DNA from: Prochlorococcus marinus CUG1438
GTDB lineage: Bacteria; Cyanobacteriota; Cyanobacteriia; PCC-6307; Cyanobiaceae
Length of the DNA stretch: 64,000 nucleotides
Direction: 5' to 3'
NCBI GenBank assembly: GCA_017644325.1
Contig: JAEPLS010000001.1
Location: 248,001-312,000, forward strand
Shown here one piece after another: positions 1 to 64,000 of the stretch. Within the stretch, counting starts at the first letter, position 1. Each line of letters opens with the position of its first letter. The notes beneath the pieces were generated by a model that did no database searches, had not been told where the DNA came from, and saw only the letters and a program-made list of their open reading frames with translations. Position numbers and translations under genes: made by a program.

Positions 1-2
1 AC

Positions 3-596
3 CCTTTCCCAAAGATTGTGCGAGATTTTCATGCAGTTATAGGTGAAGAAACTAAAAAACAATGTTTGGAATCATTTGGATCTTTGCCCGATATTTTGCT
101 TGCTTGTGTAGGTGGGGGATCAAATGCAATGGGGCTTTTCCATCCTTTTGTTAAAGAAACTTCTGTGCGACTTATTGGAGTTGAAGCCGCAGGAAGCGGA
201 GTTGATACTGACAAACATGCTGCCACTATCACTAAAGGGTCAGTTGGAATTTTGCATGGATCAATGAGTCTTCTCTTGCAAGATGATAATGGTCAAGTAC
301 AAGAAGCTCACTCAATAAGTGCAGGTTTAGATTACCCTGGGGTAGGACCTGAACATAGCCATTTAAAAGATATAGGTAGAGCAGAATATGGATCAGTCAC
401 AGATCAAGAAGCTTTAGACGCTTTAAAACTGGTTAGTGAACTAGAAGGAATTATACCTGCACTTGAAACTTCCCATGCCTTTGCTTGGTTAAATAAATTA
501 TGCCCTACTCTTGAAAAAGATACTCATATAGTTATCAATTGCTCTGGTAGAGGTGACAAAGATGTTAATACTGTTGCATCTTCATTAGATATTTAA
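3..596 (+). CDS. trpB: Tryptophan synthase beta chain, 3' part (5' truncated by window edge)
   Basis: PLP-dependent beta subunit of tryptophan synthase, joining indole and serine in the last step of tryptophan synthesis in the cytoplasm. The open frame runs to the first base of the window, so the internal GTG at 18 is not the start; the residues before it (PFPKIV) continue the family's conserved block leading into [11 protein letters not shown]. Visible are the glycine-rich PLP phosphate-binding loop GGGSNAMG, the segment around [16 protein letters not shown], and the C-terminal SGRGDKD motif. About half of the usual ~410 residues are present. It faces the rhodanese gene tail to tail with no gap between the two stop codons. 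Confidence 0.95.
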
Positions 597-947
597 TCAA
601 TACCTTGGGATTGATGGGTCAATATATCTACTCCATCCATCAATACCCTCCTCCAAATTCCATATTTCGCTCACAATATTATTATCCAAGCACCATTGAG
701 AGAAGTTATAACTTCTTATTCCTGCATGACAGGTAACTACAATTTCTCTATCTAATAAACCAGCAAATATTTCTTCAACATATTCCGATGTGACTTTACT
801 AATTGGTATATGTAGAAATTCTTTTGAGAAACGAGCTATTTCAAGCTCTGACTGTTCTCTTACATCAATCAAAACTGGATCTTCTTTCTCAGAATTAAAC
901 CAATCATTGAGACTAGAAGCATTTATAGATTTTGGATAACTTCCCAA
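597..947 (-). CDS. Rhodanese-like domain protein
   Basis: A 116-residue single-domain rhodanese. The active-site loop is intact: Cys73 in the sequence CHAGIRS, with the Arg that closes a typical sulfurtransferase loop, preceded by the LIDVRE motif at about residues 27-31. Such proteins move sulfane sulfur or sense redox state; the substrate here cannot be told. There is no signal peptide, so it is probably cytoplasmic. It converges directly on trpB. A stand-alone rhodanese next to trpB is not informative about its pathway. Confidence 0.85.
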   Translation of the reverse strand: MGSYPKSINASSLNDWFNSEKEDPVLIDVREQSELEIARFSKEFLHIPISKVTSEYVEEIFAGLLDREIVVTCHAGIRSYNFSQWCLDNNIVSEIWNLEEGIDGWSRYIDPSIPRY

Positions 948-1036
948 TTTGTAGGATAAATTATGTGTTATTTACAATTTAATAAATTAAGTTGCAGTAG
1001 GAATTTTATTGTTAAAAATAAAAATAAACATTGATA

Positions 1037-2497
1037 ATGAAACTTAGAGTAGTAGCAATAATACTATTAATTTCTTTATTACTTTTTTTTGGTTTTAATA
1101 AAGTTTCTGCAAAAAAAAATAAGGAGCAAAGTACAAATATTGCGCAACTAAATATCTTAAGATATATACCTGAAAACAATAAATTATTATTTATTTCAAA
1201 TTTAGATAGTTTTCATATTATTAATAATAATGAAAAAGATAAAAATTCAACAAACCAAGATGACTGTGTTTTAATAAAAGACTCTATATTAGATTACCTT
1301 GGTATAGATCTAGGCAATAATAAATTTGAAGATATCTATAACAATGAACTTATAATTTCATTTTTTGAAAATAGTAAAAAGCTTAAAGATGATATTTTGA
1401 TTATTTTTAAAATTAAGCCAGAAAAAACAATAGACGATTTATTAAATTTGCCTAATAAAATTGATCAAATTGATGAGATAATTTCAATTAATAGAGAAAA
1501 CAAAATAAATTTCCTTAACTATATATACCGAACCCACGATAATTATATAATTGCTTCATCAGATAAAAGATTGATCAAAAATAGTATTAACTCTAGTAAT
1601 AATTTTAAAGATAAAAAATTTCAATATGAGGGAGAACTTTTTGGACTCAAAAATCAAAAAAATATATTATTTACAAAACAATTTGGGGAAAGTATATTTT
1701 TTGATAAAGAAATTTTTACTAATAAAAATGAGGATATTGTAGCTACTACGTTTGATTTAAAAAATAAACATTTAATTTTAAAATCATATTTACTAAATAA
1801 TAAAAAAAATATTGATATTCTTTCTTATGATAAGTTTACAAATAAAGAAAATACGCATAAAGTTAACCCTCAAATTTCAATTTTTACTGAAATTAAGAAT
1901 TTTGAAAAATATCTAAAACCTTTTATAAATAATTTTGAACAAAGTTTTTTTGAAGATTTTAACCAAAATACAAATCAAAATATCTTTATTATCAATTCAA
2001 AAAAAGATTGGCTTTTGACATTTGAAAAAAATACTGAAAATCAACTTGATTTAAGTGCTTTAAAAAAACTAAAAGATTTCAACAAATATACTTTAAAACA
2101 AAATGAAGATATTTACTCAATATACTCCAAAGATATTCTTGAAGAAAAAAACGATGCAATACAACAATTAACTTTTGAAAATATCTATTCAATAGAATCA
2201 GAAGGTTTGCAGTTCATAAGTAATTTTTTAATAGATAGTGAAAAGCTAGAAACAATCTCAAAAAAATTTTTTAATCTAAAAAGTTATAAAGATAAATCTA
2301 CTTTTCTTTTTGCCAAAGTTGATATCAAAGATGAAAATTCCAATAAAATCAAATATTTACCTGATTTGGAAGATCTTAATTTTCTCATTAGAAATATTTT
2401 AAAAATATCAAATGAAGAATATCTTGAAATCATAAGTCAATCTATTCCAGAAAAAAATCCAATTCTTTATACAGAAACAAGTTTTAAAATACCTTAA
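1037..2497 (+). CDS. Unknown secreted or membrane-anchored protein (possibly DUF3352-like)
   Basis: A 486-residue protein I do not recognise with certainty. An upstream in-frame TTG at 1031 exists, but ATG 1037 gives a clean N-terminus: MKLR followed by a hydrophobic stretch of about 18 residues and then a Lys/Asn-rich chain, which fits a signal peptide or single N-terminal anchor. The remainder is strikingly rich in Asn, Lys, Ile and Asp, with no cysteine pairs, catalytic motifs or repeats that I can name. A phrase near residue 40 (RYIPENNKLLFISNL) resembles the start of the cyanobacterial DUF3352 family, so that is a tentative alternative. It stands alone between the rhodanese gene and gltA and has an inverted repeat just after its stop. 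Confidence 0.7.
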   Translation: MKLRVVAIILLISLLLFFGFNKVSAKKNKEQSTNIAQLNILRYIPENNKLLFISNLDSFHIINNNEKDKNSTNQDDCVLIKDSILDYLGIDLGNNKFEDIYNNELIISFFENSKKLKDDILIIFKIKPEKTIDDLLNLPNKIDQIDEIISINRENKINFLNYIYRTHDNYIIASSDKRLIKNSINSSNNFKDKKFQYEGELFGLKNQKNILFTKQFGESIFFDKEIFTNKNEDIVATTFDLKNKHLILKSYLLNNKKNIDILSYDKFTNKENTHKVNPQISIFTEIKNFEKYLKPFINNFEQSFFEDFNQNTNQNIFIINSKKDWLLTFEKNTENQLDLSALKKLKDFNKYTLKQNEDIYSIYSKDILEEKNDAIQQLTFENIYSIESEGLQFISNFLIDSEKLETISKKFFNLKSYKDKSTFLFAKVDIKDENSNKIKYLPDLEDLNFLIRNILKISNEEYLEIISQSIPEKNPILYTETSFKIP

Positions 2498-2498
2498 T

Positions 2499-2559
2499 CA
2501 AGTTATTCAAATAAGCTTCAAAGACAATCATTTGAAATTTTTGTGAAGTTAATAACTTG
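2499..2559. repeat. Inverted repeat after the unknown gene, ahead of gltA
   Basis: Nine-base perfect arms, CAAGTTATT at 2499-2507 and AATAACTTG at 2551-2559, enclose a second dyad TTCAAA (2517-2522) / TTTGAA (2531-2536). It begins two bases after the stop of the preceding gene. There is no T-run on the plus strand, so a Rho-independent terminator is doubtful; it could be a processing or stabilising structure, or part of the gltA leader. Confidence 0.4.
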
Positions 2560-2621
2560 TGGTTAATTAAAAATTATTTGACTATCTTTAATCTATAAGT
2601 ATTTGATATTGAATTAAGCAA

Positions 2622-3767
2622 TTGGATAATAAAAAACTAATTTTAAAACCAGGATTAGAGGGTGTACCAGTTACTAATTCATCTATCTGTGATATTGACG
2701 GCAATAAAGGTAAATTATTGTATAGAGGCTATTCCATAGAAGAACTATCCAAAAAAAGCAGTTTTTTAGAAACTGCTTATCTATTGATTTGGGGTGAATT
2801 GCCAACAGCTATTCAATTGAGAGATTTTGAACAAGAAGTTCAGATGCATAGAAGGTTAAGTTTTAGAGTCAGAGATATGATGAAATGTTTCCCTGCAACT
2901 GGTCATCCTATGGATGCTCTTCAATCTAGTGCGGCTTCTTTGGGGCTATTCTATTCACGAAGAGCAATAGATGATCCTAATTACATCTACAACGCTGTGA
3001 TAAGACTAATAGCAAAAATACCCACAATGATTGCGGCTTTTCAACTTATTAGAAAAGGACAAGACCCAATTCAACCTAGAGATGATTTAACTTACTCATC
3101 AAATTTTCTTTACATGCTGACTGAAAAAGAACAAGATCCTATAGCTGCAAAAGTTTTTGATAGGTGCTTAATTCTACATGCTGAACATAGTTTAAATGCA
3201 AGTACATTTAGCGCAAGAGTTACTGCAAGTACTCTTACAGACCCATATGCTGTCATCGCCTCTGCAGTAGGAACCCTGGCTGGCCCACTGCATGGAGGAG
3301 CAAATGAGGATGTGATTGCAATGTTAGAAGAGATTAAAACCCCAGAAAATGCTGGTTCTTTTTTAGATAATGCAATAAAAAATAAAAGTAAGATAATGGG
3401 CTTTGGCCACAGAGAATATAAAGTTAAAGACCCAAGAGCAATAATTCTTCAAAAACTGGCAGAAGAACTTTTTATTAGATTTGGAGTAGATGAAATGTAT
3501 GAAGTTGCTAAATCACTTGAGGCAGAGGCAATACCGAGACTTGGACCTAAGGGTATATTCCCTAACGTAGATTTTTATTCTGGTCTTGTTTATAGAAAAC
3601 TTGGTATTCCTCGTGATTTATTTACTCCAATTTTTGCTATATCTAGAGTGGCTGGTTGGTTAGCTCATTGGAGAGAGCAACTTGGAGCAAATAGAATTTT
3701 CAGACCATCGCAAATCTATACTGGTTCAGAACCAAGAGAATGGATTAGCTTAGAAAATAGAGAATAA
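2622..3767 (+). CDS. gltA: Citrate synthase
   Basis: Condenses acetyl-CoA with oxaloacetate, the entry step of the incomplete cyanobacterial TCA route that supplies 2-oxoglutarate for nitrogen assimilation. The 381-residue length is that of the short type-II bacterial/archaeal class. Catalytic landmarks are present: His224 in LHGGANEDV, His263 in FGHREYKVKDPRA, and Asp317 in NVDFYSG. The start is a TTG at 2622 giving MDNKKLILKPGLEGV, which matches the usual N-terminus; no ATG lies nearby in frame. It precedes the ndhA-I-G-E run by 76 bases and may be transcribed separately. Confidence 0.96.
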   Translation: MDNKKLILKPGLEGVPVTNSSICDIDGNKGKLLYRGYSIEELSKKSSFLETAYLLIWGELPTAIQLRDFEQEVQMHRRLSFRVRDMMKCFPATGHPMDALQSSAASLGLFYSRRAIDDPNYIYNAVIRLIAKIPTMIAAFQLIRKGQDPIQPRDDLTYSSNFLYMLTEKEQDPIAAKVFDRCLILHAEHSLNASTFSARVTASTLTDPYAVIASAVGTLAGPLHGGANEDVIAMLEEIKTPENAGSFLDNAIKNKSKIMGFGHREYKVKDPRAIILQKLAEELFIRFGVDEMYEVAKSLEAEAIPRLGPKGIFPNVDFYSGLVYRKLGIPRDLFTPIFAISRVAGWLAHWREQLGANRIFRPSQIYTGSEPREWISLENRE

Positions 3768-3843
3768 TATTTGCAGCTTTTCAAAAAAACACACACATAT
3801 TGTTTGTTAGGAGTTAATCTGTAAAGTAAATAACATAAAAATT

Positions 3844-4962
3844 TTGGAATACGGATTAGATCTCGAATATAGTTTTAATGAATTTTTAAAAGGATTTGGG
3901 ATTTCTAGTGAAATTGCTCACATAATTTGGCTTCCTCTACCCATGCTTTTGGTTTTAATAGCGGCAGTTGTTGGCGTTTTAGTAACAGTTTGGCTTGAAA
4001 GGAAAATATCAGCTGCCGCTCAACAAAGAATAGGTCCTGAATATGCAGGAGCGCTAGGGGTCCTTCAACCAATTGCAGATGGTCTTAAGTTACTTGTCAA
4101 AGAAGATATTATTCCTGCTAAAGCAGATGGAATCCTCTTTACTGCAGGGCCTATACTAGTTCTTGTCCCAGTTATTCTTTCATGGCTAATTGTTCCTTTT
4201 GGACAAAACCTTTTAATTAGTAATGTTGGTATTGGAATTTTTCTATGGATCGCTCTAAGCAGTATCCAGCCAATTGGACTTCTAATGAGTGGATATGCAT
4301 CAAATAATAAATATTCATTATTAGGAGGATTAAGAGCAGCTGCTCAATCAATAAGTTACGAAATACCTTTAGCTTTATCTGTACTGGCTGTAGTACTAAT
4401 GACCAATTCTCTAAGTACTATTGATATTGTGAACCAACAAAGTGGTGCTGGAATATTAAGTTGGAATATTTGGAGACAACCAGTTGGTTTTATAATTTTT
4501 TGGATTTGTGCTCTTGCAGAATGTGAAAGACTTCCATTTGACTTACCTGAAGCTGAAGAAGAATTAGTTGCAGGATATCAGACTGAATATGCAGGAATGA
4601 AATTCGCATTGTTCTACCTTGGTAGTTACATTAATTTAATCCTTTCAGCTCTATTAGTATCAATACTTTATTTGGGAGGATGGGGTTTTCCTATTCCAGT
4701 TGAATTAATAGCGAAGTTTCTAAATCTGCCCATTAATGCACCCTTCATACAAGTTTTTACTGCATCAATAGGAATTGTAATGACTGTGTTGAAAGCATAT
4801 CTTTTAGTTTTCATTGCAATATTATTACGTTGGACAACCCCTAGAGTAAGAATAGATCAACTATTAGATCTAGGATGGAAGTTTCTTCTTCCAATTTCTC
4901 TTGCTAATCTTTTGATAACTGCAGGATTAAAACTTGCTTTTCCACAATTCTTTGGTGGTTAA
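3844..4962 (+). CDS. ndhA: NAD(P)H-quinone oxidoreductase subunit 1 (NdhA)
   Basis: Membrane subunit of NDH-1, the thylakoid complex that feeds electrons from ferredoxin to plastoquinone for respiration and cyclic electron flow; NdhA helps form the quinone cavity. The 372 residues contain about eight hydrophobic helices, and the conserved loops [22 protein letters not shown] and [24 protein letters not shown] are both intact. Translation starts at TTG 3844. It is the first gene of ndhA-ndhI-ndhG-ndhE, the usual cyanobacterial order, and sits 68 bases before ndhI. Confidence 0.97.
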
Positions 4963-5030
4963 ACTTAAGTAAAAATACTTAAATTTTAAATTAATCCACT
5001 AAGATAAAATAATTAAGTAAATTCTTCAAA

Positions 5031-5657
5031 ATGAAAAATTTCCTTCAGCAAATCAATAGCTATATTAAAGAAGCATTTAATGCTGGTAAATATTTATATA
5101 ATGGCTTATCAGTAACTTTTGATCATCTTCGAAGAAGACCTGTTACTGTCCAATATCCATATGAAAAATTAATACCTTCTGAAAGGTATAGAGGAAGAAT
5201 ACATTATGAATTCGACAAATGTATTGCATGTGAAGTTTGTGTGAGAGTATGCCCGATTAATCTTCCAGTAGTTGATTGGGTAATGAACAAAGAAACCAAA
5301 AAAAAGGAACTTAGAAATTATTCTATCGACTTTGGAGTTTGTATATTTTGCGGAAATTGTGTTGAATATTGTCCAACTAATTGTCTATCAATGACCGAAG
5401 AATATGAATTAGCTACTTTTGACAGGCACAATCTAAATTTTGATAACGTTGCACTTGGTAGATTACCTACAAACGTTACAACAGATCCTTCAGTGAAACC
5501 TCTAAGAGAACTTGCCTATCTTCCTAAAGGAGTAATGGACCCTCACGAAATTCCAGCTTCTGACACTAGAGTTGGTAAATTACCTGATGAAGTCTATGAT
5601 TGGATGAGACCTGAATCCAATGAAAATAAAGATAAAATTTCTAATCCAATCAACTGA
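5031..5657 (+). CDS. ndhI: NAD(P)H-quinone oxidoreductase subunit I (NdhI)
   Basis: Ferredoxin-fold subunit in the peripheral arm of NDH-1 that carries two 4Fe-4S clusters passing electrons towards the quinone site. Both cluster motifs are complete: [12 protein letters not shown] (about residues 64-75) and [12 protein letters not shown] (about 103-114). The length of 208 residues is typical for marine cyanobacteria. It lies between ndhA and ndhG, with only 13 bases before the ndhG start, so co-transcription is very likely. Confidence 0.97.
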
Positions 5658-5670
5658 ACTCCATTAATTT

Positions 5671-6270
5671 ATGTCTATTGCAATAACAACACAATTTATT
5701 TGTTTTAGCGTTCTATCTTTAGTTGTCCTTATTGGAGCACTTGGTGTTGTATTGCTCGAAAGTATTGTCTATTCGGCCTTTCTTCTTGGCGGAGTTTTCA
5801 TGAGTGTGGCTGGATTATATCTTCTTTTAAATGCAAGTTTTGTTGCAGCAGCCCAGGTTTTAGTATATGTGGGTGCAGTAAATGTATTAATAATTTTTGC
5901 AATAATGCTAGTCAATAAAAAAGAAGACTTAAAGCCTATCAATGATATTAGATCGAGAAGAATTATATCAACATCGATTTGTCTAACCCTACTAAGTCTC
6001 TTAATAAGAGTTGATTTGACCAATGTGTGGAGCCTATCAAATCCTCAAAACTCCATAGGAGAAGATTCTACCATCAGAATTGGTGAGCATTTATTTAGTG
6101 ATTATTTACTTCCATTTGAAGTAGCATCAGTTTTACTTTTAATGGCAATGATTGGGGCTATTGTTTTAGCGAGAAGAGATGTAATGAGCAAAGATATTTC
6201 GACAGGATTACCTGTTGATCAAGAGTTAATTGAAAAATCATCAGAACCATTACTTACAAATAAAAATTAA
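5671..6270 (+). CDS. ndhG: NAD(P)H-quinone oxidoreductase subunit 6 (NdhG)
   Basis: Membrane subunit of NDH-1 (NuoJ homologue) of 199 residues with five predicted helices. The conserved segment LNASFVAAAQVLVYVGAVNVLIIFAIML is easily recognised in parts (AAQVLVYVGAVNVLI), as is the last helix region SVLLLMAMIGAIVLARR. It starts with ATG 13 bases after ndhI and ends 15 bases before ndhE, in the standard order. The hydrophilic C-terminal tail is short and poorly conserved, as usual. Confidence 0.96.
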   Translation: MSIAITTQFICFSVLSLVVLIGALGVVLLESIVYSAFLLGGVFMSVAGLYLLLNASFVAAAQVLVYVGAVNVLIIFAIMLVNKKEDLKPINDIRSRRIISTSICLTLLSLLIRVDLTNVWSLSNPQNSIGEDSTIRIGEHLFSDYLLPFEVASVLLLMAMIGAIVLARRDVMSKDISTGLPVDQELIEKSSEPLLTNKN

Positions 6271-6285
6271 CCATTCAACTTTTTT

Positions 6286-6609
6286 ATGATGAATTTAGAA
6301 TCAATTCCTATTCAAGCTTTTTTAGTAGTGTCCTCAGCACTATTTTGCATTGGTATTTGGGGATTATTAAATAGCCGAAATGCAGTCAGAGTTCTTATGA
6401 GTATTGAATTAATGCTCAATGCGGTAAATATTAACTTGATGGCATTTTCTTCCTATATCGATAATAATTTAATTCAAGGACAAGTTTTTACAATTTTTGT
6501 GATTACTGTTGCAGCGGCAGAAGCAGCTGTTGGATTAGCTATATTGTTATCGCTTTACAGGAATAGAGTGACTGTAGATATGGAAAGTTTTAATTTATTA
6601 AAATGGTAA
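6286..6609 (+). CDS. ndhE: NAD(P)H-quinone oxidoreductase subunit 4L (NdhE)
   Basis: Small membrane subunit (NuoK homologue) of NDH-1, 107 residues with three helices. It shows the family blocks [13 protein letters not shown] and [13 protein letters not shown], including the two buried glutamates implicated in proton pumping. Two consecutive ATG codons (6286 and 6289) are possible starts; the choice changes the protein by one residue. The next gene, nadK, starts nine bases after its stop. Confidence 0.96.
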
Positions 6610-6618
6610 AAGCATTAA

Positions 6619-7521
6619 ATGAAACTTTCATTAGTGCTCATTATATATCGTTCAAACAGTCCTTCAGCGTTAGAGGCTTCTAAATTTTGTGAAGAAATTC
6701 TCAAAGTCAAAAATATTAAATCAATAAGAATCGAAAGCGATTTTCATAAAGATAAAATTGAAAAATATCTTTGTAATTCAGAATCTAAACCAAATATTGG
6801 AATCGTTCTTGGTGGTGATGGAACATTCCTAAAATGTGCAAATTTATTAACTGCTCTTGATATTCCTTTATTGAGTATTAATATTGGTGGCAATTTGGGT
6901 TTTCTTACACAAGAAAAAGATTTTTTATTTGACAAATCTTTTATTGAAATTCTTGAAAAAGAAGAATATATAATTGATTTTCGGAATAGATTAAATTGTG
7001 ATGTTTGTATTAGTGGAGTAAGTCCTGAAAAAAAAATTATTAAAAGCTATCACGCGTTAAATGACTTTTATTTTAAATCAGTTGAAGAGGATATTTCTCC
7101 TACCAACCAAATACAAATTGAAATTGATAATGAAAAGGTAAACGAATATAAAGGTGATGGATTAATAGTATCAACATCTACTGGTTCAACGGCATACTCG
7201 ATGGCTGCTGGTGGTCCAATAGTACATCCTGACATTGATGCGATGATAATTAACCCTATATGTCCAATGAGTTTAGCTAGTAGACCAATAATTATACCTA
7301 ACACTAGCAAGGTAATCATTAAACCAGTAAAAAAAAGTAAAGGGGAAATTAAATTATGGAGAGACGGTTCAAAATGCATGACTATTAAGGAAAATTATTA
7401 TTGTGAGATCAAAAAAGGGGAATCGCCCTGCAAGATAATAAAGTTTAAAAAAAGTGCAAACTATTACAATACTTTAATAAAAAAACTAGATTGGAAAGGC
7501 GATTTATCTCTAAAAAATTAA
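6619..7521 (+). CDS. nadK: NAD kinase
   Basis: Phosphorylates NAD to NADP, the acceptor of photosynthetic electron transport. The 300-residue protein has the diagnostic GGDGT motif ([13 protein letters not shown], about residues 69-81), the NxE-like substrate region ([23 protein letters not shown]) and the C-terminal beta-rich part (LWRDGSK). It is nine bases downstream of ndhE and directly abuts the next gene, so NDH-1 subunits and NADP supply appear to be co-expressed. Cyanobacteria often carry two NAD kinases; only one is in this window. Confidence 0.94.
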
Positions 7522-8019
7522 ATGGCCTTAGAAATAGAAAGACGATTTCTTATAAAAAATAATAACTGGAAAAAATGCATCACAAAAAAAATCTTTATTG
7601 AACAAGGATACTTATCAAAAAGCTTAGATGATTGGATTATTAGAATAAGGTTCACAGGTCAAGATTATAAAATTGCAATCAAAAAACATATTGAAAGCTT
7701 TACCAACTTTGAATTTGAATACTCCATTCCACCAGAAGATGGCGAAATCATAATGGCAAACATTTCAAATACAATTAAAAAAGAAAGATTTTTTTTAGAA
7801 GTTGAAAATAAATCTTGGATTATAGATTGCTTCAAAGAAAATAATTACCCACTTGTAATTGCCGAAGTTGAACTTTCTAATGAAAAGGAAGATTTAAGGC
7901 TTCCATCTTTTATATCAAAAGAAATTACTGGACTTAAACGTTACTCCAATTTCCGTCTTTCAAAAAAACCTTTTTCAAAATGGAAAGGGGACCACCTAGT
8001 AACGAAAAGAAACAACTAG
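7522..8019 (+). CDS. CYTH / triphosphate tunnel metalloenzyme family protein
   Basis: A 165-residue CYTH-domain protein. Family members hydrolyse inorganic triphosphate or nucleoside triphosphates, or in a few cases act as adenylate cyclases. It begins MALEIERRFLI, the place of the ExExK signature, here with Arg instead of Lys at the last position. Further tunnel-type charged strands are visible: WIIRIRFTG, YKIAIKKHI, FEFEYSIP, RFFLEVENKSWIIDCF, LVIAEVEL. The ATG follows the nadK stop without a gap, so the two are translationally linked. The actual substrate is not inferable from sequence. Confidence 0.88.
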   Translation: MALEIERRFLIKNNNWKKCITKKIFIEQGYLSKSLDDWIIRIRFTGQDYKIAIKKHIESFTNFEFEYSIPPEDGEIIMANISNTIKKERFFLEVENKSWIIDCFKENNYPLVIAEVELSNEKEDLRLPSFISKEITGLKRYSNFRLSKKPFSKWKGDHLVTKRNN

Positions 8020-8081
8020 CCAAAACACCCTTCTTTCCTTTATATTTTCTTTATAATTTGACGTCAAAATTCATTTTTCAA

Positions 8082-8267
8082 ATGTATGGTCTTTACGATA
8101 AGGAAGGAATCTTGAGATTTGTTGATTCAGACAAAGAAGTTTGCATAGCATATGCCGAGCTCTTCGAATTAGGTTCTACAAATTATTGTTTAATGGATTT
8201 AGCTAACGATAGGAAAAAAGTAAAAGGCACTACTATTGATCAGAATCAGGGAGAGAGCAACAATTAA
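8082..8267 (+). CDS. Small hypothetical protein
   Basis: A 61-residue protein starting at ATG 8082 (MYGLYDKEGILRFVDSD). The same frame is open further upstream to 7980, but that part overlaps the CYTH gene and reads as low-quality sequence, so the internal ATG is preferred. It contains two cysteines and a hydrophilic tail ending GESNN. I know no domain for it. Its last 35 bases overlap the 3' end of the convergent LuxR-type gene, which argues for compact core organisation rather than a spurious frame. Confidence 0.6.
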   Translation: MYGLYDKEGILRFVDSDKEVCIAYAELFELGSTNYCLMDLANDRKKVKGTTIDQNQGESNN

Positions 8268-8508
8268 ACCCATCTCTACAGATTTTTCCATTATCCATAG
8301 CCCAATTTAAAAGTGCCACTCTATTTTTAGAACCTGTTTTAGTAAACATATTACTTACATGATTATCAACAGTTCTTTTACTAATAGTAAGTTTCACAGC
8401 AATCTCTTGGTTAGTAAGCCCATCAGCTACGAGATCAATGATTTCCATCTCTCTTGATGAGAGACCCATCATATCAATGTTGTTTACTTCTTCTTCAACC
8501 ATTTGCAT
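8233..8508 (-). CDS. pedR: LuxR-type HTH regulator, PedR-like
   Basis: A 91-residue protein made almost only of a LuxR C-terminal helix-turn-helix: LSSREMEIIDLVADGLTNQEIAVKL, then TISKRTVDNHVSNMF. It has no receiver domain. The tail has three cysteines (Cys77, Cys83, Cys84) in GKICRDGFNCC. In Synechocystis the small LuxR protein PedR (Ssl0564) has this size and is switched off by thioredoxin reduction of a cysteine under active photosynthetic electron flow; architecture and cysteine tail fit that protein, so I assign the symbol as probable. It overlaps the facing small gene by 35 bases at the 3' ends. Confidence 0.72.
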   Translation of the reverse strand: MQMVEEEVNNIDMMGLSSREMEIIDLVADGLTNQEIAVKLTISKRTVDNHVSNMFTKTGSKNRVALLNWAMDNGKICRDGFNCCSLPDSDQ

Positions 8509-8585
8509 TTAAACAGTTCCTTTTTTATATTAATTAAGTTTAGCAATCTAACTACACTTGTTAACCAAGTAGGAAACAAAAGCAA

Positions 8586-9476
8586 TTGAAATCAAAACTT
8601 CAGCAGACTTTAGAAAAAAAATCTAAGGTAGTAACAGCAGAGTTAATGCCGCCTAGAGGTGGGAGCCCCATAAGATCTCTTAAGATAGCACAACTCTTGA
8701 AAGATAAGGTACACGCTGTTAACATTACAGACGGAAGCAGAGCTGTAATGAGAATGTGTAGCTTAGCAATGTCCAAACTATTACTGGAAAATGGGATAGA
8801 GCCAGTAATGCAAATATCATGTAGAGATCGTAATAAAATTGCTTTACAATCTGACATTCTTGGAGCAAATGCCTTAGGAATTAAAAATATCTTATGCATT
8901 ACTGGTGATTCAGTAAAAGCTGGGGATCAACAGGACTCCAAGCCGGTTCACGAGTATGAGTCAGTAAGATTGCTTCAACAAATTCAGGCTTTCAATAAAG
9001 GAATTGATCCTACTTTTGAAGAACTTCCCGATAAAAAAACAGTTATATTTGCTGGAGCCGCTGCAGATCCCAGTTGCAGAAATCAAAAAAGTTTAAAAAA
9101 TAGAATTCAAAGAAAAAAAGAAGCTGGAGCTCAATTCATACAAACTCAAATGGTTATGAAAAAAGAAAATTTAATAGAATTTTGTGAAGAAATCAGTGAA
9201 CCTCTTGAAATCCCAGTTATTGCAGGTGTTTTCTTATTAAAGTCTTACAAAAATGCTCTTTTCATAAATAAATATGTCCCAGGAGCAAACATCCCTGAAA
9301 ATATTTTAAATCGTCTTAAAGATGCCAAAGACCCTCTACAAGAAGGTATACAAATCGCAGCTGAACAAGCTCACGATTATATTAATATCGCAAATGGTAT
9401 TCATCTAATGGCAGTAAGAACTGAATATCTAATTCCGACGATTCTTGAAAAAGCTGAACTTAATCTGGAATATTAA
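8586..9476 (+). CDS. metF: 5,10-methylenetetrahydrofolate reductase
   Basis: FAD-dependent enzyme making 5-methyl-THF for methionine synthesis. The 296 residues have the TIM-barrel landmarks of the family: VTAELMPPRGG near the N-terminus, NITDG, the segment ILCITGDSVKAGDQ, and GAQFIQTQMV with the conserved glutamines. The start is TTG 8586; no in-frame ATG precedes the conserved N-terminus. Its 3' end overlaps the convergent nucleotidyltransferase gene by 17 bases. Confidence 0.93.
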   Translation: MKSKLQQTLEKKSKVVTAELMPPRGGSPIRSLKIAQLLKDKVHAVNITDGSRAVMRMCSLAMSKLLLENGIEPVMQISCRDRNKIALQSDILGANALGIKNILCITGDSVKAGDQQDSKPVHEYESVRLLQQIQAFNKGIDPTFEELPDKKTVIFAGAAADPSCRNQKSLKNRIQRKKEAGAQFIQTQMVMKKENLIEFCEEISEPLEIPVIAGVFLLKSYKNALFINKYVPGANIPENILNRLKDAKDPLQEGIQIAAEQAHDYINIANGIHLMAVRTEYLIPTILEKAELNLEY

Positions 9477-10638
9477 TCAAATCAGTACCTAATAATTCTG
9501 CCATTGCCTTTTGCTGAGGAGATGGTTCAGTCATATCAGATCTTCTTGAATCTGTTATCAACCAATCCAAAGATGCATCTTGCAAATCAAAATGGTCCCC
9601 ATTTTTGTCCACACAGTAACGGCCAAAGACTAATTTATCAACTAGCCTCACACCCTTACCAATTTTGGAATAATCAAAAATAATTGAATTATCAATTATT
9701 GCACCTTCGCAAATACAACAACTTGGGCCGATCATTGCAGGACCAATAATTTTTGCACCATCTTCAATTCTAGTCATCCCACCAATATATACTGGACCAG
9801 AAACATCAATTGTTTCCCAATTTGCGGCCACATTTAATCCAGTGAACACTCCAGGTCTAATTTCTTTACCAGGAATCTCTACTTGTCTAACCTTACCCTG
9901 CAAAACATTACGGATAGCACTCCAATAGTCGGGAACTTTTCCAATATCTACCCACTCAAAATCCATTGGGAGGGCAAAAAATGGCAAATCCATTTCAACT
10001 AGTTTAGGGAAGAGATCAGCACCAATATCAAATTTTTCTCCTGATGGAATGTGATTAAAAATTTCAGGTTCAAAAAGATAGATACCAGTATTAATAGAAT
10101 CTCCTAAAGCTTGATCTATCGATGGTTTTTCCTGAAAGGCTTTTATTCGACCATTGTTATCTGAAACTACTACTCCATAACTTGATACTTGATCTCTAGT
10201 TACTTTTTTAGTTATTAAGCTTGCAATTGCGCCCTTTTCTTTATGTTTCTTAACTGCTTCAGTCAAATCTAAGTCAACTAAAGCATCGCCACAAAGTACT
10301 ACAAAAGTTTCATCAAAAAAATTTTGAAAATCTTGGATTTTTTTTAATCCTCCTGCCGAACCTAAAGCATCTCCAATTAATTCTCCATCTTCAATCCTGC
10401 CTTCAAAACTATAGGCTATCTCAACACCAAATCTTTGACCATCTCTGAAGTAATTTTCAATTTCTTCAGCTAGGTGAGAAACATTAACCATTATTTCTTT
10501 AAAGCCATGCTCTTTGAGTAGCTCTAAAAGAAACTCCATTACAGGTTTTTGTAAAATAGGTATCATTGGTTTTGGTATAATATGAGTTATAGGCTGAACA
10601 CGAGTACCTTTTCCTGCTGCGAGTATCATTGCCTTCAT
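9460..10638 (-). CDS. Sugar-phosphate nucleotidyltransferase with left-handed beta-helix C-terminus
   Basis: A 392-residue nucleotidyltransferase activating a hexose-1-phosphate for cell-surface or glycolipid polysaccharide. The N-terminal catalytic domain starts MKAMILAAGKGTRVQPIT, with the GXGTRL-type pyrophosphorylase loop, KPMIPI, VLCGDALVD with the metal-binding Asp, and INTGIYLF. From about residue 255 the chain turns into hexapeptide repeats (GPVYIGGMTRIEDGAKIIGPAMIGPS) typical of mannose-1-phosphate guanylyltransferase or glucose-1-phosphate thymidylyl/adenylyl transferases. Mannose-1-phosphate guanylyltransferase is the commonest annotation for this architecture, but the sugar and nucleotide cannot be fixed by reading. 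It may share a transcript with the upstream scpA. Confidence 0.88.
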   Translation of the reverse strand: MKAMILAAGKGTRVQPITHIIPKPMIPILQKPVMEFLLELLKEHGFKEIMVNVSHLAEEIENYFRDGQRFGVEIAYSFEGRIEDGELIGDALGSAGGLKKIQDFQNFFDETFVVLCGDALVDLDLTEAVKKHKEKGAIASLITKKVTRDQVSSYGVVVSDNNGRIKAFQEKPSIDQALGDSINTGIYLFEPEIFNHIPSGEKFDIGADLFPKLVEMDLPFFALPMDFEWVDIGKVPDYWSAIRNVLQGKVRQVEIPGKEIRPGVFTGLNVAANWETIDVSGPVYIGGMTRIEDGAKIIGPAMIGPSCCICEGAIIDNSIIFDYSKIGKGVRLVDKLVFGRYCVDKNGDHFDLQDASLDWLITDSRRSDMTEPSPQQKAMAELLGTDLINIPD

Positions 10639-10687
10639 GAATTCTAAAACCTCTTTTTAAAGATTATACGTTATTACTATTTAGCAA

Positions 10688-11536
10688 TTAGAAAGCATTA
10701 GAAGAGATATTTTTAACCTCAAGATTTTCAATAGGCAATTGAGCTAAACCTCCTTCAGGAATTATTCTTTTAATTTGTATTGGGCCATATAAGGAATTAA
10801 TTTGTTTTATCTCAACTTTATTTTCAGAGGATAAAAATAACAAAGCCCAAAAAACACCAAGACGATCTTTATCTAAATCATTTTTTCCTTCTTCTTGCCA
10901 TGTCTTGACTAAATCTTCAAAGTCAGTCCACTGAAGAGCTTTTTCCCATCTATCAAGAAATTTACCTAATTCTTTTGTTGTTTCAGGAAGTTTCTCACGA
11001 TGTGCTAAAGACTTTACATGAGAAATTAAAGCCTTATCAGAATATTTTTTATTTCTTTTTCTCTTCATAAGGAGAAGATCTTGAGTTTCTATAAGTTCAG
11101 CAATTGACTCTAATTGACTTACAAGTTCGCCTAGTGTTGTTGTACGTTTAAGAATTGGTTGTGCTATGGATCTTCTTCTTAAATATTTTTCAGGGTATTT
11201 TGGAATATCAAATTCTTGGTCAATCCAATCTTGATCATCCACGTCAAAATTATCTTCAAAATCTGAAGAACTTTCTTTGAAAACATCAGATTCTAAAACT
11301 TGCGCTTTTAAATTAACTAATACGGAAGCGGCAAAAAAAGCCTCGCTTGTCTCAGATAAATCCTTGTGATACGTATTATTACTTTTTGAAGTATGTTCAA
11401 AAGCGTGTGAGTATTGCTCTAAAAAACTATCAATTACACTTATAACATCAATATCCCATGGATCAAGATCACCTTTGCCAGCGGCATCTTGAAGAAACTT
11501 AATCAACAATCTAGGTCCTAGTTGTTGCCTTTCAAT
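10688..11536 (-). CDS. scpA: Segregation and condensation protein A
   Basis: Kleisin subunit of the bacterial SMC condensin. The conserved N-terminal part reads LLIKFLQDAAGKGDLDPWDIDVISVIDSFL, the ScpA signature for cyanobacteria, and there are helices with EASEAFFAAS-like and RRTTTLGELVSQLE regions. A TTG at 11509 would give 273 residues but removes LGPR, which belongs to the conserved block. The frame stays open without ATG, GTG or TTG up to a stop near 11560; ATT at 11536 would give IERQQLGPRLL at the N-terminus. I list the longer version; the start is uncertain. No scpB is in the window. Confidence 0.8.
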   Translation of the reverse strand: MERQQLGPRLLIKFLQDAAGKGDLDPWDIDVISVIDSFLEQYSHAFEHTSKSNNTYHKDLSETSEAFFAASVLVNLKAQVLESDVFKESSSDFEDNFDVDDQDWIDQEFDIPKYPEKYLRRRSIAQPILKRTTTLGELVSQLESIAELIETQDLLLMKRKRNKKYSDKALISHVKSLAHREKLPETTKELGKFLDRWEKALQWTDFEDLVKTWQEEGKNDLDKDRLGVFWALLFLSSENKVEIKQINSLYGPIQIKRIIPEGGLAQLPIENLEVKNISSNAF

Positions 11537-11631
11537 GGAGTTTAAATAGGATATTTGAAATTAATTAACAACTACTAATAAGATATCCTCTTCTTTATGT
11601 AACGCAAAGAATATTGCATTAATTTAAGAAA

Positions 11632-13236
11632 TTATATTTTTGGAGCCTTGAAAATGTCATTTTCTTTAGTCCCAGAGAAAATATTTGTTTTAACAACACT
11701 TTTAACAGCAGTTAAATCTCTATCTACTAAATTATTAATAGATGCAAGATAACTTTCAGTAACTAATCTTGGGTATAAGCCAATTCCAATTATGGGCAAA
11801 AGTAAGCAAGCAATAATATAAACTTCCCTTGGCTCAGCATCAATAAGTTTTCTTTCTTCAGCCAATTGAGGATTTTCTTTACCAAAGAAAATTTCTCGCA
11901 ACATTGAAAGAAGATAAATGGGAGTAAGTATTACTCCTATTGCAGCTAAAGAAGCCATGACTATCCTAAAAGGAAGAGTATAAACTTCATCAGTGACAAA
12001 ACCTGTGAATACCATTAACTCTGAAACGAAACCACTCATACCAGGCAAGGCAAGTGATGCAAGCGAGCAAGCAGTCCATAGAGCAAACATAATTCTCATT
12101 TTTTGTCCTACACCACTCATTTCATCAAGTTTAAGAGTCTTTGTTCTATCATAGGTAGCTCCAACAAGAAAAAATAAACTAGCCCCAATTAATCCATGAC
12201 TGACCATTTGTAGCATTGCACCACTTGTTCCTAAACTGCTAAAACTCCCTATTCCAATTAGGACGAAGCCCATGTGACTTATTGAACTATATGCAATTTT
12301 TCTTTTTAAATTTCTTTGAGCAAAAGAAGTTAATGCAGCATAAATTATATTTACTACTCCAAGAACTATTAATAATGGAGCAAATTGAGCATGGGCCACG
12401 GGTAATAATTGTGCATTAAATCTTAAAAGGGCATATCCCCCCATCTTCAATAAAATGCCAGCTAAAAGCATATGAACAGGAGCTGTAGCCTCTCCATGAG
12501 CATCTGGCAGCCAAGTATGAAGAGGTACTATTGGAAGTTTTACTCCAAATGCAATTAAAAGACCCACATAACAGAGGATTTGGAATTTTTGATTAAAATC
12601 TTGTGCTGCCAAATGAGAAAACTCAAAGTTAGGAATTTCTGTACCGTAGAAACCCATTGCCAATGCTGCTAGCAGAATAAAGATAGAACTGCCAGCTGTA
12701 TAAATAATGAATTTTGTTGCGGCATATTGTCTATTTTTGCCACCCCAAATAGCTAATAGTAAATACACCGGGATTAATTCAAGTTCCCAAGTAAGAAAGA
12801 ATAAAAGCATATCTTGAACTGCGAAAACAGCTATTTGGCCACCATCCATCACTAATATCAAGAAGAAAAATAACTTTGATTTGAACTTGACTGGCCATGC
12901 AGCTAAAACTGCCAAAGCAGTTATAAAACTAGTTAATAGTATTAAAGGCATTGATATGCCATCGGCACCAACAGACCAAGTTAGACCTAAATCAGGTAGC
13001 CATTTAATATTTTCTTTAAGTTGAAGATTTTCATTATTAATATCAAATCCATTGATATATGAGCCCACAGTTATCAAAAAAGTTATTAATGCAATAGACA
13101 AGGCAAACCATCTAACCTCTTTACCATCTCCCTTATCTGGGAAAAAAGGTATCACAAACGCACTAAAAATCGGGAACAAAATTGCTGCAGAAAGCCAAGG
13201 AAAAGTTGACAATCCTGCACCCAAAGTTCCCAACAT
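11632..13236 (-). CDS. ndhD: NAD(P)H-quinone oxidoreductase chain 4 (NdhD)
   Basis: Antiporter-like proton-pumping membrane subunit of NDH-1. Roughly fourteen hydrophobic helices are visible, with the conserved [38 protein letters not shown]-like block and [15 protein letters not shown]. An upstream in-frame TTG at 13272 would add twelve residues, but ATG 13236 ([16 protein letters not shown]) begins where the family's N-terminus normally does, giving 534 residues. It follows ndhF on the same strand after 122 bases. The pairing with ndhF and the absence of CO2-uptake partners (chpX/Y, ndhD3/F3) points to the respiratory/cyclic NDH-1 form. Confidence 0.95.
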
Positions 13237-13357
13237 TTGTGTCTCAAAATGTGTAACAAAATAAGTACTCAATTTAATCAGAAAATTATCTTAAATAAAG
13301 TCTAGAAATTATCTGTATTTTTTCATCCCAATGAACAGTGAAGACACACAATTGTAA

Positions 13358-15379
13358 TTAAGTTACTTTAGGAGATTGAAAGCCAAATATTGCAACTAAT
13401 AGAATTACGCCCCCAAATACAATAAGGGCGTAGAATTGAGCTCTACCAGTTTCAAAATATTTTAAACCTTCTCCACTTCCTAAAGTTACAAGTCCAGTCA
13501 GATTGACTACACCATCAACAACCTTAGAATCAACTTCTAAAACTTCTTTAGCTAGTTTTCTACTTCCATTGACAAAAAGCTTTTCATTAATATCGTCTAA
13601 ATACCATTTATTAGACAAAAATTTATTGATAGAAGGAAACCTTTGTGCAAATAAAAGTGACAAATTAATTTTTTTCACAAAATAAGCTTGGTAAGCAATA
13701 AAGATTCCAGCTGATGCAATAACAACTGATGCAATGGCTAAAGGCAAAAATTCTTTTAATTCGAAAGCTTTTGCAGCAGTCTCTGCTTCTTCAGGATCTA
13801 GTAGATTTGCAATTTTGCTATCCCATGGAAGTCCCATAAAACCAATAATTAAAGACGGTACAGCTAGAAATACCAAGGGAAATGTCATTGACCAGGGTGA
13901 CTCATGAATAGAGCCATGTTCTTCATGCAGTTCATCATTTTCTTCATCTTGGTTTGTTTTAGAGGCTATTAGAAGCTCTTTTTGCAGTTCTTTATTTTCT
14001 CCTCTAAAATCTCCTTCAAATGTCAAGAAATAAAGCCTAAACATATAAAAAGCAGTCATACCGGCTGTTAGAAGTCCTATGAACCAAAAAGCTGGAAATG
14101 ATATAAAAGCATTTCCGAGTATCTCATCTTTACTCCAAAAACCTGCCAATGGTGGAATACCACTAATTGCTACACAACCTATTAAAAATGTTGTTGATGT
14201 ATATGGCATTTTTTTTCTTAACCCACCCATTAATCTCATATCTTGAGCTAATACAGGCTGGTGGCCAACTACTTCTTCCATAGCATGTATTACTGAACCA
14301 GATCCCAAAAATAGCATTGCTTTAAAGCAAGCATGAGTCACTAAATGAAAAATTCCTGCTACTGGCGCTCCACAACCCATTGCAAGCATCATATATCCAA
14401 GCTGAGACACTGTGCTGTAAGCTAAACCTTTTTTTAAATCCATTTGAGTCAAAGCTATAGAGGCGCCTAAAAAACAAGTAATGGTGCCTACTAAAGCAAT
14501 AATGAACTGAATAGAGGGGAATATTGAGTACAAAGGTTGTAGTCTTGCTACAAGAAATATTCCTGCAGCAACCATTGTTGCGGCATGGATAAGTGCTGAA
14601 ATAGGCGTCGGGCCTTCCATCGCATCAGGCAACCATACATGAAGAGGAAACTGAGCAGATTTTGCCATTGGCCCTAAAAAAACTAAAAAACAAAGCAACA
14701 AAGCAGCCCAAATAGGTATCGAATTATCAGATATTGATTGAGAAATTCCAGTGGCTATTTCATTAAAATCAAAACTATTTGTTGCCCAAAATAGGCCAAG
14801 AATCCCTAGTAATAATCCAAAATCACCCACTCTATTAACAACAAATGCTTTTTGTGCAGCGTGGGCAGCGCCATCCCTGTCATACCAAAAACCAACCAAC
14901 AAGTAAGAACACATCCCAACTAATTCCCAAAAAACATAAATTTCTAATAAATTCGGACTAACTATTAATCCCATCATTGAACTACTAAATAATGCTAAAT
15001 ATGTAAAAAATCTGACATAACCTTTGTCATGCGCCATATAACCATGAGAGTAGATCATTACCAGCAAAGTTATAGTCGTTACAAGAGCAAGCATTACACT
15101 ACCCAAAGGATCAAGGACAAAACCCATCGGGATTGTAAAATCCCCAGCACTAGCCCATACAAATAATTTTTCTACAGATTGATAACCATTAACTTGTTCA
15201 ACAAGAGCTTTGTAACTAATTACCGCAGAAATGCCAACAAACGAAATAAGACCTACAGAAACAATTTCTCTGGAATTATTAATTTTATTATTAATACTTA
15301 TTAGGCCTAAACCAGAAAGCACTGCTCCAATAAGTGGGAAAACAGGAATTAACCAGGCAATTTCTGAAGCTTGAGGCAT
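13358..15379 (-). CDS. ndhF: NAD(P)H-quinone oxidoreductase chain 5 (NdhF)
   Basis: Distal antiporter-like membrane subunit of NDH-1, 673 residues. The N-terminal half has the family blocks FWELVGMCSYLLVGFW, FPLHVWLPDAMEGPTPISALIHAATMVAAG and YSTVSQLGYMMLAMG; the C-terminal part after a hydrophilic linker (about 475-500, rich in Glu and His) carries the long amphipathic helix region. It begins at ATG 15379, 33 bases after the stop of the preceding NnrU/Z-ISO-like gene, so the order is that gene, then ndhF, then ndhD on one strand. Confidence 0.96.
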   Translation of the reverse strand: MPQASEIAWLIPVFPLIGAVLSGLGLISINNKINNSREIVSVGLISFVGISAVISYKALVEQVNGYQSVEKLFVWASAGDFTIPMGFVLDPLGSVMLALVTTITLLVMIYSHGYMAHDKGYVRFFTYLALFSSSMMGLIVSPNLLEIYVFWELVGMCSYLLVGFWYDRDGAAHAAQKAFVVNRVGDFGLLLGILGLFWATNSFDFNEIATGISQSISDNSIPIWAALLLCFLVFLGPMAKSAQFPLHVWLPDAMEGPTPISALIHAATMVAAGIFLVARLQPLYSIFPSIQFIIALVGTITCFLGASIALTQMDLKKGLAYSTVSQLGYMMLAMGCGAPVAGIFHLVTHACFKAMLFLGSGSVIHAMEEVVGHQPVLAQDMRLMGGLRKKMPYTSTTFLIGCVAISGIPPLAGFWSKDEILGNAFISFPAFWFIGLLTAGMTAFYMFRLYFLTFEGDFRGENKELQKELLIASKTNQDEENDELHEEHGSIHESPWSMTFPLVFLAVPSLIIGFMGLPWDSKIANLLDPEEAETAAKAFELKEFLPLAIASVVIASAGIFIAYQAYFVKKINLSLLFAQRFPSINKFLSNKWYLDDINEKLFVNGSRKLAKEVLEVDSKVVDGVVNLTGLVTLGSGEGLKYFETGRAQFYALIVFGGVILLVAIFGFQSPKVT

Positions 15380-15412
15380 GTTCTAAAAAACTTATAGTTT
15401 GATTTTAAACTG

Positions 15413-16141
15413 TCAATTGAAAAATTCCGACAAAAATGATGAATTAAATGTTTTAACGGCAATATTTATATACTGATGGGACCACCAAAGCACGCCTATT
15501 GCAATCAATATACCAAGTTGAGATAACTTAAAAAATTCTTTAATTTTAAATTCTTGCCTTCCTTCAAGTATTGCCATGAAAGGGATTATGGAAGTACTTT
15601 TTCTAAACTTTTCAAACTCTTCTCCAAATCTATTTGCTAATCTCTTATCCCCATGCCAGATTGCAAAAAGATGATGCAAAACTAAGCCAATAGAAGTTAC
15701 TAATGTGAATGAAGTACCAATCCATAGAGTATGAGCAAAACACCAAATTATCTGACCAAATGCTTGTGGATGTCTAGTGATTCGCATTATCCCAGTTCCA
15801 TAGATTCGAACTTTAGGTTTTAAAACCGAAGGAATTTCTAGCAAATTGTAAGTAGCGGGATATAAAAATAAAAAACTTATTGCAGTTAAGAACCAAACGA
15901 CTATAAAAACAAAATTATTGCCCTGTAAATTCCATAATCTGATTCCGTCATATCTATGAGCCAAAAAATAACTAATCAAAATAATTGCAGATGGCAAACT
16001 TAAAAAAACAAAACATAACCGCCATAATCTCGCACCCATAATAGATTCTGCTTTGATTCTTAAAGCAGCTCCCCCACTATGAATTACCGCAAAAATGAAA
16101 ATCAAAAGTAAGATGATTAGGGAAGTTTCATGAGTCTCCAT
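15413..16141 (-). CDS. NnrU/Z-ISO family membrane protein, candidate 15-cis-zeta-carotene isomerase
   Basis: A 242-residue integral membrane protein with six or seven helices. The middle segment RITRHPQAFGQIIWCFAHTLWIG carries the conserved histidines of the NnrU/Z-ISO family, in which plant and cyanobacterial members are heme-b proteins isomerising 9,15,9'-tri-cis-zeta-carotene. NnrU proper belongs to denitrifiers, a pathway with no trace here. The gene lies about 2 kb from pds and crtB, and zds is also in the window, so the Z-ISO role fits better. That role is inference from family and context; an isoprenylcysteine/phospholipid methyltransferase-like membrane protein is the alternative. Confidence 0.75.
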   Translation of the reverse strand: METHETSLIILLLIFIFAVIHSGGAALRIKAESIMGARLWRLCFVFLSLPSAIILISYFLAHRYDGIRLWNLQGNNFVFIVVWFLTAISFLFLYPATYNLLEIPSVLKPKVRIYGTGIMRITRHPQAFGQIIWCFAHTLWIGTSFTLVTSIGLVLHHLFAIWHGDKRLANRFGEEFEKFRKSTSIIPFMAILEGRQEFKIKEFFKLSQLGILIAIGVLWWSHQYINIAVKTFNSSFLSEFFN

Positions 16142-16168
16142 ATATTTAAATTGTCCAAATAATTTTTG

Positions 16169-16197
16169 TTCTTAACAAGAATGCTCCTAAGCATTAG
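16169..16197. promoter_or_regulatory. Candidate LysR-type operator dyads between divergent genes
   Basis: In the 83-base gap between the NnrU/Z-ISO-like gene and the divergent LysR gene there are two dyads: TTCTTAACAAGAA at 16169-16181, which has the T-N11-A form of LysR boxes with perfect five-base arms, and CTAAGCATTAG at 16187-16197. Autoregulation from such a divergent gap is normal for LysR regulators. No binding is proven. Confidence 0.4.
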
Positions 16198-16224
16198 AAT
16201 TATAAGAAATTGTAGGCATAATAG

Positions 16225-17169
16225 ATGCCAGAATTACCTTTTACACTCGACCAATTAAGAATATTAAAAGCTATAGCAGCTCAAGGAAGTTTTAAAAAAG
16301 CTGCAGATCTTTTATATGTAACCCAACCTGCAGTGAGTTTACAAATACAAAATTTAGAAAAACAACTTGAAATTACAATTTTCGACAGAGGTGGTAGGAA
16401 GGCACTTCTGACTGAAGCAGGGAGACTATTACTTGAATATTGTGAACGAATTTTGAATCAATGTGACGAAGCTTGCAAAGCTATTGAAGATTTAAATAGC
16501 TTAAAAGGTGGAACTCTTGTCATTGGAGCGAGCCAAACAACGGGTACCTATTTAATGCCGAGAATGATAGGACTTTTCAGACAAAAATTCCCTGATGTAT
16601 CAGTTCAACTTCAAGTACACAGTACGAGAAGAACTGGTTGGAGTGTCGCCAATGGACAAATTGACTTAGCCATTATTGGCGGACAATTACCTGGAGATTT
16701 AGAAAATTTGCTACAAGTAATTCCATATGCAACTGATGAATTGGCATTAGTTTTACCATCTAAACATCCACTTTCGAACAAAAAAGAGCTTCTCAAAGAA
16801 GACTTATACAAATTAAATTTTGTTACATTAGACTCACAATCTACAACAAGAAAAGTTGTTGACAAACTTCTCCAAGATTCTGGGCTTGATATTCAAAGAT
16901 TAAAAATTGAGATGGAACTTAACTCTCTTGAAGCAATCAAGAATGCAGTTCAATCAGGTTTAGGAGCATCCTTTTTGCCTGTTGTTTCGATTGAAAGAGA
17001 ATTATTGGCTGGAACAATCCACAAAGCATTCGTTGCTGATTTAGAGGTTAAAAGAGAGCTTAAATTAATTACTAATCCATCTAGATATACATCAAGAGCT
17101 TCAGAAGTATTTAAGAAAAACATTCTTCCACAATTTGCTAGTTTAGAAAGCCCTTTGAGGCATATATAA
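16225..17169 (+). CDS. rbcR: LysR-family transcriptional regulator, RbcR-like
   Basis: A 314-residue LysR regulator. The winged HTH is at the N-terminus ([41 protein letters not shown]), followed by the periplasmic-binding-like effector domain starting near residue 92 ([15 protein letters not shown]). The N-terminal [18 protein letters not shown] is that of the cyanobacterial and plastid RbcR/CbbR group, which controls carbon-fixation genes and, in the NdhR branch, ndh genes. The neighbourhood of ndhF-ndhD fits either. It starts 83 bases from the divergent NnrU/Z-ISO-like gene. The exact subgroup would need a tree. Confidence 0.85.
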
Positions 17170-17175
17170 TTTCGA

Positions 17176-17802
17176 TCAAAACTGAATTGCTTCTTTGTTA
17201 ATACCTACCCCGCCGTCTTCGGCTTGTCCATCACCTTTTATTATAAATTTATTTTCATTTACATCAGTCTGATAAACGCACTTAACTATTGGCTTATCTC
17301 TTATGGAACCAATATAAGCAAAAGTGTTCATCCTTTGCTTACATTCCCTTACATCTTCATTACTAATTGCGCCCTGTTTTTGTAACACTGTCCAATTCTC
17401 TCTTCTAATCACACACCCTGGCTGAAGAGCTGGTTGCGTTACAAAACTCGTAGATGGATTTAGAGTCGTATACATTTCAACATCAATTACAAAAGCACTA
17501 GCTCCCCATTGTCTGCAAAATTCAGGGTCTGGAACCGCCATATCTAATTGTTGTTGACTTGCTATATTTCCCTGCCCGCCATCGGTTGTACTGGTAATAG
17601 CGCTCCCGATACCAACTCCTAAAATTAATACTCCAGCAAGTACGGCAATGGTTCCTGTATTAAAGTTGATCTTTTGCTCAGAAGAAGCAGCAGGCAATCT
17701 ACTATTTCTTTGGCCGTAAGAATCCATATCTCTTGGATTTGAAGAGTAATAATTTCTATTAGAGCCTCTTCTAGGCCTTCTATTTGATGGTGGTCTATTC
17801 AC
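17176..17802 (-). CDS. DUF3172 family protein
   Basis: A 208-residue protein of the cyanobacterial/plastid DUF3172 family. Residues 1-45 are Arg/Asn/Ser/Pro-rich and disordered-looking, followed by one hydrophobic helix ([22 protein letters not shown], about 45-67) and a conserved globular part with [19 protein letters not shown] and [10 protein letters not shown], including three or four conserved cysteines. It is therefore probably membrane-anchored with the globular domain in the lumen or cytoplasm. The start overlaps the ndhM stop by four bases, so it is translationally coupled to an NDH-1 subunit; function unknown. Confidence 0.8.
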
Positions 17803-18146
17803 AGTACTTCATTAGTCTTTGGTAAACCCATCGAATAATTCATTACTCTACAATCAGGGTTATAACTAAGCTCACCATTTTGGAGCAAAAATTTAATTAA
17901 ACCTTCGATTTCTGATCCTATTTTTCGAAGTTCATAATCATCTAAATCCCTCCCTGCTCTATCTTTTATTAATTCATTGAATTTTTCATTTATTCTGTTT
18001 AGAGAATCTTCGTTCCAAATAAATTCGTTATCTGGATCTAAATCAAGCGTTAGTTTATTGGGATGAAACTTTAATTCTTCATCTACCACTTCCGCAGTAA
18101 AAATCCTTACATGCCTAGTAGTCGACTTTAAAAGCATTTTTTCCAT
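17799..18146 (-). CDS. ndhM: NAD(P)H-quinone oxidoreductase subunit M (NdhM)
   Basis: Oxygenic-photosynthesis-specific peripheral subunit of NDH-1. The 115 residues include [18 protein letters not shown] at the N-terminus, [26 protein letters not shown] and [15 protein letters not shown] at the C-terminus, all typical of NdhM. Two methionines (residues 1 and 4) could be starts; the common form begins at the second. It shares a four-base overlap with the downstream DUF3172 gene and diverges from pds by 90 bases. Confidence 0.93.
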
Positions 18147-18194
18147 AATTTTACAAAATAATCAACGAAAAAAACTAATATGTTCTAACTTTAA

Positions 18195-19634
<1,440 letters not shown>

Positions 19635-19669
19635 TAACATTAAAAACTTCTAAATTTAACTACAACTTT

Positions 19670-20578
19670 TTGAAAAAGTCAATTTCTCAACTAGATCAAG
19701 CATATGAGATATGCCGTAAAGAAACCCAACAATGGGCTAAAACCTTTTACTTGGGAACTCTTCTATTACCACCTGAAAAGCGAAAAGCTATCTGGGCTAT
19801 TTATGTATGGTGCAGAAGAACAGATGAAATCATGGATAGCGAAGAAGCTTCAACTAAATCTCAAAATGAACTTTCAGAGAACTTAGATGCATGGGAAGAA
19901 AATACAAAGAATGTATTCAAGGGGGAAATTAGATCTGAGTTAGATTCAGTTTTGTTAGATACTATCGAGAAATATCCTCAAAGTATCCAACCATATTTAG
20001 ATATGATAGATGGTCAGAGAATGGATCTTAATAAATTTAGATATAAAGATTTTGATGAATTAAAACTCTATTGTTATAGAGTCGCAGGTACCGTTGGTTT
20101 AATGACTCAGAATGTTATGGGAATTGATAGCGCTTATACATCAGCACCATGGAGTGCTAAGCCTGACCCCTCTGAAGCAGCTATAGCCCTAGGAATTGCA
20201 AATCAATTGACAAATATATTGAGAGATGTAGGAGAGGATAGGCACAGAGGGAGAATTTATCTCCCACAATCGGATATTGAAGAATTTAATTATTCTGAAG
20301 AAGAACTTTTAAACGGAGAAATCAACAATCAGTGGAAAGCGCTTATGAACTTTCAATTAACAAGGGCGCGTGAATGGTTCCAAAAGTCTGAAGATGGAAT
20401 TAAATGGTTATCTTCTGATGCAAGGTGGCCTGTTTGGACATCTTTACGTCTCTATAGAGGAATCTTAGATTCTATTGAAAGACTAGATTATGATGTTTTT
20501 AATAACAGAGCTTTTGTAAAGAATTCAGTGAAGGCTTTCGAGATTCCAATATCTTTTTTAATTTCTCGAATTAAGTAG
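19670..20578 (+). CDS. crtB: Phytoene synthase
   Basis: Head-to-head condensation of two geranylgeranyl diphosphates to phytoene, the committed step of carotenoid synthesis. The first Asp-rich motif is D52-EIM-D56 and the second is NILRDVGEDRHRGRIYLP near residues 183-200; YCYRVAGTVG and the Trp-rich region between are also present. The start is TTG 19670, giving MKKSISQLDQAYEICRKET, and no ATG is near. 302 residues is standard. It is co-directional with pds. Confidence 0.95.
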   Translation: MKKSISQLDQAYEICRKETQQWAKTFYLGTLLLPPEKRKAIWAIYVWCRRTDEIMDSEEASTKSQNELSENLDAWEENTKNVFKGEIRSELDSVLLDTIEKYPQSIQPYLDMIDGQRMDLNKFRYKDFDELKLYCYRVAGTVGLMTQNVMGIDSAYTSAPWSAKPDPSEAAIALGIANQLTNILRDVGEDRHRGRIYLPQSDIEEFNYSEEELLNGEINNQWKALMNFQLTRAREWFQKSEDGIKWLSSDARWPVWTSLRLYRGILDSIERLDYDVFNNRAFVKNSVKAFEIPISFLISRIK

Positions 20579-20998
20579 TTAAGCAGGTGTCTTCTGATTA
20601 GCCAATAAATCTTTTAATTTAGATAGTTCTCCCGCCCATCTTGGATCAGGTGCCTCAAGATTTGGAGCATCACTATGCACAATTTTCTTGAAATCTTTCC
20701 TCTTCTTATTCCTCTTTAAATTTCCGCTATTTCTTTTATTTGAAGCGGAATCTTTCTTTTCTGATAACTCTACTCTTAATTTAGAACCATTAAATTCAAA
20801 ACCATTTAATTTTTGAATTAATAAATTTGCATTCTCTTCATTGTTTGTTGTGGCGAAACCAAAACCTCTAGATTCCTTAGTTTCTTTATCTAAAACTGCT
20901 TTAAATCTAATGGAATCAGAAACTGATTTTAAAATCTCATCAAATTCTTTTGGATTAAATCCTTGTGGTAAGTTGCCAATGTAAATACGAATGCCCAT
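20579..20998 (-). CDS. RNA-binding protein with one RRM domain
   Basis: A 139-residue glycine-poor RRM protein of the cyanobacterial Rbp type. RNP2 (IYIGNL) is at residues 5-10 and RNP1 (RGFGFATT) at 44-51. After the RRM (about residue 82) the tail is Lys/Arg/Asn-rich and then ends in a short segment WAGELSKLKDLLANQ. Such proteins bind mRNA and, in cyanobacteria, have been linked to cold response and to thylakoid localisation of photosystem mRNAs. The stop codon abuts that of crtB. Confidence 0.88.
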   Translation of the reverse strand: MGIRIYIGNLPQGFNPKEFDEILKSVSDSIRFKAVLDKETKESRGFGFATTNNEENANLLIQKLNGFEFNGSKLRVELSEKKDSASNKRNSGNLKRNKKRKDFKKIVHSDAPNLEAPDPRWAGELSKLKDLLANQKTPA

Positions 20999-21056
20999 AA
21001 ATTTTTAAAAATGATTTTGAAGTCTGAACTTTTAAACAAAACTAAGCTATGTGTAT

Positions 21057-22274
21057 TTAATCACATTTTGGCGCATTTTGTTCAATCCATTGCGTTGCTT
21101 TATAAATAGCTTCATCAAAATTATTCAATCTTTTATATGCAAGTTCCTTTGAAAGATACTGTAAAAGATCTCCTAAGATAGGCCCATCCTCTATTTTCAA
21201 ATTTTTTTTGATTACATCGCCATTAAGTAAATTTGAGGGGTGGAATAATTTATCTTCCTTATCTCGCCATCTACTTAGCCAATCAAATCGCAAATTTTGA
21301 GGTAAATAAAAAATAAAAGAAGGAAGAAACATCTCTAACTCTTGATGTAATTTAAATCTATCTAATTCATCTAACTGAGCGGTATTTTTGTTCTTCAAAA
21401 AAAAGTGCCATTTTCGCATTAACTTAGTTTTTGCAATTTCAGCTTTACTAAATCCAAGTTTCTCTAAAGATGCAACATCTAAAATTTGAGCAATAAAAAA
21501 TAATGGTAAAAACTTTTCTTTTTCTTCCTGATTAAGTTCTGCATAATTTATCTTCTCTAAATCCAAAAAAAAAGAATCTTCAGATAAATTCTCAGTACCA
21601 AATATATCAATTTTTTTTATCAAAATAAGCGCATCAAGAGCATTTGCGCCATGTACAATTTTCTGTATTTCATAATTAATCCTCTCTTTAGCAACAAAAT
21701 ATAATTTCCCTTTATTTTTTTTAATAAAAGTAATTAAATTAACATCAATCTTAAAATTCAATTCTGAAACAAAGCGAAAACACCTTAATATTCGTAAAGG
21801 ATCATTTAGTAAATTTTTTTCAGAATGAGTTCTAATTATTGATAGCTCTAGATCTTTAAGACCGTTTAATGGATCAAACAAACACTTCTTATCAAATAAA
21901 AAAGCAATTGAATTAATTGATAAGTCCCTAGAACACAAATCTCCTTCGATTGTTGATGAAACCTGATTAGCAATATCAATATAAATATTATTAAGTATTA
22001 TTCGAACTACTTCTCGTTTTTTATCTAAAATTATAAATTTTGATCCAATTTTATTTGCAATCTTTTTACCAATTTCAATTGCATTTGAAGGTACAACGAT
22101 ATCAAAATCTACCTTTTCTGTTTCTCTTCCCAAAATAATATCCCTTATGTAACCACCAACCAAATATGATCCTTTAGGAAAGAAACCTAAAATATAATTC
22201 AAATTATGAAATTTTATACTTGTTTCTAATTTATCAACTATTAGTGTATGATTTGTGAGAATGCTTTTTTTCAT
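21057..22274 (-). CDS. cca: tRNA nucleotidyltransferase / poly(A) polymerase family protein
   Basis: Class-II nucleotidyltransferase that adds or repairs the CCA end of tRNA, or a poly(A) polymerase of the same fold. The head domain shows GSYLVGGYIRDIILGRE (about residues 35-51), the catalytic Asp pair in DFDIVV, the RDLSINSIAF block, and DPLRILRCFRF followed by KERINYEIQKI. 405 residues is typical of cyanobacterial members. The tRNA in this window lacks an encoded CCA, so such an activity is needed. Its ATG is 12 bases from the divergent ycf34 start. Confidence 0.85.
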   Translation of the reverse strand: MKKSILTNHTLIVDKLETSIKFHNLNYILGFFPKGSYLVGGYIRDIILGRETEKVDFDIVVPSNAIEIGKKIANKIGSKFIILDKKREVVRIILNNIYIDIANQVSSTIEGDLCSRDLSINSIAFLFDKKCLFDPLNGLKDLELSIIRTHSEKNLLNDPLRILRCFRFVSELNFKIDVNLITFIKKNKGKLYFVAKERINYEIQKIVHGANALDALILIKKIDIFGTENLSEDSFFLDLEKINYAELNQEEKEKFLPLFFIAQILDVASLEKLGFSKAEIAKTKLMRKWHFFLKNKNTAQLDELDRFKLHQELEMFLPSFIFYLPQNLRFDWLSRWRDKEDKLFHPSNLLNGDVIKKNLKIEDGPILGDLLQYLSKELAYKRLNNFDEAIYKATQWIEQNAPKCD

Positions 22275-22286
22275 TTTTTTTTAATT

Positions 22287-22538
22287 ATGTGCATTTGCAT
22301 CAACTGTAAATGGGTTGATAGATGTATCACATATCATGATGTTGAGAATAATCATGGTGTTGATCATATTTGTGATCTACCTGATTTTAAAGCAAAAAAA
22401 CCATACATTCATGTCAATATAGTTAAAGATAAAAATGGTGATTATAAAACTGATTGGGATGTTCAATCTTGTGAAAGTTTTGAAAATGAATTTGGTAAAT
22501 GGGCTAAATGTAATCCAGGGATGGAATTACCTGTTTAA
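22287..22538 (+). CDS. ycf34: Ycf34 family Fe-S protein
   Basis: An 83-residue Ycf34 protein. It starts MCICINCKWVDRC with cysteines at 2, 4, 7 and 13 and has further cysteines downstream. Synechocystis Ycf34 binds an Fe-S cluster and affects phycobilin/chlorophyll and electron-transport functions; its exact role is unsettled. An in-frame ATG at 22248 would add 13 residues and overlap the divergent cca gene, so the ATG at 22287, at the conserved MCIC, is chosen. The tsaB-like gene begins nine bases after its stop. Confidence 0.88.
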   Translation: MCICINCKWVDRCITYHDVENNHGVDHICDLPDFKAKKPYIHVNIVKDKNGDYKTDWDVQSCESFENEFGKWAKCNPGMELPV

Positions 22539-22547
22539 AGGTAATAG

Positions 22548-23201
22548 ATGACAAATAAACTCAAACAAAAGGAAAATTTCTCTTCATTAGTAATTCATAG
22601 CACAGACAATTCTTTTGGCTTTGGATATAGAAAAGAAAATAACCTTGATTCTGATGAATTATTTATCAAAAAATTTGATAATGACCTTTGCAATAACTTA
22701 ATTGATGATCTTAACAAATTTATTTCAAAAGAAAATTTACAAAAAATAAGTAAGGTATCTGTCAGCATAGGGCCAGCAAATTTTAATGCTTCACGACTTA
22801 TTGTAGTTTTAGCAAGAACAATCTCACAACAAATAAATTGTCCAATAGACAGTTTCAGTTCATTTGAAATAATGGCAAAAAGAATTGCATCAAGAAATAA
22901 TATCTTTTCAAACAAACAATCATTCTGGATTTACAAAAAATTAAAACGAAAGGGTTTCATAGCAGGTAAATATGAAATTTGTCATAACGAAAAAAATCCC
23001 TCAAATCCAGTCATTCGAGAAAAAATTATACCAAAAGTTGTTAAAGAACTTGAGGGTAAAGAACTTTATTTTGAGGCTATTTACGACGATAAAGAAGATT
23101 TAAAAGAACTATTAGATTTATCAAATAAAAATTTGTTTAATTCAAATGAGGATTCCTGGCAAAAAGTTTTGCCTCTCTACCCTATTTCTCCAATTAACTA
23201 A
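22548..23201 (+). CDS. TsaB-like protein (tRNA threonylcarbamoyladenosine biosynthesis)
   Basis: A 217-residue protein with the order of a TsaB: an N-terminal strand (SLVIHSTDNSFGFGY) where active ASKHA proteins have ILAIDTS, then the mid segment VSVSIGPANFNASRLIVVLARTIS in place of the usual GPGSFTGLRIG block, then a degenerate C-terminal half. TsaB is the non-catalytic partner of TsaD in making t6A37 of ANN-decoding tRNAs. Conservation is low but position and pattern fit; divergence of TsaB is known in reduced genomes. It follows ycf34 closely. Confidence 0.72.
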   Translation: MTNKLKQKENFSSLVIHSTDNSFGFGYRKENNLDSDELFIKKFDNDLCNNLIDDLNKFISKENLQKISKVSVSIGPANFNASRLIVVLARTISQQINCPIDSFSSFEIMAKRIASRNNIFSNKQSFWIYKKLKRKGFIAGKYEICHNEKNPSNPVIREKIIPKVVKELEGKELYFEAIYDDKEDLKELLDLSNKNLFNSNEDSWQKVLPLYPISPIN

Positions 23202-23205
23202 ATAT

Positions 23206-23826
23206 TCATCCAATCAAATTATTAATTTCATCTTGAAGATTGATGGTTACGGAATTCAGATCGTTTCTTAACAAGCTCTCTGGCGGTTGGACAGGTTTTC
23301 CGACCTTAATAACTATTTTTGAAAAGAAAGGAATGCAGAATTTAAATCTTACTAATTTATGAGAATTAATTAGAGCAACAGGCAATAATAATTTTTGATT
23401 CTTAAAAGCTAATAATGCAGCACCTTGCTTTGGCTTATTAACTCGTCCATTTTTCTGACGAGTGCCATCAATAAAAATTCCAATACTTTTGTTATTAGAT
23501 AATTTTTCACATGCTATTTTGATGGTATTTTTATCAGCAATGCCTCTTTTTACTGGATAAGCTCCACATGCCCTAATAATAAATCCAAGAACAGGGATTT
23601 TAAAAAGCTCAGCCTTTGCCATAAAAGATATATTATGGTCAAGAGCATGTCCCAATAAAGGTGGATCTAATAAAGAACCATGATTAGATACCACTATGAA
23701 AGAACCTTTTTTCGGTATATTTTCTCTGCCAATCAAATGTCCCTTAAATACAAATTTATAAATAGGGAATACAAAAAGTTTGCTAACCAATTGATAGATT
23801 AATTTTTGAAAAATATCATTTTTCAT
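23206..23826 (-). CDS. plsC: 1-acyl-sn-glycerol-3-phosphate acyltransferase
   Basis: Second acyltransferase of phosphatidic acid synthesis, membrane-associated. The catalytic HX4D motif is H49-GSLL-D54 (VSNHGSLLDPP) and the second acyltransferase block appears as IFIDGTRQKNG, with Asp where many members have Glu. 206 residues with a hydrophobic N-terminal part. It is the last gene of the plsX-fabH-fabD-plsC run, five bases after fabD. Confidence 0.92.
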   Translation of the reverse strand: MKNDIFQKLIYQLVSKLFVFPIYKFVFKGHLIGRENIPKKGSFIVVSNHGSLLDPPLLGHALDHNISFMAKAELFKIPVLGFIIRACGAYPVKRGIADKNTIKIACEKLSNNKSIGIFIDGTRQKNGRVNKPKQGAALLAFKNQKLLLPVALINSHKLVRFKFCIPFFSKIVIKVGKPVQPPESLLRNDLNSVTINLQDEINNLIG

Positions 23827-23831
23827 TCAAA

Positions 23832-24728
23832 TTAATAAGTTATTTGATCAGAAGTTGAAACTTGAGAAATTTTTACATCATGCAGATGTCTTTTCCCTAA
23901 ACCGCTAAGTACATTTGAGGGGCCAATTTCAACAATATGCAAATTATTATCTTTTGCCATTAAATCCATAGTTTCTCGCCACCTCACCCCATTACACATT
24001 TGATTTTCTAATCTAATTTTAAGTTGATTTGGATCACTACAAAGCGAAGGTTCATAATTACTTATGACTGGGAAAGAGGGATTTTTAAATTTAATCTGTT
24101 TTAAATACTCAGAAAACTTTGTTGAAGGCTCCCGCATAAATGGGGAGTGAAATGCTCCTGAGACATTTAATTTCAGGTATCTTTTACAAGTAATTTCTCT
24201 CGATAAATTATCTAATGCTTCATTAGTTCCTGATAAAACAACTTGAGAAGAGCTATTGTCATTTGCAATTACAATATCATCAATTTTTTTTACTAGTAGA
24301 TCAAGTTGGTCTCTATCAAACCCAATTACTGCTGCCATCGATCCTTTCCCGGCATTTGCCATTAATTGAGATCTTACTTTTATTAGTGATACACAATCTT
24401 CGAATGAAAAAACATCTGCACAATATAGTGCAGTAATTTCTCCCAGGCTATGTCCAGCTACATAAGATGGTTTAAAACCATTATCCTTAAGGGCATCTAA
24501 TAAAATCGATTCGACTACAAAAAGACAAATTTGTGTATTTCTTGTATTATTCAGATCCCCCAGAGGATTTTTAGGTTCAGGATTTAACTCGCAAATTTCA
24601 AATAAATTCCTCTCGAATATCTCAGAAGCATAATCAAACCTCTCTTTTGTATTAGGCAACGTTTCAATCTGTTTTGCCATTCCAATTTTTTGCGAACCCT
24701 GTCCAGGAAATACCCATGCAACTGTCAT
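23832..24728 (-). CDS. fabD: Malonyl CoA-acyl carrier protein transacylase
   Basis: Transfers malonyl from CoA to ACP to supply the fatty-acid elongation cycle. The oxyanion-hole block FPGQGSQ is at residues 7-13, the nucleophile Ser94 lies in AGHSLGE, and the catalytic His is in SGAFHSPFM near residue 205. 298 residues is standard. It sits 18 bases after fabH on the same strand. Confidence 0.95.
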   Translation of the reverse strand: MTVAWVFPGQGSQKIGMAKQIETLPNTKERFDYASEIFERNLFEICELNPEPKNPLGDLNNTRNTQICLFVVESILLDALKDNGFKPSYVAGHSLGEITALYCADVFSFEDCVSLIKVRSQLMANAGKGSMAAVIGFDRDQLDLLVKKIDDIVIANDNSSSQVVLSGTNEALDNLSREITCKRYLKLNVSGAFHSPFMREPSTKFSEYLKQIKFKNPSFPVISNYEPSLCSDPNQLKIRLENQMCNGVRWRETMDLMAKDNNLHIVEIGPSNVLSGLGKRHLHDVKISQVSTSDQITY

Positions 24729-24746
24729 AATGTACCTATTTTGTTT

Positions 24747-25754
24747 TTAACCCCATTTAATGAGGGCTGCACCCCAACTTAGCCCAGCACCAAAACCACT
24801 TGTAGCAATAATATCATTTTGCTTAATAATATTATTTCTAATAGCTTCATCAATCATTAGTGGTATTGTTGCCGCTGATGTATTACCATATTTTTCTAAA
24901 TTGCTAAGTATTTTTTCTCTAGGAATTTTTAATCTATCTCCTACAGAATCTAATATTCTTTGATTAGCTTGATGTAATACAAGCCAATCAACTTCACCAG
25001 AACTATAATTAGTTTTTCTAAACAAATTATCAAGAATTATAGGAACCTCTTTAACTGCAAATTTATAAACTTCCTGACCATTCATCTGAATTGGAGCAAA
25101 ACCTCCACTTAAAAAATCAATATTATCAACAATTGAATCATTATTATTTTTTGACGGAAGATTTAGGAAAGAACCCCTTTCACCGTCAGTTTTCATATCA
25201 AAACCAATTAGATTATCAAATTCATTTGAAGCTTCAATTGCTAATGCACCTGCACCATCTCCAAAGAGAATACAACTTCTTCTATCATCCCAATCAACAA
25301 AACTTGATAATTGATCTGCTCCTATAACAATAGCCCTTTTAAATCGGCCACCTTTCAAAAATTGTGAGGCTGTTATTAGAGCAAACAAAAAACCACTGCA
25401 TGCTGCAGTTAAATCGAAAGCTACGGCATTATGAGCGCCTAATTTAGCTTGAATTGATGGCGCTGAACCGAATAAATCATGTGGAGTAGATGTTGCCAAT
25501 AGAATCAAATCGATAGTTTCAATATCCCAATTAGTCATTTCAATCGCGGATAGCGCAGCCCTATAACCCATCTCAGTTACATTATCTTCTAAGCTAGAAA
25601 TTCTTCTCTCAGAAATGCCAGTTCTAGATTTTATCCATTCATCACTAGTATCTACTTTTTGACTAATTTTTTTATTAGTTAATATTTGATCAGGTACAAA
25701 ACTACCGCTTCCTTTAAATGAGACTCCAATCTGATTAAACTTTATACCTTCCAA
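24747..25754 (-). CDS. fabH: 3-oxoacyl-[acyl-carrier-protein] synthase III
   Basis: Initiates fatty-acid synthesis by condensing acetyl-CoA with malonyl-ACP. The catalytic triad of KAS III is visible: Cys119 in LTAACSGF, His in WLVLHQANQRI near residue 262, and Asn in YGNTSAATIP near 291. 335 residues is the usual length. It lies 52 bases after plsX and 18 bases before fabD, so the lipid genes probably form one transcript. Confidence 0.95.
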   Translation of the reverse strand: MEGIKFNQIGVSFKGSGSFVPDQILTNKKISQKVDTSDEWIKSRTGISERRISSLEDNVTEMGYRAALSAIEMTNWDIETIDLILLATSTPHDLFGSAPSIQAKLGAHNAVAFDLTAACSGFLFALITASQFLKGGRFKRAIVIGADQLSSFVDWDDRRSCILFGDGAGALAIEASNEFDNLIGFDMKTDGERGSFLNLPSKNNNDSIVDNIDFLSGGFAPIQMNGQEVYKFAVKEVPIILDNLFRKTNYSSGEVDWLVLHQANQRILDSVGDRLKIPREKILSNLEKYGNTSAATIPLMIDEAIRNNIIKQNDIIATSGFGAGLSWGAALIKWG

Positions 25755-25806
25755 AAGAATTTTTTGTTACTTATATAAGTCAAACATAAATTTGACTCAT
25801 TATGTT

Positions 25807-27225
25807 TTATGAATTTAAAACTTGAAGCTTTTGAAGTTGATTTAAATTTTCCATCACGTCATGATTAACTGCTGAGTGTGCCAGGCGAAGAGCGCTAACT
25901 ACTGATAAGGACTTACTGCTACCATGACCGATAACGCAAATACCATTTACGCCAAGTAATAAAGCACCACCATGTTCGGCATGATCCAACCTCTTCTTAA
26001 TTCTGAGTAGATTACTTTTTAAAAAAGCGGAGCCAACTTTTCCCCGCCGTCCTCTTGGTAGCTCAGATCTCAAAATATCCAACAAAACACCCCCCACAGA
26101 CTCAAGAAATTTTAATAATATATTGCCAGTAAATCCATCACAAACAACTACATCAAAATTACCTGATAATACATCTCTTCCTTCACAATTCCCTCCAAAC
26201 TGAAAACTTTGTTCATTAGATAGTAATTCAAATGTTTTTAAAGATAACTCATTACCTTTACATTCTTCCTCGCCGATATTTAAAAGACCAATTCTTGGGG
26301 TTTTTACTTGTAGTACATCTTTTGCATAAATATTACCAAGAAGAGCAAACTGATGAAGATAGGAGGGTTTGCAATCAGTATTTGCACCAACATCTAAAAC
26401 TAACACAGGTCTAGTTTGGTCTCTTGTTGGAAATAATGCGCCTATTGCGGGTCTATCAATACCTTTCAATCTACCAATCCTAAATATGGCAGAAGCCATC
26501 ATTGCGCCTGAATTACCAGCTGAGTATACAGCCTGAGCTTTATTATTTCTTACCAAATCCATCGCAACATTTATACTTGCATTTTTCTTTTTCCTGACTG
26601 CTGTAGCTTCTTCGTTCATCCCTATAGGATCGCCACTATCTATCAATTCAAAACGGTTATTATAAATTTCTTTTTCCAGTGCTTCTAATAAACCAAATTT
26701 TTCTGCTGTATTTTTAACTTTCTCAATGTTACCTACGAATTTAATATTTATTGGAAATCTACTTATGGCTTCTAGACAACCCTCAAGAATTGGACCAGGA
26801 GCATAATCTCCACCCATACCATCAACTGCGATCCAAATTCTTTTAGATTGAGTTTCTTCACCCTTATCTAAAATATTATCGCTATTTTGTAATCTTTTTA
26901 ATGGATCAAAAACTAATGGTTGTAATGTATTTTTTGCCAATGAACTAGCATTTGAAACTACACTACTAGCAGTACTCACTACAGATTCAGCACTTGAAAC
27001 CACATTACCTGCAACATTACCTGCAACGTTACTAGCAACATTACTTGCTGTACTAACAACTGATCCAGCACCAGAAACCACATTGCCTGCAACATTACTA
27101 GCAGTAGCAGCAGAACTAGCTGCCGTATCAACTATTGAAGTGACAGCCGAGTTTCTTTTATACCATATAACTAATCTTCTGATAGCTCTAGACTTATTAA
27201 GTTTATGTACAGAATCTTTTCCCAT
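25807..27225 (-). CDS. plsX: Phosphate acyltransferase PlsX with long repetitive N-terminal extension
   Basis: Makes acyl-phosphate from acyl-ACP for phosphatidate synthesis. The PlsX core starts near residue 129 (RIWIAVDGMGGDYAPGPILEG), with GNSGAMMASA and PVLVLDVGANTDCKP further on, and fills the usual ~340 residues. Before it come about 128 extra residues: a basic start (MGKDSVHKLNKSRAIRRLVIWYKR), then about residues 29-97 built of Ala/Val/Ser/Asn repeats, for example AGNVVSGAGSVVSTASN at 46-62 and a near copy at 72-88. The repeats look like an amphipathic helix. It is the first of the lipid genes and starts directly after the rpaB stop. Confidence 0.93.
   Translation of the reverse strand: MGKDSVHKLNKSRAIRRLVIWYKRNSAVTSIVDTAASSAATASNVAGNVVSGAGSVVSTASNVASNVAGNVAGNVVSSAESVVSTASSVVSNASSLAKNTLQPLVFDPLKRLQNSDNILDKGEETQSKRIWIAVDGMGGDYAPGPILEGCLEAISRFPINIKFVGNIEKVKNTAEKFGLLEALEKEIYNNRFELIDSGDPIGMNEEATAVRKKKNASINVAMDLVRNNKAQAVYSAGNSGAMMASAIFRIGRLKGIDRPAIGALFPTRDQTRPVLVLDVGANTDCKPSYLHQFALLGNIYAKDVLQVKTPRIGLLNIGEEECKGNELSLKTFELLSNEQSFQFGGNCEGRDVLSGNFDVVVCDGFTGNILLKFLESVGGVLLDILRSELPRGRRGKVGSAFLKSNLLRIKKRLDHAEHGGALLLGVNGICVIGHGSSKSLSVVSALRLAHSAVNHDVMENLNQLQKLQVLNS
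26935..27141 (-). repeat. In-frame repeats encoding the Ala/Val/Ser/Asn segment of PlsX
   Basis: The DNA encoding PlsX residues 29-97 is made of imperfect repeats. At protein level a 21-residue unit at residues 46-66 recurs at 72-92 (26-residue spacing), with shorter VAGN and SVVSTAS copies between and around. Tandem repeats of this kind can change in length by slippage, so strain variation is expected here. Confidence 0.7.
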
Positions 27226-27972
27226 TTATTTACCATCAAAAGGAGCAATATCTACAATACGTTGAAAAAGATATCCTGTGCCTCTTGCTGTCAATATCAA
27301 TTCAGGATTTGCTGGATCTGCCTCAAGTTTTGACCTTAGTCTTGATATGTGAACATCGACAACCCTTGTATCTACATGTCTCTCTGGGGTATATCCCCAA
27401 ACCTCTTTTAATATCTCTCCTCTACTAAATGGTTCTCCTGATCGGCTTACTAATAGCTCTAGAAGACTAAATTCCATACCGGTTAATCTAATTCTCTCAT
27501 CACTCTTAAAAACTTGTCTTCGATTTGTATCGATTTTTATATCAGTGACCAAAATTAATCCTGAATTAGGCATCCCAGGTATTTGTTCTTTGTCAATTCT
27601 TCTTAAAACGCACCTAATTCTAGCTTCTAATTCTTTTGGGCTAAATGGTTTAACTACATAATCATCTGCCCCTAATTCTAAGCCTGTTATCCTATCAGCA
27701 ACATCTCCTAATGCAGTTAACATCACAATTGGCACATCAGAATCTTTTCTTAATTCTTGACAAACTCCATAGCCATCTAACTTTGGCATCATTACATCAA
27801 GCACCACTAAATCAGGTTCATAATCTTTAAATAACTTTAGTGCCTCTTTACCATCACTTGCGGTTACAACTTTGTAGCCAATCATTGAGAGACGCGTCTC
27901 GAGAATTCTTCTAATACTTGCCTCGTCATCTGCGACTAGGATTGTTTCTTTATTTTGACTAGATAAAGCCAT
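27226..27972 (-). CDS. rpaB: OmpR-family response regulator RpaB
   Basis: Essential cyanobacterial response regulator acting on photosynthesis and high-light genes. The receiver has the acidic pocket DDE at 15-17, phospho-acceptor Asp59 in LVVLDVMMP and the conserved Lys in VKPFSPKELEARIR near 108. The winged-helix domain at the C-terminus ends GYTPERHVDTRVVDVHISRLRSKLE and RGTGYLF. The segment SIRRILETRLSMIGY is particular to RpaB/Ycf27. 248 residues is as expected. No histidine kinase is nearby, consistent with the distant NblS/Hik33 partner. Confidence 0.95.
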   Translation of the reverse strand: MALSSQNKETILVADDEASIRRILETRLSMIGYKVVTASDGKEALKLFKDYEPDLVVLDVMMPKLDGYGVCQELRKDSDVPIVMLTALGDVADRITGLELGADDYVVKPFSPKELEARIRCVLRRIDKEQIPGMPNSGLILVTDIKIDTNRRQVFKSDERIRLTGMEFSLLELLVSRSGEPFSRGEILKEVWGYTPERHVDTRVVDVHISRLRSKLEADPANPELILTARGTGYLFQRIVDIAPFDGK

Positions 27973-28079
27973 TTGTTTCTATTAGCTAATCAGTAAGAGA
28001 ATTTATTATTATCCTAATCTAACTTGTAGAGGGGCAATATCCCAAACATTCCAATTCCTTTACTTCATTCAGAAACTTA

Positions 28080-29441
28080 ATGTCTAGCAAATTATCGACT
28101 TTTATTTGTCAGAATTGCGGATCTGAAACTTCTCAATACTTTGGTAAATGCCTGAATTGCAACTCATGGAATTCAATTGTTGAAGAAGTAAAAAGTAAGA
28201 CATCTAAATATAAAGAAATAAAAAATATAAAAAATAGTAAAAAATCTATACCCTTTAATGAGATTTCATCAAAAAAAATATCTAGATTTACAACTGGTTT
28301 TAGGGAATTTGATAGAGTTTTAGGAGGTGGAATAGTACCTGGATCTGTTGTTTTACTAGGGGGAGAACCAGGTATAGGTAAAAGCACAATAGTTCTTCAA
28401 TCAGCAGGAAAAATATCTCTTAATGAGAAAGTTTTATACATAACTGCAGAAGAATCTTTAGAACAAGTAAAAATTAGATGGGAAAGATTGAACCAAAAAA
28501 GTATTGATTTAAAAATTTTTGCTGAAACCAATTTGTCCTTAATTATCGAAGAGATAAAATGTGTAAATCCAAGTTTCGCAATTATAGATAGTATTCAAGC
28601 CATCTATAATCATGAGATGCAAAGTTCGCCTGGATCTGTTTCTCAAGTTAGAGAATGTTCATCTGAATTGCAAAATCTTGCCAAAGACAATAATATTGCT
28701 CTTTTAATAATTGGTCATGTAACCAAAGATGGTGCTTTAGCTGGTCCTAAAACTCTAGAGCATTTAGTTGATACAGTAATAAACTTTGAAGGAGATAATA
28801 TTTCCTCACATAGATTACTTAGAAGTATAAAAAATCGATTTGGATCAACCTTTGAAATTGGAATTTTTGAAATGTTAGAAGAGGGCTTACGAGAGATCAA
28901 GAACCCAAGTTCAATTTTTACAAATAAAGAAAATATTTCAGGTGTGACAACTACTATTACAAATGAAGGTACTCGACCATTAGCAGTTGACATACAAGCA
29001 CTGGTAAATAAAACCTTTTATAGTAATCCAAGACGAACTACAACTGGAATCAGCATAAATAGATTACATCAAATACTAGCTGTTATTGAAAAACACGTAG
29101 GTATAAAATTATCTGAATTTGATTGTTATATAGCTACTGGTGGGGGGTTTGAGATTAATGATCCCTCATCTGACTTAGGTGTAGCAATATCAATTTTATC
29201 AAGTTTAAAAAATATTCCACCTATAGCAAGTAGCTCATTTATTGGGGAATTAGGCTTAAGCGGTCAGGTTAGAAAATCGAATAACCTTCGAACAAAGATC
29301 GAGGAAGCTGTAAGACTAGGTATCAAAAATATAGTAGTGCCAAAATTAGAGGATGAACTAAATAATAATTTTCAAAATTTAATAAATATCAAAGAGATTT
29401 CCAATATTAAAGAAGCAGTTGAATATTCTTTATCAGAGTAG
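28080..29441 (+). CDS. radA: DNA repair protein RadA
   Basis: RecA-like branch-migration factor in homologous recombination. The N-terminal C4 zinc finger is CQNCGSETSQYFGKCLNCNSW; the Walker A is GGEPGIGKST (about residues 94-103) after a KNRFG-type RadA motif later in the chain (KNRFGS near 251), and the C-terminal Lon-protease-like domain has FDCYIATGGGFEINDPSSDLG. 453 residues is standard. It diverges from rpaB with a 107-base gap. Confidence 0.94.
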   Translation: MSSKLSTFICQNCGSETSQYFGKCLNCNSWNSIVEEVKSKTSKYKEIKNIKNSKKSIPFNEISSKKISRFTTGFREFDRVLGGGIVPGSVVLLGGEPGIGKSTIVLQSAGKISLNEKVLYITAEESLEQVKIRWERLNQKSIDLKIFAETNLSLIIEEIKCVNPSFAIIDSIQAIYNHEMQSSPGSVSQVRECSSELQNLAKDNNIALLIIGHVTKDGALAGPKTLEHLVDTVINFEGDNISSHRLLRSIKNRFGSTFEIGIFEMLEEGLREIKNPSSIFTNKENISGVTTTITNEGTRPLAVDIQALVNKTFYSNPRRTTTGISINRLHQILAVIEKHVGIKLSEFDCYIATGGGFEINDPSSDLGVAISILSSLKNIPPIASSSFIGELGLSGQVRKSNNLRTKIEEAVRLGIKNIVVPKLEDELNNNFQNLINIKEISNIKEAVEYSLSE

Positions 29442-29446
29442 AAATA

Positions 29447-29968
29447 TTAGAGATACATATCGATTGAACTTCTTCCTGAGTTTTTCAACCAATTCTCAAT
29501 ATCTAGATAACCACCTGGATATAGTCTCACTGCTTTAGACCAGACTTCAGCAGCTTTATCAAACCAAATATCTCTCTGATCTAAATCACCATTTTGCTCT
29601 GCGTATCTTCCCCTTTTTTCATAAATTAGACCTATATTTTTAAGGCATGATGGCTGTTTGGGATTTTCTACTAGTGCTTTTTCATAAGTTTCAATAGACA
29701 AATCCTCTTCACCGTTACTCATGTATATTATTGCCATATTTTTTAAAGTCTCACCCCTATCAATTTTATTTTCTTCAAGCAGTAAACTCTCTTTGTAATA
29801 CTCTAATGCTTCCGAATAATCCCCATTATTTTGTGCAGCTAGGCCATCTCTATAATAGATATAAGCTTTTTTTTCTTTCTCTGCAATAGGCATTATTTTT
29901 ACTATGGATTCAGCAATTACAGTAAAAGCTTTATCAATAAAATTGTCTCTGTTTTGATTACTAGGCAC
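29447..29968 (-). CDS. ycf3: Photosystem I assembly protein Ycf3
   Basis: TPR protein needed to assemble photosystem I in the thylakoid membrane. The frame is open upstream to an ATG at 30061, but residues 1-31 of that version are a hydrophobic, unconserved stretch; the family N-terminus [18 protein letters not shown] begins right after a GTG at 29968, giving 173 residues, the normal Ycf3 length. Three TPR units follow: [42 protein letters not shown] and [21 protein letters not shown]. It converges on radA with a five-base gap. Confidence 0.92.
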
Positions 29969-30089
29969 TGCTCTAAATCTAATAAAATTAATATAGTAAT
30001 TTAAAAAATAACTATTTAAAAAGTCTATAACATTTATTATTATAGTTAAAAATAAGCTCAAGCATTAATTTGCTTCTATCGAGAAAAAT

Positions 30090-32384
30090 ATGGAGAGCAT
30101 TCAATTAAGCATTACAGGAATGAAGTGCGGAGGTTGTGTGAGTACTGTTGAAAAAATATTGAATAATTCTGATGGCATTGAAAATGTTTCTGTTAACTTA
30201 CTTACTGAAAGTGCATATTTTGAAATTACCCAGAAACATATAGCAATAGAAACAGTTCTCGAAAATCTAAAGGAGAATGGTTTTCCATCAAAGATTTATA
30301 TAAATGATTTTTCAAAAAAAATAAATAAATCAGAATTAGAAAAAAAAAAGAAATGGAATAATCAATGGAAAAAACTAACTTTTGCCTTATTACTTTTAGT
30401 GTTTTCAGGTTTAGGTCATCTCGCAGAAGGAAGATATATAAATTTTCCAATATTAGGTAATATATTTTTTCACGCTTCATTAGCAACATTAGCTCTATTA
30501 CTTCCTGGCAGAGAAATAATTATAAATGGATTTAAATCATTTATAAAAAACTGTCCAAATATGGATTCTTTAGTAGCTCTTGGAGTAACTAGCGCATATA
30601 CAACAAGTCTTCTATCCTTGATATTTCCTGCCACTGGTTTTCCTTGTTTTTTTAATGAACCAGTTATGCTATTAGGCTTTATACTGATTGGCCGATTCTT
30701 AGAAGAAAGAGCAAGATACCAAACTGGTTCATCAATTGGAGAGTTATTAGATCTTCAACCTGAAATGGCAAATATCTATACTGAAGATAATCAAATACTC
30801 TCAGTAAGAGTAAACACTTTAAGACCTAATCAAGAGATTCAAGTTTTAGCAGGAGACAGAGTACCTGCAGACTGCATTATTACTCGCGGTACTTCATATG
30901 TTGATGTTTCACATATAACTGGAGAATCCAAACCTATCGAAGTAAAAGAAGGAGACAATCTATCTAGTGGATCTTTAAATCTTAATTCAACTCTTAGACT
31001 TAAAGTACAAAAGGTAGGAGGGGATTCTTCTCTCGCAAAACTAGTCAGTCTTATTGAGTCCGTAAATGCTAGAAAACCTCGTATTCAAAGAATTGCAGAT
31101 GAGATTGCAGGAAAATTTACTTACTTTGTACTTATTTTTGCCACTTTAACTTTCTTCTTTTGGTGGAAGGGAGCAATAAACATTTGGCCTGATTTATTAA
31201 TTCATAATCATCAATTCAGCACTTACTCAAGTCACACACTTCATAGTTCGCTTGGTAGTAATGCTGAGAATTTCCTGAGTTTAGCAATCCAATTGTCAAT
31301 TGCAGTTTTAGTAATAGCTTGTCCATGTGCATTAGGTTTAGCCACTCCAACTGTAATAACTGTTGCATCTGGTAAAGCAGCAAAAAAAGGTATTTTATTT
31401 AAAGGCGGGGACAAAATAGAGATGGCTTCAAAAATTAATCACATTATTTTTGATAAGACAGGTACTTTAACAAAAGGTAAACCTTTCATTGTTGATTATA
31501 AAAATAATAATGATCATTCATTTTTATTAAGAATAGCTGCCAGTTTAGAAAAGGAAAGTAGACATCCAATCGCAGATGCCTTAACTCAAGAGGCAAAAAA
31601 ACAAAATTTAAGTTTATTTCCAATAAAAAAAATTCTTACCCATTCAGGTCGAGGTATTTCTGGAGAACTTGATTCAATTGATGGACTTATTAGTATTGGG
31701 AATATTGAATGGCTCCTAAGCAAAGGAATAATTATTGATAATGATTCAAAAAAAGTCATTGAAAATGAAGAGACAAAAACAAACACTATCATTGGAGTAA
31801 GTATCAAGGATAAGTTATTAGGCTTTATTTTATTAGGAGATTTACTAAGAGAGGATTCAATTAAAACAGTTCAAAATTTGAGAAAAAACAAATTTAAAAT
31901 TAATATTTTGAGTGGAGATAGAAAACAAACAGTTTTAGCTTTAGCAAAAAAAATTGGTTGTAAAGAAACAGAAGTAAAATGGGATCTTCTTCCTGAAATG
32001 AAGCTGAAGACTATAGAAAATTTAAAAATAAATAATAAAGTAGCAATGATTGGTGATGGTATTAATGATGCCCCAGCCTTAGCATCCTCAGACTTAGGCA
32101 TTGCGGTAGGGTCAGGAACTCAAATAGCCAAGGCAAATGCAGATGTAGTCTTGATGGGAGATCAACTCAATGGATTACCCTATGCATTAAATATCGCAAA
32201 AAAAACTATCAGAAAGATAAAGCAAAATCTAATATGGGCTTTTGGTTACAACTTATTAGCTATTCCTATAGCAGCTGGCATTTTATTGCCTAAATACGGA
32301 ATACTTCTTACCCCATCGATAGCAGCATTACTTATGGCCACAAGTTCTATTACAGTTGTAATTAATGCTTTATCATTGGATTAA
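30090..32384 (+). CDS. Copper-transporting P1B-type ATPase
   Basis: Heavy-metal pump of the CtaA/PacS kind, which in cyanobacteria delivers copper to plastocyanin and cytochrome oxidase. The HMA domain has GMKCGGC with Cys13 and Cys16. Then eight helices, the phosphatase motif TGES, the ion-binding CPC in VIACPCALGLATPT, the phosphorylation site DKTGTLT, the HP locus RHPIADAL and the hinge MIGDGINDAPALA all follow in order. 764 residues is typical. The thymidylate kinase gene starts immediately after its stop. Whether this is the plasma-membrane or thylakoid pump is not readable. Confidence 0.92.
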   Translation: MESIQLSITGMKCGGCVSTVEKILNNSDGIENVSVNLLTESAYFEITQKHIAIETVLENLKENGFPSKIYINDFSKKINKSELEKKKKWNNQWKKLTFALLLLVFSGLGHLAEGRYINFPILGNIFFHASLATLALLLPGREIIINGFKSFIKNCPNMDSLVALGVTSAYTTSLLSLIFPATGFPCFFNEPVMLLGFILIGRFLEERARYQTGSSIGELLDLQPEMANIYTEDNQILSVRVNTLRPNQEIQVLAGDRVPADCIITRGTSYVDVSHITGESKPIEVKEGDNLSSGSLNLNSTLRLKVQKVGGDSSLAKLVSLIESVNARKPRIQRIADEIAGKFTYFVLIFATLTFFFWWKGAINIWPDLLIHNHQFSTYSSHTLHSSLGSNAENFLSLAIQLSIAVLVIACPCALGLATPTVITVASGKAAKKGILFKGGDKIEMASKINHIIFDKTGTLTKGKPFIVDYKNNNDHSFLLRIAASLEKESRHPIADALTQEAKKQNLSLFPIKKILTHSGRGISGELDSIDGLISIGNIEWLLSKGIIIDNDSKKVIENEETKTNTIIGVSIKDKLLGFILLGDLLREDSIKTVQNLRKNKFKINILSGDRKQTVLALAKKIGCKETEVKWDLLPEMKLKTIENLKINNKVAMIGDGINDAPALASSDLGIAVGSGTQIAKANADVVLMGDQLNGLPYALNIAKKTIRKIKQNLIWAFGYNLLAIPIAAGILLPKYGILLTPSIAALLMATSSITVVINALSLD

Positions 32385-33017
32385 ATGGAAGGGAAATTTA
32401 TTGTTATTGAAGGAATTGATGGATGTGGCAAGAGTACCCAAATAAACGAGCTATCTAGATGGCTCCCAAATAGTGGTCTTTTAAATACAGAATCTAAATT
32501 AATCACTACAAGAGAACCTGGAGGCAGTCAGCTAGGCAGAACATTAAGAAGAATTATTCTTGAAGACAATGAAAATAACAAGCCTTCATCACTCGCTGAA
32601 TTATTACTTTATTCAGCAGATAGAGCTGAGCATGTTTCAAAGATTATTGCACCTGCCTTAAAAAATAATGATTGGGTGATTAGCGATAGATTTTCAGACT
32701 CAACCTTGGCTTATCAAGGGTATGGAAGAAAAATAGATTTTGAAATAATTCAAAATATTGAATCTATTGTTTGTCAAGGAGTACATCCTGACCTAACTTT
32801 CTTCTTAGAAATTTCTCCAGAAGAAAGTATCTTGCGAAGAAAAAATAAGATTCCAGATAGAATAGAGTCAGAAGGTATTAGATTTTTAGAGAAAGTAAAT
32901 GAAGGCTTTAAACTAATTGCCAAAAAAAAAGAATGGATAGTCATATCTGCCTCTCAAAATATTCAAACGATTTCTAATGAGATTAAAGAAACTCTTTTAA
33001 AAAATTTCTCTAAGTAA
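32385..33017 (+). CDS. tmk: Thymidylate kinase
   Basis: Phosphorylates dTMP to dTDP. The P-loop [10 protein letters not shown] is at residues 10-19, the DR(Y/F) block is [19 protein letters not shown] is the dTMP-binding segment, and RIESEG is in the LID region. 210 residues. The ATG directly follows the copper ATPase stop and holB begins two bases after the tmk stop, so the three genes form a tight set; tmk-holB adjacency is widespread in bacteria. Confidence 0.95.
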
Positions 33018-33019
33018 AA

Positions 33020-33982
33020 ATGATTGAAATTAAAAAAAATAATTTTTCATTTAATGAAGAAATAAATACAAGTCTAATAAGCATCATTAAAAACAAATCC
33101 TTTGCTAATGGTTATATATTTTCTGGTGCGGAAGGGTTAGGGAAAAAACAGACTGCTCTTAAATTCATAAATGAGATTTTCAAGCTCTACTCCTCAAGCG
33201 GGAATATAGAAGAAAAAATTACCAATAATAATCATCCTGATTTTCTGATTATTGAACCCAGTTCTCCTATAGAAGCCAAAAGATCAAAAAATCCTGATCC
33301 TGAACAAATCAAAAAAAGTGGATCTGAGATTATTAAGATTGCTCAAATTCGCAATATCAAAACTTTCCTTGGTCAAAAATCAATAAACTCTGAAAAGAAA
33401 ATTATTTTAATTCTTGATGCGCACCTTTTAAATGAACCTGCTTCAAATTGCCTTTTAAAAACCTTAGAAGAGCCTAGCAATGGTATTTTTATTTTATTAA
33501 CATCAAAATTAAATCTGCTCTTAGATACGATAATTTCAAGATGTCAAATAGTAAGGTTTCGCTCCTTTTCTAGTAAACAAATAAAATCCATTTTAAAAGA
33601 TTATATAGATCCTTCTAGATTAAATATAAATAGAGGCATAAAAATCGAAGACCTTATAAATTCTGCCAATGGTTCACCTGTTCAATTATTAAAGAATATT
33701 CAAATTTGGAATGATTTATCTGATGAAATAACGGCTCAATTAGAATATCCAATAAAGAATAATTTAAAAATTCTCGAAGTATCTAAATTAATTTCCGAAA
33801 AATTAGAAGTTTACCAACAGATTTATTTAGTCAATTTCATTCAAATTATTTGGTGGAGAAAGACAAAAAAAGTAAATCTCATAAAAAAACTTGAAAACTT
33901 AAAAATTTACTTAAGAAAAAAAGTTCAACCAAGATTGGCATGGGAAACAACTTTTTTGAAGATTTCAATGGAGGGGATATGA
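33020..33982 (+). CDS. holB: DNA polymerase III delta-prime subunit
   Basis: Clamp-loader subunit, 320 residues. The N-terminal AAA+ part has a P-loop variant GAEGLGKKQTALKF (about 36-49), the sensor segment KKIILILDAHLLNEPASNCLLKTLEEPS and the SRC motif (TIISRCQIVRF), as in delta-prime proteins. The C-terminal part is poorly conserved. Two bases after tmk on the same strand. It converges with rpaA, with three bases between the stop codons. Confidence 0.9.
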   Translation: MIEIKKNNFSFNEEINTSLISIIKNKSFANGYIFSGAEGLGKKQTALKFINEIFKLYSSSGNIEEKITNNNHPDFLIIEPSSPIEAKRSKNPDPEQIKKSGSEIIKIAQIRNIKTFLGQKSINSEKKIILILDAHLLNEPASNCLLKTLEEPSNGIFILLTSKLNLLLDTIISRCQIVRFRSFSSKQIKSILKDYIDPSRLNINRGIKIEDLINSANGSPVQLLKNIQIWNDLSDEITAQLEYPIKNNLKILEVSKLISEKLEVYQQIYLVNFIQIIWWRKTKKVNLIKKLENLKIYLRKKVQPRLAWETTFLKISMEGI

Positions 33983-33985
33983 AAT

Positions 33986-34768
33986 TTAATCTATTGAAGA
34001 ATTTATCAAATCAGGTTTTCTAGCTTGATCAAATTCTTGTTTTGCAGTGGCAACTTGAGAACCAATAGGTAATTCTAGACAATATCCAGCTCCATATACA
34101 GTTTTGATATATATAGGCTTACGTGGGTCGGGTTCTAACTTAGTTCTCAAATGTCTGATGTGAACTCTGATTGTCTCAATATCATCATCAGGTTCATATC
34201 CCCATACTTCTTTAAGAATCAATGCTGGTGATACGGTTTGTCCATGCCTTTGTAAAAGACAATGAAGTAATTCAAATTCAAGGTGCGTTAATCTAACAGG
34301 AGATTCAAACCAAATCGCCTCAAATCTTTCTGGGACTAAAGTGAGAGGTCCATAATTTAAGATTTCTTGCTGGTTAGTAGAATTCAACTGTGCTCTGCTA
34401 GTTCTCCTCAATAAGGCTTTGATACGGACATGTAGTTCTTCTAGATCAAATGGTTTAGTGATGTAGTCATCAGCTCCAGAATTGAATCCAGTAACTTTGT
34501 CTTTGAGACCACCCAATGCTGTTATCATCAAAATTGGAATATTTGATGTTCTTTCGTCTCTTCTAAGTCGCTGGCATAAAGTTAATCCATCAACACTTGG
34601 CAACATTAAATCTAAGAGTATTAAATCTGGCGAGTATTGAAGGGCCAGTGCTTGCCCTTTTATGCCATCTTCAGCTTTTTGAACATTGAATCCAGAATGT
34701 TCTAAATGCCTAGCTACCAAGTCACGCATATCACGATCATCTTCAATTAAAAGGATTGAAATTTTCAT
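33986..34768 (-). CDS. rpaA: OmpR-family response regulator RpaA
   Basis: Master output regulator of the circadian system in cyanobacteria, also affecting phycobilisome/photosystem coupling. The receiver has EDD at 9-11, phospho-Asp53 in LILLDLMLP and [20 protein letters not shown] with the conserved Lys. The winged-helix domain carries [30 protein letters not shown] and VYGAGYCL. 260 residues. It lies alone upstream of a long non-coding gap; its kinase SasA is not in the window. Confidence 0.95.
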
Positions 34769-35170
34769 ATTTCTAGACTATTAAACATAAGTTAGAATTT
34801 AGTAATACGATTCTCTCAAGAATTTTGAAAGATTGCAGAGTTAATGTAAACAATTTTATCAAATAGATAAATTAATAAGCCCAATAATGACAAGGTATTA
34901 GAAAGAAATAACAAATTTAAATAAATTTTAATTTTTATAATTTCTTTCGATTTTATTAATTATTTCTTAATAATCAGAAGATTTTTTGCGATAAGTGGAT
35001 CAGAAATCCTTGAATTACTAGATTAACTTTGACATAGCAAAACGTTTCAGAATAAATTTAAGTTACAATTTTCATCTTCCAAGAAAGTTTGCACTGAATT
35101 TATAATTTCTATATATCTCTATATGTTTAAGCTAAGAATTTTGTCTATATTGAAAAAAATCTAAACATTT
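34769..35170. other. 402-base intergenic gap, mostly AT-rich
   Basis: No open frame of note, tRNA-like fold or family motif is visible between rpaA and the 119-aa gene. It must hold the rpaA promoter (reading left) and the promoter of the rightward gene. The length is far above the usual gap in this window and marks the left edge of the loosely packed segment that ends at the tRNA-Asn gene. Confidence 0.6.
35029..35057 (+). promoter_or_regulatory. Possible sigma70-type promoter for the 119-aa gene
   Basis: A perfect -35 hexamer TTGACA at 35029-35034 is followed after 17 bases by ATAAAT at 35052-35057, a weak -10 match. This would leave a leader of about 105 bases before the ATG at 35171. In such AT-rich DNA -10 matches arise by chance, so only the -35 box with correct spacing gives the call weight. 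Confidence 0.3.
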
Positions 35171-35530
35171 ATGAAAAAGGAGTCATCTACCTATATAGAT
35201 TTATCTAAAAAGCAACTCGAAAAACTTAAAGAATTTTACATTCAAAAAAAAGTTGAATCGATGAGTCATCAAGAACTCAAACAGTACGTGCTAGAAATTA
35301 TTTCTCATCAGATAAACAACACCATCGGCAAAGAAGAAGAAATGGAAGCTTGGAATGAAATGTCAGATTTTTTTGGAGAGCAATTTGAGTTATTTATCTT
35401 AGAAGTCAAAACAAAATTTTGTAATGAAAAGAACTCAGTTGAAAATGAAATAGATCCTCAGCAACAAAGATTAAATTTACTTGAAAAGAATTGTTTAGAT
35501 AAAAAGCAAAAGGATATGTGGGATGACTAG
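35171..35530 (+). CDS. Hypothetical protein, acidic and helical
   Basis: A 119-residue protein of unknown function. It is hydrophilic, rich in Lys, Glu and Gln, and predicted helical throughout, with a middle section EEEMEAWNEMSDFFGEQFELFILEV and a tail DKKQKDMWDD. There is no signal peptide, no membrane segment and only two cysteines without a motif. It stands alone between two long gaps and next to the restriction-modification genes. It may be a core gene of this lineage or island cargo; the sequence alone does not decide. Confidence 0.65.
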   Translation: MKKESSTYIDLSKKQLEKLKEFYIQKKVESMSHQELKQYVLEIISHQINNTIGKEEEMEAWNEMSDFFGEQFELFILEVKTKFCNEKNSVENEIDPQQQRLNLLEKNCLDKKQKDMWDD

Positions 35531-35789
35531 AACTTCTTGTAAAACAAAAATATACCTTGACTATAAAAACCGATAAATTTTGTAATAAAATGAGGAATAA
35601 GTTAGTCATAGACTAATCTGAAAAGATATTTGTTTATAAATAAGGAGAAAACAAGAAAACATTCAAGTTTTTATTACTTAGTGGAGTTAATTTGAGACCG
35701 AAAATATCAAGACATTTCTTCTTATGAACTATAATCTTTAAAATTTTACTTAATTTTTATTAATTAATTTCATAAAGAGGATCAATTAA

Positions 35790-36620
35790 ATGGTAATAAC
35801 ACCATTAAATAAGAATAAACTGGAAAATTTTTTCAATCGAGATGCACAAAATCTACTTAAATATTTTTTATTTAAAGCAATCTTTTCTCAACCGGAATTA
35901 GTCAATAATCAGTCCGAGATTCCTATTCAAGTCCCAAAAGAACATATAGAACAATGGTTGGTCCAATGTTTAGGAGCAGATCCTGTCGGTTCTGGAAGTT
36001 ATCCTGTAGATATTATCAATCTCAATAAAAAATATGGCGCAGATGCAAAAATGCTCTCCTGGAATGGCAAGAAAGGTTCTTTATCGGGAGAAACCTCGTT
36101 AGCACAAAAATTTAAGGATGCAGGTAATGACCTAGATGATGCCTTTAGGAATAGACAATTCGATGGGATTGTTAATGATTGGTCTAAATTATTAAAAAAT
36201 AAATTATTGCATGTTAAAAATGACTACAAAGGATTAGACGAAATTTATTATTTTTTTGTTATTCGTCAAAATAATATTTTTCATGTATGTGGAATGGAGG
36301 TTGACATAAACAAAATAGATTATATTTGTGTTGACAGAACCTCTTCGGCATCTATATGGATCAAAAATCTTATAGATTCAAATTATGGAGAGTCAAAAAT
36401 ATATAAAGCGAAAAAAAGGATGGAATTAAGACTCTATCCTTATAAATGGATAGAAAATAATTTAGTAATTAGTTTTGATAACTCAACTTTAAATATTGAA
36501 AATAAAGAATTGATCGGTATGGATATTAATGAATTATATTCACATTCATTTTATAATTTTACAAATTTGTTCAAAACAATTATTGGAGACCCAAAGTTAG
36601 ATACTTTTAAAAATAAGTAA
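35790..36620 (+). CDS. Candidate type II restriction endonuclease (PD-(D/E)XK-like)
   Basis: A 276-residue protein I do not recognise by name. Residues 66-89 read PVGSGSYPVDIINLNKKYGA then DAKML: Asp74 and the triad-like Asp85-Ala-Lys87, eleven residues apart, fit the PD-(D/E)XK nuclease core (P-[V]-D ... D-x-K). A following Glu/Asp-rich segment and beta strands (IYYFFVIRQNNIFHVCGMEVD) fit the fold. It lies 1.2 kb from a complete C5-cytosine methyltransferase, and unknown ORFs beside orphan-looking methyltransferases are commonly the cognate nuclease. An SD-like AGAGGA stands eight bases before the ATG, unusual among these genes. Nuclease activity is inference. Confidence 0.6.
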   Translation: MVITPLNKNKLENFFNRDAQNLLKYFLFKAIFSQPELVNNQSEIPIQVPKEHIEQWLVQCLGADPVGSGSYPVDIINLNKKYGADAKMLSWNGKKGSLSGETSLAQKFKDAGNDLDDAFRNRQFDGIVNDWSKLLKNKLLHVKNDYKGLDEIYYFFVIRQNNIFHVCGMEVDINKIDYICVDRTSSASIWIKNLIDSNYGESKIYKAKKRMELRLYPYKWIENNLVISFDNSTLNIENKELIGMDINELYSHSFYNFTNLFKTIIGDPKLDTFKNK

Positions 36621-36849
36621 AAAGACTTTGCTTAAAAGTAATTAAATTTTTCTTAACTAAAGTGACCATTCTCAGCACTAAAGATGGTTATAATTTTATA
36701 CCCACTATTCACAAGAAAAAATTCAAGAGAAACAAATATTGCCTAAAAGTGCAATACTTTACGCACGTACAAAGATGGATGCAGAAAACTATTGTATTTT
36801 AAGTAAGGATTTTATAAATGTTAATAACATTAAAAATTTTCTAAATTAA
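36621..36849. other. Gap between candidate nuclease and glycosylase holding two short frames
   Basis: One frame from GTG 36662 to a stop at 36802 encodes 46 residues (ILSTKDGYNFIPTIHKKKF then a basic tail); another from about 36694 to 36849 includes LPKSAILYARTKMDAENY and reads up to the stop just before the glycosylase ATG. The string SAILYAR resembles the start of serine recombinases, but nothing downstream continues that fold. Either could be chance or a gene remnant. Confidence 0.3.
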
Positions 36850-37461
36850 ATGTACTTAGAGTCAAAAAGTATTATTCAGAATCTTCAAAGTCAAGATAAG
36901 ACTTTTAGTTTAATAGTTAAGCAAATAGGTTATATAAATTTAGAAAAAAAAGAACTTAACTTTGAAGAATTGATAAAAATTATAATTAATCAACAACTTT
37001 CAAACCATATATCAAGCATAATTTTTCAACGTTTAAGGGACAAAATTAATAACTCCGAACTAATCTCACCTTTATCAATAATTGATTTTGATAATAAAAA
37101 ACTCAGGGACTTAGGTATTTCTCATTCAAAGATTTCTTTTATGAAAGAGACTGCTAAATATTTTATGGATTATCCATACATAATAAAAAAATGGGAAACC
37201 ATGAATGATGAAGATGCAAAAATTAAAATTCAAGAATTAAAGGGGTTTGGTCCTTGGTCTGCAAATATTATTCTATTATTTTATATGGGTAGAAATAATG
37301 TATTTCCATATAATGATTCAACTTTACAAAAAGCATATTTTAAAATTTATGGTGAAAGATTATCATCAAATCTCTCTCAAATTAATTGGGCAAGACCTTA
37401 TAGAAGTATAGTTGCGAGATATCTTTGGAAGTGGGTAGATAATGGTGCGAAAAAAATCTAA
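36850..37461 (+). CDS. AlkA-type HhH-GPD DNA glycosylase
   Basis: A 203-residue base-excision glycosylase of the HhH-GPD superfamily, AlkA/3-methyladenine glycosylase II branch. The substrate-side helix reads INQQLSNHISSIIFQRL (about 46-62), the helix-hairpin-helix is LKGFGPWSANIILLF (130-144), and the catalytic Asp is D156 in FPYNDSTLQKAY. It has no cysteines, so the 4Fe-4S loop of MutY/Nth/MIG enzymes is absent. It sits between the candidate nuclease and the methyltransferase, in the same orientation as the nuclease, 229 bases after it. Role in the cassette is unknown; repair of alkylated or deaminated bases is the family function. Confidence 0.82.
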   Translation: MYLESKSIIQNLQSQDKTFSLIVKQIGYINLEKKELNFEELIKIIINQQLSNHISSIIFQRLRDKINNSELISPLSIIDFDNKKLRDLGISHSKISFMKETAKYFMDYPYIIKKWETMNDEDAKIKIQELKGFGPWSANIILLFYMGRNNVFPYNDSTLQKAYFKIYGERLSSNLSQINWARPYRSIVARYLWKWVDNGAKKI

Positions 37462-37504
37462 TTATTTATATAAATCTTATACAATCATGAAATTAAATTC
37501 AGTC

Positions 37505-38518
37505 TTAAGATCCATTTTTTCTTAAATAATTATAAATAATTGATGAGAATTTTTTAAAAATATCTACCGTTACTGAGTTACCTGCTTGTTTATATAGTTG
37601 CGTATTTGGAACGTCTCTGGGTAACTTGAAAGTTCTTGGGAATCCTTGAAGGTTAAAGCATTCTCTAGGTGTAATTTTTCTAATACCATAATCATCCTTA
37701 ATTAAAGGAACATTATGACCCCCTGTCCCCATATTTGCTGTCAAAGTTGGACATACTCCACTTTTGTTTTCTCTGACATAAACTCTTCTCCACTGATAAA
37801 AAGTATTCTTTTTAGTAATAGATCCTATTAAATCATTATAATTATATTTATCTTTCCTATAGTAATACTTTTCATCTACAGCATTACTTTCTAGAAAATC
37901 AGAAATAGGTTTAAGTTTAATCTTTTTTTCAGTAGGAAATAGTTTACTTAAATATGTTGATTTATGTTTTGAAGAATCAAAACAAATATCTTTGTCCTCC
38001 AGAAAACAAAAAATAAAAGTTCTTTCTCTGTTTTGTGGAACACAAGTATATTCACAAGTATTCATAATTTTTGAAAGAACACAATATCCAGTATTTTCTA
38101 AACTTTCTTGAATTATTCTAAATGTTTTTTTCTTATCATGAGTATAAATATTTTTAACATTTTCTAGTAAAAGAACTTGTGGTTTTTTGGGTAACTCATT
38201 TATTAATCTTATAATTTGAAAAAAGACATCACCTCTTTTATCTACAAATCCTTTTTGATAACCTGCAACAGAAAATGCCTGACAAGGAAAACCCCCAACA
38301 AGTACGTCAACTGCTTCTAAATCTTTTCCTTGTAATTGATTAATGTCTATTTCATAAAATGGGTGAGAGAAATTTTTTCTATAAGTTTTTGAAGCATATC
38401 TATCAATATCTGTTCCCCATACAATTTTAAATTTTTCTTTATCAGAGAAACCAAGTTCGATTCCACCAACTCCTGAAAATAATCCTCCTACCTTATAAAC
38501 CTTATTTTCCATATTCAA
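37505..38518 (-). CDS. DNA (cytosine-5-)-methyltransferase
   Basis: Transfers methyl from SAM to C5 of cytosine in a specific site. All key motifs are present in order: motif I LFSGVGGIELGF (13-24), motif IV with the catalytic Cys79 in GGFPCQAFS, motif VI E119-N120-V121, motif VIII Q162-N-R-E-R166, a target-recognition region at about 180-275, and motif X QAGNSVTVDIF (311-321). 337 residues is a complete type II enzyme. A second start at ATG 38512 is possible. It is transcribed towards the glycosylase gene; its stop is 44 bases from that of the glycosylase. The recognition site cannot be read. It is the firmest part of the restriction-modification call. Confidence 0.95.
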   Translation of the reverse strand: MNMENKVYKVGGLFSGVGGIELGFSDKEKFKIVWGTDIDRYASKTYRKNFSHPFYEIDINQLQGKDLEAVDVLVGGFPCQAFSVAGYQKGFVDKRGDVFFQIIRLINELPKKPQVLLLENVKNIYTHDKKKTFRIIQESLENTGYCVLSKIMNTCEYTCVPQNRERTFIFCFLEDKDICFDSSKHKSTYLSKLFPTEKKIKLKPISDFLESNAVDEKYYYRKDKYNYNDLIGSITKKNTFYQWRRVYVRENKSGVCPTLTANMGTGGHNVPLIKDDYGIRKITPRECFNLQGFPRTFKLPRDVPNTQLYKQAGNSVTVDIFKKFSSIIYNYLRKNGS

Positions 38519-38632
38519 CTATATTAAAAATAACATTAAAATACTCTAGATATTTTATGAGAAATGTTTCAAATCTTTAATGATATTTTTAAATTTTAGA
38601 ATCTAATTTTCTTCAGATCTCAATCAGATTAT

Positions 38633-38666
38633 TAAAAAAGACCTCAAGTGACATAACCTGAAGTCT
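38633..38666 (-). terminator. Rho-independent terminator of tRNA-Asn
   Basis: On the minus strand, AGACTTCAGG and CTTGAGGTCT form a ten-pair stem (two or three G-U pairs) around an eight-base loop, followed by six T residues. It begins 19 bases after the 3' end of the tRNA-Asn gene, so it serves that transcript, and it isolates the tRNA from the methyltransferase gene beyond. Confidence 0.85.
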
Positions 38667-38684
38667 TAGAAATCTGATATTTAA

Positions 38685-38756
<72 letters not shown>

Positions 38757-38804
38757 ATATAAAATGAATTTAGCTCTTTAAAGTCCCTTATGACAAGTTA
38801 ATAG

Positions 38805-39488
38805 TTAATTATATTGAAATTTTGATGGTTTTTGCCATTTAGATAAAACACCATTTTTTAACTCTGCTACTGCATCAGCACAATTTAATTCTTCATAACG
38901 GTGAGTAATCCACAAAGCAGATAATGGGTTTTTGTGGTTATTTGTTAGATCTTTAATAGTTTTTAAAACTTTTAATTGGCTAGTTTGATCAAGAAGAGCG
39001 GTAGGTTCATCCAAAAGAATAAAATTTCTATTACTTATAAGAGCGGATGCAATAGTTAAGCGTTGTTTTTGTCCACCACTTAAAGTATGCACCGGTCTTT
39101 TTTCAAAGCCAGTCAATCCCACCTTATCTAGTACAGCCTCAATTTTTTTTGAAATTTCGTAATCAGTTAAATTTTGATTAATATTGATCAGAAGTTCACT
39201 TCTACAATTTGGCATTAGTATTTGATGATCAGGGTTTTGGAATACCATGCCAATATTTGCTTTACATTGCACTATTCCATTTTTGGGTTTAATTATTCCA
39301 TTTATTAATTTTAAAAGAGTACTTTTACCACTTCCGTTCTTACCGACTATCATCCAGAATCCAGGTTTTTTTATTGAAAAATTACATTTATTAATCAAAT
39401 TTTCTTGATTGTTATATGAAAACGATACATCTTTGAAATCTATAAATGGTATTGGATTTTCAACAGAACCTCGCATTAATTCTATCAA
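38805..39488 (-). CDS. ABC transporter ATP-binding protein
   Basis: A 227-residue ABC ATPase. Walker A is GKNGSGKST (about residues 49-57), the signature is LSGGQKQRL, Walker B is FILLDEPTA and the switch His is in ITHRYEEL. The pattern resembles the EcfA/CbiO group of energy-coupling factor transporters, although no T or S component or permease lies in the window. Its start overlaps the UPF0367 stop by four bases, so the two are translationally coupled. Confidence 0.88.
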   Translation of the reverse strand: MIELMRGSVENPIPFIDFKDVSFSYNNQENLINKCNFSIKKPGFWMIVGKNGSGKSTLLKLINGIIKPKNGIVQCKANIGMVFQNPDHQILMPNCRSELLININQNLTDYEISKKIEAVLDKVGLTGFEKRPVHTLSGGQKQRLTIASALISNRNFILLDEPTALLDQTSQLKVLKTIKDLTNNHKNPLSALWITHRYEELNCADAVAELKNGVLSKWQKPSKFQYN

Positions 39489-39757
39489 TCTATGTTAAGA
39501 GAAAATCCTGGCCTTTTAGCTCCTCCTGCTACAGATGATTTTTCATATATCTGAACAGAAATGATTTCTTTAGCTTTTACAGCAATTAATTTGTCTTGCA
39601 CTTTGTCACACTTTAATTCAATCAAGCTTGAGGGTTCATCACTTTCATTCATTGAACTTTTTATTTCATCATAAATTCTTTTAACATCTTCAAATTCTTT
39701 TTTCTGAATTGAAAGTGGAAAAGGTGAATATCTCAGACTTAGTTCCAGCGAATACAT
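39485..39757 (-). CDS. UPF0367 family protein
   Basis: A 90-residue cyanobacterial protein of the UPF0367 family, function unknown. It starts at ATG 39757 (MYSLELSLRYSPFPLSIQKK); a longer version with three extra residues begins at 39769. The C-terminal KSSVAGGAKRPGFSLNID block is highly conserved in the family. It is cytoplasmic, with an alternating strand pattern. Four-base overlap with the ABC ATPase gene. Confidence 0.88.
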   Translation of the reverse strand: MYSLELSLRYSPFPLSIQKKEFEDVKRIYDEIKSSMNESDEPSSLIELKCDKVQDKLIAVKAKEIISVQIYEKSSVAGGAKRPGFSLNID

Positions 39758-39912
39758 AATAATTATCAAAACTAACTCTTATAATAATAAATATTTTCAC
39801 GCAGAAAGATATTTTAAATTAAATTCTTTTCAAAAAATTTATATAAAAGATGATTAAATACAATTATTATGTATTAGGGGAGATTTAATTTTGCAATTTA
39901 AATAATCATTTC

Positions 39913-40881
39913 ATGGAAATAGCAAATGATATAACTTCTCTAGTTGGAAATACCCCATTAGTTAGATTAAATCGAATCAGGAAATATTTTAATTGTTATC
40001 CAGAGATAATAGCCAAATTAGAAAGTTTCAATCCATCAGCTTCCGTTAAAGATCGCATTGCTTATTCGATGCTATGTAAAGCTGAAGAACAAGGATTAAT
40101 AACGCCAGATAAAACAACGTTAATTGAAGCGACAAGTGGCAATACTGGAATTGCATTAGCTATGGTTGCTGCGGCAAAAGGCTACAAATTGATATTAACT
40201 ATGCCAGATACGATGAGTATTGAAAGAAGGGCAATGTTGAGAGCATATGGAGCTGAATTACAGCTAACACCAGGTAAAGAAGGAATGAAAGGAGCTTTAG
40301 ATTTGGCTAATGAATTGTCTTCAAGTATTGCAAATGCCTATCAATTTAATCAATTTGAAAACTTTGCTAATCCAGATATTCATGAAAGAACAACGGCTAG
40401 AGAAATATGGGCACAAACGAATAAGAATATAGATGGACTAGTTACAGGAGTAGGCACAGGAGGAACAATTACTGGTTGCGCAAGTTTTTTGAAAAAAGTT
40501 AATCCTAATTGCAAAATTTATGCTGTAGAACCCAAAAAAAGTGCTGTCATTTCGGGGGATAAAGCAGGATCTCATTCGATTCAAGGAATAGGAGCAGGTT
40601 TTGTACCTAAAGTTCTTAATACTGAATTAATAGATGAAATTATAAAAATAGATGATGATGAAGCATTTTATTATGGACGTTTATTAGCTAGATTAGAAGG
40701 CCTATTATCAGGTATCAGTAGTGGTGCGGCTTTGGCTGCAACAATAAAAATTGGAGAAAGGAAAGAACTAATAAACAAAAGATTAATAGTTATTTTACCA
40801 AGTTTTGGTGAAAGATATTTATCGACAGCAATGTTTGAATCTAATACCTCGATTCAAGCCAGAAAAGATGGTTATCTCTAA
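39913..40881 (+). CDS. cysK: Cysteine synthase (O-acetylserine thiol-lyase)
   Basis: PLP enzyme forming cysteine from O-acetylserine and sulfide. The PLP Lys46 is in PSASVKDRIA, the substrate loop TSGNTG is at about residues 73-78, and the phosphate-binding loop GVGTGGTITG at about 179-188. The C-terminal GISSGAALAA is also present. 322 residues is normal. CysK and CysM are hard to separate by reading. It diverges from UPF0367; the DnaJ-domain gene follows after 16 bases. Confidence 0.94.
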   Translation: MEIANDITSLVGNTPLVRLNRIRKYFNCYPEIIAKLESFNPSASVKDRIAYSMLCKAEEQGLITPDKTTLIEATSGNTGIALAMVAAAKGYKLILTMPDTMSIERRAMLRAYGAELQLTPGKEGMKGALDLANELSSSIANAYQFNQFENFANPDIHERTTAREIWAQTNKNIDGLVTGVGTGGTITGCASFLKKVNPNCKIYAVEPKKSAVISGDKAGSHSIQGIGAGFVPKVLNTELIDEIIKIDDDEAFYYGRLLARLEGLLSGISSGAALAATIKIGERKELINKRLIVILPSFGERYLSTAMFESNTSIQARKDGYL

Positions 40882-40897
40882 TCTCTAATTTATAAAA

Positions 40898-41575
40898 ATG
40901 GATAAAAATTTATATGAAGAATTAGGCCTCAAAAAAAATGCAACTAAAAGTGAAATTAAATCTTCATACCGTTCTTTAGTTAAGAAACATCATCCTGATG
41001 CAGGCGGGAAAAAAGAGCGATTTCTTGCAATACAAAATGCCTGGGAGACTCTGAATGACCCTATCAAAAAAGAAAAATATGATAGAAATTTTTTATCTTC
41101 CAGTCCAATGTTTGATTTATCCAATGAAAACTGGGAAGATAATTTTAATTCAAAAAAATATAATTCATCAATTAAAGACAAAGAAGTTGAATCATGGATT
41201 AAAGAAATTTATACTCCGATTAATAGATTAATTAGCCAAATAATTAAACCTTTGAATAATGAAATAAAAGAACTATCTGCTGATCCATATGATGACCAAC
41301 TAATGGAAAATTTTTGCAATTACATAAGTCTTTCACAAAAGAAAATAGAAAAAGTTGAAAAAATTTATAACAAAAAAATAGTTCCAAATTCTACTTCAGC
41401 TTTAGGCCTCGATCTGTATCATTGTTTTTCACAAGTTAAAGACGCACTATCAGAATTTGATAGATATACACAAGGATACGTAGATGATTACTTATTTGAT
41501 GGTAAAGAAATGATCAAAGAAGCAAAGAGAATACAATCAAAGATGTCTAGAGAGAAAAAAAATAAAAACTTTTAA
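40898..41575 (+). CDS. DnaJ-domain protein
   Basis: A 225-residue protein with an N-terminal J-domain (LYEELGLKKNATKSEIKSSYRSLVKKHHPDAGG), the HPD triplet at 32-34. It lacks the Gly/Phe and zinc-finger parts of true DnaJ. The remaining two thirds is a helical, Lys/Glu-rich region without known motif. It would stimulate a DnaK for a special client. The gene is 16 bases after cysK and probably cotranscribed. Confidence 0.88.
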   Translation: MDKNLYEELGLKKNATKSEIKSSYRSLVKKHHPDAGGKKERFLAIQNAWETLNDPIKKEKYDRNFLSSSPMFDLSNENWEDNFNSKKYNSSIKDKEVESWIKEIYTPINRLISQIIKPLNNEIKELSADPYDDQLMENFCNYISLSQKKIEKVEKIYNKKIVPNSTSALGLDLYHCFSQVKDALSEFDRYTQGYVDDYLFDGKEMIKEAKRIQSKMSREKKNKNF

Positions 41576-41585
41576 GCATAAAAAT

Positions 41586-41822
41586 TTATTGAATATACTC
41601 TTTAAGTTGATCTAATTTCAACCAAACGTCTGGAACAGGTCTGCGCCACCTTACCTGAGCATATTCCTCGTTCACCGAGAGAATCTCTCCAGGACCTTCA
41701 AAGATATAATTAGGTAAATCATCATCACTGGCAAGTGCCTCGATACTTTTTATATAATTTTCTCTATCGACAAAAACTAAGCTTCCTTTCTTAAGAGGTT
41801 TCTTTTGAATAGAATCTGTCAT
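41586..41822 (-). CDS. ndhO: NAD(P)H-quinone oxidoreductase subunit O (NdhO)
   Basis: Small oxygenic-type NDH-1 subunit of 78 residues. KKGSLVFVDRENY, EALASDDDLPNYIFEGPGEIL and YAQVRWRRPVPDVWLKLDQLKEY are the recognised blocks. NdhO sits on the peripheral arm close to the ferredoxin-binding site and modulates activity. It is alone on the minus strand, facing the DnaJ-domain gene; a TATAAT sequence (minus strand, 41857-41852) lies about 30 bases before its ATG. Confidence 0.93.
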   Translation of the reverse strand: MTDSIQKKPLKKGSLVFVDRENYIKSIEALASDDDLPNYIFEGPGEILSVNEEYAQVRWRRPVPDVWLKLDQLKEYIQ

Positions 41823-41851
41823 AATTAAGTTAACAAAGTTATTTGAAGTTT

Positions 41852-41857
41852 ATTATA
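41852..41857 (-). promoter_or_regulatory. Possible -10 element for ndhO
   Basis: A perfect TATAAT on the minus strand 30 bases upstream of the ndhO ATG, preceded by TG-like bases. No convincing -35 hexamer stands at 17 bases. In this AT-rich DNA a chance match is possible. Confidence 0.3.
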
Positions 41858-41957
41858 CAAAAACTTGTTTGATAAATATTTAAAAAAACAGATAACAGAA
41901 TATTAATTACAAACATCTAAAAAATTTAATAGCCTAAGTTAATAAATCTCTTTAAAT

Positions 41958-42884
41958 ATGCGTCTTTTACTTCTTGGCTGTACTGGATTTGTTGGTAAAG
42001 AATTAGTGCCAACTCTACTCAATCAAAATCACGAAATATCGATTGTAAGTAGAAAACCCATAAATAAATTAAACCTTAAATTAAATTTGAATAAATTTAA
42101 ATTTATTCAAATAGATTTATCAAAAGAACAAAACTGGAATAACGAAAATCTTTTAAATATTTTACGAGAGGCAGATGGGATTATTAACTTAATGGGAGAA
42201 CCCATAGCAGAAAAGAAATGGACTTCTGCTCAAAAAAAAGAGATTGAAAATAGTCGCGTTAATACTACGAAATTTATGATGAATACTTTAAAAAATTTCA
42301 GAATCACCCCAAAAGTCATTATAAGTGGATCAGCAATAGGTTACTACGGTACCAGTTTGTCTGATGAGTTCACTGAAAATAGTATAGAAGGAAAAGACTT
42401 TTTAGCTAATCTTTGCAAGAAATGGGAAGATGTTGCTGTTGAAAAACCATTTTTCTCAAGATTAGTTATTTTCAGAATCGGAATTGTTCTAGAAGCAGAT
42501 GGAGGCGCATTAGGAAAAATGCTTCCTGTCTTTAAAATTGGATTAGGTGGGCCAATTGGTGATGGAATGCAATGGATGAGTTGGATTCATAGAAGTGATT
42601 TATGTGCCTTAATTACTAAAGCATTAGTTGATAAAAAGTATTCAGGCGTAATTAATGCTGTAGCGCCAAAGCCAGTATTAATGAAAGATTTTTCTCGGAC
42701 TTTAGGCAAATGCCTTAATAGGCCTAATTTACTGCCAGTACCAGGAGCAGTTCTTAAAATATTATTAGGAGATGGAGCAAAAGTTGTCCTCGAAGGTCAA
42801 AAAGTAATAAGCACTAAACTTAAAAATTTTAATTTTAAATATCCTCTTCTTGAGAAAGCAATTTACGCCTCCACCAAGAATTAA
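41958..42884 (+). CDS. TIGR01777 family NAD-dependent epimerase/dehydratase-like protein
   Basis: A 308-residue extended SDR protein. The N-terminal nucleotide-binding motif is LLLGCTGFVGKELV; further on are IINLMGEPIAEKKWTSAQKKEIENSRV, SGSAIGYYG with the Tyr region, and the C-terminal DUF1731-type end LPVPGAVLKILLGDGAKVVLEGQKV. Family members are often mislabelled as cell-division inhibitors; in plants and cyanobacteria the function is open. Its last 50 bases overlap the facing 89-aa gene. Confidence 0.87.
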   Translation: MRLLLLGCTGFVGKELVPTLLNQNHEISIVSRKPINKLNLKLNLNKFKFIQIDLSKEQNWNNENLLNILREADGIINLMGEPIAEKKWTSAQKKEIENSRVNTTKFMMNTLKNFRITPKVIISGSAIGYYGTSLSDEFTENSIEGKDFLANLCKKWEDVAVEKPFFSRLVIFRIGIVLEADGGALGKMLPVFKIGLGGPIGDGMQWMSWIHRSDLCALITKALVDKKYSGVINAVAPKPVLMKDFSRTLGKCLNRPNLLPVPGAVLKILLGDGAKVVLEGQKVISTKLKNFNFKYPLLEKAIYASTKN

Positions 42885-43104
42885 TACCGTTTACTAAAGC
42901 ACCAATAATTAGAATTGTTATTAATGGGACTATAAGAGGGTTCCAAACTCTTTGAATAAAATTAATAAAAATAAATATCCCATTTAATTGCATTATGATT
43001 GCGAAAATAAAAAATATTGCAAAAAAAACTACTGCAAATAAATTTATTAATAAAAAATTATCAATTATTTGTTTTAAATTATTTTGGTTAATTTCCTTAG
43101 TCAT
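42835..43104 (-). CDS. Small membrane protein, hypothetical
   Basis: An 89-residue protein with two strong hydrophobic segments (about residues 17-41 and 54-71), separated by a short loop and ending in a charged tail (WWRRKLLSQEEDI). Function unknown. It overlaps the LpxB-related gene start region by eight bases upstream, which fits translational coupling, and its 3' end overlaps the epimerase gene by 50 bases. The membrane topology and coupling make it more than a chance frame. Confidence 0.6.
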   Translation of the reverse strand: MTKEINQNNLKQIIDNFLLINLFAVVFFAIFFIFAIIMQLNGIFIFINFIQRVWNPLIVPLITILIIGALVNGINSWWRRKLLSQEEDI

Positions 43105-44299
43105 TTTTCATGACAAAATTCATATCATCAACAATCTTAATACAAGCATTGTTTTCACCAAGTCTTTTTTTTGCATTTTGATTACACGAAATCAAAAAAT
43201 TCTTATTTAGTTTCATAAGATATATTACCTTTATTATTAATTGGATTGTCTGATTTATCTGATCATTTTTATCCTTATAGTTGCTGGCACAAAAAACAAA
43301 TGATCCCAGCAAGCGTCTTTGGGCTTCTGCAAAAGATTTTGTAAATTGTGGGCCTTTACCTTCAATCTGAATAACTGGTTTTCCTAATCCAATAGCTTGC
43401 TCTGCTGCTGTTCCTGCCATGCTAATACAGCATCTACTTTTCAACAAGATTTCGTCAAAAGTATTCCAATATAAATTAACCCTTAAGTATTTATATTGGA
43501 ATTTCATGGGATACTTCTCATTTATTTTTTCTAAATATAACCATTTTCTATTTTTCAATATCTCGCTTATCTTTGATGAAGAAAAAGCATTAACTATTGC
43601 AAAATTGAACTCAATTTTTTGAAAATATCTTGAATCCGATAATGCCTCTAATACCTCTAAAATTAAAACAAAATTATCTAAAATCTCGGGAAATCTACTG
43701 CCTGGAAATAATCCAATACTAAATTCAGATTTATTTAACTCTTTATTTCTTGAAAAAAACCTATCCATAAATGGATTGCCTAAAAAAGACACTTTCTTTT
43801 TTAGTTGCAAAGTTAAATCATAAGCTGTAAGAGAATCTCGTGTATATATTGTTTTTGCCTTTGGCGAGAGCAAGAAAAATTTAGAAGGCCATGGTAATTT
43901 TAACTTCCCTTCATAATGACTTGAATAAGCAACTAGATATGTAAAAAAATCTTTATTACAAACCCATGCAAAAAAAACTGGGACAATATCTCCAACTATA
44001 AAAAAGAAGTCATATTTTTTTCTTATTTTAAAAGTTAAATATAATTTTTTTAAAAGATAAAATATTTCACCTCCAAATATCTCAGTTAATCTTCCTTTAA
44101 AGGAATTATATCCAATTCCTCCAGTTCTAAATTCTTTAGTTTTTCCAATAATATTAATTTTTTCTTTCTCATAATGGTTGCCTTTACCAACAATTGGCAA
44201 AGCATTTACAGAAAAACCACTTTTTACGAATTGCTTAGCTATTAAACTCCCAGATAAATCTTCTCCATGCCCATTGCTTAGTATTAAAATTTTAGTCAA
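43097..44299 (-). CDS. Lipid-A-disaccharide synthase-related protein
   Basis: A 400-residue GT-B glycosyltransferase-like protein of the TIGR03492 (LpxB-related) family. The start KILILSNGHGEDLSG is the family signature, with FLGNPFMDRF and SIGLFPGSRFPEI in the middle and MAGTAAEQAIGLGKPVIQIEGKGPQFT in the nucleotide-sugar half. True LpxB makes lipid A disaccharide; this branch occurs widely in cyanobacteria, and its substrate is unknown. It starts two bases after the stop of the TPR gene and runs into the small membrane gene. Confidence 0.87.
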   Translation of the reverse strand: MTKILILSNGHGEDLSGSLIAKQFVKSGFSVNALPIVGKGNHYEKEKINIIGKTKEFRTGGIGYNSFKGRLTEIFGGEIFYLLKKLYLTFKIRKKYDFFFIVGDIVPVFFAWVCNKDFFTYLVAYSSHYEGKLKLPWPSKFFLLSPKAKTIYTRDSLTAYDLTLQLKKKVSFLGNPFMDRFFSRNKELNKSEFSIGLFPGSRFPEILDNFVLILEVLEALSDSRYFQKIEFNFAIVNAFSSSKISEILKNRKWLYLEKINEKYPMKFQYKYLRVNLYWNTFDEILLKSRCCISMAGTAAEQAIGLGKPVIQIEGKGPQFTKSFAEAQRRLLGSFVFCASNYKDKNDQINQTIQLIIKVIYLMKLNKNFLISCNQNAKKRLGENNACIKIVDDMNFVMKND

Positions 44300-44300
44300 T

Positions 44301-44729
44301 TTAGAATTCTAACCATTTTTTAATTTTATTTAATTCAGGCCAATCAGGATATCTACTTAATCCGTCTTCAACAGATTCTTTCAACTCACTTTTCACATCT
44401 GGCATCATCATAGACATTTTTTTTATTAACTCAATATTATCCCTAACACCTTTATTATTGGTAGCCAAAAGGGCTAAAGACAAATTCATTCTTGCTTGTG
44501 GATCTTGCTGATTTAATCGAACAGCTTGTCTGGCAGCTGCCAAAGCTTCTTCGTTATTCTTCAAAAGTAATTGAAGCCATGAGAGACAAGTCCAAGCAGC
44601 AAAATGATTTGGAATTTGCTGTATAATTTTTTGAAAATCTTGAACGATTGAAATTAAATCTTGGCCAGCTTTATATCTTGATAAAGCTGAATTAAAGTCT
44701 TCTTCGATGGGATTAATTTCGTTATTCAT
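44301..44729 (-). CDS. TPR-like protein
   Basis: A 142-residue all-helical protein. One clear TPR pair lies at about 38-80 (HFAAWTCLSWLQLLLKNNEEALAAARQAVRL, then DPQARMNLSLALLA). The rest is amphipathic helix, ending near WPELNKIKKWL. It would be a protein-interaction module; partner unknown. It is between the IscA-type gene and the LpxB-related gene on one strand with gaps of six and one bases. Confidence 0.8.
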   Translation of the reverse strand: MNNEINPIEEDFNSALSRYKAGQDLISIVQDFQKIIQQIPNHFAAWTCLSWLQLLLKNNEEALAAARQAVRLNQQDPQARMNLSLALLATNNKGVRDNIELIKKMSMMMPDVKSELKESVEDGLSRYPDWPELNKIKKWLEF

Positions 44730-44735
44730 TATTAA

Positions 44736-45128
44736 TTAAACTGCAAAAGAGCTTCCACAACCGCAAGTTTGAGAAGCATTAGGATTTACAAAATTAAAGC
44801 CACCGCCAATTAATTCCTTACTAAAATCTAATTGCATTCCATAAATATACAAAAGACTTTTTGGATCGCAAACAACTTGAAAACTTTGATCAGCTTTTAA
44901 TGAATAATCATAAACTTTATCATCGGGATTTATTTCATTACTTCCTATAAAATCCATCGTATAACTCATTCCACTACATCCACCTGATCTTACTCCTACC
45001 CTGAGTGCTTTTTTATCACTTTGACCTTTTAATAAATTTGAAATTTGCTCTATAGCATCATTAGTAATTAAGATCCCTTTGCCATCATCAGAATTTTTAA
45101 TTTCGTCTTTAACTTCTACATTTTCCAT
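44736..45128 (-). CDS. A-type iron-sulfur carrier (IscA/SufA/HesB family)
   Basis: Fe-S scaffold or carrier protein. The three conserved cysteines are seen in RSGGCSGMSYTMDF and QTCGCGSSFAV. ATG 45128 gives MENVEVKDEI and 130 residues; a further in-frame ATG at 45134 adds two. An N-terminal 20 residues precede the domain. It could serve photosystem I or other clusters; the other Suf genes are not in the window. Confidence 0.92.
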   Translation of the reverse strand: MENVEVKDEIKNSDDGKGILITNDAIEQISNLLKGQSDKKALRVGVRSGGCSGMSYTMDFIGSNEINPDDKVYDYSLKADQSFQVVCDPKSLLYIYGMQLDFSKELIGGGFNFVNPNASQTCGCGSSFAV

Positions 45129-45227
45129 AAACAAAGATTCCTACTATTTATAATATAAAAACTTAATCGATAGGATGCATAGATCAAACAATATCCAAAC
45201 TTGATTTGTTATAATTATTATAAAAAA

Positions 45228-46682
45228 GTGAAAATTGCAATAGTTGGTTCTGGATTAGCTGGTCTTACAGCAGCAGTCAATTTAGTTGATGAAGGTCATG
45301 AAGTAGAAATATATGAGAGTAGGTCATTTTGGGGAGGTAAAGTCGGAAGTTGGGAAGATAAAGATGGCAACCACATAGAAATGGGTTTACATGTATTTTT
45401 TTACAATTATGCCAATCTATTTAAATTAATGAAAAAAGTGGGAGCATTAGATAATTTACTCCCGAAAGATCATACTCATCTGTTCATCAATAATGGTGGA
45501 AATTTGAGATCTTTAGATTTCAGATTCCCATTGGGTGCCCCATTCAACGGACTAAAAGCTTTTTTTACCACTGAACAACTTACTTGGGTTGATAAGTTCA
45601 GAAATGCCCTAGCTTTGGGAACAAGTCCAATTGTTAGAGGATTGATAGATTATGAAGGCGCAATGAAAATAATTAGAGATCTAGATAGGATTAGTTTTAG
45701 AGAATGGTTTTTAAATCATGGTGGAAGTGAAAAAAGTTTAGAAAGAATGTGGGATCCTATCGCATATGCTTTAGGATTTATCAATTGCAAAGATATTTCA
45801 GCAAGATGTATGTTAACTATCTTCATGATGTTTGCCTCAAAAACAGAAGCCTCAAAACTTAACCTTTTAAAAGGTTCTCCGCATAAGTGGTTAACTCAAC
45901 CTATAGTCGACTACATCACAAACAAAGGGGCAAAAATCCATCTTAACCATAAGGTAGAAGAAATTATTTATGAAAAGGAATCTTCCTCTTATTCAGTTAA
46001 TCAATTAAAAATAACTTCTCCTGAAGGAATTAAGGCAGTTTTTGCAGATAAATTTCTAGCTGCCTGTGATGTTCCTGGAATAAAAAAAATAATTCCAAAA
46101 GAATGGTATCAATTTAAAGAATTTGAAGGTTTGAAAAAACTTAGAGCAGTTGCTGTTGCCACTATCCAGCTAAGATATGACGGTTGGGTTACTGAATTGC
46201 AAAAAGATAATACTGGAAACGAACCCATTGGACTAGATAACCTTCTTTATTCCGCTGATGCCTCTTTTAGTTGTTTTGCTGATTTAGCACTAGCAAGTCC
46301 AGCAGACTATAGAAAAAAAGATATGGGATCACTTCTCCAATGTGTTTTAACTCCTGGCGATAGATGGATGGGAAGATCTACAGAAAGAATTACAAAAGAA
46401 ATAGATAAAGAGGTTCGCCGTCTATTCCCATCCTCAAAAAACCTCAAATTACTTTGGAGTAACGTGGTACAAATTCCACAATCACTCTACAGAGAAGCTC
46501 CCGGCATGGAACCTTTCAGACCCGATCAAAAAACATCTATATCTAATTTCTTCATGGCTGGTAGTTACACAAAACAAGATTATATAGACTCTATGGAGGG
46601 AGCTACAATGAGTGGTCATTTAGCTGCTGCCGCAATTTTAGAGAAGAAAGCCGAATTAGCAAAAAATCTTGCAGTAAGTTAA
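45228..46682 (+). CDS. zds: 9,9'-di-cis-zeta-carotene desaturase
   Basis: Plant-type desaturase (CrtQ) converting zeta-carotene to prolycopene. A TTG at 45201 would give nine odd residues; the GTG at 45228 gives [16 protein letters not shown], with the FAD motif GSGLAG at residues 7-12, which is the family start. [29 protein letters not shown]-type blocks and the C-terminal [23 protein letters not shown] follow. 484 residues. An SRPBCC gene follows after three bases. Confidence 0.95.
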
Positions 46683-46685
46683 TTC

Positions 46686-47156
46686 ATGGGTACTTGGCTA
46701 AAACATGACGTAATAACGGTCGTTAATGCGCCTCTTGAAAATGTATGGGATACATGGAGCGATTTAGACTCAATGTCACTTTGGATGAGCTGGATCGAAT
46801 CTGTAAAAACTGTTGACGAAGAAACTAATACGTTACCAGATTTAACAGAATGGACTTTAGCTGCAAATGGCTTTAAGTTTAAATGGAAAGCTCAAATTAC
46901 AGAAAGGGTTGAAAAAAGCAAACTTAAATGGAAATCAATAGGAGGTTTACCAACCGAGGGATCAGTAGTTTTCGAAAGTAAAACTGATCAAATCACAACG
47001 GTCAATTTAGCCATAACTTATGAACTACCAAAAATGATTGCTCGGTTTATGGAAGAAAATATTTTAGGCAAAATGGTTACAAACGAATTACAGGCAAATA
47101 TTGATAGGTTCAAAGATTTAGTTGAAAAGAACTATACAAAAAATTTTTCTAACTAA
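46686..47156 (+). CDS. SRPBCC family protein (polyketide cyclase/START-like)
   Basis: A 156-residue protein with the helix-grip fold signature: VITVVNAPLENVWDTWSDLDSMSLWMSWIESVK at the N-terminus, WKAQITERVEKSKLKWKSIGG, and a long C-terminal helix with MEENILGKMVTNELQANIDRF. It binds hydrophobic ligands in related families. It lies three bases after zds, so it may be coexpressed with carotenoid synthesis; whether it binds carotenoid or quinone is not known. Its end overlaps hemD by eight bases. Confidence 0.82.
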   Translation: MGTWLKHDVITVVNAPLENVWDTWSDLDSMSLWMSWIESVKTVDEETNTLPDLTEWTLAANGFKFKWKAQITERVEKSKLKWKSIGGLPTEGSVVFESKTDQITTVNLAITYELPKMIARFMEENILGKMVTNELQANIDRFKDLVEKNYTKNFSN

Positions 47157-47961
47157 AAATATTAATTGCTACATCTAATAGTCCTTCAAAAGTATATTTT
47201 TGAGCCTGACTATCAACTCTTCCAAAAATCTTCTTACATATTTTTGTTGTCTGAGGTCCAATAGTTAATAACTTAATTTGATCAAAATATTCTAACCACT
47301 GTTTACCAAGTTTTTTTTCTAGTAAAAAAGAAGCATTTACTACGGTTTTACCGCTTGAGAAAATAATTGCATCGACTTTTCGATTAGAAATAATATCAAT
47401 TGTTTCTTGGGGAATTGATTCAGGACATCTAGTTTCATATGCAGCAACCTCAAATACACGAGAACCAGCCTTTCTAAATTGATCTGCAATTAAATCCCTA
47501 CCACCTGTTTGAACTCTTGGTACGAAAACTCGAAGTCCATAACCAGATACTGGGAAATTATCAATTAAACTTTCAGCAACAAATTCTGGAGGTATGAAAT
47601 CAGCCTTAATCCCAAAATCATCAAGAGTTTTTGAGGTTTTTTCTCCGACTACGGCGATTTTTGTTGTTTTAGAACATTCTTTTAGTGAACTCTTAAAGTA
47701 TCTAAGTCTTTTATCCACAAATTTGATCCCATTACTACTAGAAAAAATAATCCAATGAAACTCATTTATTTGATTCAATGCGTCGTCAAGAGGTTTCAAA
47801 TCATCAGGATCGCCAATACTTATTGCAGGCAAATCAAATACATTAGCGCCCTTGCTTGTGAATATCTTTTTTATATCCAATATCCCTTCTTTTGATCGAG
47901 TAATAATTATATTTCTTTGATCAAGGGGTAGATCAACTATTGGCATTTTTATCCTCATCAT
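47149..47961 (-). CDS. hemD: Uroporphyrinogen-III synthase
   Basis: Closes hydroxymethylbilane to uroporphyrinogen III in the chlorophyll/heme route. HemD is poorly conserved, but the 270 residues show the two-domain pattern: IIITRSKEG, FHWIIFSSSNGIKFVDKRL, KIAVVGEKTSKTL, VFEVAAYETR, and VDAIIFSSGKTVVNASFLL. Its 5' end overlaps rbfA by 29 bases. Two starts (47961 and 47958, both Met) are possible; a third Met at 47949 would remove most of the overlap. Confidence 0.9.
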   Translation of the reverse strand: MMRIKMPIVDLPLDQRNIIITRSKEGILDIKKIFTSKGANVFDLPAISIGDPDDLKPLDDALNQINEFHWIIFSSSNGIKFVDKRLRYFKSSLKECSKTTKIAVVGEKTSKTLDDFGIKADFIPPEFVAESLIDNFPVSGYGLRVFVPRVQTGGRDLIADQFRKAGSRVFEVAAYETRCPESIPQETIDIISNRKVDAIIFSSGKTVVNASFLLEKKLGKQWLEYFDQIKLLTIGPQTTKICKKIFGRVDSQAQKYTFEGLLDVAINIFS

Positions 47962-48325
47962 TATTCCCTTGATTTTTATTTTTTAATTCATCGAGAAGTT
48001 TCAAAACTGATAATCCTTTATCTAGAACAACATCGTCTTTAAAAATTATCTCTGGAACTCTTCTCATCTCAATTCTTTTTCCTAGACTATGCCTTATAGA
48101 GCTTTTAGCAGTATTCAAGTTTTCCACAATCTCTTTCCTTACTTTATCTTCAGCGGTTGAAGTTATATAAATTTTACAGTGTTGCAAATCACCTGATAAA
48201 TCAATCTTAGAAATATTGACGAAATGATCTCTAATAAGATCATTTTCTAAATCATTCTGCAAAATAAGGGTTATTTCTTTCTTCAAAAGAGAAGAAACTT
48301 TTGCAAGACGGTAATTATTTGGCAT
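47933..48325 (-). CDS. rbfA: Ribosome-binding factor A
   Basis: Factor for 16S rRNA maturation and 30S assembly. The 130 residues have the RbfA pattern: RLAKVSSLLKKEITLILQND at the N-terminus, VNISKIDLSGDLQHCKIYIT, then LGKRIEMRRVPEIIFKDD near 80-97. The Asn/Asp/Lys-rich tail overlaps hemD by 29 bases. One base is shared with the DUF751 gene upstream. Confidence 0.93.
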   Translation of the reverse strand: MPNNYRLAKVSSLLKKEITLILQNDLENDLIRDHFVNISKIDLSGDLQHCKIYITSTAEDKVRKEIVENLNTAKSSIRHSLGKRIEMRRVPEIIFKDDVVLDKGLSVLKLLDELKNKNQGNNDEDKNANS

Positions 48326-48534
48326 TATGATTGTAAATTTATAGGGTTTGTCATCGCTTGCAAGACAAAATAAACAGTTATGAAAGCACTTATGACAGAA
48401 GATATTAAACCTATTATTGTGAGTGGATTTGATCTATTCTTGAATAAAGGTTCAAGCAAAGCAACAAGTCCCCCAACAATGATAGAAATCAAATACTTTG
48501 GATATCTCGCAACATTAGAGAAAAATTCGCCCAT
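48325..48534 (-). CDS. DUF751 family small membrane protein
   Basis: A 69-residue protein starting at ATG 48534 (MGEFFSNVARYPKYLISIIVGG), or three residues longer from 48543. Two helices at about 14-31 and 39-60. The N-terminal FFxNVxRYPxY pattern is that of the cyanobacterial DUF751 family. Function unknown; it sits at the head of the rbfA-hemD run, with its stop overlapping the rbfA start by one base. Confidence 0.78.
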   Translation of the reverse strand: MGEFFSNVARYPKYLISIIVGGLVALLEPLFKNRSNPLTIIGLISSVISAFITVYFVLQAMTNPINLQS

Positions 48535-48588
48535 CAGCTCCACAATTAGATTACTTTTTTAGCTAAGTTTTAACAAACATTAAACAGC

Positions 48589-49314
48589 ATGATTACATTA
48601 TATCAATTTAGGCATAGTGCTTTTTGTTTAAAAACAAGAATGGCTCTTCATGCAAAAAAACTACAATATCGAGTTGAAGAAGTAACACCTGGAATAGGAC
48701 AATTTGAAATCTTTAAATTATCAGGTCAAAAACAAGTACCTGTAATAGTCGATAGTAATGATCAAGTAATTAATGACTCTTCAACTATTTGCGAATATTT
48801 AGATAAAAAAAATGAAAACAATCCACTCTTTCCGGAGGATCCAATATTATTTGCACAATGCAAACTAATTGAAGACTGGGCAGATACTACAATGGCTACA
48901 ACTTGTAGAAAAGCTTTAATAAAATCTGCAATAGAAAATCCACAGCTCAGAACTGCATTACTTCCAGATGAAATACCTTCTTCAGTTAAAAGTATTGTTG
49001 ATAAATTACCTTTTAAAAATCTTAGTAAAATTTCTAATGTAGTTTTGTCTTCTAAAGATAATTTAGAACTCCAAAAATTACTGGAAGCTTTATCAAAATC
49101 CTTGATCAACAAGAAATATTTAGTTGGAGATAGTTTATCAATTGCAGACATTTCAATTGCTGCTCAATTATCCCTTCTTAAATTTCCAAAGTCTGCAGGA
49201 CCAATTCTTTCAGGAGAGGGAAGCCAAGAATACATAAACAACCCTTATTTAGAAAATCTTTTCATTTGGAGGAACAACTTAGAAGAATATCTTTTTAGTG
49301 CTAACTCTCAATAA
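48589..49314 (+). CDS. Glutathione S-transferase family protein
   Basis: A 241-residue GST. The thioredoxin-fold N-terminus is LYQFRHSAFCLKTRMALHAKKL with Ser/Cys at the active-site position, QKQVPVIVDSNDQVINDSSTICEYLD in overlapping blocks is the glutathione-binding part, and the C-terminal helical domain has VGDSLSIADISIAAQLSLL. It likely detoxifies or reduces with glutathione; substrate unknown. It converges with the DUF6816-like gene, overlapping by 14 bases. Confidence 0.9.
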   Translation: MITLYQFRHSAFCLKTRMALHAKKLQYRVEEVTPGIGQFEIFKLSGQKQVPVIVDSNDQVINDSSTICEYLDKKNENNPLFPEDPILFAQCKLIEDWADTTMATTCRKALIKSAIENPQLRTALLPDEIPSSVKSIVDKLPFKNLSKISNVVLSSKDNLELQKLLEALSKSLINKKYLVGDSLSIADISIAAQLSLLKFPKSAGPILSGEGSQEYINNPYLENLFIWRNNLEEYLFSANSQ

Positions 49315-50008
49315 ATTCAAACTTTAGTTTATATTTATTTGTTTTTATAGCGTGAATAGAAGGATCACCAACTTTTGAACCATAAGAAGCAACATATTGC
49401 ACTCCACAAATTGATGGTTTAATTGAATTATCAACTTCCAATATTTCTTCGGAACATTTTTGAAATTTACTAATTGTCTCTACCTGATTAATCCTTGAAG
49501 CACCTGGCTTATGTGCTGTTTGTATAACTAGCTCATCTGCGAAAAAAATATCATCATCTTGGATCTGATTTCTGCCTGTAATTCTTGAATCGATATAAAA
49601 ATCATCTTTTAAATAAGTAATTTGATTATTAATAGATTGAGGATCATTTACAACCTTGATTAAGGTTTCACCAAATATTGCTTTTCCAATAGATTCAGAA
49701 TTTTTTGCACGATTACCAACAATTAAATCTGAATCATTCTTAAAGAAATTTACTTCATAAATTACTGGCTCTTCTGAATCATTAACTATATCTTGAGAAG
49801 TAACAAGCCAATTCCCCTCGAACCATTTAGGATAAATTAAATCCTTAGAAGTATCTGATAATTTAAAATTTGGCAAATATAATTCTGGCCATTGATTTAC
49901 ACGATTTTCCAAAAACTCTCGTACGTTAGAATCTATAAGAGCGAAAGAACTTTCTAAAAAAATTCCTTGAAAAATCAAGCAAAGAATTAGTCCAAGAAGA
50001 ATTTTCAT
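49301..50008 (-). CDS. DUF6816-like exported protein
   Basis: A 235-residue protein with a signal peptide (MKILLGLILCLIFQGIFLESSFA, cleavage likely after A23). The mature chain begins NVREFLENRVNQWPELYLPNF and contains WFEGNWLVTSQDIVN, then a beta-rich part ending SIHAIKTNKYKLKFEF. The pattern resembles a cyanobacterial/plastid lumenal family, probably DUF6816; the family name is from memory and uncertain. It diverges from the Crr7-like gene with one base between start codons. Confidence 0.68.
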   Translation of the reverse strand: MKILLGLILCLIFQGIFLESSFALIDSNVREFLENRVNQWPELYLPNFKLSDTSKDLIYPKWFEGNWLVTSQDIVNDSEEPVIYEVNFFKNDSDLIVGNRAKNSESIGKAIFGETLIKVVNDPQSINNQITYLKDDFYIDSRITGRNQIQDDDIFFADELVIQTAHKPGASRINQVETISKFQKCSEEILEVDNSIKPSICGVQYVASYGSKVGDPSIHAIKTNKYKLKFEFIES

Positions 50009-50009
50009 T

Positions 50010-50267
50010 ATGTCAAATCCACTAATAAGAGCATCAGATCATTATGTATTATTAGAACCAGATTCAAAAGAAAAAATTGTATCAAAGCAAGAAGCAATTT
50101 TATGGTTAAAGAATTGGCTTAGTAAGACAGAAACACAAACAATATATCAAAATATAGAAGATCCTGATAATGAATTTTTTGAAGAATTATTGGAAAGCAC
50201 TTATGAATTAGAAATAAAATTAGGATACGTTATCAAATGGTTTGCAGTAAGAATTGAACCAGATTAA
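50010..50267 (+). CDS. Crr7-like protein (NDH-1 assembly family)
   Basis: An 85-residue protein with HYVLLEPDSKEKIVSKQEAILWLKNWL near the start and LGYVIKWFAVRIEPD at the end. This matches the form of the CHLORORESPIRATORY REDUCTION 7 family, which in plants is needed for NDH complex stability. The role in cyanobacteria is less clear. The abundance of ndh genes in this window gives mild support. Start codons of this gene and the divergent exported protein are one base apart. Confidence 0.6.
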   Translation: MSNPLIRASDHYVLLEPDSKEKIVSKQEAILWLKNWLSKTETQTIYQNIEDPDNEFFEELLESTYELEIKLGYVIKWFAVRIEPD

Positions 50268-50821
50268 CTGATTATTTCTTTATGAATTGCATTAATTATT
50301 TTCATAGCAACTTCTTCAATATTTTCTTTTTTTACTTGAATTCTTAAATCTGCTTGAGAATATAAATCTTCTCTAGCTTGAAAAATGCTCATATAAAGAT
50401 CATTTAGATTCTTTCCCTGAAGAAGTGGCCTATTATCAATTTCATTTTTCAATCTTTCAATTGCTATATCTTTGTCGAGATCTATCCAAGCAATTATTCC
50501 CTGTCTTAAGATTCCCCAGTTTTCCGATTTGGTAACTATTCCTCCCCCAGTTGAGATTACTAATGAGGGGATTTTGATAGTTTCTTTAAGGCAGTTTGCC
50601 TCTAATTCACGGAAATTATCTTCCCCTTCATCATTAAAAATTTGATTGATAGATTTTTTTGCCAACTTCTCTATTAATGAATCTAAATCAATGTATTTGT
50701 ACTTCAATAATTCAGCCAGCTTCAAACCAGTTTTTGACTTACCAGAACCCATCATTCCTATTAAAAATATGCTTCTGCCCTTAATAGCATGAACTGTTTT
50801 TTCGATAATGGATTGTTCCAT
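50264..50821 (-). CDS. aroK: Shikimate kinase
   Basis: Phosphorylates shikimate in aromatic amino acid synthesis. The Walker A is GMMGSGKSKTG (about residues 22-32), the DLDSLIEK block contains the metal/shikimate Asp residues, ISTGGGIV is the shikimate-binding glycine motif, and RPLLQG is in the LID. 185 residues is standard. It overlaps the Crr7-like stop by four bases and diverges from the PTPS gene. Confidence 0.95.
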   Translation of the reverse strand: MEQSIIEKTVHAIKGRSIFLIGMMGSGKSKTGLKLAELLKYKYIDLDSLIEKLAKKSINQIFNDEGEDNFRELEANCLKETIKIPSLVISTGGGIVTKSENWGILRQGIIAWIDLDKDIAIERLKNEIDNRPLLQGKNLNDLYMSIFQAREDLYSQADLRIQVKKENIEEVAMKIINAIHKEIIS

Positions 50822-50871
50822 AAAGACAAAAGCGTATTTAAAACCTTAAGATAGTATTATTGCAGACAAGT

Positions 50872-51798
50872 ATGACTTCTACACAATCCAAACCATTGCA
50901 TGGAAAAGGACGTGAATGCGTCATTACTCGACGTGCCTGCTTTAGTTCTAGTCACCGTTATTGGCTTCCTGAAAAAAGCCCAGAAGAAAATTTATCTCTT
51001 TTTGGAAAGTGCAGTATTGCACCAGGACATGGTCATAACTATGAACTTATTGTTTCAATGGGTGGAGAACTAGACTCTGATGGAATGGTACTTAACCTCT
51101 CTGATGTAAAACACTCTATTAAAGATAAGGTTACTGGACAATTAGATTTTCGTTTTTTAAATGATGTCTGGCCTGAATTTAATGTTGATAATCAAGAGGG
51201 TATACTTCCCACAACTGAAGCATTAGTAAAGGTCATTTGGAGTCGTCTGAAGGATGATCTACCTCTTACAAGTCTAAGACTTTATGAAAACCCAAATTTA
51301 TGGGCAGATTATTTTGGAAAAAACATGGAAGCATTTTTAACAGTACAAACTCATTTTGCAGCAGCTCATAGACTTGCAAAAGAAGAGATATCCTTTGATG
51401 AAAATAAAAAAATCTATGGGAAATGTGCCAGAGTTAATGGACATGGTCATAACTATCTTGTCGATATAACTGTAAAAGGAGACATTGATAAAAGAACAGG
51501 CATGGTTTGCGACTTATCCGCCCTCCAAGAGATAATTAACGATTTAGTTGTTGAGCAACTAGATCATACTTTTCTTAATAAAGACATAGAATTTTTCCAT
51601 AATTGTGTTCCAACTGCTGAAAATATAGCTTTATATATTTCTGATATTCTTAAAAAACCAATACATCAACTTGGTGCAACATTACACAAAATAAGACTCC
51701 AAGAGAGCCCAAATAATGCTGCCGAAATTTATGTTGATCAAAAGTTAACCAATTCATTGAAGTTGAAATTTGAGAATAGTTTAGTAACACACACTTGA
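50872..51798 (+). CDS. Tandem 6-pyruvoyl-tetrahydropterin synthase-like protein
   Basis: A 308-residue protein with two PTPS domains in one chain. Domain 1 (about residues 14-150) has the zinc/catalytic pattern SSSHRYW and GKCSIAPGHGHNY; domain 2 (about 158-300) has AAAHRLA and YGKCARVNGHGHNY. The C-x5-HGH spacing is that of PTPS rather than of QueD (C-x3-HGH). Each keeps a Glu-rich end (LYENPN and LQESPN). PTPS converts dihydroneopterin triphosphate to a 6-substituted pterin. Start ATG 50872; a TTG at 50860 adds four residues. The RibD-C-like gene overlaps its stop. Confidence 0.9.
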   Translation: MTSTQSKPLHGKGRECVITRRACFSSSHRYWLPEKSPEENLSLFGKCSIAPGHGHNYELIVSMGGELDSDGMVLNLSDVKHSIKDKVTGQLDFRFLNDVWPEFNVDNQEGILPTTEALVKVIWSRLKDDLPLTSLRLYENPNLWADYFGKNMEAFLTVQTHFAAAHRLAKEEISFDENKKIYGKCARVNGHGHNYLVDITVKGDIDKRTGMVCDLSALQEIINDLVVEQLDHTFLNKDIEFFHNCVPTAENIALYISDILKKPIHQLGATLHKIRLQESPNNAAEIYVDQKLTNSLKLKFENSLVTHT

Positions 51799-52445
51799 GT
51801 ATCCCAAGAGTAATAATTGTTATAGCATCAAGTCTTGATGGGAGAATTGCATTTCCTGGAGGTGGAGAATCGCATCTTGGAAGCGATGAAGATAAAAAAA
51901 TATTAAATCAAAACTTATCAATGGTTGACGCCACCATTTTTGGTTTAGGTACTTTAATAGCTCATCAATCAACTTACCTAGTTAAAAATCTCAATGATAA
52001 TGACGAAGTAAATATATCAAAAAGGCAACCAATTTCTATAGTTGCTTCAAATAGCAAAAAATTTAACAGTAATTGGAAATACTTTCGTCAACCAATTAGA
52101 AGATGGTTAATAAGCTCAAGTAAAGTTGATAATTCGTCGAATAATGAATTCGAGAAAGAACTCTTTTTCGAAGATTCATGGGAAAAAACTTTAATTTCAC
52201 TCAAAAAACAAGGGATAAATGATTTAGCTCTTTTAGGAGGTGCAAAACTTATAAATTCATTTATAAAAGAGGATCTAATAACAGATATAAAAATTACAAT
52301 AATTCCACGAATCATTGGAGGTAGATATACATGGATCCCTCCAGAACATACAAATGCGATTTTTAATCTCGAAAGACTATGGGAAATAAAATCAATTAAA
52401 AATTTAATGAATAATGAAATCCATATTCATTACAAAAAAATTTAA
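51795..52445 (+). CDS. RibD C-terminal/dihydrofolate-reductase-like protein
   Basis: A 216-residue single-domain reductase of the RibD-C/HTP-reductase fold: VIIVIASSLDGRIAFPGGGESHLGSDEDKKIL at the N-terminus in blocks, DATIFGLGTLIAHQSTY, LALLGGAKLINSFIKEDLITDIKITIIPRIIGG. No deaminase domain precedes it. Start is TTG 51795, overlapping the stop of the tandem PTPS gene in TTGA, so the two are translationally coupled. This suggests a pterin reductase; riboflavin-pathway reduction is the alternative. Substrate is inferred only. Confidence 0.82.
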   Translation: MSIPRVIIVIASSLDGRIAFPGGGESHLGSDEDKKILNQNLSMVDATIFGLGTLIAHQSTYLVKNLNDNDEVNISKRQPISIVASNSKKFNSNWKYFRQPIRRWLISSSKVDNSSNNEFEKELFFEDSWEKTLISLKKQGINDLALLGGAKLINSFIKEDLITDIKITIIPRIIGGRYTWIPPEHTNAIFNLERLWEIKSIKNLMNNEIHIHYKKI

Positions 52446-52462
52446 AATAGATTTAATAATAA

Positions 52463-53617
52463 ATGAACCAACCAATACATAAAGTTGAAGTCAAATTATC
52501 AATTAAGGAAATCTCCAAGGAGATTTGGAATGAATTAGCAAATGAAATTAATAATCCATTTTATGAATGGACTTGGATTAAAAACCTAGAGATATCAAAA
52601 AGCGTTTCAAGAGAAACTGGTTGGCAGCCACTATATTTTGTTGCTTTTAAAAATGAAGAGATATTAGGAATTGCCCCACTTTTTTTAAAAAATCATAGCT
52701 ATGGAGAATTCATTTTTGACCAATCATTTGCAAGATTGGCTCAAGAGCTTAATTTAAATTATTACCCTAAATTAATAGGAATGAGTCCTTATAGTCCCAT
52801 AAATGGATATCAATTTCTTTATAAAAAAAATAAAGACAAGAAAGAAATTACAAATTTACTTATAAACCACATCGAAAGCTTTGCGATTAAAAACAAAATT
52901 CTAAGTTGTAATTTTTTATATGTTGATGAAAGCTGGGGCAGCCATCTTAAATCTTTGGGATACCATGAATGGATAAATTCCAGCAGTGAATGGAGGAGTA
53001 ATGGAGAAAAAACATTTAATGATTTTCTATCTAGATTTAACTCTAATCAGAGAAAAAATATAAAAAAAGAGAGGAAATCAATTGCTAAACAGAATATTAA
53101 AGTAGAAATTTTTGATGAAGATGATATCAACCAAGAAATCCTCAAAAAAATGCATAATTTTTATGAACAGCATTGTTCGAGGTGGGGAGTTTGGGGAAGT
53201 AAATATCTAACATCTACATTTTTCGAAACACTGGTTGATAATAAAAAAAATCTTTTACTTTTTAGTGCATCAAAACATGATTCAAATGAAATTTTTGCTA
53301 TGTCAATGTGCGTTAAAAATCAAAACAACTTATGGGGTAGATATTGGGGTAGTCAAGAAGAAATATCTAATTTACATTTTGAATTATGCTATTACCAGCC
53401 AATTGAATGGTCAATACAAAATAGTATCCATTTGTTTGATCCTGGAGCGGGTGGTAAACATAAAAGACGGAGGGGTTTTTTTGCAAAAAGCACCATTAGC
53501 TTGCATAAGTGGTTTGACAAAAATATGGAAAATATAATTAGTCCTTGGCTAAATGAAGTTAATAAACAAACTGAAATGGAAATTGATTTTGAAAATAAAT
53601 CTATACCCTTTAAATAA
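52463..53617 (+). CDS. GNAT-like protein of DUF482/peptidogalycan family
   Basis: A 384-residue protein of the FemAB/GNAT-like DUF482 family. It has FYEWTWIKNLEIS near 32, GWQPLYFVAFKNEEILGIAPLFLK in blocks, PYSPINGYQ and FDPGAGGKHKRRRGF at about 330-345, characteristic of this group. It probably adds an amino acid or acyl group to a polymer; the family role is not firmly established. It begins 17 bases after the reductase gene. Confidence 0.82.
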   Translation: MNQPIHKVEVKLSIKEISKEIWNELANEINNPFYEWTWIKNLEISKSVSRETGWQPLYFVAFKNEEILGIAPLFLKNHSYGEFIFDQSFARLAQELNLNYYPKLIGMSPYSPINGYQFLYKKNKDKKEITNLLINHIESFAIKNKILSCNFLYVDESWGSHLKSLGYHEWINSSSEWRSNGEKTFNDFLSRFNSNQRKNIKKERKSIAKQNIKVEIFDEDDINQEILKKMHNFYEQHCSRWGVWGSKYLTSTFFETLVDNKKNLLLFSASKHDSNEIFAMSMCVKNQNNLWGRYWGSQEEISNLHFELCYYQPIEWSIQNSIHLFDPGAGGKHKRRRGFFAKSTISLHKWFDKNMENIISPWLNEVNKQTEMEIDFENKSIPFK

Positions 53618-53678
53618 AAAATTATTCGGCTTTACCAAAGATTATATTGGTAATATAGTTTGAAATTAGACTCCCAAA

Positions 53679-54065
53679 ATGGATTCAAGTCAAAGTTTAG
53701 ATGAAAAAATAAAGATTGATAATAGTCTATCCAATCGATATATAGACTTAGATCCAAACGGTTATTTCATTATAAAAGTAGATTTAGAAGAAAATAAAAT
53801 AATTTTAGAGCACTTTCTAAATAATATTAATGATGACGGATATGCGCTTGACCCAGAAACAAATGAACCAATTAAATGCGACTCTCAAAATAAAAGAGTT
53901 TGTAATGAAGTTTTTGAAGGAATTAGTGCGAAACAACTTGGAATATTGATTACTGAAGAAAGAAATGACTTAATAACTAGATTCGATCATGCTCTATATT
54001 TAGGCCGTGAACTACAAAAAGCAGAAGAATGTTTATACAAAAAATTACCGTATATCCAAGATTAA
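53679..54065 (+). CDS. DUF4346 family protein
   Basis: A 128-residue protein whose central part, YIDLDPNGYFIIKVDLEENKIILEHF, has the LDPxGYFxI signature of cyanobacterial DUF4346; the C-terminus has LGILITEERNDLITRFDHALYLGRELQKAEECL. The family is sometimes found fused to a dihydropteroate synthase-like domain, here it is alone. Function unknown. Followed after 64 bases by a short membrane gene. Confidence 0.75.
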   Translation: MDSSQSLDEKIKIDNSLSNRYIDLDPNGYFIIKVDLEENKIILEHFLNNINDDGYALDPETNEPIKCDSQNKRVCNEVFEGISAKQLGILITEERNDLITRFDHALYLGRELQKAEECLYKKLPYIQD

Positions 54066-54129
54066 GAATTTAAACGAAAAAATCTAATCTTTTAATCTAA
54101 TGGTAAATTAAATAAAAATATAAAAATTA

Positions 54130-54222
54130 ATGAACATCATTTTCTATTTTGCATTTATTGGTTTTGGTTTTGGGGCTGCTTTCGCTTTAGATAAGCTCTT
54201 AAGAGCAGTTAAATTAATTTAA
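54130..54222 (+). CDS. petL: Cytochrome b6-f complex subunit 6 (PetL)-like, 30 residues
   Basis: A 30-residue peptide: [20 protein letters not shown] then [10 protein letters not shown]. It is one hydrophobic helix followed by a short basic end, the form of cytochrome b6-f subunit PetL (about 31 residues, with FxGFxxxxxAAxxLxxLRxxKxx pattern in cyanobacteria). The start is ATG 54130 and the stop ends at 54222, overlapping the facing rimO stop by nine bases. Single-helix genes are easily missed in annotation. The homology is from recalled pattern; other one-helix thylakoid proteins are possible. Confidence 0.62.
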
Positions 54223-55590
54223 ACTACTAGAAATTTTAATAGTTTCTCCATACAAATCATATTCATCAGCAAAACAAATATTTGCTTCAACAAATTTACC
54301 AATATAATTTTTCAAGGCATTATTAGCATTAACAGATAAAATCACATTTCCGTCAACTTCAGGCGCGAAATTGTAAGATCGACCTATTAATTCGTTATTC
54401 TCTGATATTTTTTCTACCAAAATCTTCATTTTTGAACCAACATATGACTGATTTTTTTCTTTAGAAATATTTTGTTGAACTGAAATAATGTTATCTTTTC
54501 TTGCCTCTGCAACCTCTGGGGATACTTTATTTGGTAAATCAAAAGCTGCAGTTCCTTCCTCAGGAGAAAAAATAAACACTCCCACATGATCAAATTTGTG
54601 CCTATCCAAAAATTTGAGAAGATGTTCAAAATGTTCTTTTTTTTCGCCTGGAAAACCAACAATGAGGCTAGTTCTTAATACAGCAGATGGGATTTCCTCT
54701 CTAATTTTCTCTAAAATTGATTCATTCAAAGAAGCCTGCCAAGGTCTATTCATACTCTTCAACACATCTGGATGACTATGCTGAAGTGGCAAATCAAAGT
54801 AAGGGACAATATTCTTTGAATCTTTGAAAGCTTTAATAACTTCATCAGTCAAACCCGTTGGATAAGCATAATGAATCCTTATCCAAGGAATTGGAACATT
54901 AGAAAGCTCATTCAAAAGTTTAGCTAATGATGGTTTACCATAAATATCTTGACCATAATTAGTTGTGATTTGACTAATTAATATGATTTCCTGAATACCC
55001 TGGTTTGCAAGACTTTTAGCTTCTGAAACTATAGATTCTATTGTTCTACTTCTTTGTGGACCTCTCAACTTAGGAATAATACAAAAAGCGCAATTATAGT
55101 TGCAACCTTCAGCAATACGAAGATAAGCAACAAATTTGTTTTTATCTACAAAACGAGGCATTTCCTCATCTGCAATAAATTCCGGAATTTTTGAAACTTC
55201 ATTAACAATTTCACCTTTTTCTACTCTGTCTAAAACCTTGGCTATCTTTTGATAATCTCCTGTTCCCACCAAACCTTTTATTTCAGGAATTTCTTTTAGA
55301 AGTTCATCTTTAAAATGCTGAGCCATACAGCCAGCAACTATTACTTCCTTTCCTTGATTTGTATATTCCAGAATTTTTCTAATAGATTCTTCTCTAGCTG
55401 TTTCAATAAAACTGCAAGTATTTACAACAACAACATTTGCATCATTTATATTGCTGTCAACTGTATAACCTTCTTTATCTAATAAGCCTTGCATATGTTC
55501 AGTATCAACGAGATTTTTCTCGCAACCAACATGAGTGAATGCAATCTTAGATTGTCTTTTTTCTTTTACATTAAGACTATTTTGTTTCAC
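54214..55590 (-). CDS. rimO: Ribosomal protein S12 methylthiotransferase RimO
   Basis: Radical-SAM enzyme that methylthiolates Asp of ribosomal protein S12. The N-terminal UPF0004 domain has [22 protein letters not shown] and VAGCMAQ with the three cluster cysteines; the radical-SAM motif is CNYNCAFC (with [12 protein letters not shown] after it); the TRAM domain occupies about 380-450. 458 residues is standard. The KLRGPQRSR segment separates RimO from MiaB (IVPYTRG). Confidence 0.95.
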
Positions 55591-55695
55591 AACTTGAAAA
55601 ATAAGAATTCAAAGATTTAAAAAGCATTTCGTATATAACTCTCATGCCAAGATAATATTAGGATAGATAATGTAAATAACAAACTTTCATTTTGT

Positions 55696-56631
55696 ATGGC
55701 CCTTAAAACTTTAAACAGAAGAAATATAAAAGATCTGAAATGGCCAAAAATTATAATTGCAATTCTTAGCACTATAGGCATAGTGGACACAGGTTCGATT
55801 ACTTTAAAAAACTGGGGATTATTTAATTCGCTTTCATGCCCAGGGATACAAAACGGTTGTGAAACAGTATTAAATAGTCCTTGGGGTACTTTATTTGCAA
55901 ATAATCAAGTTAATATACCTCTCTCATTAGCAGGATTTATAACGTATTTATCAATATTAGTTATCACAATAATACTTTCGCTTAATTTAATTTCCCCCAA
56001 AGAAAAACTAAATAAGTTTTTATGGTGGTTAGTATTTCTAATATCTTGTGCGTCAGCTACATTTAGTTTTTTATTAATCAATATAATGTTTTTTAAGATT
56101 CAAGCATATTGCTTTTTCTGTATACTTTCAGCAATTTTATCTTTTTCTATCTTTATAATTTCTATGATGGGAGCAAAGTTCGAAAGTAGAGAACCTATGA
56201 TTTTTAGAGGTTTCATTGTAGCCATTAGTGTCCTACTGGGAGGACTAATTTGGTCAACTAACGTAGACCCTTCTAACGCTATTGATGTTGCAATCCCCAC
56301 TAAAAATGTATCACCAATAATTACCACTTCAAGCTCTCCCCAGAAGGTAAAATTTGCAAAATTTTTAAGTGAAAATAATATTGTTATGTATAGTGCATAC
56401 TGGTGCCCGCATTGCCACGATCAGAAACAATTATTTGGTAAGCAGGCAGTTAAAGAATTAAAGGTAGTTGAATGTGCTAAAGATGGTAAAAATAATGATT
56501 ATGAGCTATGCCAAACGAAAGGAATCAGTGGATTTCCTTCTTGGGAAATAAATGGAGAAATCATTAGTGGTACTCGTGCCTTGAATGAATTAGCTATAAA
56601 AACAAACTATCAAGGAGATTCTAATTTTTAA
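55696..56631 (+). CDS. VKOR-thioredoxin fusion protein
   Basis: Membrane disulfide-forming enzyme: a vitamin-K-epoxide-reductase-like domain fused to a thioredoxin-like domain, as in other cyanobacteria (Synechococcus VKOR). The VKOR loop and helix cysteines are Cys48, Cys55 and C139-FF-C142; the thioredoxin-like part has Cys237-PH-Cys240 (SAYWCPHCHDQKQLF) in the lumen. Four or five helices between. 311 residues. It oxidises lumenal or periplasmic proteins. It converges with nadB, overlapping by 11 bases. Confidence 0.93.
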   Translation: MALKTLNRRNIKDLKWPKIIIAILSTIGIVDTGSITLKNWGLFNSLSCPGIQNGCETVLNSPWGTLFANNQVNIPLSLAGFITYLSILVITIILSLNLISPKEKLNKFLWWLVFLISCASATFSFLLINIMFFKIQAYCFFCILSAILSFSIFIISMMGAKFESREPMIFRGFIVAISVLLGGLIWSTNVDPSNAIDVAIPTKNVSPIITTSSSPQKVKFAKFLSENNIVMYSAYWCPHCHDQKQLFGKQAVKELKVVECAKDGKNNDYELCQTKGISGFPSWEINGEIISGTRALNELAIKTNYQGDSNF

Positions 56632-58288
56632 TAAATCTTTTTTGAATTTTTTGATCTAACTGTTGTCTAGTATGACATTCCCAATTTTTATCTTTATCTG
56701 GAAAATCATCTCTATAATGCCCTCCTCTACTCTCTTCTCTAAATAAACAAGCTTTTAATAAAGTTATAGTTGTTATTTGTCTATTCTTTAAGTCAAGTAA
56801 AAGATTCAATACTCTTCTATTGCGTTCACTAAATTTGATTTTTTGATCAAATTTTATTTTTTCAAGATTACATAATAAAGCATTTTTATGTAATGTATCG
56901 ATATCATCTTGAATAAAATTTAGAAATTCAGTCATATTTGCCTTATTTCGAGATACGCCTAAATTTAACCAACATAGTTTTCTTAATTCATCAATTTTTT
57001 CAGCAATCTTAGAAATTTGATCCTCTTTCGGAGCTTGACTATAAAATTCTTGGGGTGATCTATCAAATTTTACTAATTTAGGAGGATCATTCAAAACAAT
57101 TGAAGACATTTTTCTCGCAAAAACTAAGCATTCCATTAGCGAATTACTTGCCAATCTATTAGCACCATGAACGCCAGTTGAGGCAACTTCTCCTACAGCA
57201 TATAATCCTTTTCTTGTAGTAGATGCATTTAAATCAGTTTTAACACCTCCCATCCAATAGTGAGCTGCAGGAGCAACAGGAATAACCTCATTTAAGGGAT
57301 TAACTCCATAATCCTGACATCTACTTAAGATAGTGGGAAATCTTTCTACAATTTTTTCTGGATCAATATATCTAAGATCTAAGCCAACATGATCAACTTT
57401 ATTTTCATACATATTCTTCATAATTGCTCTACTTACTTGGTCTCTAGTAGCTAAATCTCGATTTTTAAGATTTTTGACTGGACTTTCGCCATTTTTATCA
57501 ACTAAAATAGCCCCTTCTCCTCTAAGTGCCTCAGATATTAAGAAACAAGGTGCTCCATAAAATTTTAAAGCAGTTGGATGAAATTGAACAAACTCTAAAT
57601 CTTCAATAGCAGCTCCGGCTTGCCATGCTAGAGCGATTCCTTCTCCTGAAGATTGAGCAGGATTAGTTGTATTAGTAAACAAATGGCCACCTCCACCCGT
57701 AGCTAAAACAACAGCTCTCGATTGAATCCAGTATAAATTTGCTCCATCGAGAACCTGAACTCCTTTACATTCTTCCTCATCAATAAGTAGTTCAGTTACT
57801 CTTACACCTCTACAGTGGAGAATATTTTTTTTATTTTCAACATGATCTTCTAACACTTCAACTAATGCTCTTCCAGTACGATCTTTTACATGCAAAACTC
57901 TTCTTCTAGAATGAGCAGCTTCTAAGGTAGTAGCTAGTTGATCAAAACTTTGATCAAAAATCATGCCTAAATTCTGCAATCTATCCACACAACCTGGAGC
58001 TTCCTTAACAAGCATTTCTACAGCCTGAAAATCACACAGCCCATCCCCTGCTTTTAAAGTATCATTAGCATGAAGATCGAATGAATCATCTTGCCTAATA
58101 ACAGATGCTATTCCTCCTTGCGCCCATCTACTAGAAGATACCTTGCTAGTGTTTCTATTTAAAAGAAGCACTTTTAAATTTGTTGGCAACTCAAGGGAAG
58201 TCATAAGTCCTGCAGCTCCAGCACCTATAACTATTACATCCCAATCATTTATTGGTATCGGTTCTTGCGAAAATGGAGGCCTAAGCAT
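56621..58288 (-). CDS. nadB: L-aspartate oxidase
   Basis: First enzyme of de novo NAD synthesis, oxidising aspartate to iminoaspartate. The FAD-binding GAGAAG is at residues 22-27, SSRWAQGGIASV follows, and EFVQFHPTAL, EALRGEGAILVD and HYWMGGVKTD are conserved in the fumarate-reductase/succinate-dehydrogenase family; the C-terminal helical domain fits LASPO. 555 residues is standard. It starts one base before the stop of the DUF3120-like gene and is likely coupled to it. Confidence 0.94.
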   Translation of the reverse strand: MLRPPFSQEPIPINDWDVIVIGAGAAGLMTSLELPTNLKVLLLNRNTSKVSSSRWAQGGIASVIRQDDSFDLHANDTLKAGDGLCDFQAVEMLVKEAPGCVDRLQNLGMIFDQSFDQLATTLEAAHSRRRVLHVKDRTGRALVEVLEDHVENKKNILHCRGVRVTELLIDEEECKGVQVLDGANLYWIQSRAVVLATGGGGHLFTNTTNPAQSSGEGIALAWQAGAAIEDLEFVQFHPTALKFYGAPCFLISEALRGEGAILVDKNGESPVKNLKNRDLATRDQVSRAIMKNMYENKVDHVGLDLRYIDPEKIVERFPTILSRCQDYGVNPLNEVIPVAPAAHYWMGGVKTDLNASTTRKGLYAVGEVASTGVHGANRLASNSLMECLVFARKMSSIVLNDPPKLVKFDRSPQEFYSQAPKEDQISKIAEKIDELRKLCWLNLGVSRNKANMTEFLNFIQDDIDTLHKNALLCNLEKIKFDQKIKFSERNRRVLNLLLDLKNRQITTITLLKACLFREESRGGHYRDDFPDKDKNWECHTRQQLDQKIQKRFIKN

Positions 58289-59055
58289 TAAACCAGTCCG
58301 CTAAAAGTTGGTTGAAGAATTGCTAAAGAAATAAAAATACCATCAACTATTAGTGTCGTTTGAATTACATAACTAGAAACCAAGAGTGCCTTACCACTAG
58401 TAGTATTAATAGTCGCAGAATCAAAAATTTCTTTTGAAATAAACCATAATATAAGTCCAACAAAAACAATAATAGATAATGATTTTATATTGATAAGATT
58501 CTCAGATGTATTTTGAAGAATTTGCGGTGCTGTTTCAGCATCTGCTGTAATGACCTCCCTCCATTGATCCATTATTCCGATTAAAAATATTGTAATGTCA
58601 GTAACTGCAGTTCCAAATAGAGATGAGAGATAAAAACTAGAACCAATTTTCCAATTAGTTCCAAGTCCAATTACAGCTAAAGGGAGAACAACAGCTTCAA
58701 CAGGAATGTGCAAAATTGGGAATGGACTTAACCATCCCCAGAACAAACATCCACCAAGCCAACTCCCTGATACGCCAAGTAACAATGAACTTACAATAAA
58801 CCATTTATTTGTTCCTTTCCGATTAAGAATAAAGGACCCTAAGAGAATAATAAAAGTAAAACAAAGAGCACTAATTGGTTCAAATCTGACCCAAGGGGCT
58901 TGGATAAATATAGGTAAAATCACAAAAAAAGAAGACCATAATCTTAAAGAAATTGGCCTGGATAAAAAAGTACTCTCGTATGAATCAACTTTCTTATGCA
59001 ATTCATAGTTAAATTTATCTTTCACTTCTAAATTTTTCGTAAGTAATTCTTTCAA
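58288..59055 (-). CDS. DUF3120-like membrane protein
   Basis: A 255-residue protein with six or seven hydrophobic segments; the cytoplasmic N-terminus is charged (about 1-35). The central loop WLGGCLFWGWLSPFPILHIPVEA with conserved Trp and Pro fits the cyanobacterial DUF3120 family as I recall it. Function unknown. Overlaps nadB by one base, and this pairing appears widely shared in marine cyanobacteria. Upstream is a 185-base gap to the divergent DUF512 gene. Confidence 0.72.
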   Translation of the reverse strand: MKELLTKNLEVKDKFNYELHKKVDSYESTFLSRPISLRLWSSFFVILPIFIQAPWVRFEPISALCFTFIILLGSFILNRKGTNKWFIVSSLLLGVSGSWLGGCLFWGWLSPFPILHIPVEAVVLPLAVIGLGTNWKIGSSFYLSSLFGTAVTDITIFLIGIMDQWREVITADAETAPQILQNTSENLINIKSLSIIVFVGLILWFISKEIFDSATINTTSGKALLVSSYVIQTTLIVDGIFISLAILQPTFSGLV

Positions 59056-59240
59056 TGAATAAAATTTATTAGTTAATTTAATTAATTTAAATCGTGATTT
59101 TAAAAACTGTGAATGCTATATATTAGTAAATTATAGGCCCTTAAATTCACAACTTTATTTACTATTTTAAAAGTATTTAATACACTTTGAGACTTATATG
59201 AGTTTAGAATAAAAAAAAGAAGAATATTTTAAATTTAATT

Positions 59241-60620
59241 GTGTGGCAAGAAATTAATTACAATGCAGATTCTAAGGATAATTTAGTTCCCAATATTACT
59301 TATAAAATTAATCCTGCAGAAATTGATAGTATTGAAGAAAATTCTATTGCTCAAGAAATAGGGTTTGAATCAGGTGATTCCATTATTAGCATCAATGGTA
59401 AAAAACCAAGAGATTTAATTGATTATCAGATTCTCATTAATGATGAAATATTAGAAATATCAGTCTTAGATAAAAACCATGAAATTCATGATATTAGTAT
59501 TGAAAAAGATCAAGACGCCAATTTAGGTATTAATTTTAAAGATGCGTTATTTGATTCCATCAAGCAATGCAATAATAAATGTCCATTTTGTTTCATAGAT
59601 CAACAGCCAAGTGGTAAAAGAAAAAGTCTTTACGTAAAAGATGATGATTATAGATTAAGTTTTCTATATGGATCGTATTTAACTCTCACAAATTTAAAAA
59701 AAGAAGACTGGGAAAGAATTTCTTCTCAAAAACTATCCCCACTGTTTATCTCTGTTCATGCAACTGACCCTGCTACTCGAGAAAAATTGTTAAAAAATAA
59801 AAAAGCTGGGTTAATTCTTGATCAAATTGCCTGGTTTGAGAGAAACTCTATTCAAATACACGCTCAGATTGTCGTATGTCCAGATATAAATGACGGTAAG
59901 ATTCTCGAAAAATCAATTTTTGAACTTGCTAAATTTTATAAAAAAAACTCTCAAACTGTACTTTCAGTCGCGATAGTTCCAGTAGGGCTTACAAAATTTA
60001 GACCAGAAAATGATGGATTGAAATCAATAAAATCAGAATATGCAATAAAAATGATTAAACAAGTAGAGAAAATTCAAGCCTCTCTACAAATTAGTCTTGG
60101 AACTCGTTTTTGTTGGCTTGCAGACGAGTGGTATCTAATAGCAGGTATCAACTTACCTAGTTATAAAACTTACGAAAATATGCCACAAGAATCTAATGGA
60201 GTAGGTTCAATTAGAAGTTTTCTCAAAATATTAAGTGCAAAGACTAAAAACCTGCCAAAAAAAGTAAAACAGCCCAAAAAAGTTAGCTGGATTGTTGGTA
60301 AATTAGTTTATGAAGCTCTTATTCCCATAGTTGAAAAATTAAACCTAATTGATGGATTAAAAATTAATTTATACGGTTTACCAAGTATTTATTGGGGGCA
60401 AGAACAAGTTGTAACAGGGCTTTTAACTGGAGAAGATTTAATTTACGGCCTAAAAAATAAGGATTTAGGAGAATCAATTTATATTCCATCTATCATGTTA
60501 AAACTTAATAGTGATTTATTTTTAGATGATAAAAACATTAAAGAAGTAGAAGATCAATTAAAGACCAAAATTCACGTTCTTGATGAGTCGAATGATATTA
60601 TAAGAACTCTAATTGGATAA
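59241..60620 (+). CDS. DUF512 radical-SAM protein with N-terminal PDZ-like domain
   Basis: A 459-residue protein of the TIGR03279-type (cyanobacterial Fe-S oxidoreductase). Residues ~20-95 form a PDZ-like module (PAEIDSIEENSIAQEIGFESGDSIISINGK), followed by a radical-SAM-like cluster motif C110-x3-C114-x2-C117 (CNNKCPFCFIDQQP) and the DUF512 domain with FISVHATDPATREKLLKNK and GTRFCWLADEWYLIAG. The reaction is unknown. Translation starts at GTG 59241. The TolC-like gene starts 23 bases after its stop. Confidence 0.88.
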   Translation: MWQEINYNADSKDNLVPNITYKINPAEIDSIEENSIAQEIGFESGDSIISINGKKPRDLIDYQILINDEILEISVLDKNHEIHDISIEKDQDANLGINFKDALFDSIKQCNNKCPFCFIDQQPSGKRKSLYVKDDDYRLSFLYGSYLTLTNLKKEDWERISSQKLSPLFISVHATDPATREKLLKNKKAGLILDQIAWFERNSIQIHAQIVVCPDINDGKILEKSIFELAKFYKKNSQTVLSVAIVPVGLTKFRPENDGLKSIKSEYAIKMIKQVEKIQASLQISLGTRFCWLADEWYLIAGINLPSYKTYENMPQESNGVGSIRSFLKILSAKTKNLPKKVKQPKKVSWIVGKLVYEALIPIVEKLNLIDGLKINLYGLPSIYWGQEQVVTGLLTGEDLIYGLKNKDLGESIYIPSIMLKLNSDLFLDDKNIKEVEDQLKTKIHVLDESNDIIRTLIG

Positions 60621-60643
60621 TCGAATAACACCGACGCTAAAAA

Positions 60644-62077
60644 ATGTTTAGAAGAGTAATAAATCCTATCTTATTCTTGCCACTTGCTCTATGTATGAAC
60701 TCTTTCAGTGTACTTTCGAGCGAAACAAAAGACTCTATAGATAATGTTTTAGAAGAAAAGCCAAATAAAACTTTTATTAGTTATCAAGAGATAGAAAAAA
60801 TTATCCTGAATAATCAGGAGTTAAGATCGTTACAAAATTTAGTTAACTCAGCAAGCTTTAGTCTTTCAAGTCAAATTGCCAAAAGATACCCATCCTTAGA
60901 TTTTCAAGCCAATGGTTTGCCAAAATATGTAGCAGGTAAAAAGTACAGTAGAAATTCATCAACTTTAAAAACATCACAATTTTCAGCTAATCCTTCCCTT
61001 AATATTCAATGGGATTTAATAGACCCGCCAAGAGGTTCTGAAATTTCAATTTCCAAGACAAATTATAAAATTTCTGAAAATAATTATGAGATTAAGAAAA
61101 AAGATTTAATTCAAGAAGCAAGAGTTAGGTATCATAAATACCAAAAGTCAAATAAAGATATCGAGAATAAAAAATTTACACTTGATTTATCAATTACAAG
61201 TTTAGATAATGCTAAAGCAAAATTAGATGCTGGAATTGGTACGAAATTTGAAGTTCTTGAAGCAGAAGCTCAATTATCTCGAGATAAACAATCCCTTAAT
61301 GAAAAGAAAATTGAACATGCAATCAACAAAATTTCCCTTAAAGAAATTCTTAATATAAAGGGAGATTTCGAAATTAATAAGGAGCAAAATCTAACCGGTT
61401 TCTGGAATCATAAATTGAATAAGAACATTAATGAAGGTTTAAATAAAAATCTTTCTTTAAAAAACCTACTCCTCCAAAAATCTATTAAAGAGAACCAGGC
61501 AAAAAGTTTTTTATCTAAAAATAAACCAAAGATTTATATCAGCAATACATTCGCTAGTACATTTTCCAAAGGTGACGCTTTAAACACAAATATTGACTCT
61601 GAAAAATCGGAATCTAACTATACAAATACAATAAGTCTGAATTTTGCATGGAATCTTTTTAATGGAGGACAGAATAAGAAATCTTATAATTCAAAATTGG
61701 CAGATGCAGCAGCTGAAGAGTATGCATATAAGAATCTCAAAAATATTCTGAACACAAATATTAGTAAAGCCTATTTGAATCTTAGATTGAACGAAAACAA
61801 AATAATTTCTTCGCTTAAAGAAATCGAATCTAGTACAGAGTCTGTAAGGCTAGCTAGACTTAGATATGATGTTGGAATATCGACACTTAAAGATGTACTT
61901 GTAAGACAAAGTGAACTTAGTAATGCAAAGTCAAAAAATATAGATGCTATTTATAATTACAACTTAAATTTAGATGAATTAGAAAGATTAACTTTTCTTG
62001 AAATAAGCAAAAATTGTTTGGTTAACAATAATAATAAAATAAATGATGAGGATTCGATTTGCAATATACAAAGATGA
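60644..62077 (+). CDS. TolC-family outer membrane efflux protein
   Basis: A 477-residue outer-membrane channel component for type-I secretion or efflux. A signal peptide covers about residues 1-25 (ending FSVLSS). The periplasmic coiled coils are visible as long helical stretches, with the paired TolC repeats ARVRYHKYQKSNKDIENKKFTL and KAYLNLRLNENKIISSLKEI; DVGISTLKDVLVRQSELSNAK is the family end motif. The stop overlaps the next gene's start as ATGA. The inner-membrane partners are not nearby. Confidence 0.87.
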   Translation: MFRRVINPILFLPLALCMNSFSVLSSETKDSIDNVLEEKPNKTFISYQEIEKIILNNQELRSLQNLVNSASFSLSSQIAKRYPSLDFQANGLPKYVAGKKYSRNSSTLKTSQFSANPSLNIQWDLIDPPRGSEISISKTNYKISENNYEIKKKDLIQEARVRYHKYQKSNKDIENKKFTLDLSITSLDNAKAKLDAGIGTKFEVLEAEAQLSRDKQSLNEKKIEHAINKISLKEILNIKGDFEINKEQNLTGFWNHKLNKNINEGLNKNLSLKNLLLQKSIKENQAKSFLSKNKPKIYISNTFASTFSKGDALNTNIDSEKSESNYTNTISLNFAWNLFNGGQNKKSYNSKLADAAAEEYAYKNLKNILNTNISKAYLNLRLNENKIISSLKEIESSTESVRLARLRYDVGISTLKDVLVRQSELSNAKSKNIDAIYNYNLNLDELERLTFLEISKNCLVNNNNKINDEDSICNIQR

Positions 62078-62874
62078 ATCAACCAAATTTAACTAATAAG
62101 CAATTAAGCGAATTAGATTCTTTATTCGAATCAGTTAGTCAACGTCAGATAAGAGATTTTGGAAACATAAGTGCAAGCAATAAAGCAGATGGTTCATTAA
62201 TAACAAGTTGTGATTTATGGAGTGATAAAACAATAGTAGATGGTCTATCTTCAATTGCTCCAGATGAGGGAGTCCTTAGTGAAGAAGGGGGGAAATGCAT
62301 TCCTAATACAAAAGCATATTGGGTAGTTGATCCACTTGATGGGACAACTAATTTTGCTGCAGGTATTCCATATTGGTCTATATCAGTTGCAAGGTTCATA
62401 GATGGTAGACCTCAATCTTCTTTTTTAATAATCCCTACATTGAAAAAAAAGTTTGTATCCATTAAAGGGAAAGGTGTTTGGTTAAATAACCAGAAAATAA
62501 ATCCTAATCAAAATAATCACCAAAGTGAATGTATTTCTTTATGTAGTAGATCTATAAAAATTTTACAAAAAAGACCAGACTCAGTATTTCCTGGCAAAAT
62601 AAGACTTCTAGGTGTATCGAGTTTAAATTTAACGAGTGTAGCGATGGGACAAACCTACGGAGCGATAGAATCAACCCCAAAAATATGGGATATTGCAGCA
62701 GCATGGCTTTTATTAGAAGAACTTCATTGTTCAATAGATTGGTTAGAAACAAATCCATTAAATTTAGTTTCAGGTCAAGACTTGAGCGATGTTAATTTTC
62801 CATTGATTGCCTGTAAATCAATTGAAAAAATTGATATTTTAAAGCCATGGGGCAATTTATTATTGGAGAAATAG
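62074..62874 (+). CDS. Inositol monophosphatase family protein
   Basis: A 266-residue Li-sensitive-type phosphatase. The metal site WVVDPLDGTTNFAAGIPYWSIS is complete and the upstream DEGVLSEEGG supplies Glu residues; the C-terminal PKIWDIAAAWLLLEE contains the third metal Asp. Substrate may be inositol phosphate, histidinol phosphate or fructose-bisphosphate class; not readable. Start is ATG 62074, overlapping the TolC-like stop by four bases; an upstream in-frame TTG is not needed. Confidence 0.9.
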   Translation: MNQPNLTNKQLSELDSLFESVSQRQIRDFGNISASNKADGSLITSCDLWSDKTIVDGLSSIAPDEGVLSEEGGKCIPNTKAYWVVDPLDGTTNFAAGIPYWSISVARFIDGRPQSSFLIIPTLKKKFVSIKGKGVWLNNQKINPNQNNHQSECISLCSRSIKILQKRPDSVFPGKIRLLGVSSLNLTSVAMGQTYGAIESTPKIWDIAAAWLLLEELHCSIDWLETNPLNLVSGQDLSDVNFPLIACKSIEKIDILKPWGNLLLEK

Positions 62875-62962
62875 TTGCATCATAAATAGTTAATTGCTTG
62901 AAAAGTTTCTCAATTAGATACAATAAAAAAATATATAAGATAAATATTTGAAGAAAATTAAT

Positions 62963-63877
62963 ATGCAGCAAAGTTCAACTTGGATCTTAAAAAGTTTATG
63001 GAAAGCATGTGAGAGATGGAGTAAATCTGATTGCATCGATATGAGTGCAGCATTTGCGTACTACACACTACAATCATTTTTTCCAATTCTTTTAATTTCT
63101 CTTTCCATAGCATCATGGTTCTTAGGTAAGCAAGAGGGCTTAGATCAAGAGATAATTTCAGTTGCGGCCCAAATTTTACCTCCATCAGTAGTAGAACTAG
63201 TAGAAACAACATTATTTAAATTAATTGATCAAGGTTTTGGTGCAGGAATTTTAGGTGCGATGTTTTTACTTTTTACAGCCGGCAATGCATATTTATCTCT
63301 TCAAAGAGGTGCAGATAGACTATGGGAAGACCAACTTCCTTCAAGAAAAATTAACGCTGCTTGGAGAGAGCAAGCCTCCAGATTTCTCCGTAATAGAATT
63401 GAAGCTTTTTTAATAGTATTCTTTATAGGTTTTCTAATGGTACTAGATCAAATCAGTGCGAATCTTAGGATGATCCCAAGTAACGTTTTAGAAAACCTTT
63501 CAAAATCAAATAATTTAATTTCTGACTTTTTGTTAAAGTTGCCTCTATTACAGGTTGGTCAGTTTGTCATACCAGTATTTGGGTTTACGCTGATGGCCCT
63601 CTTATTGCAAGCCCTCCTACCTAGCAGAAAAGTGCCTTTGAGACCGCTTTTGCCTGGCTCTTTTTTGATTGGAATTGGATTAACTACTTTAAACCTAGCA
63701 GTAAGTAAAAGTATTCTCTCGCTTGGCGCGAGATTTCAAGCATATGGTTTTATTGGAGGTTTTCTTGTACTTACTTTGTGGGTCTGGCTACTAGGAGTTA
63801 TTTTATATTTTGGACAGTGTTGGAGTGTTGTAATTGCTAGCATGTCATTAATAAATAAAAAAAGAAAAAATAGATAA
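62963..63877 (+). CDS. YihY/UPF0761 family membrane protein
   Basis: A 304-residue membrane protein of the YihY (formerly RNase BN-like) family with six helices: DMSAAFAYYTLQSFFPILLISLSI, SAGNAYLSLQRGADRLW-like blocks, and LTLWVWLLGVILYFGQCWSVV near the end. Start ATG 62963 (MQQSSTWILKSLWKACERW); a TTG at 62948 gives five more residues. The family's function is undefined; it is not a ribonuclease. Together with the IMPase gene it is followed by another membrane-protein gene. Confidence 0.88.
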   Translation: MQQSSTWILKSLWKACERWSKSDCIDMSAAFAYYTLQSFFPILLISLSIASWFLGKQEGLDQEIISVAAQILPPSVVELVETTLFKLIDQGFGAGILGAMFLLFTAGNAYLSLQRGADRLWEDQLPSRKINAAWREQASRFLRNRIEAFLIVFFIGFLMVLDQISANLRMIPSNVLENLSKSNNLISDFLLKLPLLQVGQFVIPVFGFTLMALLLQALLPSRKVPLRPLLPGSFLIGIGLTTLNLAVSKSILSLGARFQAYGFIGGFLVLTLWVWLLGVILYFGQCWSVVIASMSLINKKRKNR

Positions 63878-63884
63878 TAACATC

Positions 63885-64000
63885 ATGAATTATTTTCTTA
63901 AAGCTAATAAAAATATAATTACTTATACCTTGATATTGTTAGTAGTTGTTCCTTTTTTTGGTATCAAATTTTTTATAAGCTTTCTCGGTAATATCATTCT
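63885..64000 (+). CDS. Membrane protein, N-terminal part (cut by window end)
   Basis: A frame beginning at ATG 63885, seven bases after the YihY stop, stays open to the last base of the window. The 38 residues read MNYFLKANKNIITYTLILLV, then further hydrophobic residues with VPFFGIKFFI. It has one strong membrane segment after a short charged start. No family can be assigned from this part. Confidence 0.6.
   Translation, partial: MNYFLKANKNIITYTLILLVVVPFFGIKFFISFLGNII

What the first reader, a model, noticed from the sequence alone, without database searches (positions are those of the whole stretch)
35790..38518. Restriction-modification island with an embedded base-excision glycosylase
Seen: a complete C5-cytosine methyltransferase (PCQ, ENV, QNRER, GNSV motifs), an unknown 276-aa protein with a PD-(D/E)XK-like Asp...Asp-x-Lys core, and between them an AlkA-type HhH-GPD glycosylase. 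Known: DNA methyltransferases beside unknown ORFs commonly form type II systems; streamlined high-light Prochlorococcus genomes rarely keep such systems. Inference: this is a small acquired defence cassette, and the glycosylase may belong to it, for example to repair deaminated or alkylated bases arising at methylated or cut sites, or to attack modified phage DNA. I do not know a described three-gene set of this composition.
Basis: partly seen in the sequence, partly recalled or inferred. Interest (0 to 1): 0.75.

Follow-up and report, generated by a model that had tools for sequence, protein, structure and literature searches.

The report
Mobile restriction cassette with DNA glycosylase
A Prochlorococcus cell carries a recently acquired DNA-cutting defence cassette, made of a methyltransferase, an undescribed type of restriction enzyme, the ruins of a probable second cutting enzyme and a DNA-repair glycosylase that travels with them; it is a known kind of system with some unusual parts.

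Summary
The three genes and the island are real. The 276-aa protein (U276) matches no Pfam, NCBIfam or PADLOC family. It has 18 relatives, 17 of them within 1.6 kb of a C5 methyltransferase (MT), and an invariant E..D..D-x-K site. Its AlphaFold model resembles PD-(D/E)XK restriction enzymes, including the GCNGC cutters NhoI and Eco15I, though without a significant Foldseek match. It is very probably the restriction enzyme. The MT's target-recognition region matches MTs paired with Bsp6I-type enzymes, so GCNGC is the likely site. The cassette sits between a core gene and tRNA-Asn, a spot empty in 8 of 20 congeners checked. It is 97.7% identical to one in Prochlorococcus AG-347-L20, while flanks are 81-86%: recent transfer.

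The AlkA-type glycosylase moved with the cassette and recurs beside the same MT type in two other lineages, so it probably belongs. Its substrate is untested; I favour methylation-derived lesions over phage DNA. Some relatives stack two or three unrelated restriction enzymes on one MT. This is a new variant of type II restriction-modification.

The parts
35171..35530 (+). 119-aa core gene (DUF7326), left flank of the insertion spot; not part of the cassette
   Evidence: Pfam PF24012 E 4e-18; found beside rpaA in all 20 congeneric regions fetched
35589..38695 (.). Extent of the transferred cassette, bounded on the right by the 3' end of tRNA-Asn
   Evidence: Two pieces of 97.6% and 97.8% DNA identity to Prochlorococcus AG-347-L20 (L004); flanking pieces 80.8% and 86.3%
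35790..36620 (+). U276: putative type II restriction endonuclease of a family not in Pfam, NCBIfam or PADLOC; PD-(D/E)XK-like (E54, D74, D85, K87)
   Evidence: 18 relatives, 17 within 1.6 kb of a C5 MTase; invariant site; AF2 model pLDDT 88; VIA neighbours are restriction enzymes and other nucleases; no family
36664..36849 (+). Remnant of X247, a second putative nuclease: the two ends of the gene, about 550 bp lost from the middle, frames out of register
   Evidence: Comparison with intact L004:10873-11616
36850..37461 (+). GLY: AlkA/Mag-type HhH-GPD DNA glycosylase, 203 aa, with the putative catalytic Asp156
   Evidence: PF00730; PDB sequence matches 3s6i E 7.6e-19, 4hsb, 4b21, 2h56, 2yg8, 2jhj, all named 3-methyladenine glycosylases or glycosidases; D156 invariant in 5 of 5 aligned
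37505..38518 (-). C5-cytosine DNA methyltransferase with a target-recognition region (residues 167-279) like that of MTs paired with Bsp6I-family enzymes
   Evidence: PF00145; TRD comparison
38638..38667 (-). Intrinsic-terminator-like hairpin downstream of tRNA-Asn, part of the sequence that recurs beside the cassette in L004
   Evidence: Terminator scan (3 sites found in the region, 1.1 expected in shuffles); recurrence in L004
38684..38757 (-). tRNA-Asn(GTT), right border of the insertion spot
   Evidence: ARAGORN; same border in the 16 of 20 congeneric regions where it was resolved

Best explanation
A mobile type II restriction-modification cassette inserted at the 3' end of tRNA-Asn. MT methylates C5 of cytosine in GCNGC (site inferred from its target-recognition region). 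U276, a PD-(D/E)XK-like nuclease, cuts unmethylated GCNGC in incoming DNA (pairing and residues shown; fold predicted; cutting and site inferred). A second putative nuclease of the same methylation regime, X247, lies between U276 and GLY in a sister cassette and has been deleted here without loss of the rest, as expected if it was redundant. GLY is an AlkA-type base-excision glycosylase carried by the cassette. The role I commit to is repair: it clears abnormal bases that the C5 methyltransferase creates or favours, first N3-methylcytosine made by mis-methylation, second thymine from deaminated 5-methylcytosine. That GLY moved with the cassette is shown; that it serves the MT is inferred (about 0.5: N3-methylcytosine about 0.3, T:G mismatch about 0.2). 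The stated confidence is for the restriction-modification and mobility part with GLY as a travelling part of it.
For: U276 lies within 1.6 kb of a C5 MTase in 17 of 18 loci, which come from a Prochlorococcus sister, a gammaproteobacterium, Methylophilaceae, Bacteroidota, Clostridia, Hydrogenothermaceae and candidate-phyla bacteria; two loci are from one MAG. In the 18th (SAR86) a related MTase sits on another contig. E54/D74/D85/K87 are invariant, spaced 20/11/2, against 20/10/2 for E49, D69, Q79 and K81, whose changes inactivate Eco15I (PMC11347163, passages). VIA second look: all 50 entries shown (of 154 with Z 2 or more) are nucleases by title or recall; 3ndh Z 8.2 (rmsd 5.0, 168 aligned), NhoI 8rpx Z 7.1 (3.2, 114), HinP1I 2fkc Z 7.0 (3.7, 149), Eco15I 8q5o Z 6.9 (3.6, 113). 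TRD identity is 41-58% to 25 related MTs paired with U276, X247, Bsp6I-, PLD-type, R345 or an unknown 356-aa protein, versus 11-19% to 14 other Prochlorococcus C5 MTs, 14 of the 29 other loci returned. A Mycoplasma MTase annotated Bsp6IM was assigned GCNGC by SMRT and restriction tests (PMC9465063, passages; the passages give the base as m5C in one table and m4C in another; its sequence was not compared here). Transfer: cassette 97.6-97.8% identical, flanks 81-86%. GLY: in L004 its ATG follows the X247 stop codon directly; in L009 GLY, a 149-aa ORF and MT overlap in one strand; L153 has X247-R345-MT-GLY. GLY relatives lie beside or near O6-methylguanine methyltransferase genes in L148 and L149. 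No AlkB and one other HhH-GPD protein in this genome.
Against: No activity was measured. Foldseek alone gave no significant match (best E 0.24, DpnI), and Z of 7-8 can arise by common arrangement. L020 pairs U276 with an MTase whose TRD is unlike (16%). GCNGC is not avoided in the window (95 found, 92 expected), so there is no footprint of long restriction. GLY is linked to the system in few lineages, the RM-linked GLYs do not form one supported clade, and GLY's dN/dS between the two strains is 0.34 against 0.05 (MT) and 0.07 (U276) on 14 changed codons, so it may be a loosely held passenger. AlkB is also absent from 11 of 14 control genomes, so its absence here is weak evidence.
Confidence: 0.72

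Rival explanations
1. The glycosylase is a passenger: an ordinary AlkA-type repair gene picked up by the mobile element and not functionally tied to the methyltransferase; the rest is a plain type II system.
For: Such genes are not rare (41 of 386 genomes of the phylum, own included, at E <= 1e-10) and mostly not beside this MT type (MT found in the flanks of 1 of the 29 non-own loci returned; further matches were not returned as loci); RM-linked GLYs are not one supported clade; higher dN/dS than the other two genes; unlinked in 6 of 17 U276 genomes.
Against: The best-scoring of the 29 relatives is the one beside the same MT type and X247; in L009 GLY is joined to MT by overlapping ORFs and in L004 it abuts X247 stop-to-start; an unrelated SacI-type R-M system on Aeromonas and Comamonas plasmids also has an AlkA-type gene next to its restriction enzyme.
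Confidence: 0.3
2. The glycosylase is an antiviral effector that excises modified bases from phage DNA, leaving abasic sites, as Brig1 and Brig3 do, and so complements U276, which modified phage DNA would escape.
For: Glycosylases do act as phage defence (Brig1 PMC11078745, Brig3 PMC13160076; starts of abstracts and passages); the insertion spot holds other restriction systems in relatives.
Against: Brig1 and Brig3 are assigned to the uracil-DNA glycosylase superfamily, not HhH-GPD; GLY's PDB matches are named 3-methyladenine glycosylases; PADLOC has no model matching it.
Confidence: 0.12
3. GLY does the work of Vsr: it removes thymine from T:G mismatches that arise when 5-methylcytosine deaminates, as Mig.MthI does.
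For: Vsr-like genes occur beside U276, X247 or MT relatives in L020, L028, L030 and L162, so mutation at methylated sites matters to this family of cassettes; Mig.MthI, a HhH-superfamily T/G glycosylase, counters 5mC deamination (PMC2714593, passages).
Against: L153 has both a Vsr-like gene and GLY in one cassette, so they are not alternatives there; GLY is AlkA-like, whereas Mig.MthI is compared with MutY.
Confidence: 0.2
4. U276 is not the nuclease but an accessory of the methyltransferase, and X247 was the real restriction enzyme, so the window now carries a dead system with a solitary methyltransferase.
For: X247 has an invariant acidic/Lys pattern (6 of 6), is the only recognised partner of MT in L161, and is broken here.
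Against: U276 partners MT in 11 loci without a second enzyme among those searched for, has a complete E..D..D-x-K site and a restriction-enzyme-like model; dN/dS 0.07 between the two strains suggests purifying selection.
Confidence: 0.08

Closest known systems
Bsp6I-type type II R-M systems (GCNGC; the site of Bsp6I itself is recalled)
   Same: Same MTase type with the same conserved target-recognition block (TRD identity 42-50% to the five MTs beside Bsp6I-family enzymes); small cassettes on plasmids.
   Different: U276 does not match the Bsp6I family PF09504. None of the three Bsp6I plasmid cassettes tabulated (L031-L033) has a GLY within the 3 kb looked at, though the chromosomal L153 has both.
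BisI family (NhoI, Eco15I; methyl-dependent GCNGC cutters)
   Same: Similar predicted fold (Z 6.5-7.1), near-identical spacing of active-site residues, and the same inferred five-base site.
   Different: BisI enzymes need methylated sites (PMC11347163, start of abstract); U276 lives beside a C5 MTase and must spare methylated DNA. Its motif is DxK where NhoI and Eco15I have QVK and QIK. No sequence match.
Mig.MthI (T/G mismatch glycosylase of a methanogen)
   Same: HhH-superfamily glycosylase tied to cytosine methylation; that its gene lies beside the MthTI R-M system is recalled.
   Different: Compared with MutY in PMC2714593, whereas GLY matches 3-methyladenine glycosylases.
Brig1/Brig3 antiviral glycosylases
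   Same: DNA glycosylase in a defence setting.
   Different: UDG superfamily; no R-M partner mentioned in the passages read.
R.PabI-type restriction glycosylases
   Same: Glycosylase in an R-M setting (PMC10273834, start of abstract and passages).
   Different: There the glycosylase is the restriction enzyme; here a PD-(D/E)XK-like nuclease fills that place and GLY is HhH-GPD (the terms HhH, helix-hairpin-helix and AlkA do not occur in that paper's text).

Membership tests
Type II restriction-modification system | DNA methyltransferase gene with complete catalytic motifs | tested here: met
   PF00145 E 6.9e-79, PADLOC MTase_II E 5e-102, PCQ/ENV/QNRER/GNSV present
Type II restriction-modification system | Endonuclease gene kept close to the MTase across lineages | tested here: met
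   U276 within 1.6 kb of a C5 MTase in 17 of 18 loci; that U276 is an endonuclease is inferred
Type II restriction-modification system | Endonuclease cuts and MTase protects the same site | not testable with these tools
   Needs enzymes; the TRD only suggests GCNGC
PD-(D/E)XK nuclease superfamily (U276) | Acidic residue in helix, Asp, then (D/E)xK | tested here: met
   E54, D74, D85-x-K87 invariant in 18 of 18 aligned sequences; E54 lies in helix 50-60 of the model
PD-(D/E)XK nuclease superfamily (U276) | Shared fold with solved members | tested here: inconclusive
   VIA best Z 8.2, all 50 rows shown are nucleases, but Foldseek E 0.24 at best
BisI family (U276) | Sequence relationship to BisI, NhoI or Eco15I | tested here: not met
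   Profile search of PDB sequences listed neither NhoI nor Eco15I up to E 10; BisI itself was not compared
Bsp6I-type GCNGC methyltransferase (MT) | Shared target-recognition region | tested here: met
   42-50% to the five MTs beside Bsp6I-family enzymes, against 11-19% for 14 controls
AlkA/Mag DNA glycosylase (GLY) | HhH-GPD domain with catalytic Asp | tested here: met
   PF00730; 3s6i E 7.6e-19; D156 invariant in 5 of 5; its catalytic role is by recall of the family
AlkA/Mag DNA glycosylase (GLY) | Excision of alkylated bases | not testable with these tools
   No assay
Tycheposon (mobile element of Prochlorococcus) | Insertion at a tRNA gene | tested here: met
   tRNA-Asn borders the cassette; tRNA 3'-end repeats in L004
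Tycheposon (mobile element of Prochlorococcus) | Tyrosine recombinase in the element | tested here: not met
   No further gene-sized ORF between the 119-aa gene and tRNA-Asn besides U276, GLY and MT; so not filed as one

The most novel reading that the evidence does not exclude
In this family of cassettes an AlkA-type glycosylase removes the N3-methylcytosine that the C5 methyltransferase makes by mistake, so that R-M systems carry their own remedy for methylation damage, a bacterial counterpart of the (recalled) DNMT-ALKBH2 link in animals. At the same time GCNGC methylation acts as a shared licence on which unrelated restriction enzymes (U276, X247, Bsp6I-type, PLD-type, R345) accumulate and are lost one by one.
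Probability: 0.2. Interest if true: 0.78.

Novelty: new variant of a known kind. Interest (0 to 1): 0.48.

Why it matters
It gives a probable restriction enzyme family (U276), found from ocean picoplankton to candidate-phyla bacteria but without a model in Pfam, NCBIfam or PADLOC, and a plausible link between the fold of methyl-dependent GCNGC cutters and a methyl-sensitive one. It shows putative restriction enzymes piling up on one methyltransferase, which would explain how cells can gain and lose them without dying. If the glycosylase repairs lesions made by the methyltransferase, the cost of cytosine methylation in bacteria becomes directly testable in a four-gene cassette.

Tried and rejected
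Viral origin: scans of viral contigs with U276, X247, GLY and the U276 alignment found no relative, and U276 has none in the phage or plasmid collections. Direct repeats flanking the cassette inside the window: none convincing. GCNGC avoidance: none. One clade of RM-linked glycosylases (window, L009, L153, L145): not supported (3 label changes, 0% of 200 bootstrap trees with one; long branches). X247 model: low confidence (pLDDT 60); no significant Foldseek match; VIA best Z 7.8 to I-Ssp6803I, then mostly other PD-(D/E)XK nucleases, taken as a hint only. Sequence profile of X247 against PDB: no convincing nuclease match. Literature on R-M with a HhH-GPD or mismatch glycosylase: two searches gave 0 papers each. 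On 3-methylcytosine and C5 MTases the listings (6 papers; 10 shown of 13) held nothing decisive for bacteria as far as titles and starts of abstracts show, nor did the passages read in one of them (PMC8508711). Recalled, from no call: that A. fulgidus AlkA (2jhj) and D. radiodurans AlkA2 (2yg8) excise 3-methylcytosine, the organisms of the PDB entries, that DNMTs make 3-methylcytosine, that 3ndh is ThaI, that Bsp6I recognises GCNGC and NgoFVII GCSGC. REBASE could not be searched, so U276 may be listed there.

The first alignment of the deletion with MAFFT misplaced the left end; the placement given rests on the sequences printed, the blastn pieces and the tblastn; my attempt to walk to the break points failed because the two stretches were not in register. 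One search failed (file not found) and its aim was met.
Full report
What is there. The window lies in a 1.63-Mb, 4-contig genome. Its flanks are 81-86% identical to Prochlorococcus AG-347-L20, so I take it as Prochlorococcus. Three ORFs match the finding: U276 (35790-36620 +), GLY (36850-37461 +) and MT (37505-38518 -). MT is a C5 methyltransferase and GLY a HhH-GPD protein whose PDB sequence matches are mostly 3-methyladenine glycosylases. U276 matches nothing in Pfam, NCBIfam or PADLOC up to E 1, and one PHROG of unknown function at E 0.012.

U276 is probably a restriction enzyme, by company, by residues and by predicted fold. One scan of genome contigs gave 18 relatives; one, L004, is a near-copy in another Prochlorococcus, and two are from one MAG. 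In 17 of 18 a C5 MTase lies within 1.6 kb. The exception, SAR86 locus L005 (75% identical to U276), has its MTase on another contig. The 18 aligned sequences (the window's and 17 relatives) keep E54, D74, D85 and K87. The AlphaFold model (pLDDT 88) gave no significant Foldseek match (best E 0.24, DpnI). The VIA second look showed 50 of 154 rows, all nucleases by title or recall: 3ndh Z 8.2, NhoI Z 7.1, HinP1I Z 7.0, Eco15I Z 6.9, SfiI, EcoRV and others. NhoI and Eco15I cut methylated GCNGC (PMC11347163, start of abstract and passages); the residues whose change inactivates Eco15I (E49, D69, Q79, K81) have nearly the spacing of U276's.

Target. MT's target-recognition region (residues 167-279) is 41-58% identical to those of 25 related MTs, all of which share the block YQxRRxYxRxNxxxxxPTLTANMGxGGHNVP, but 11-19% to those of 14 other Prochlorococcus C5 MTs used as controls, 14 of the 29 other loci returned. 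Five of the 25 lie near Bsp6I-family enzymes (three by PGAP name, two by Pfam) and four near PLD- or NgoFVII-type enzymes. A Mycoplasma MTase annotated Bsp6IM was assigned GCNGC (PMC9465063, passages; base given as m5C in one place and m4C in another, and its sequence was not compared here). L020 is an exception: its U276 sits beside an unlike MT (TRD 16%). GCNGC is not under-represented in the window (95 against 92 expected).

A fourth gene. In L004 the same cassette has a 247-aa gene, X247, between U276 and GLY. The window keeps roughly its first 60 and last 135 bases; about 550 bp are gone (U276 and GLY are 229 bp apart here, 785 bp in L004) and the frames are out of register. A near-repeat (AAGAARAAATTYAA) at both break points suggests slippage or microhomology. 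X247 keeps an acidic/Lys pattern in 6 of 6 sequences; its model is weak (pLDDT 60) but leans to PD-(D/E)XK nucleases. In L161 it is the only recognised partner of MT, so it can plausibly serve alone.

Stacking. Of 27 MT-bearing loci among the 30 tabulated, 8 have two or three unrelated putative restriction enzymes: L004, L007 and L009 (U276 + X247; X247 in two frames in L007), L008 (U276 + Bsp6I + X247), L014 (Bsp6I + U276), L028 and L166 (PLD-type + X247; PLD-type in two separate pieces in L166), L153 (Bsp6I + X247 + R345). R345 matches a PADLOC type II restriction enzyme model (E 7.9e-9). These loci were found through U276, X247, MT or GLY and are not a random sample, and only enzymes in the query set were looked for. 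I infer that once GCNGC is methylated, further enzymes for that site can be gained, or lost as here, at little risk; the lone U276 of SAR86 fits this. I made no literature search aimed at stacking, so I do not claim it is unreported.

Mobility. Between window and L004 the cassette (35589-38695) is 97.6-97.8% identical while the flanks are 80.8% and 86.3%. U276 and GLY were each found in 1 of 200 genomes of the genus, the own one (L004's genome was reached by another tool). The spot between the 119-aa core gene and tRNA-Asn was examined in 20 of the 60 other genomes, picked by hand: empty (295-341 bp) in 8, 1.2-7.5 kb long in 8, unresolved in 4. One occupied spot holds a type I R-M system and two hold related Mrr-helicase proteins (six proteins from four of the eight occupied spots were scanned). 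In L004, copies of the tRNA 3' end with its terminator lie at the right end of the cassette and again 1.2 kb further, with an AlpA-like protein between them. No recombinase-sized ORF lies in the window's island.

The glycosylase. It moved with the cassette and keeps the Asp that is invariant in 5 of 5 aligned relatives. It recurs in two other lineages: L009 (Bacteroidota; U276, X247, MT, 149 aa, GLY, with overlapping ORFs from GLY to MT) and L153 (same phylum as the window, other family; X247, R345, MT, GLY). Of the 29 non-own GLY loci returned from the phylum (41 of 386 genomes matched, own included), one has MT in its flanks, and it is the best-scoring. L153 was found through GLY and is therefore a biased case. 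In 17 U276-carrying genomes GLY relatives are linked in 2, elsewhere in 6, and not found in 9. RM-linked GLYs do not form a supported clade. GLY's dN/dS between the two strains is 0.34, against 0.07 (U276) and 0.05 (MT), on few changes. So GLY is an occasional, perhaps repeatedly recruited, accessory. Relatives sit near O6-methylguanine methyltransferase genes (L148, a distant one, and L149), and the PDB matches include two entries (2jhj, 2yg8) that I recall as excising 3-methylcytosine. L153 has both Vsr and GLY, which speaks against GLY being merely a Vsr substitute. This is why, among functional roles, I put N3-methylcytosine before T:G; a passenger is about as likely as either; none is tested.

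Verdict. A real, recently acquired type II system with an undescribed probable restriction enzyme family, an eroded second nuclease and a travelling repair glycosylase: a new variant of a known kind, moderately interesting.

Noticed in passing
L010 10825-12393 - and the MTs of L011-L013, L015-L018: In eight U276 cassettes, mostly of candidate-phyla bacteria (L011 and L012 from one MAG), the C5 methyltransferase is fused to a LexA-like N-terminus (HTH + S24 peptidase; Pfam and NCBIfam run on L010 only; an alignment of all eight keeps the AG and the Ser/Lys positions that I recall as cleavage and catalytic sites). This suggests a self-regulated or SOS-responsive R-M system; the four papers listed by one search did not look to be about it.
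   Followed up: partly
L005 3219-4055: SAR86 carries a lone U276 (75% identical to the window's) directly downstream of a glmS-like gene (named by reading its sequence), with its MTase on another contig beside an unknown 356-aa protein.
   Followed up: partly
L145 2717-5480 and L156 2573-5336: Aeromonas and Comamonas plasmids have an AlkA-type glycosylase next to a SacI-family restriction enzyme and a D12-class methylase: a second, unrelated R-M setting for such a glycosylase.
   Followed up: partly
L079 3041-8995, L073 2894-6001, L080 2330-5452: The same tRNA-Asn spot in other Prochlorococcus holds a type I R-M system or Mrr-helicase proteins, so it looks like a defence hot spot.
   Followed up: partly
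L009 12548-14289: Beside the MT lie an unknown 149-aa protein (also in L007) and an OGG-like glycosylase (PF21790) next to GLY.
   Followed up: no
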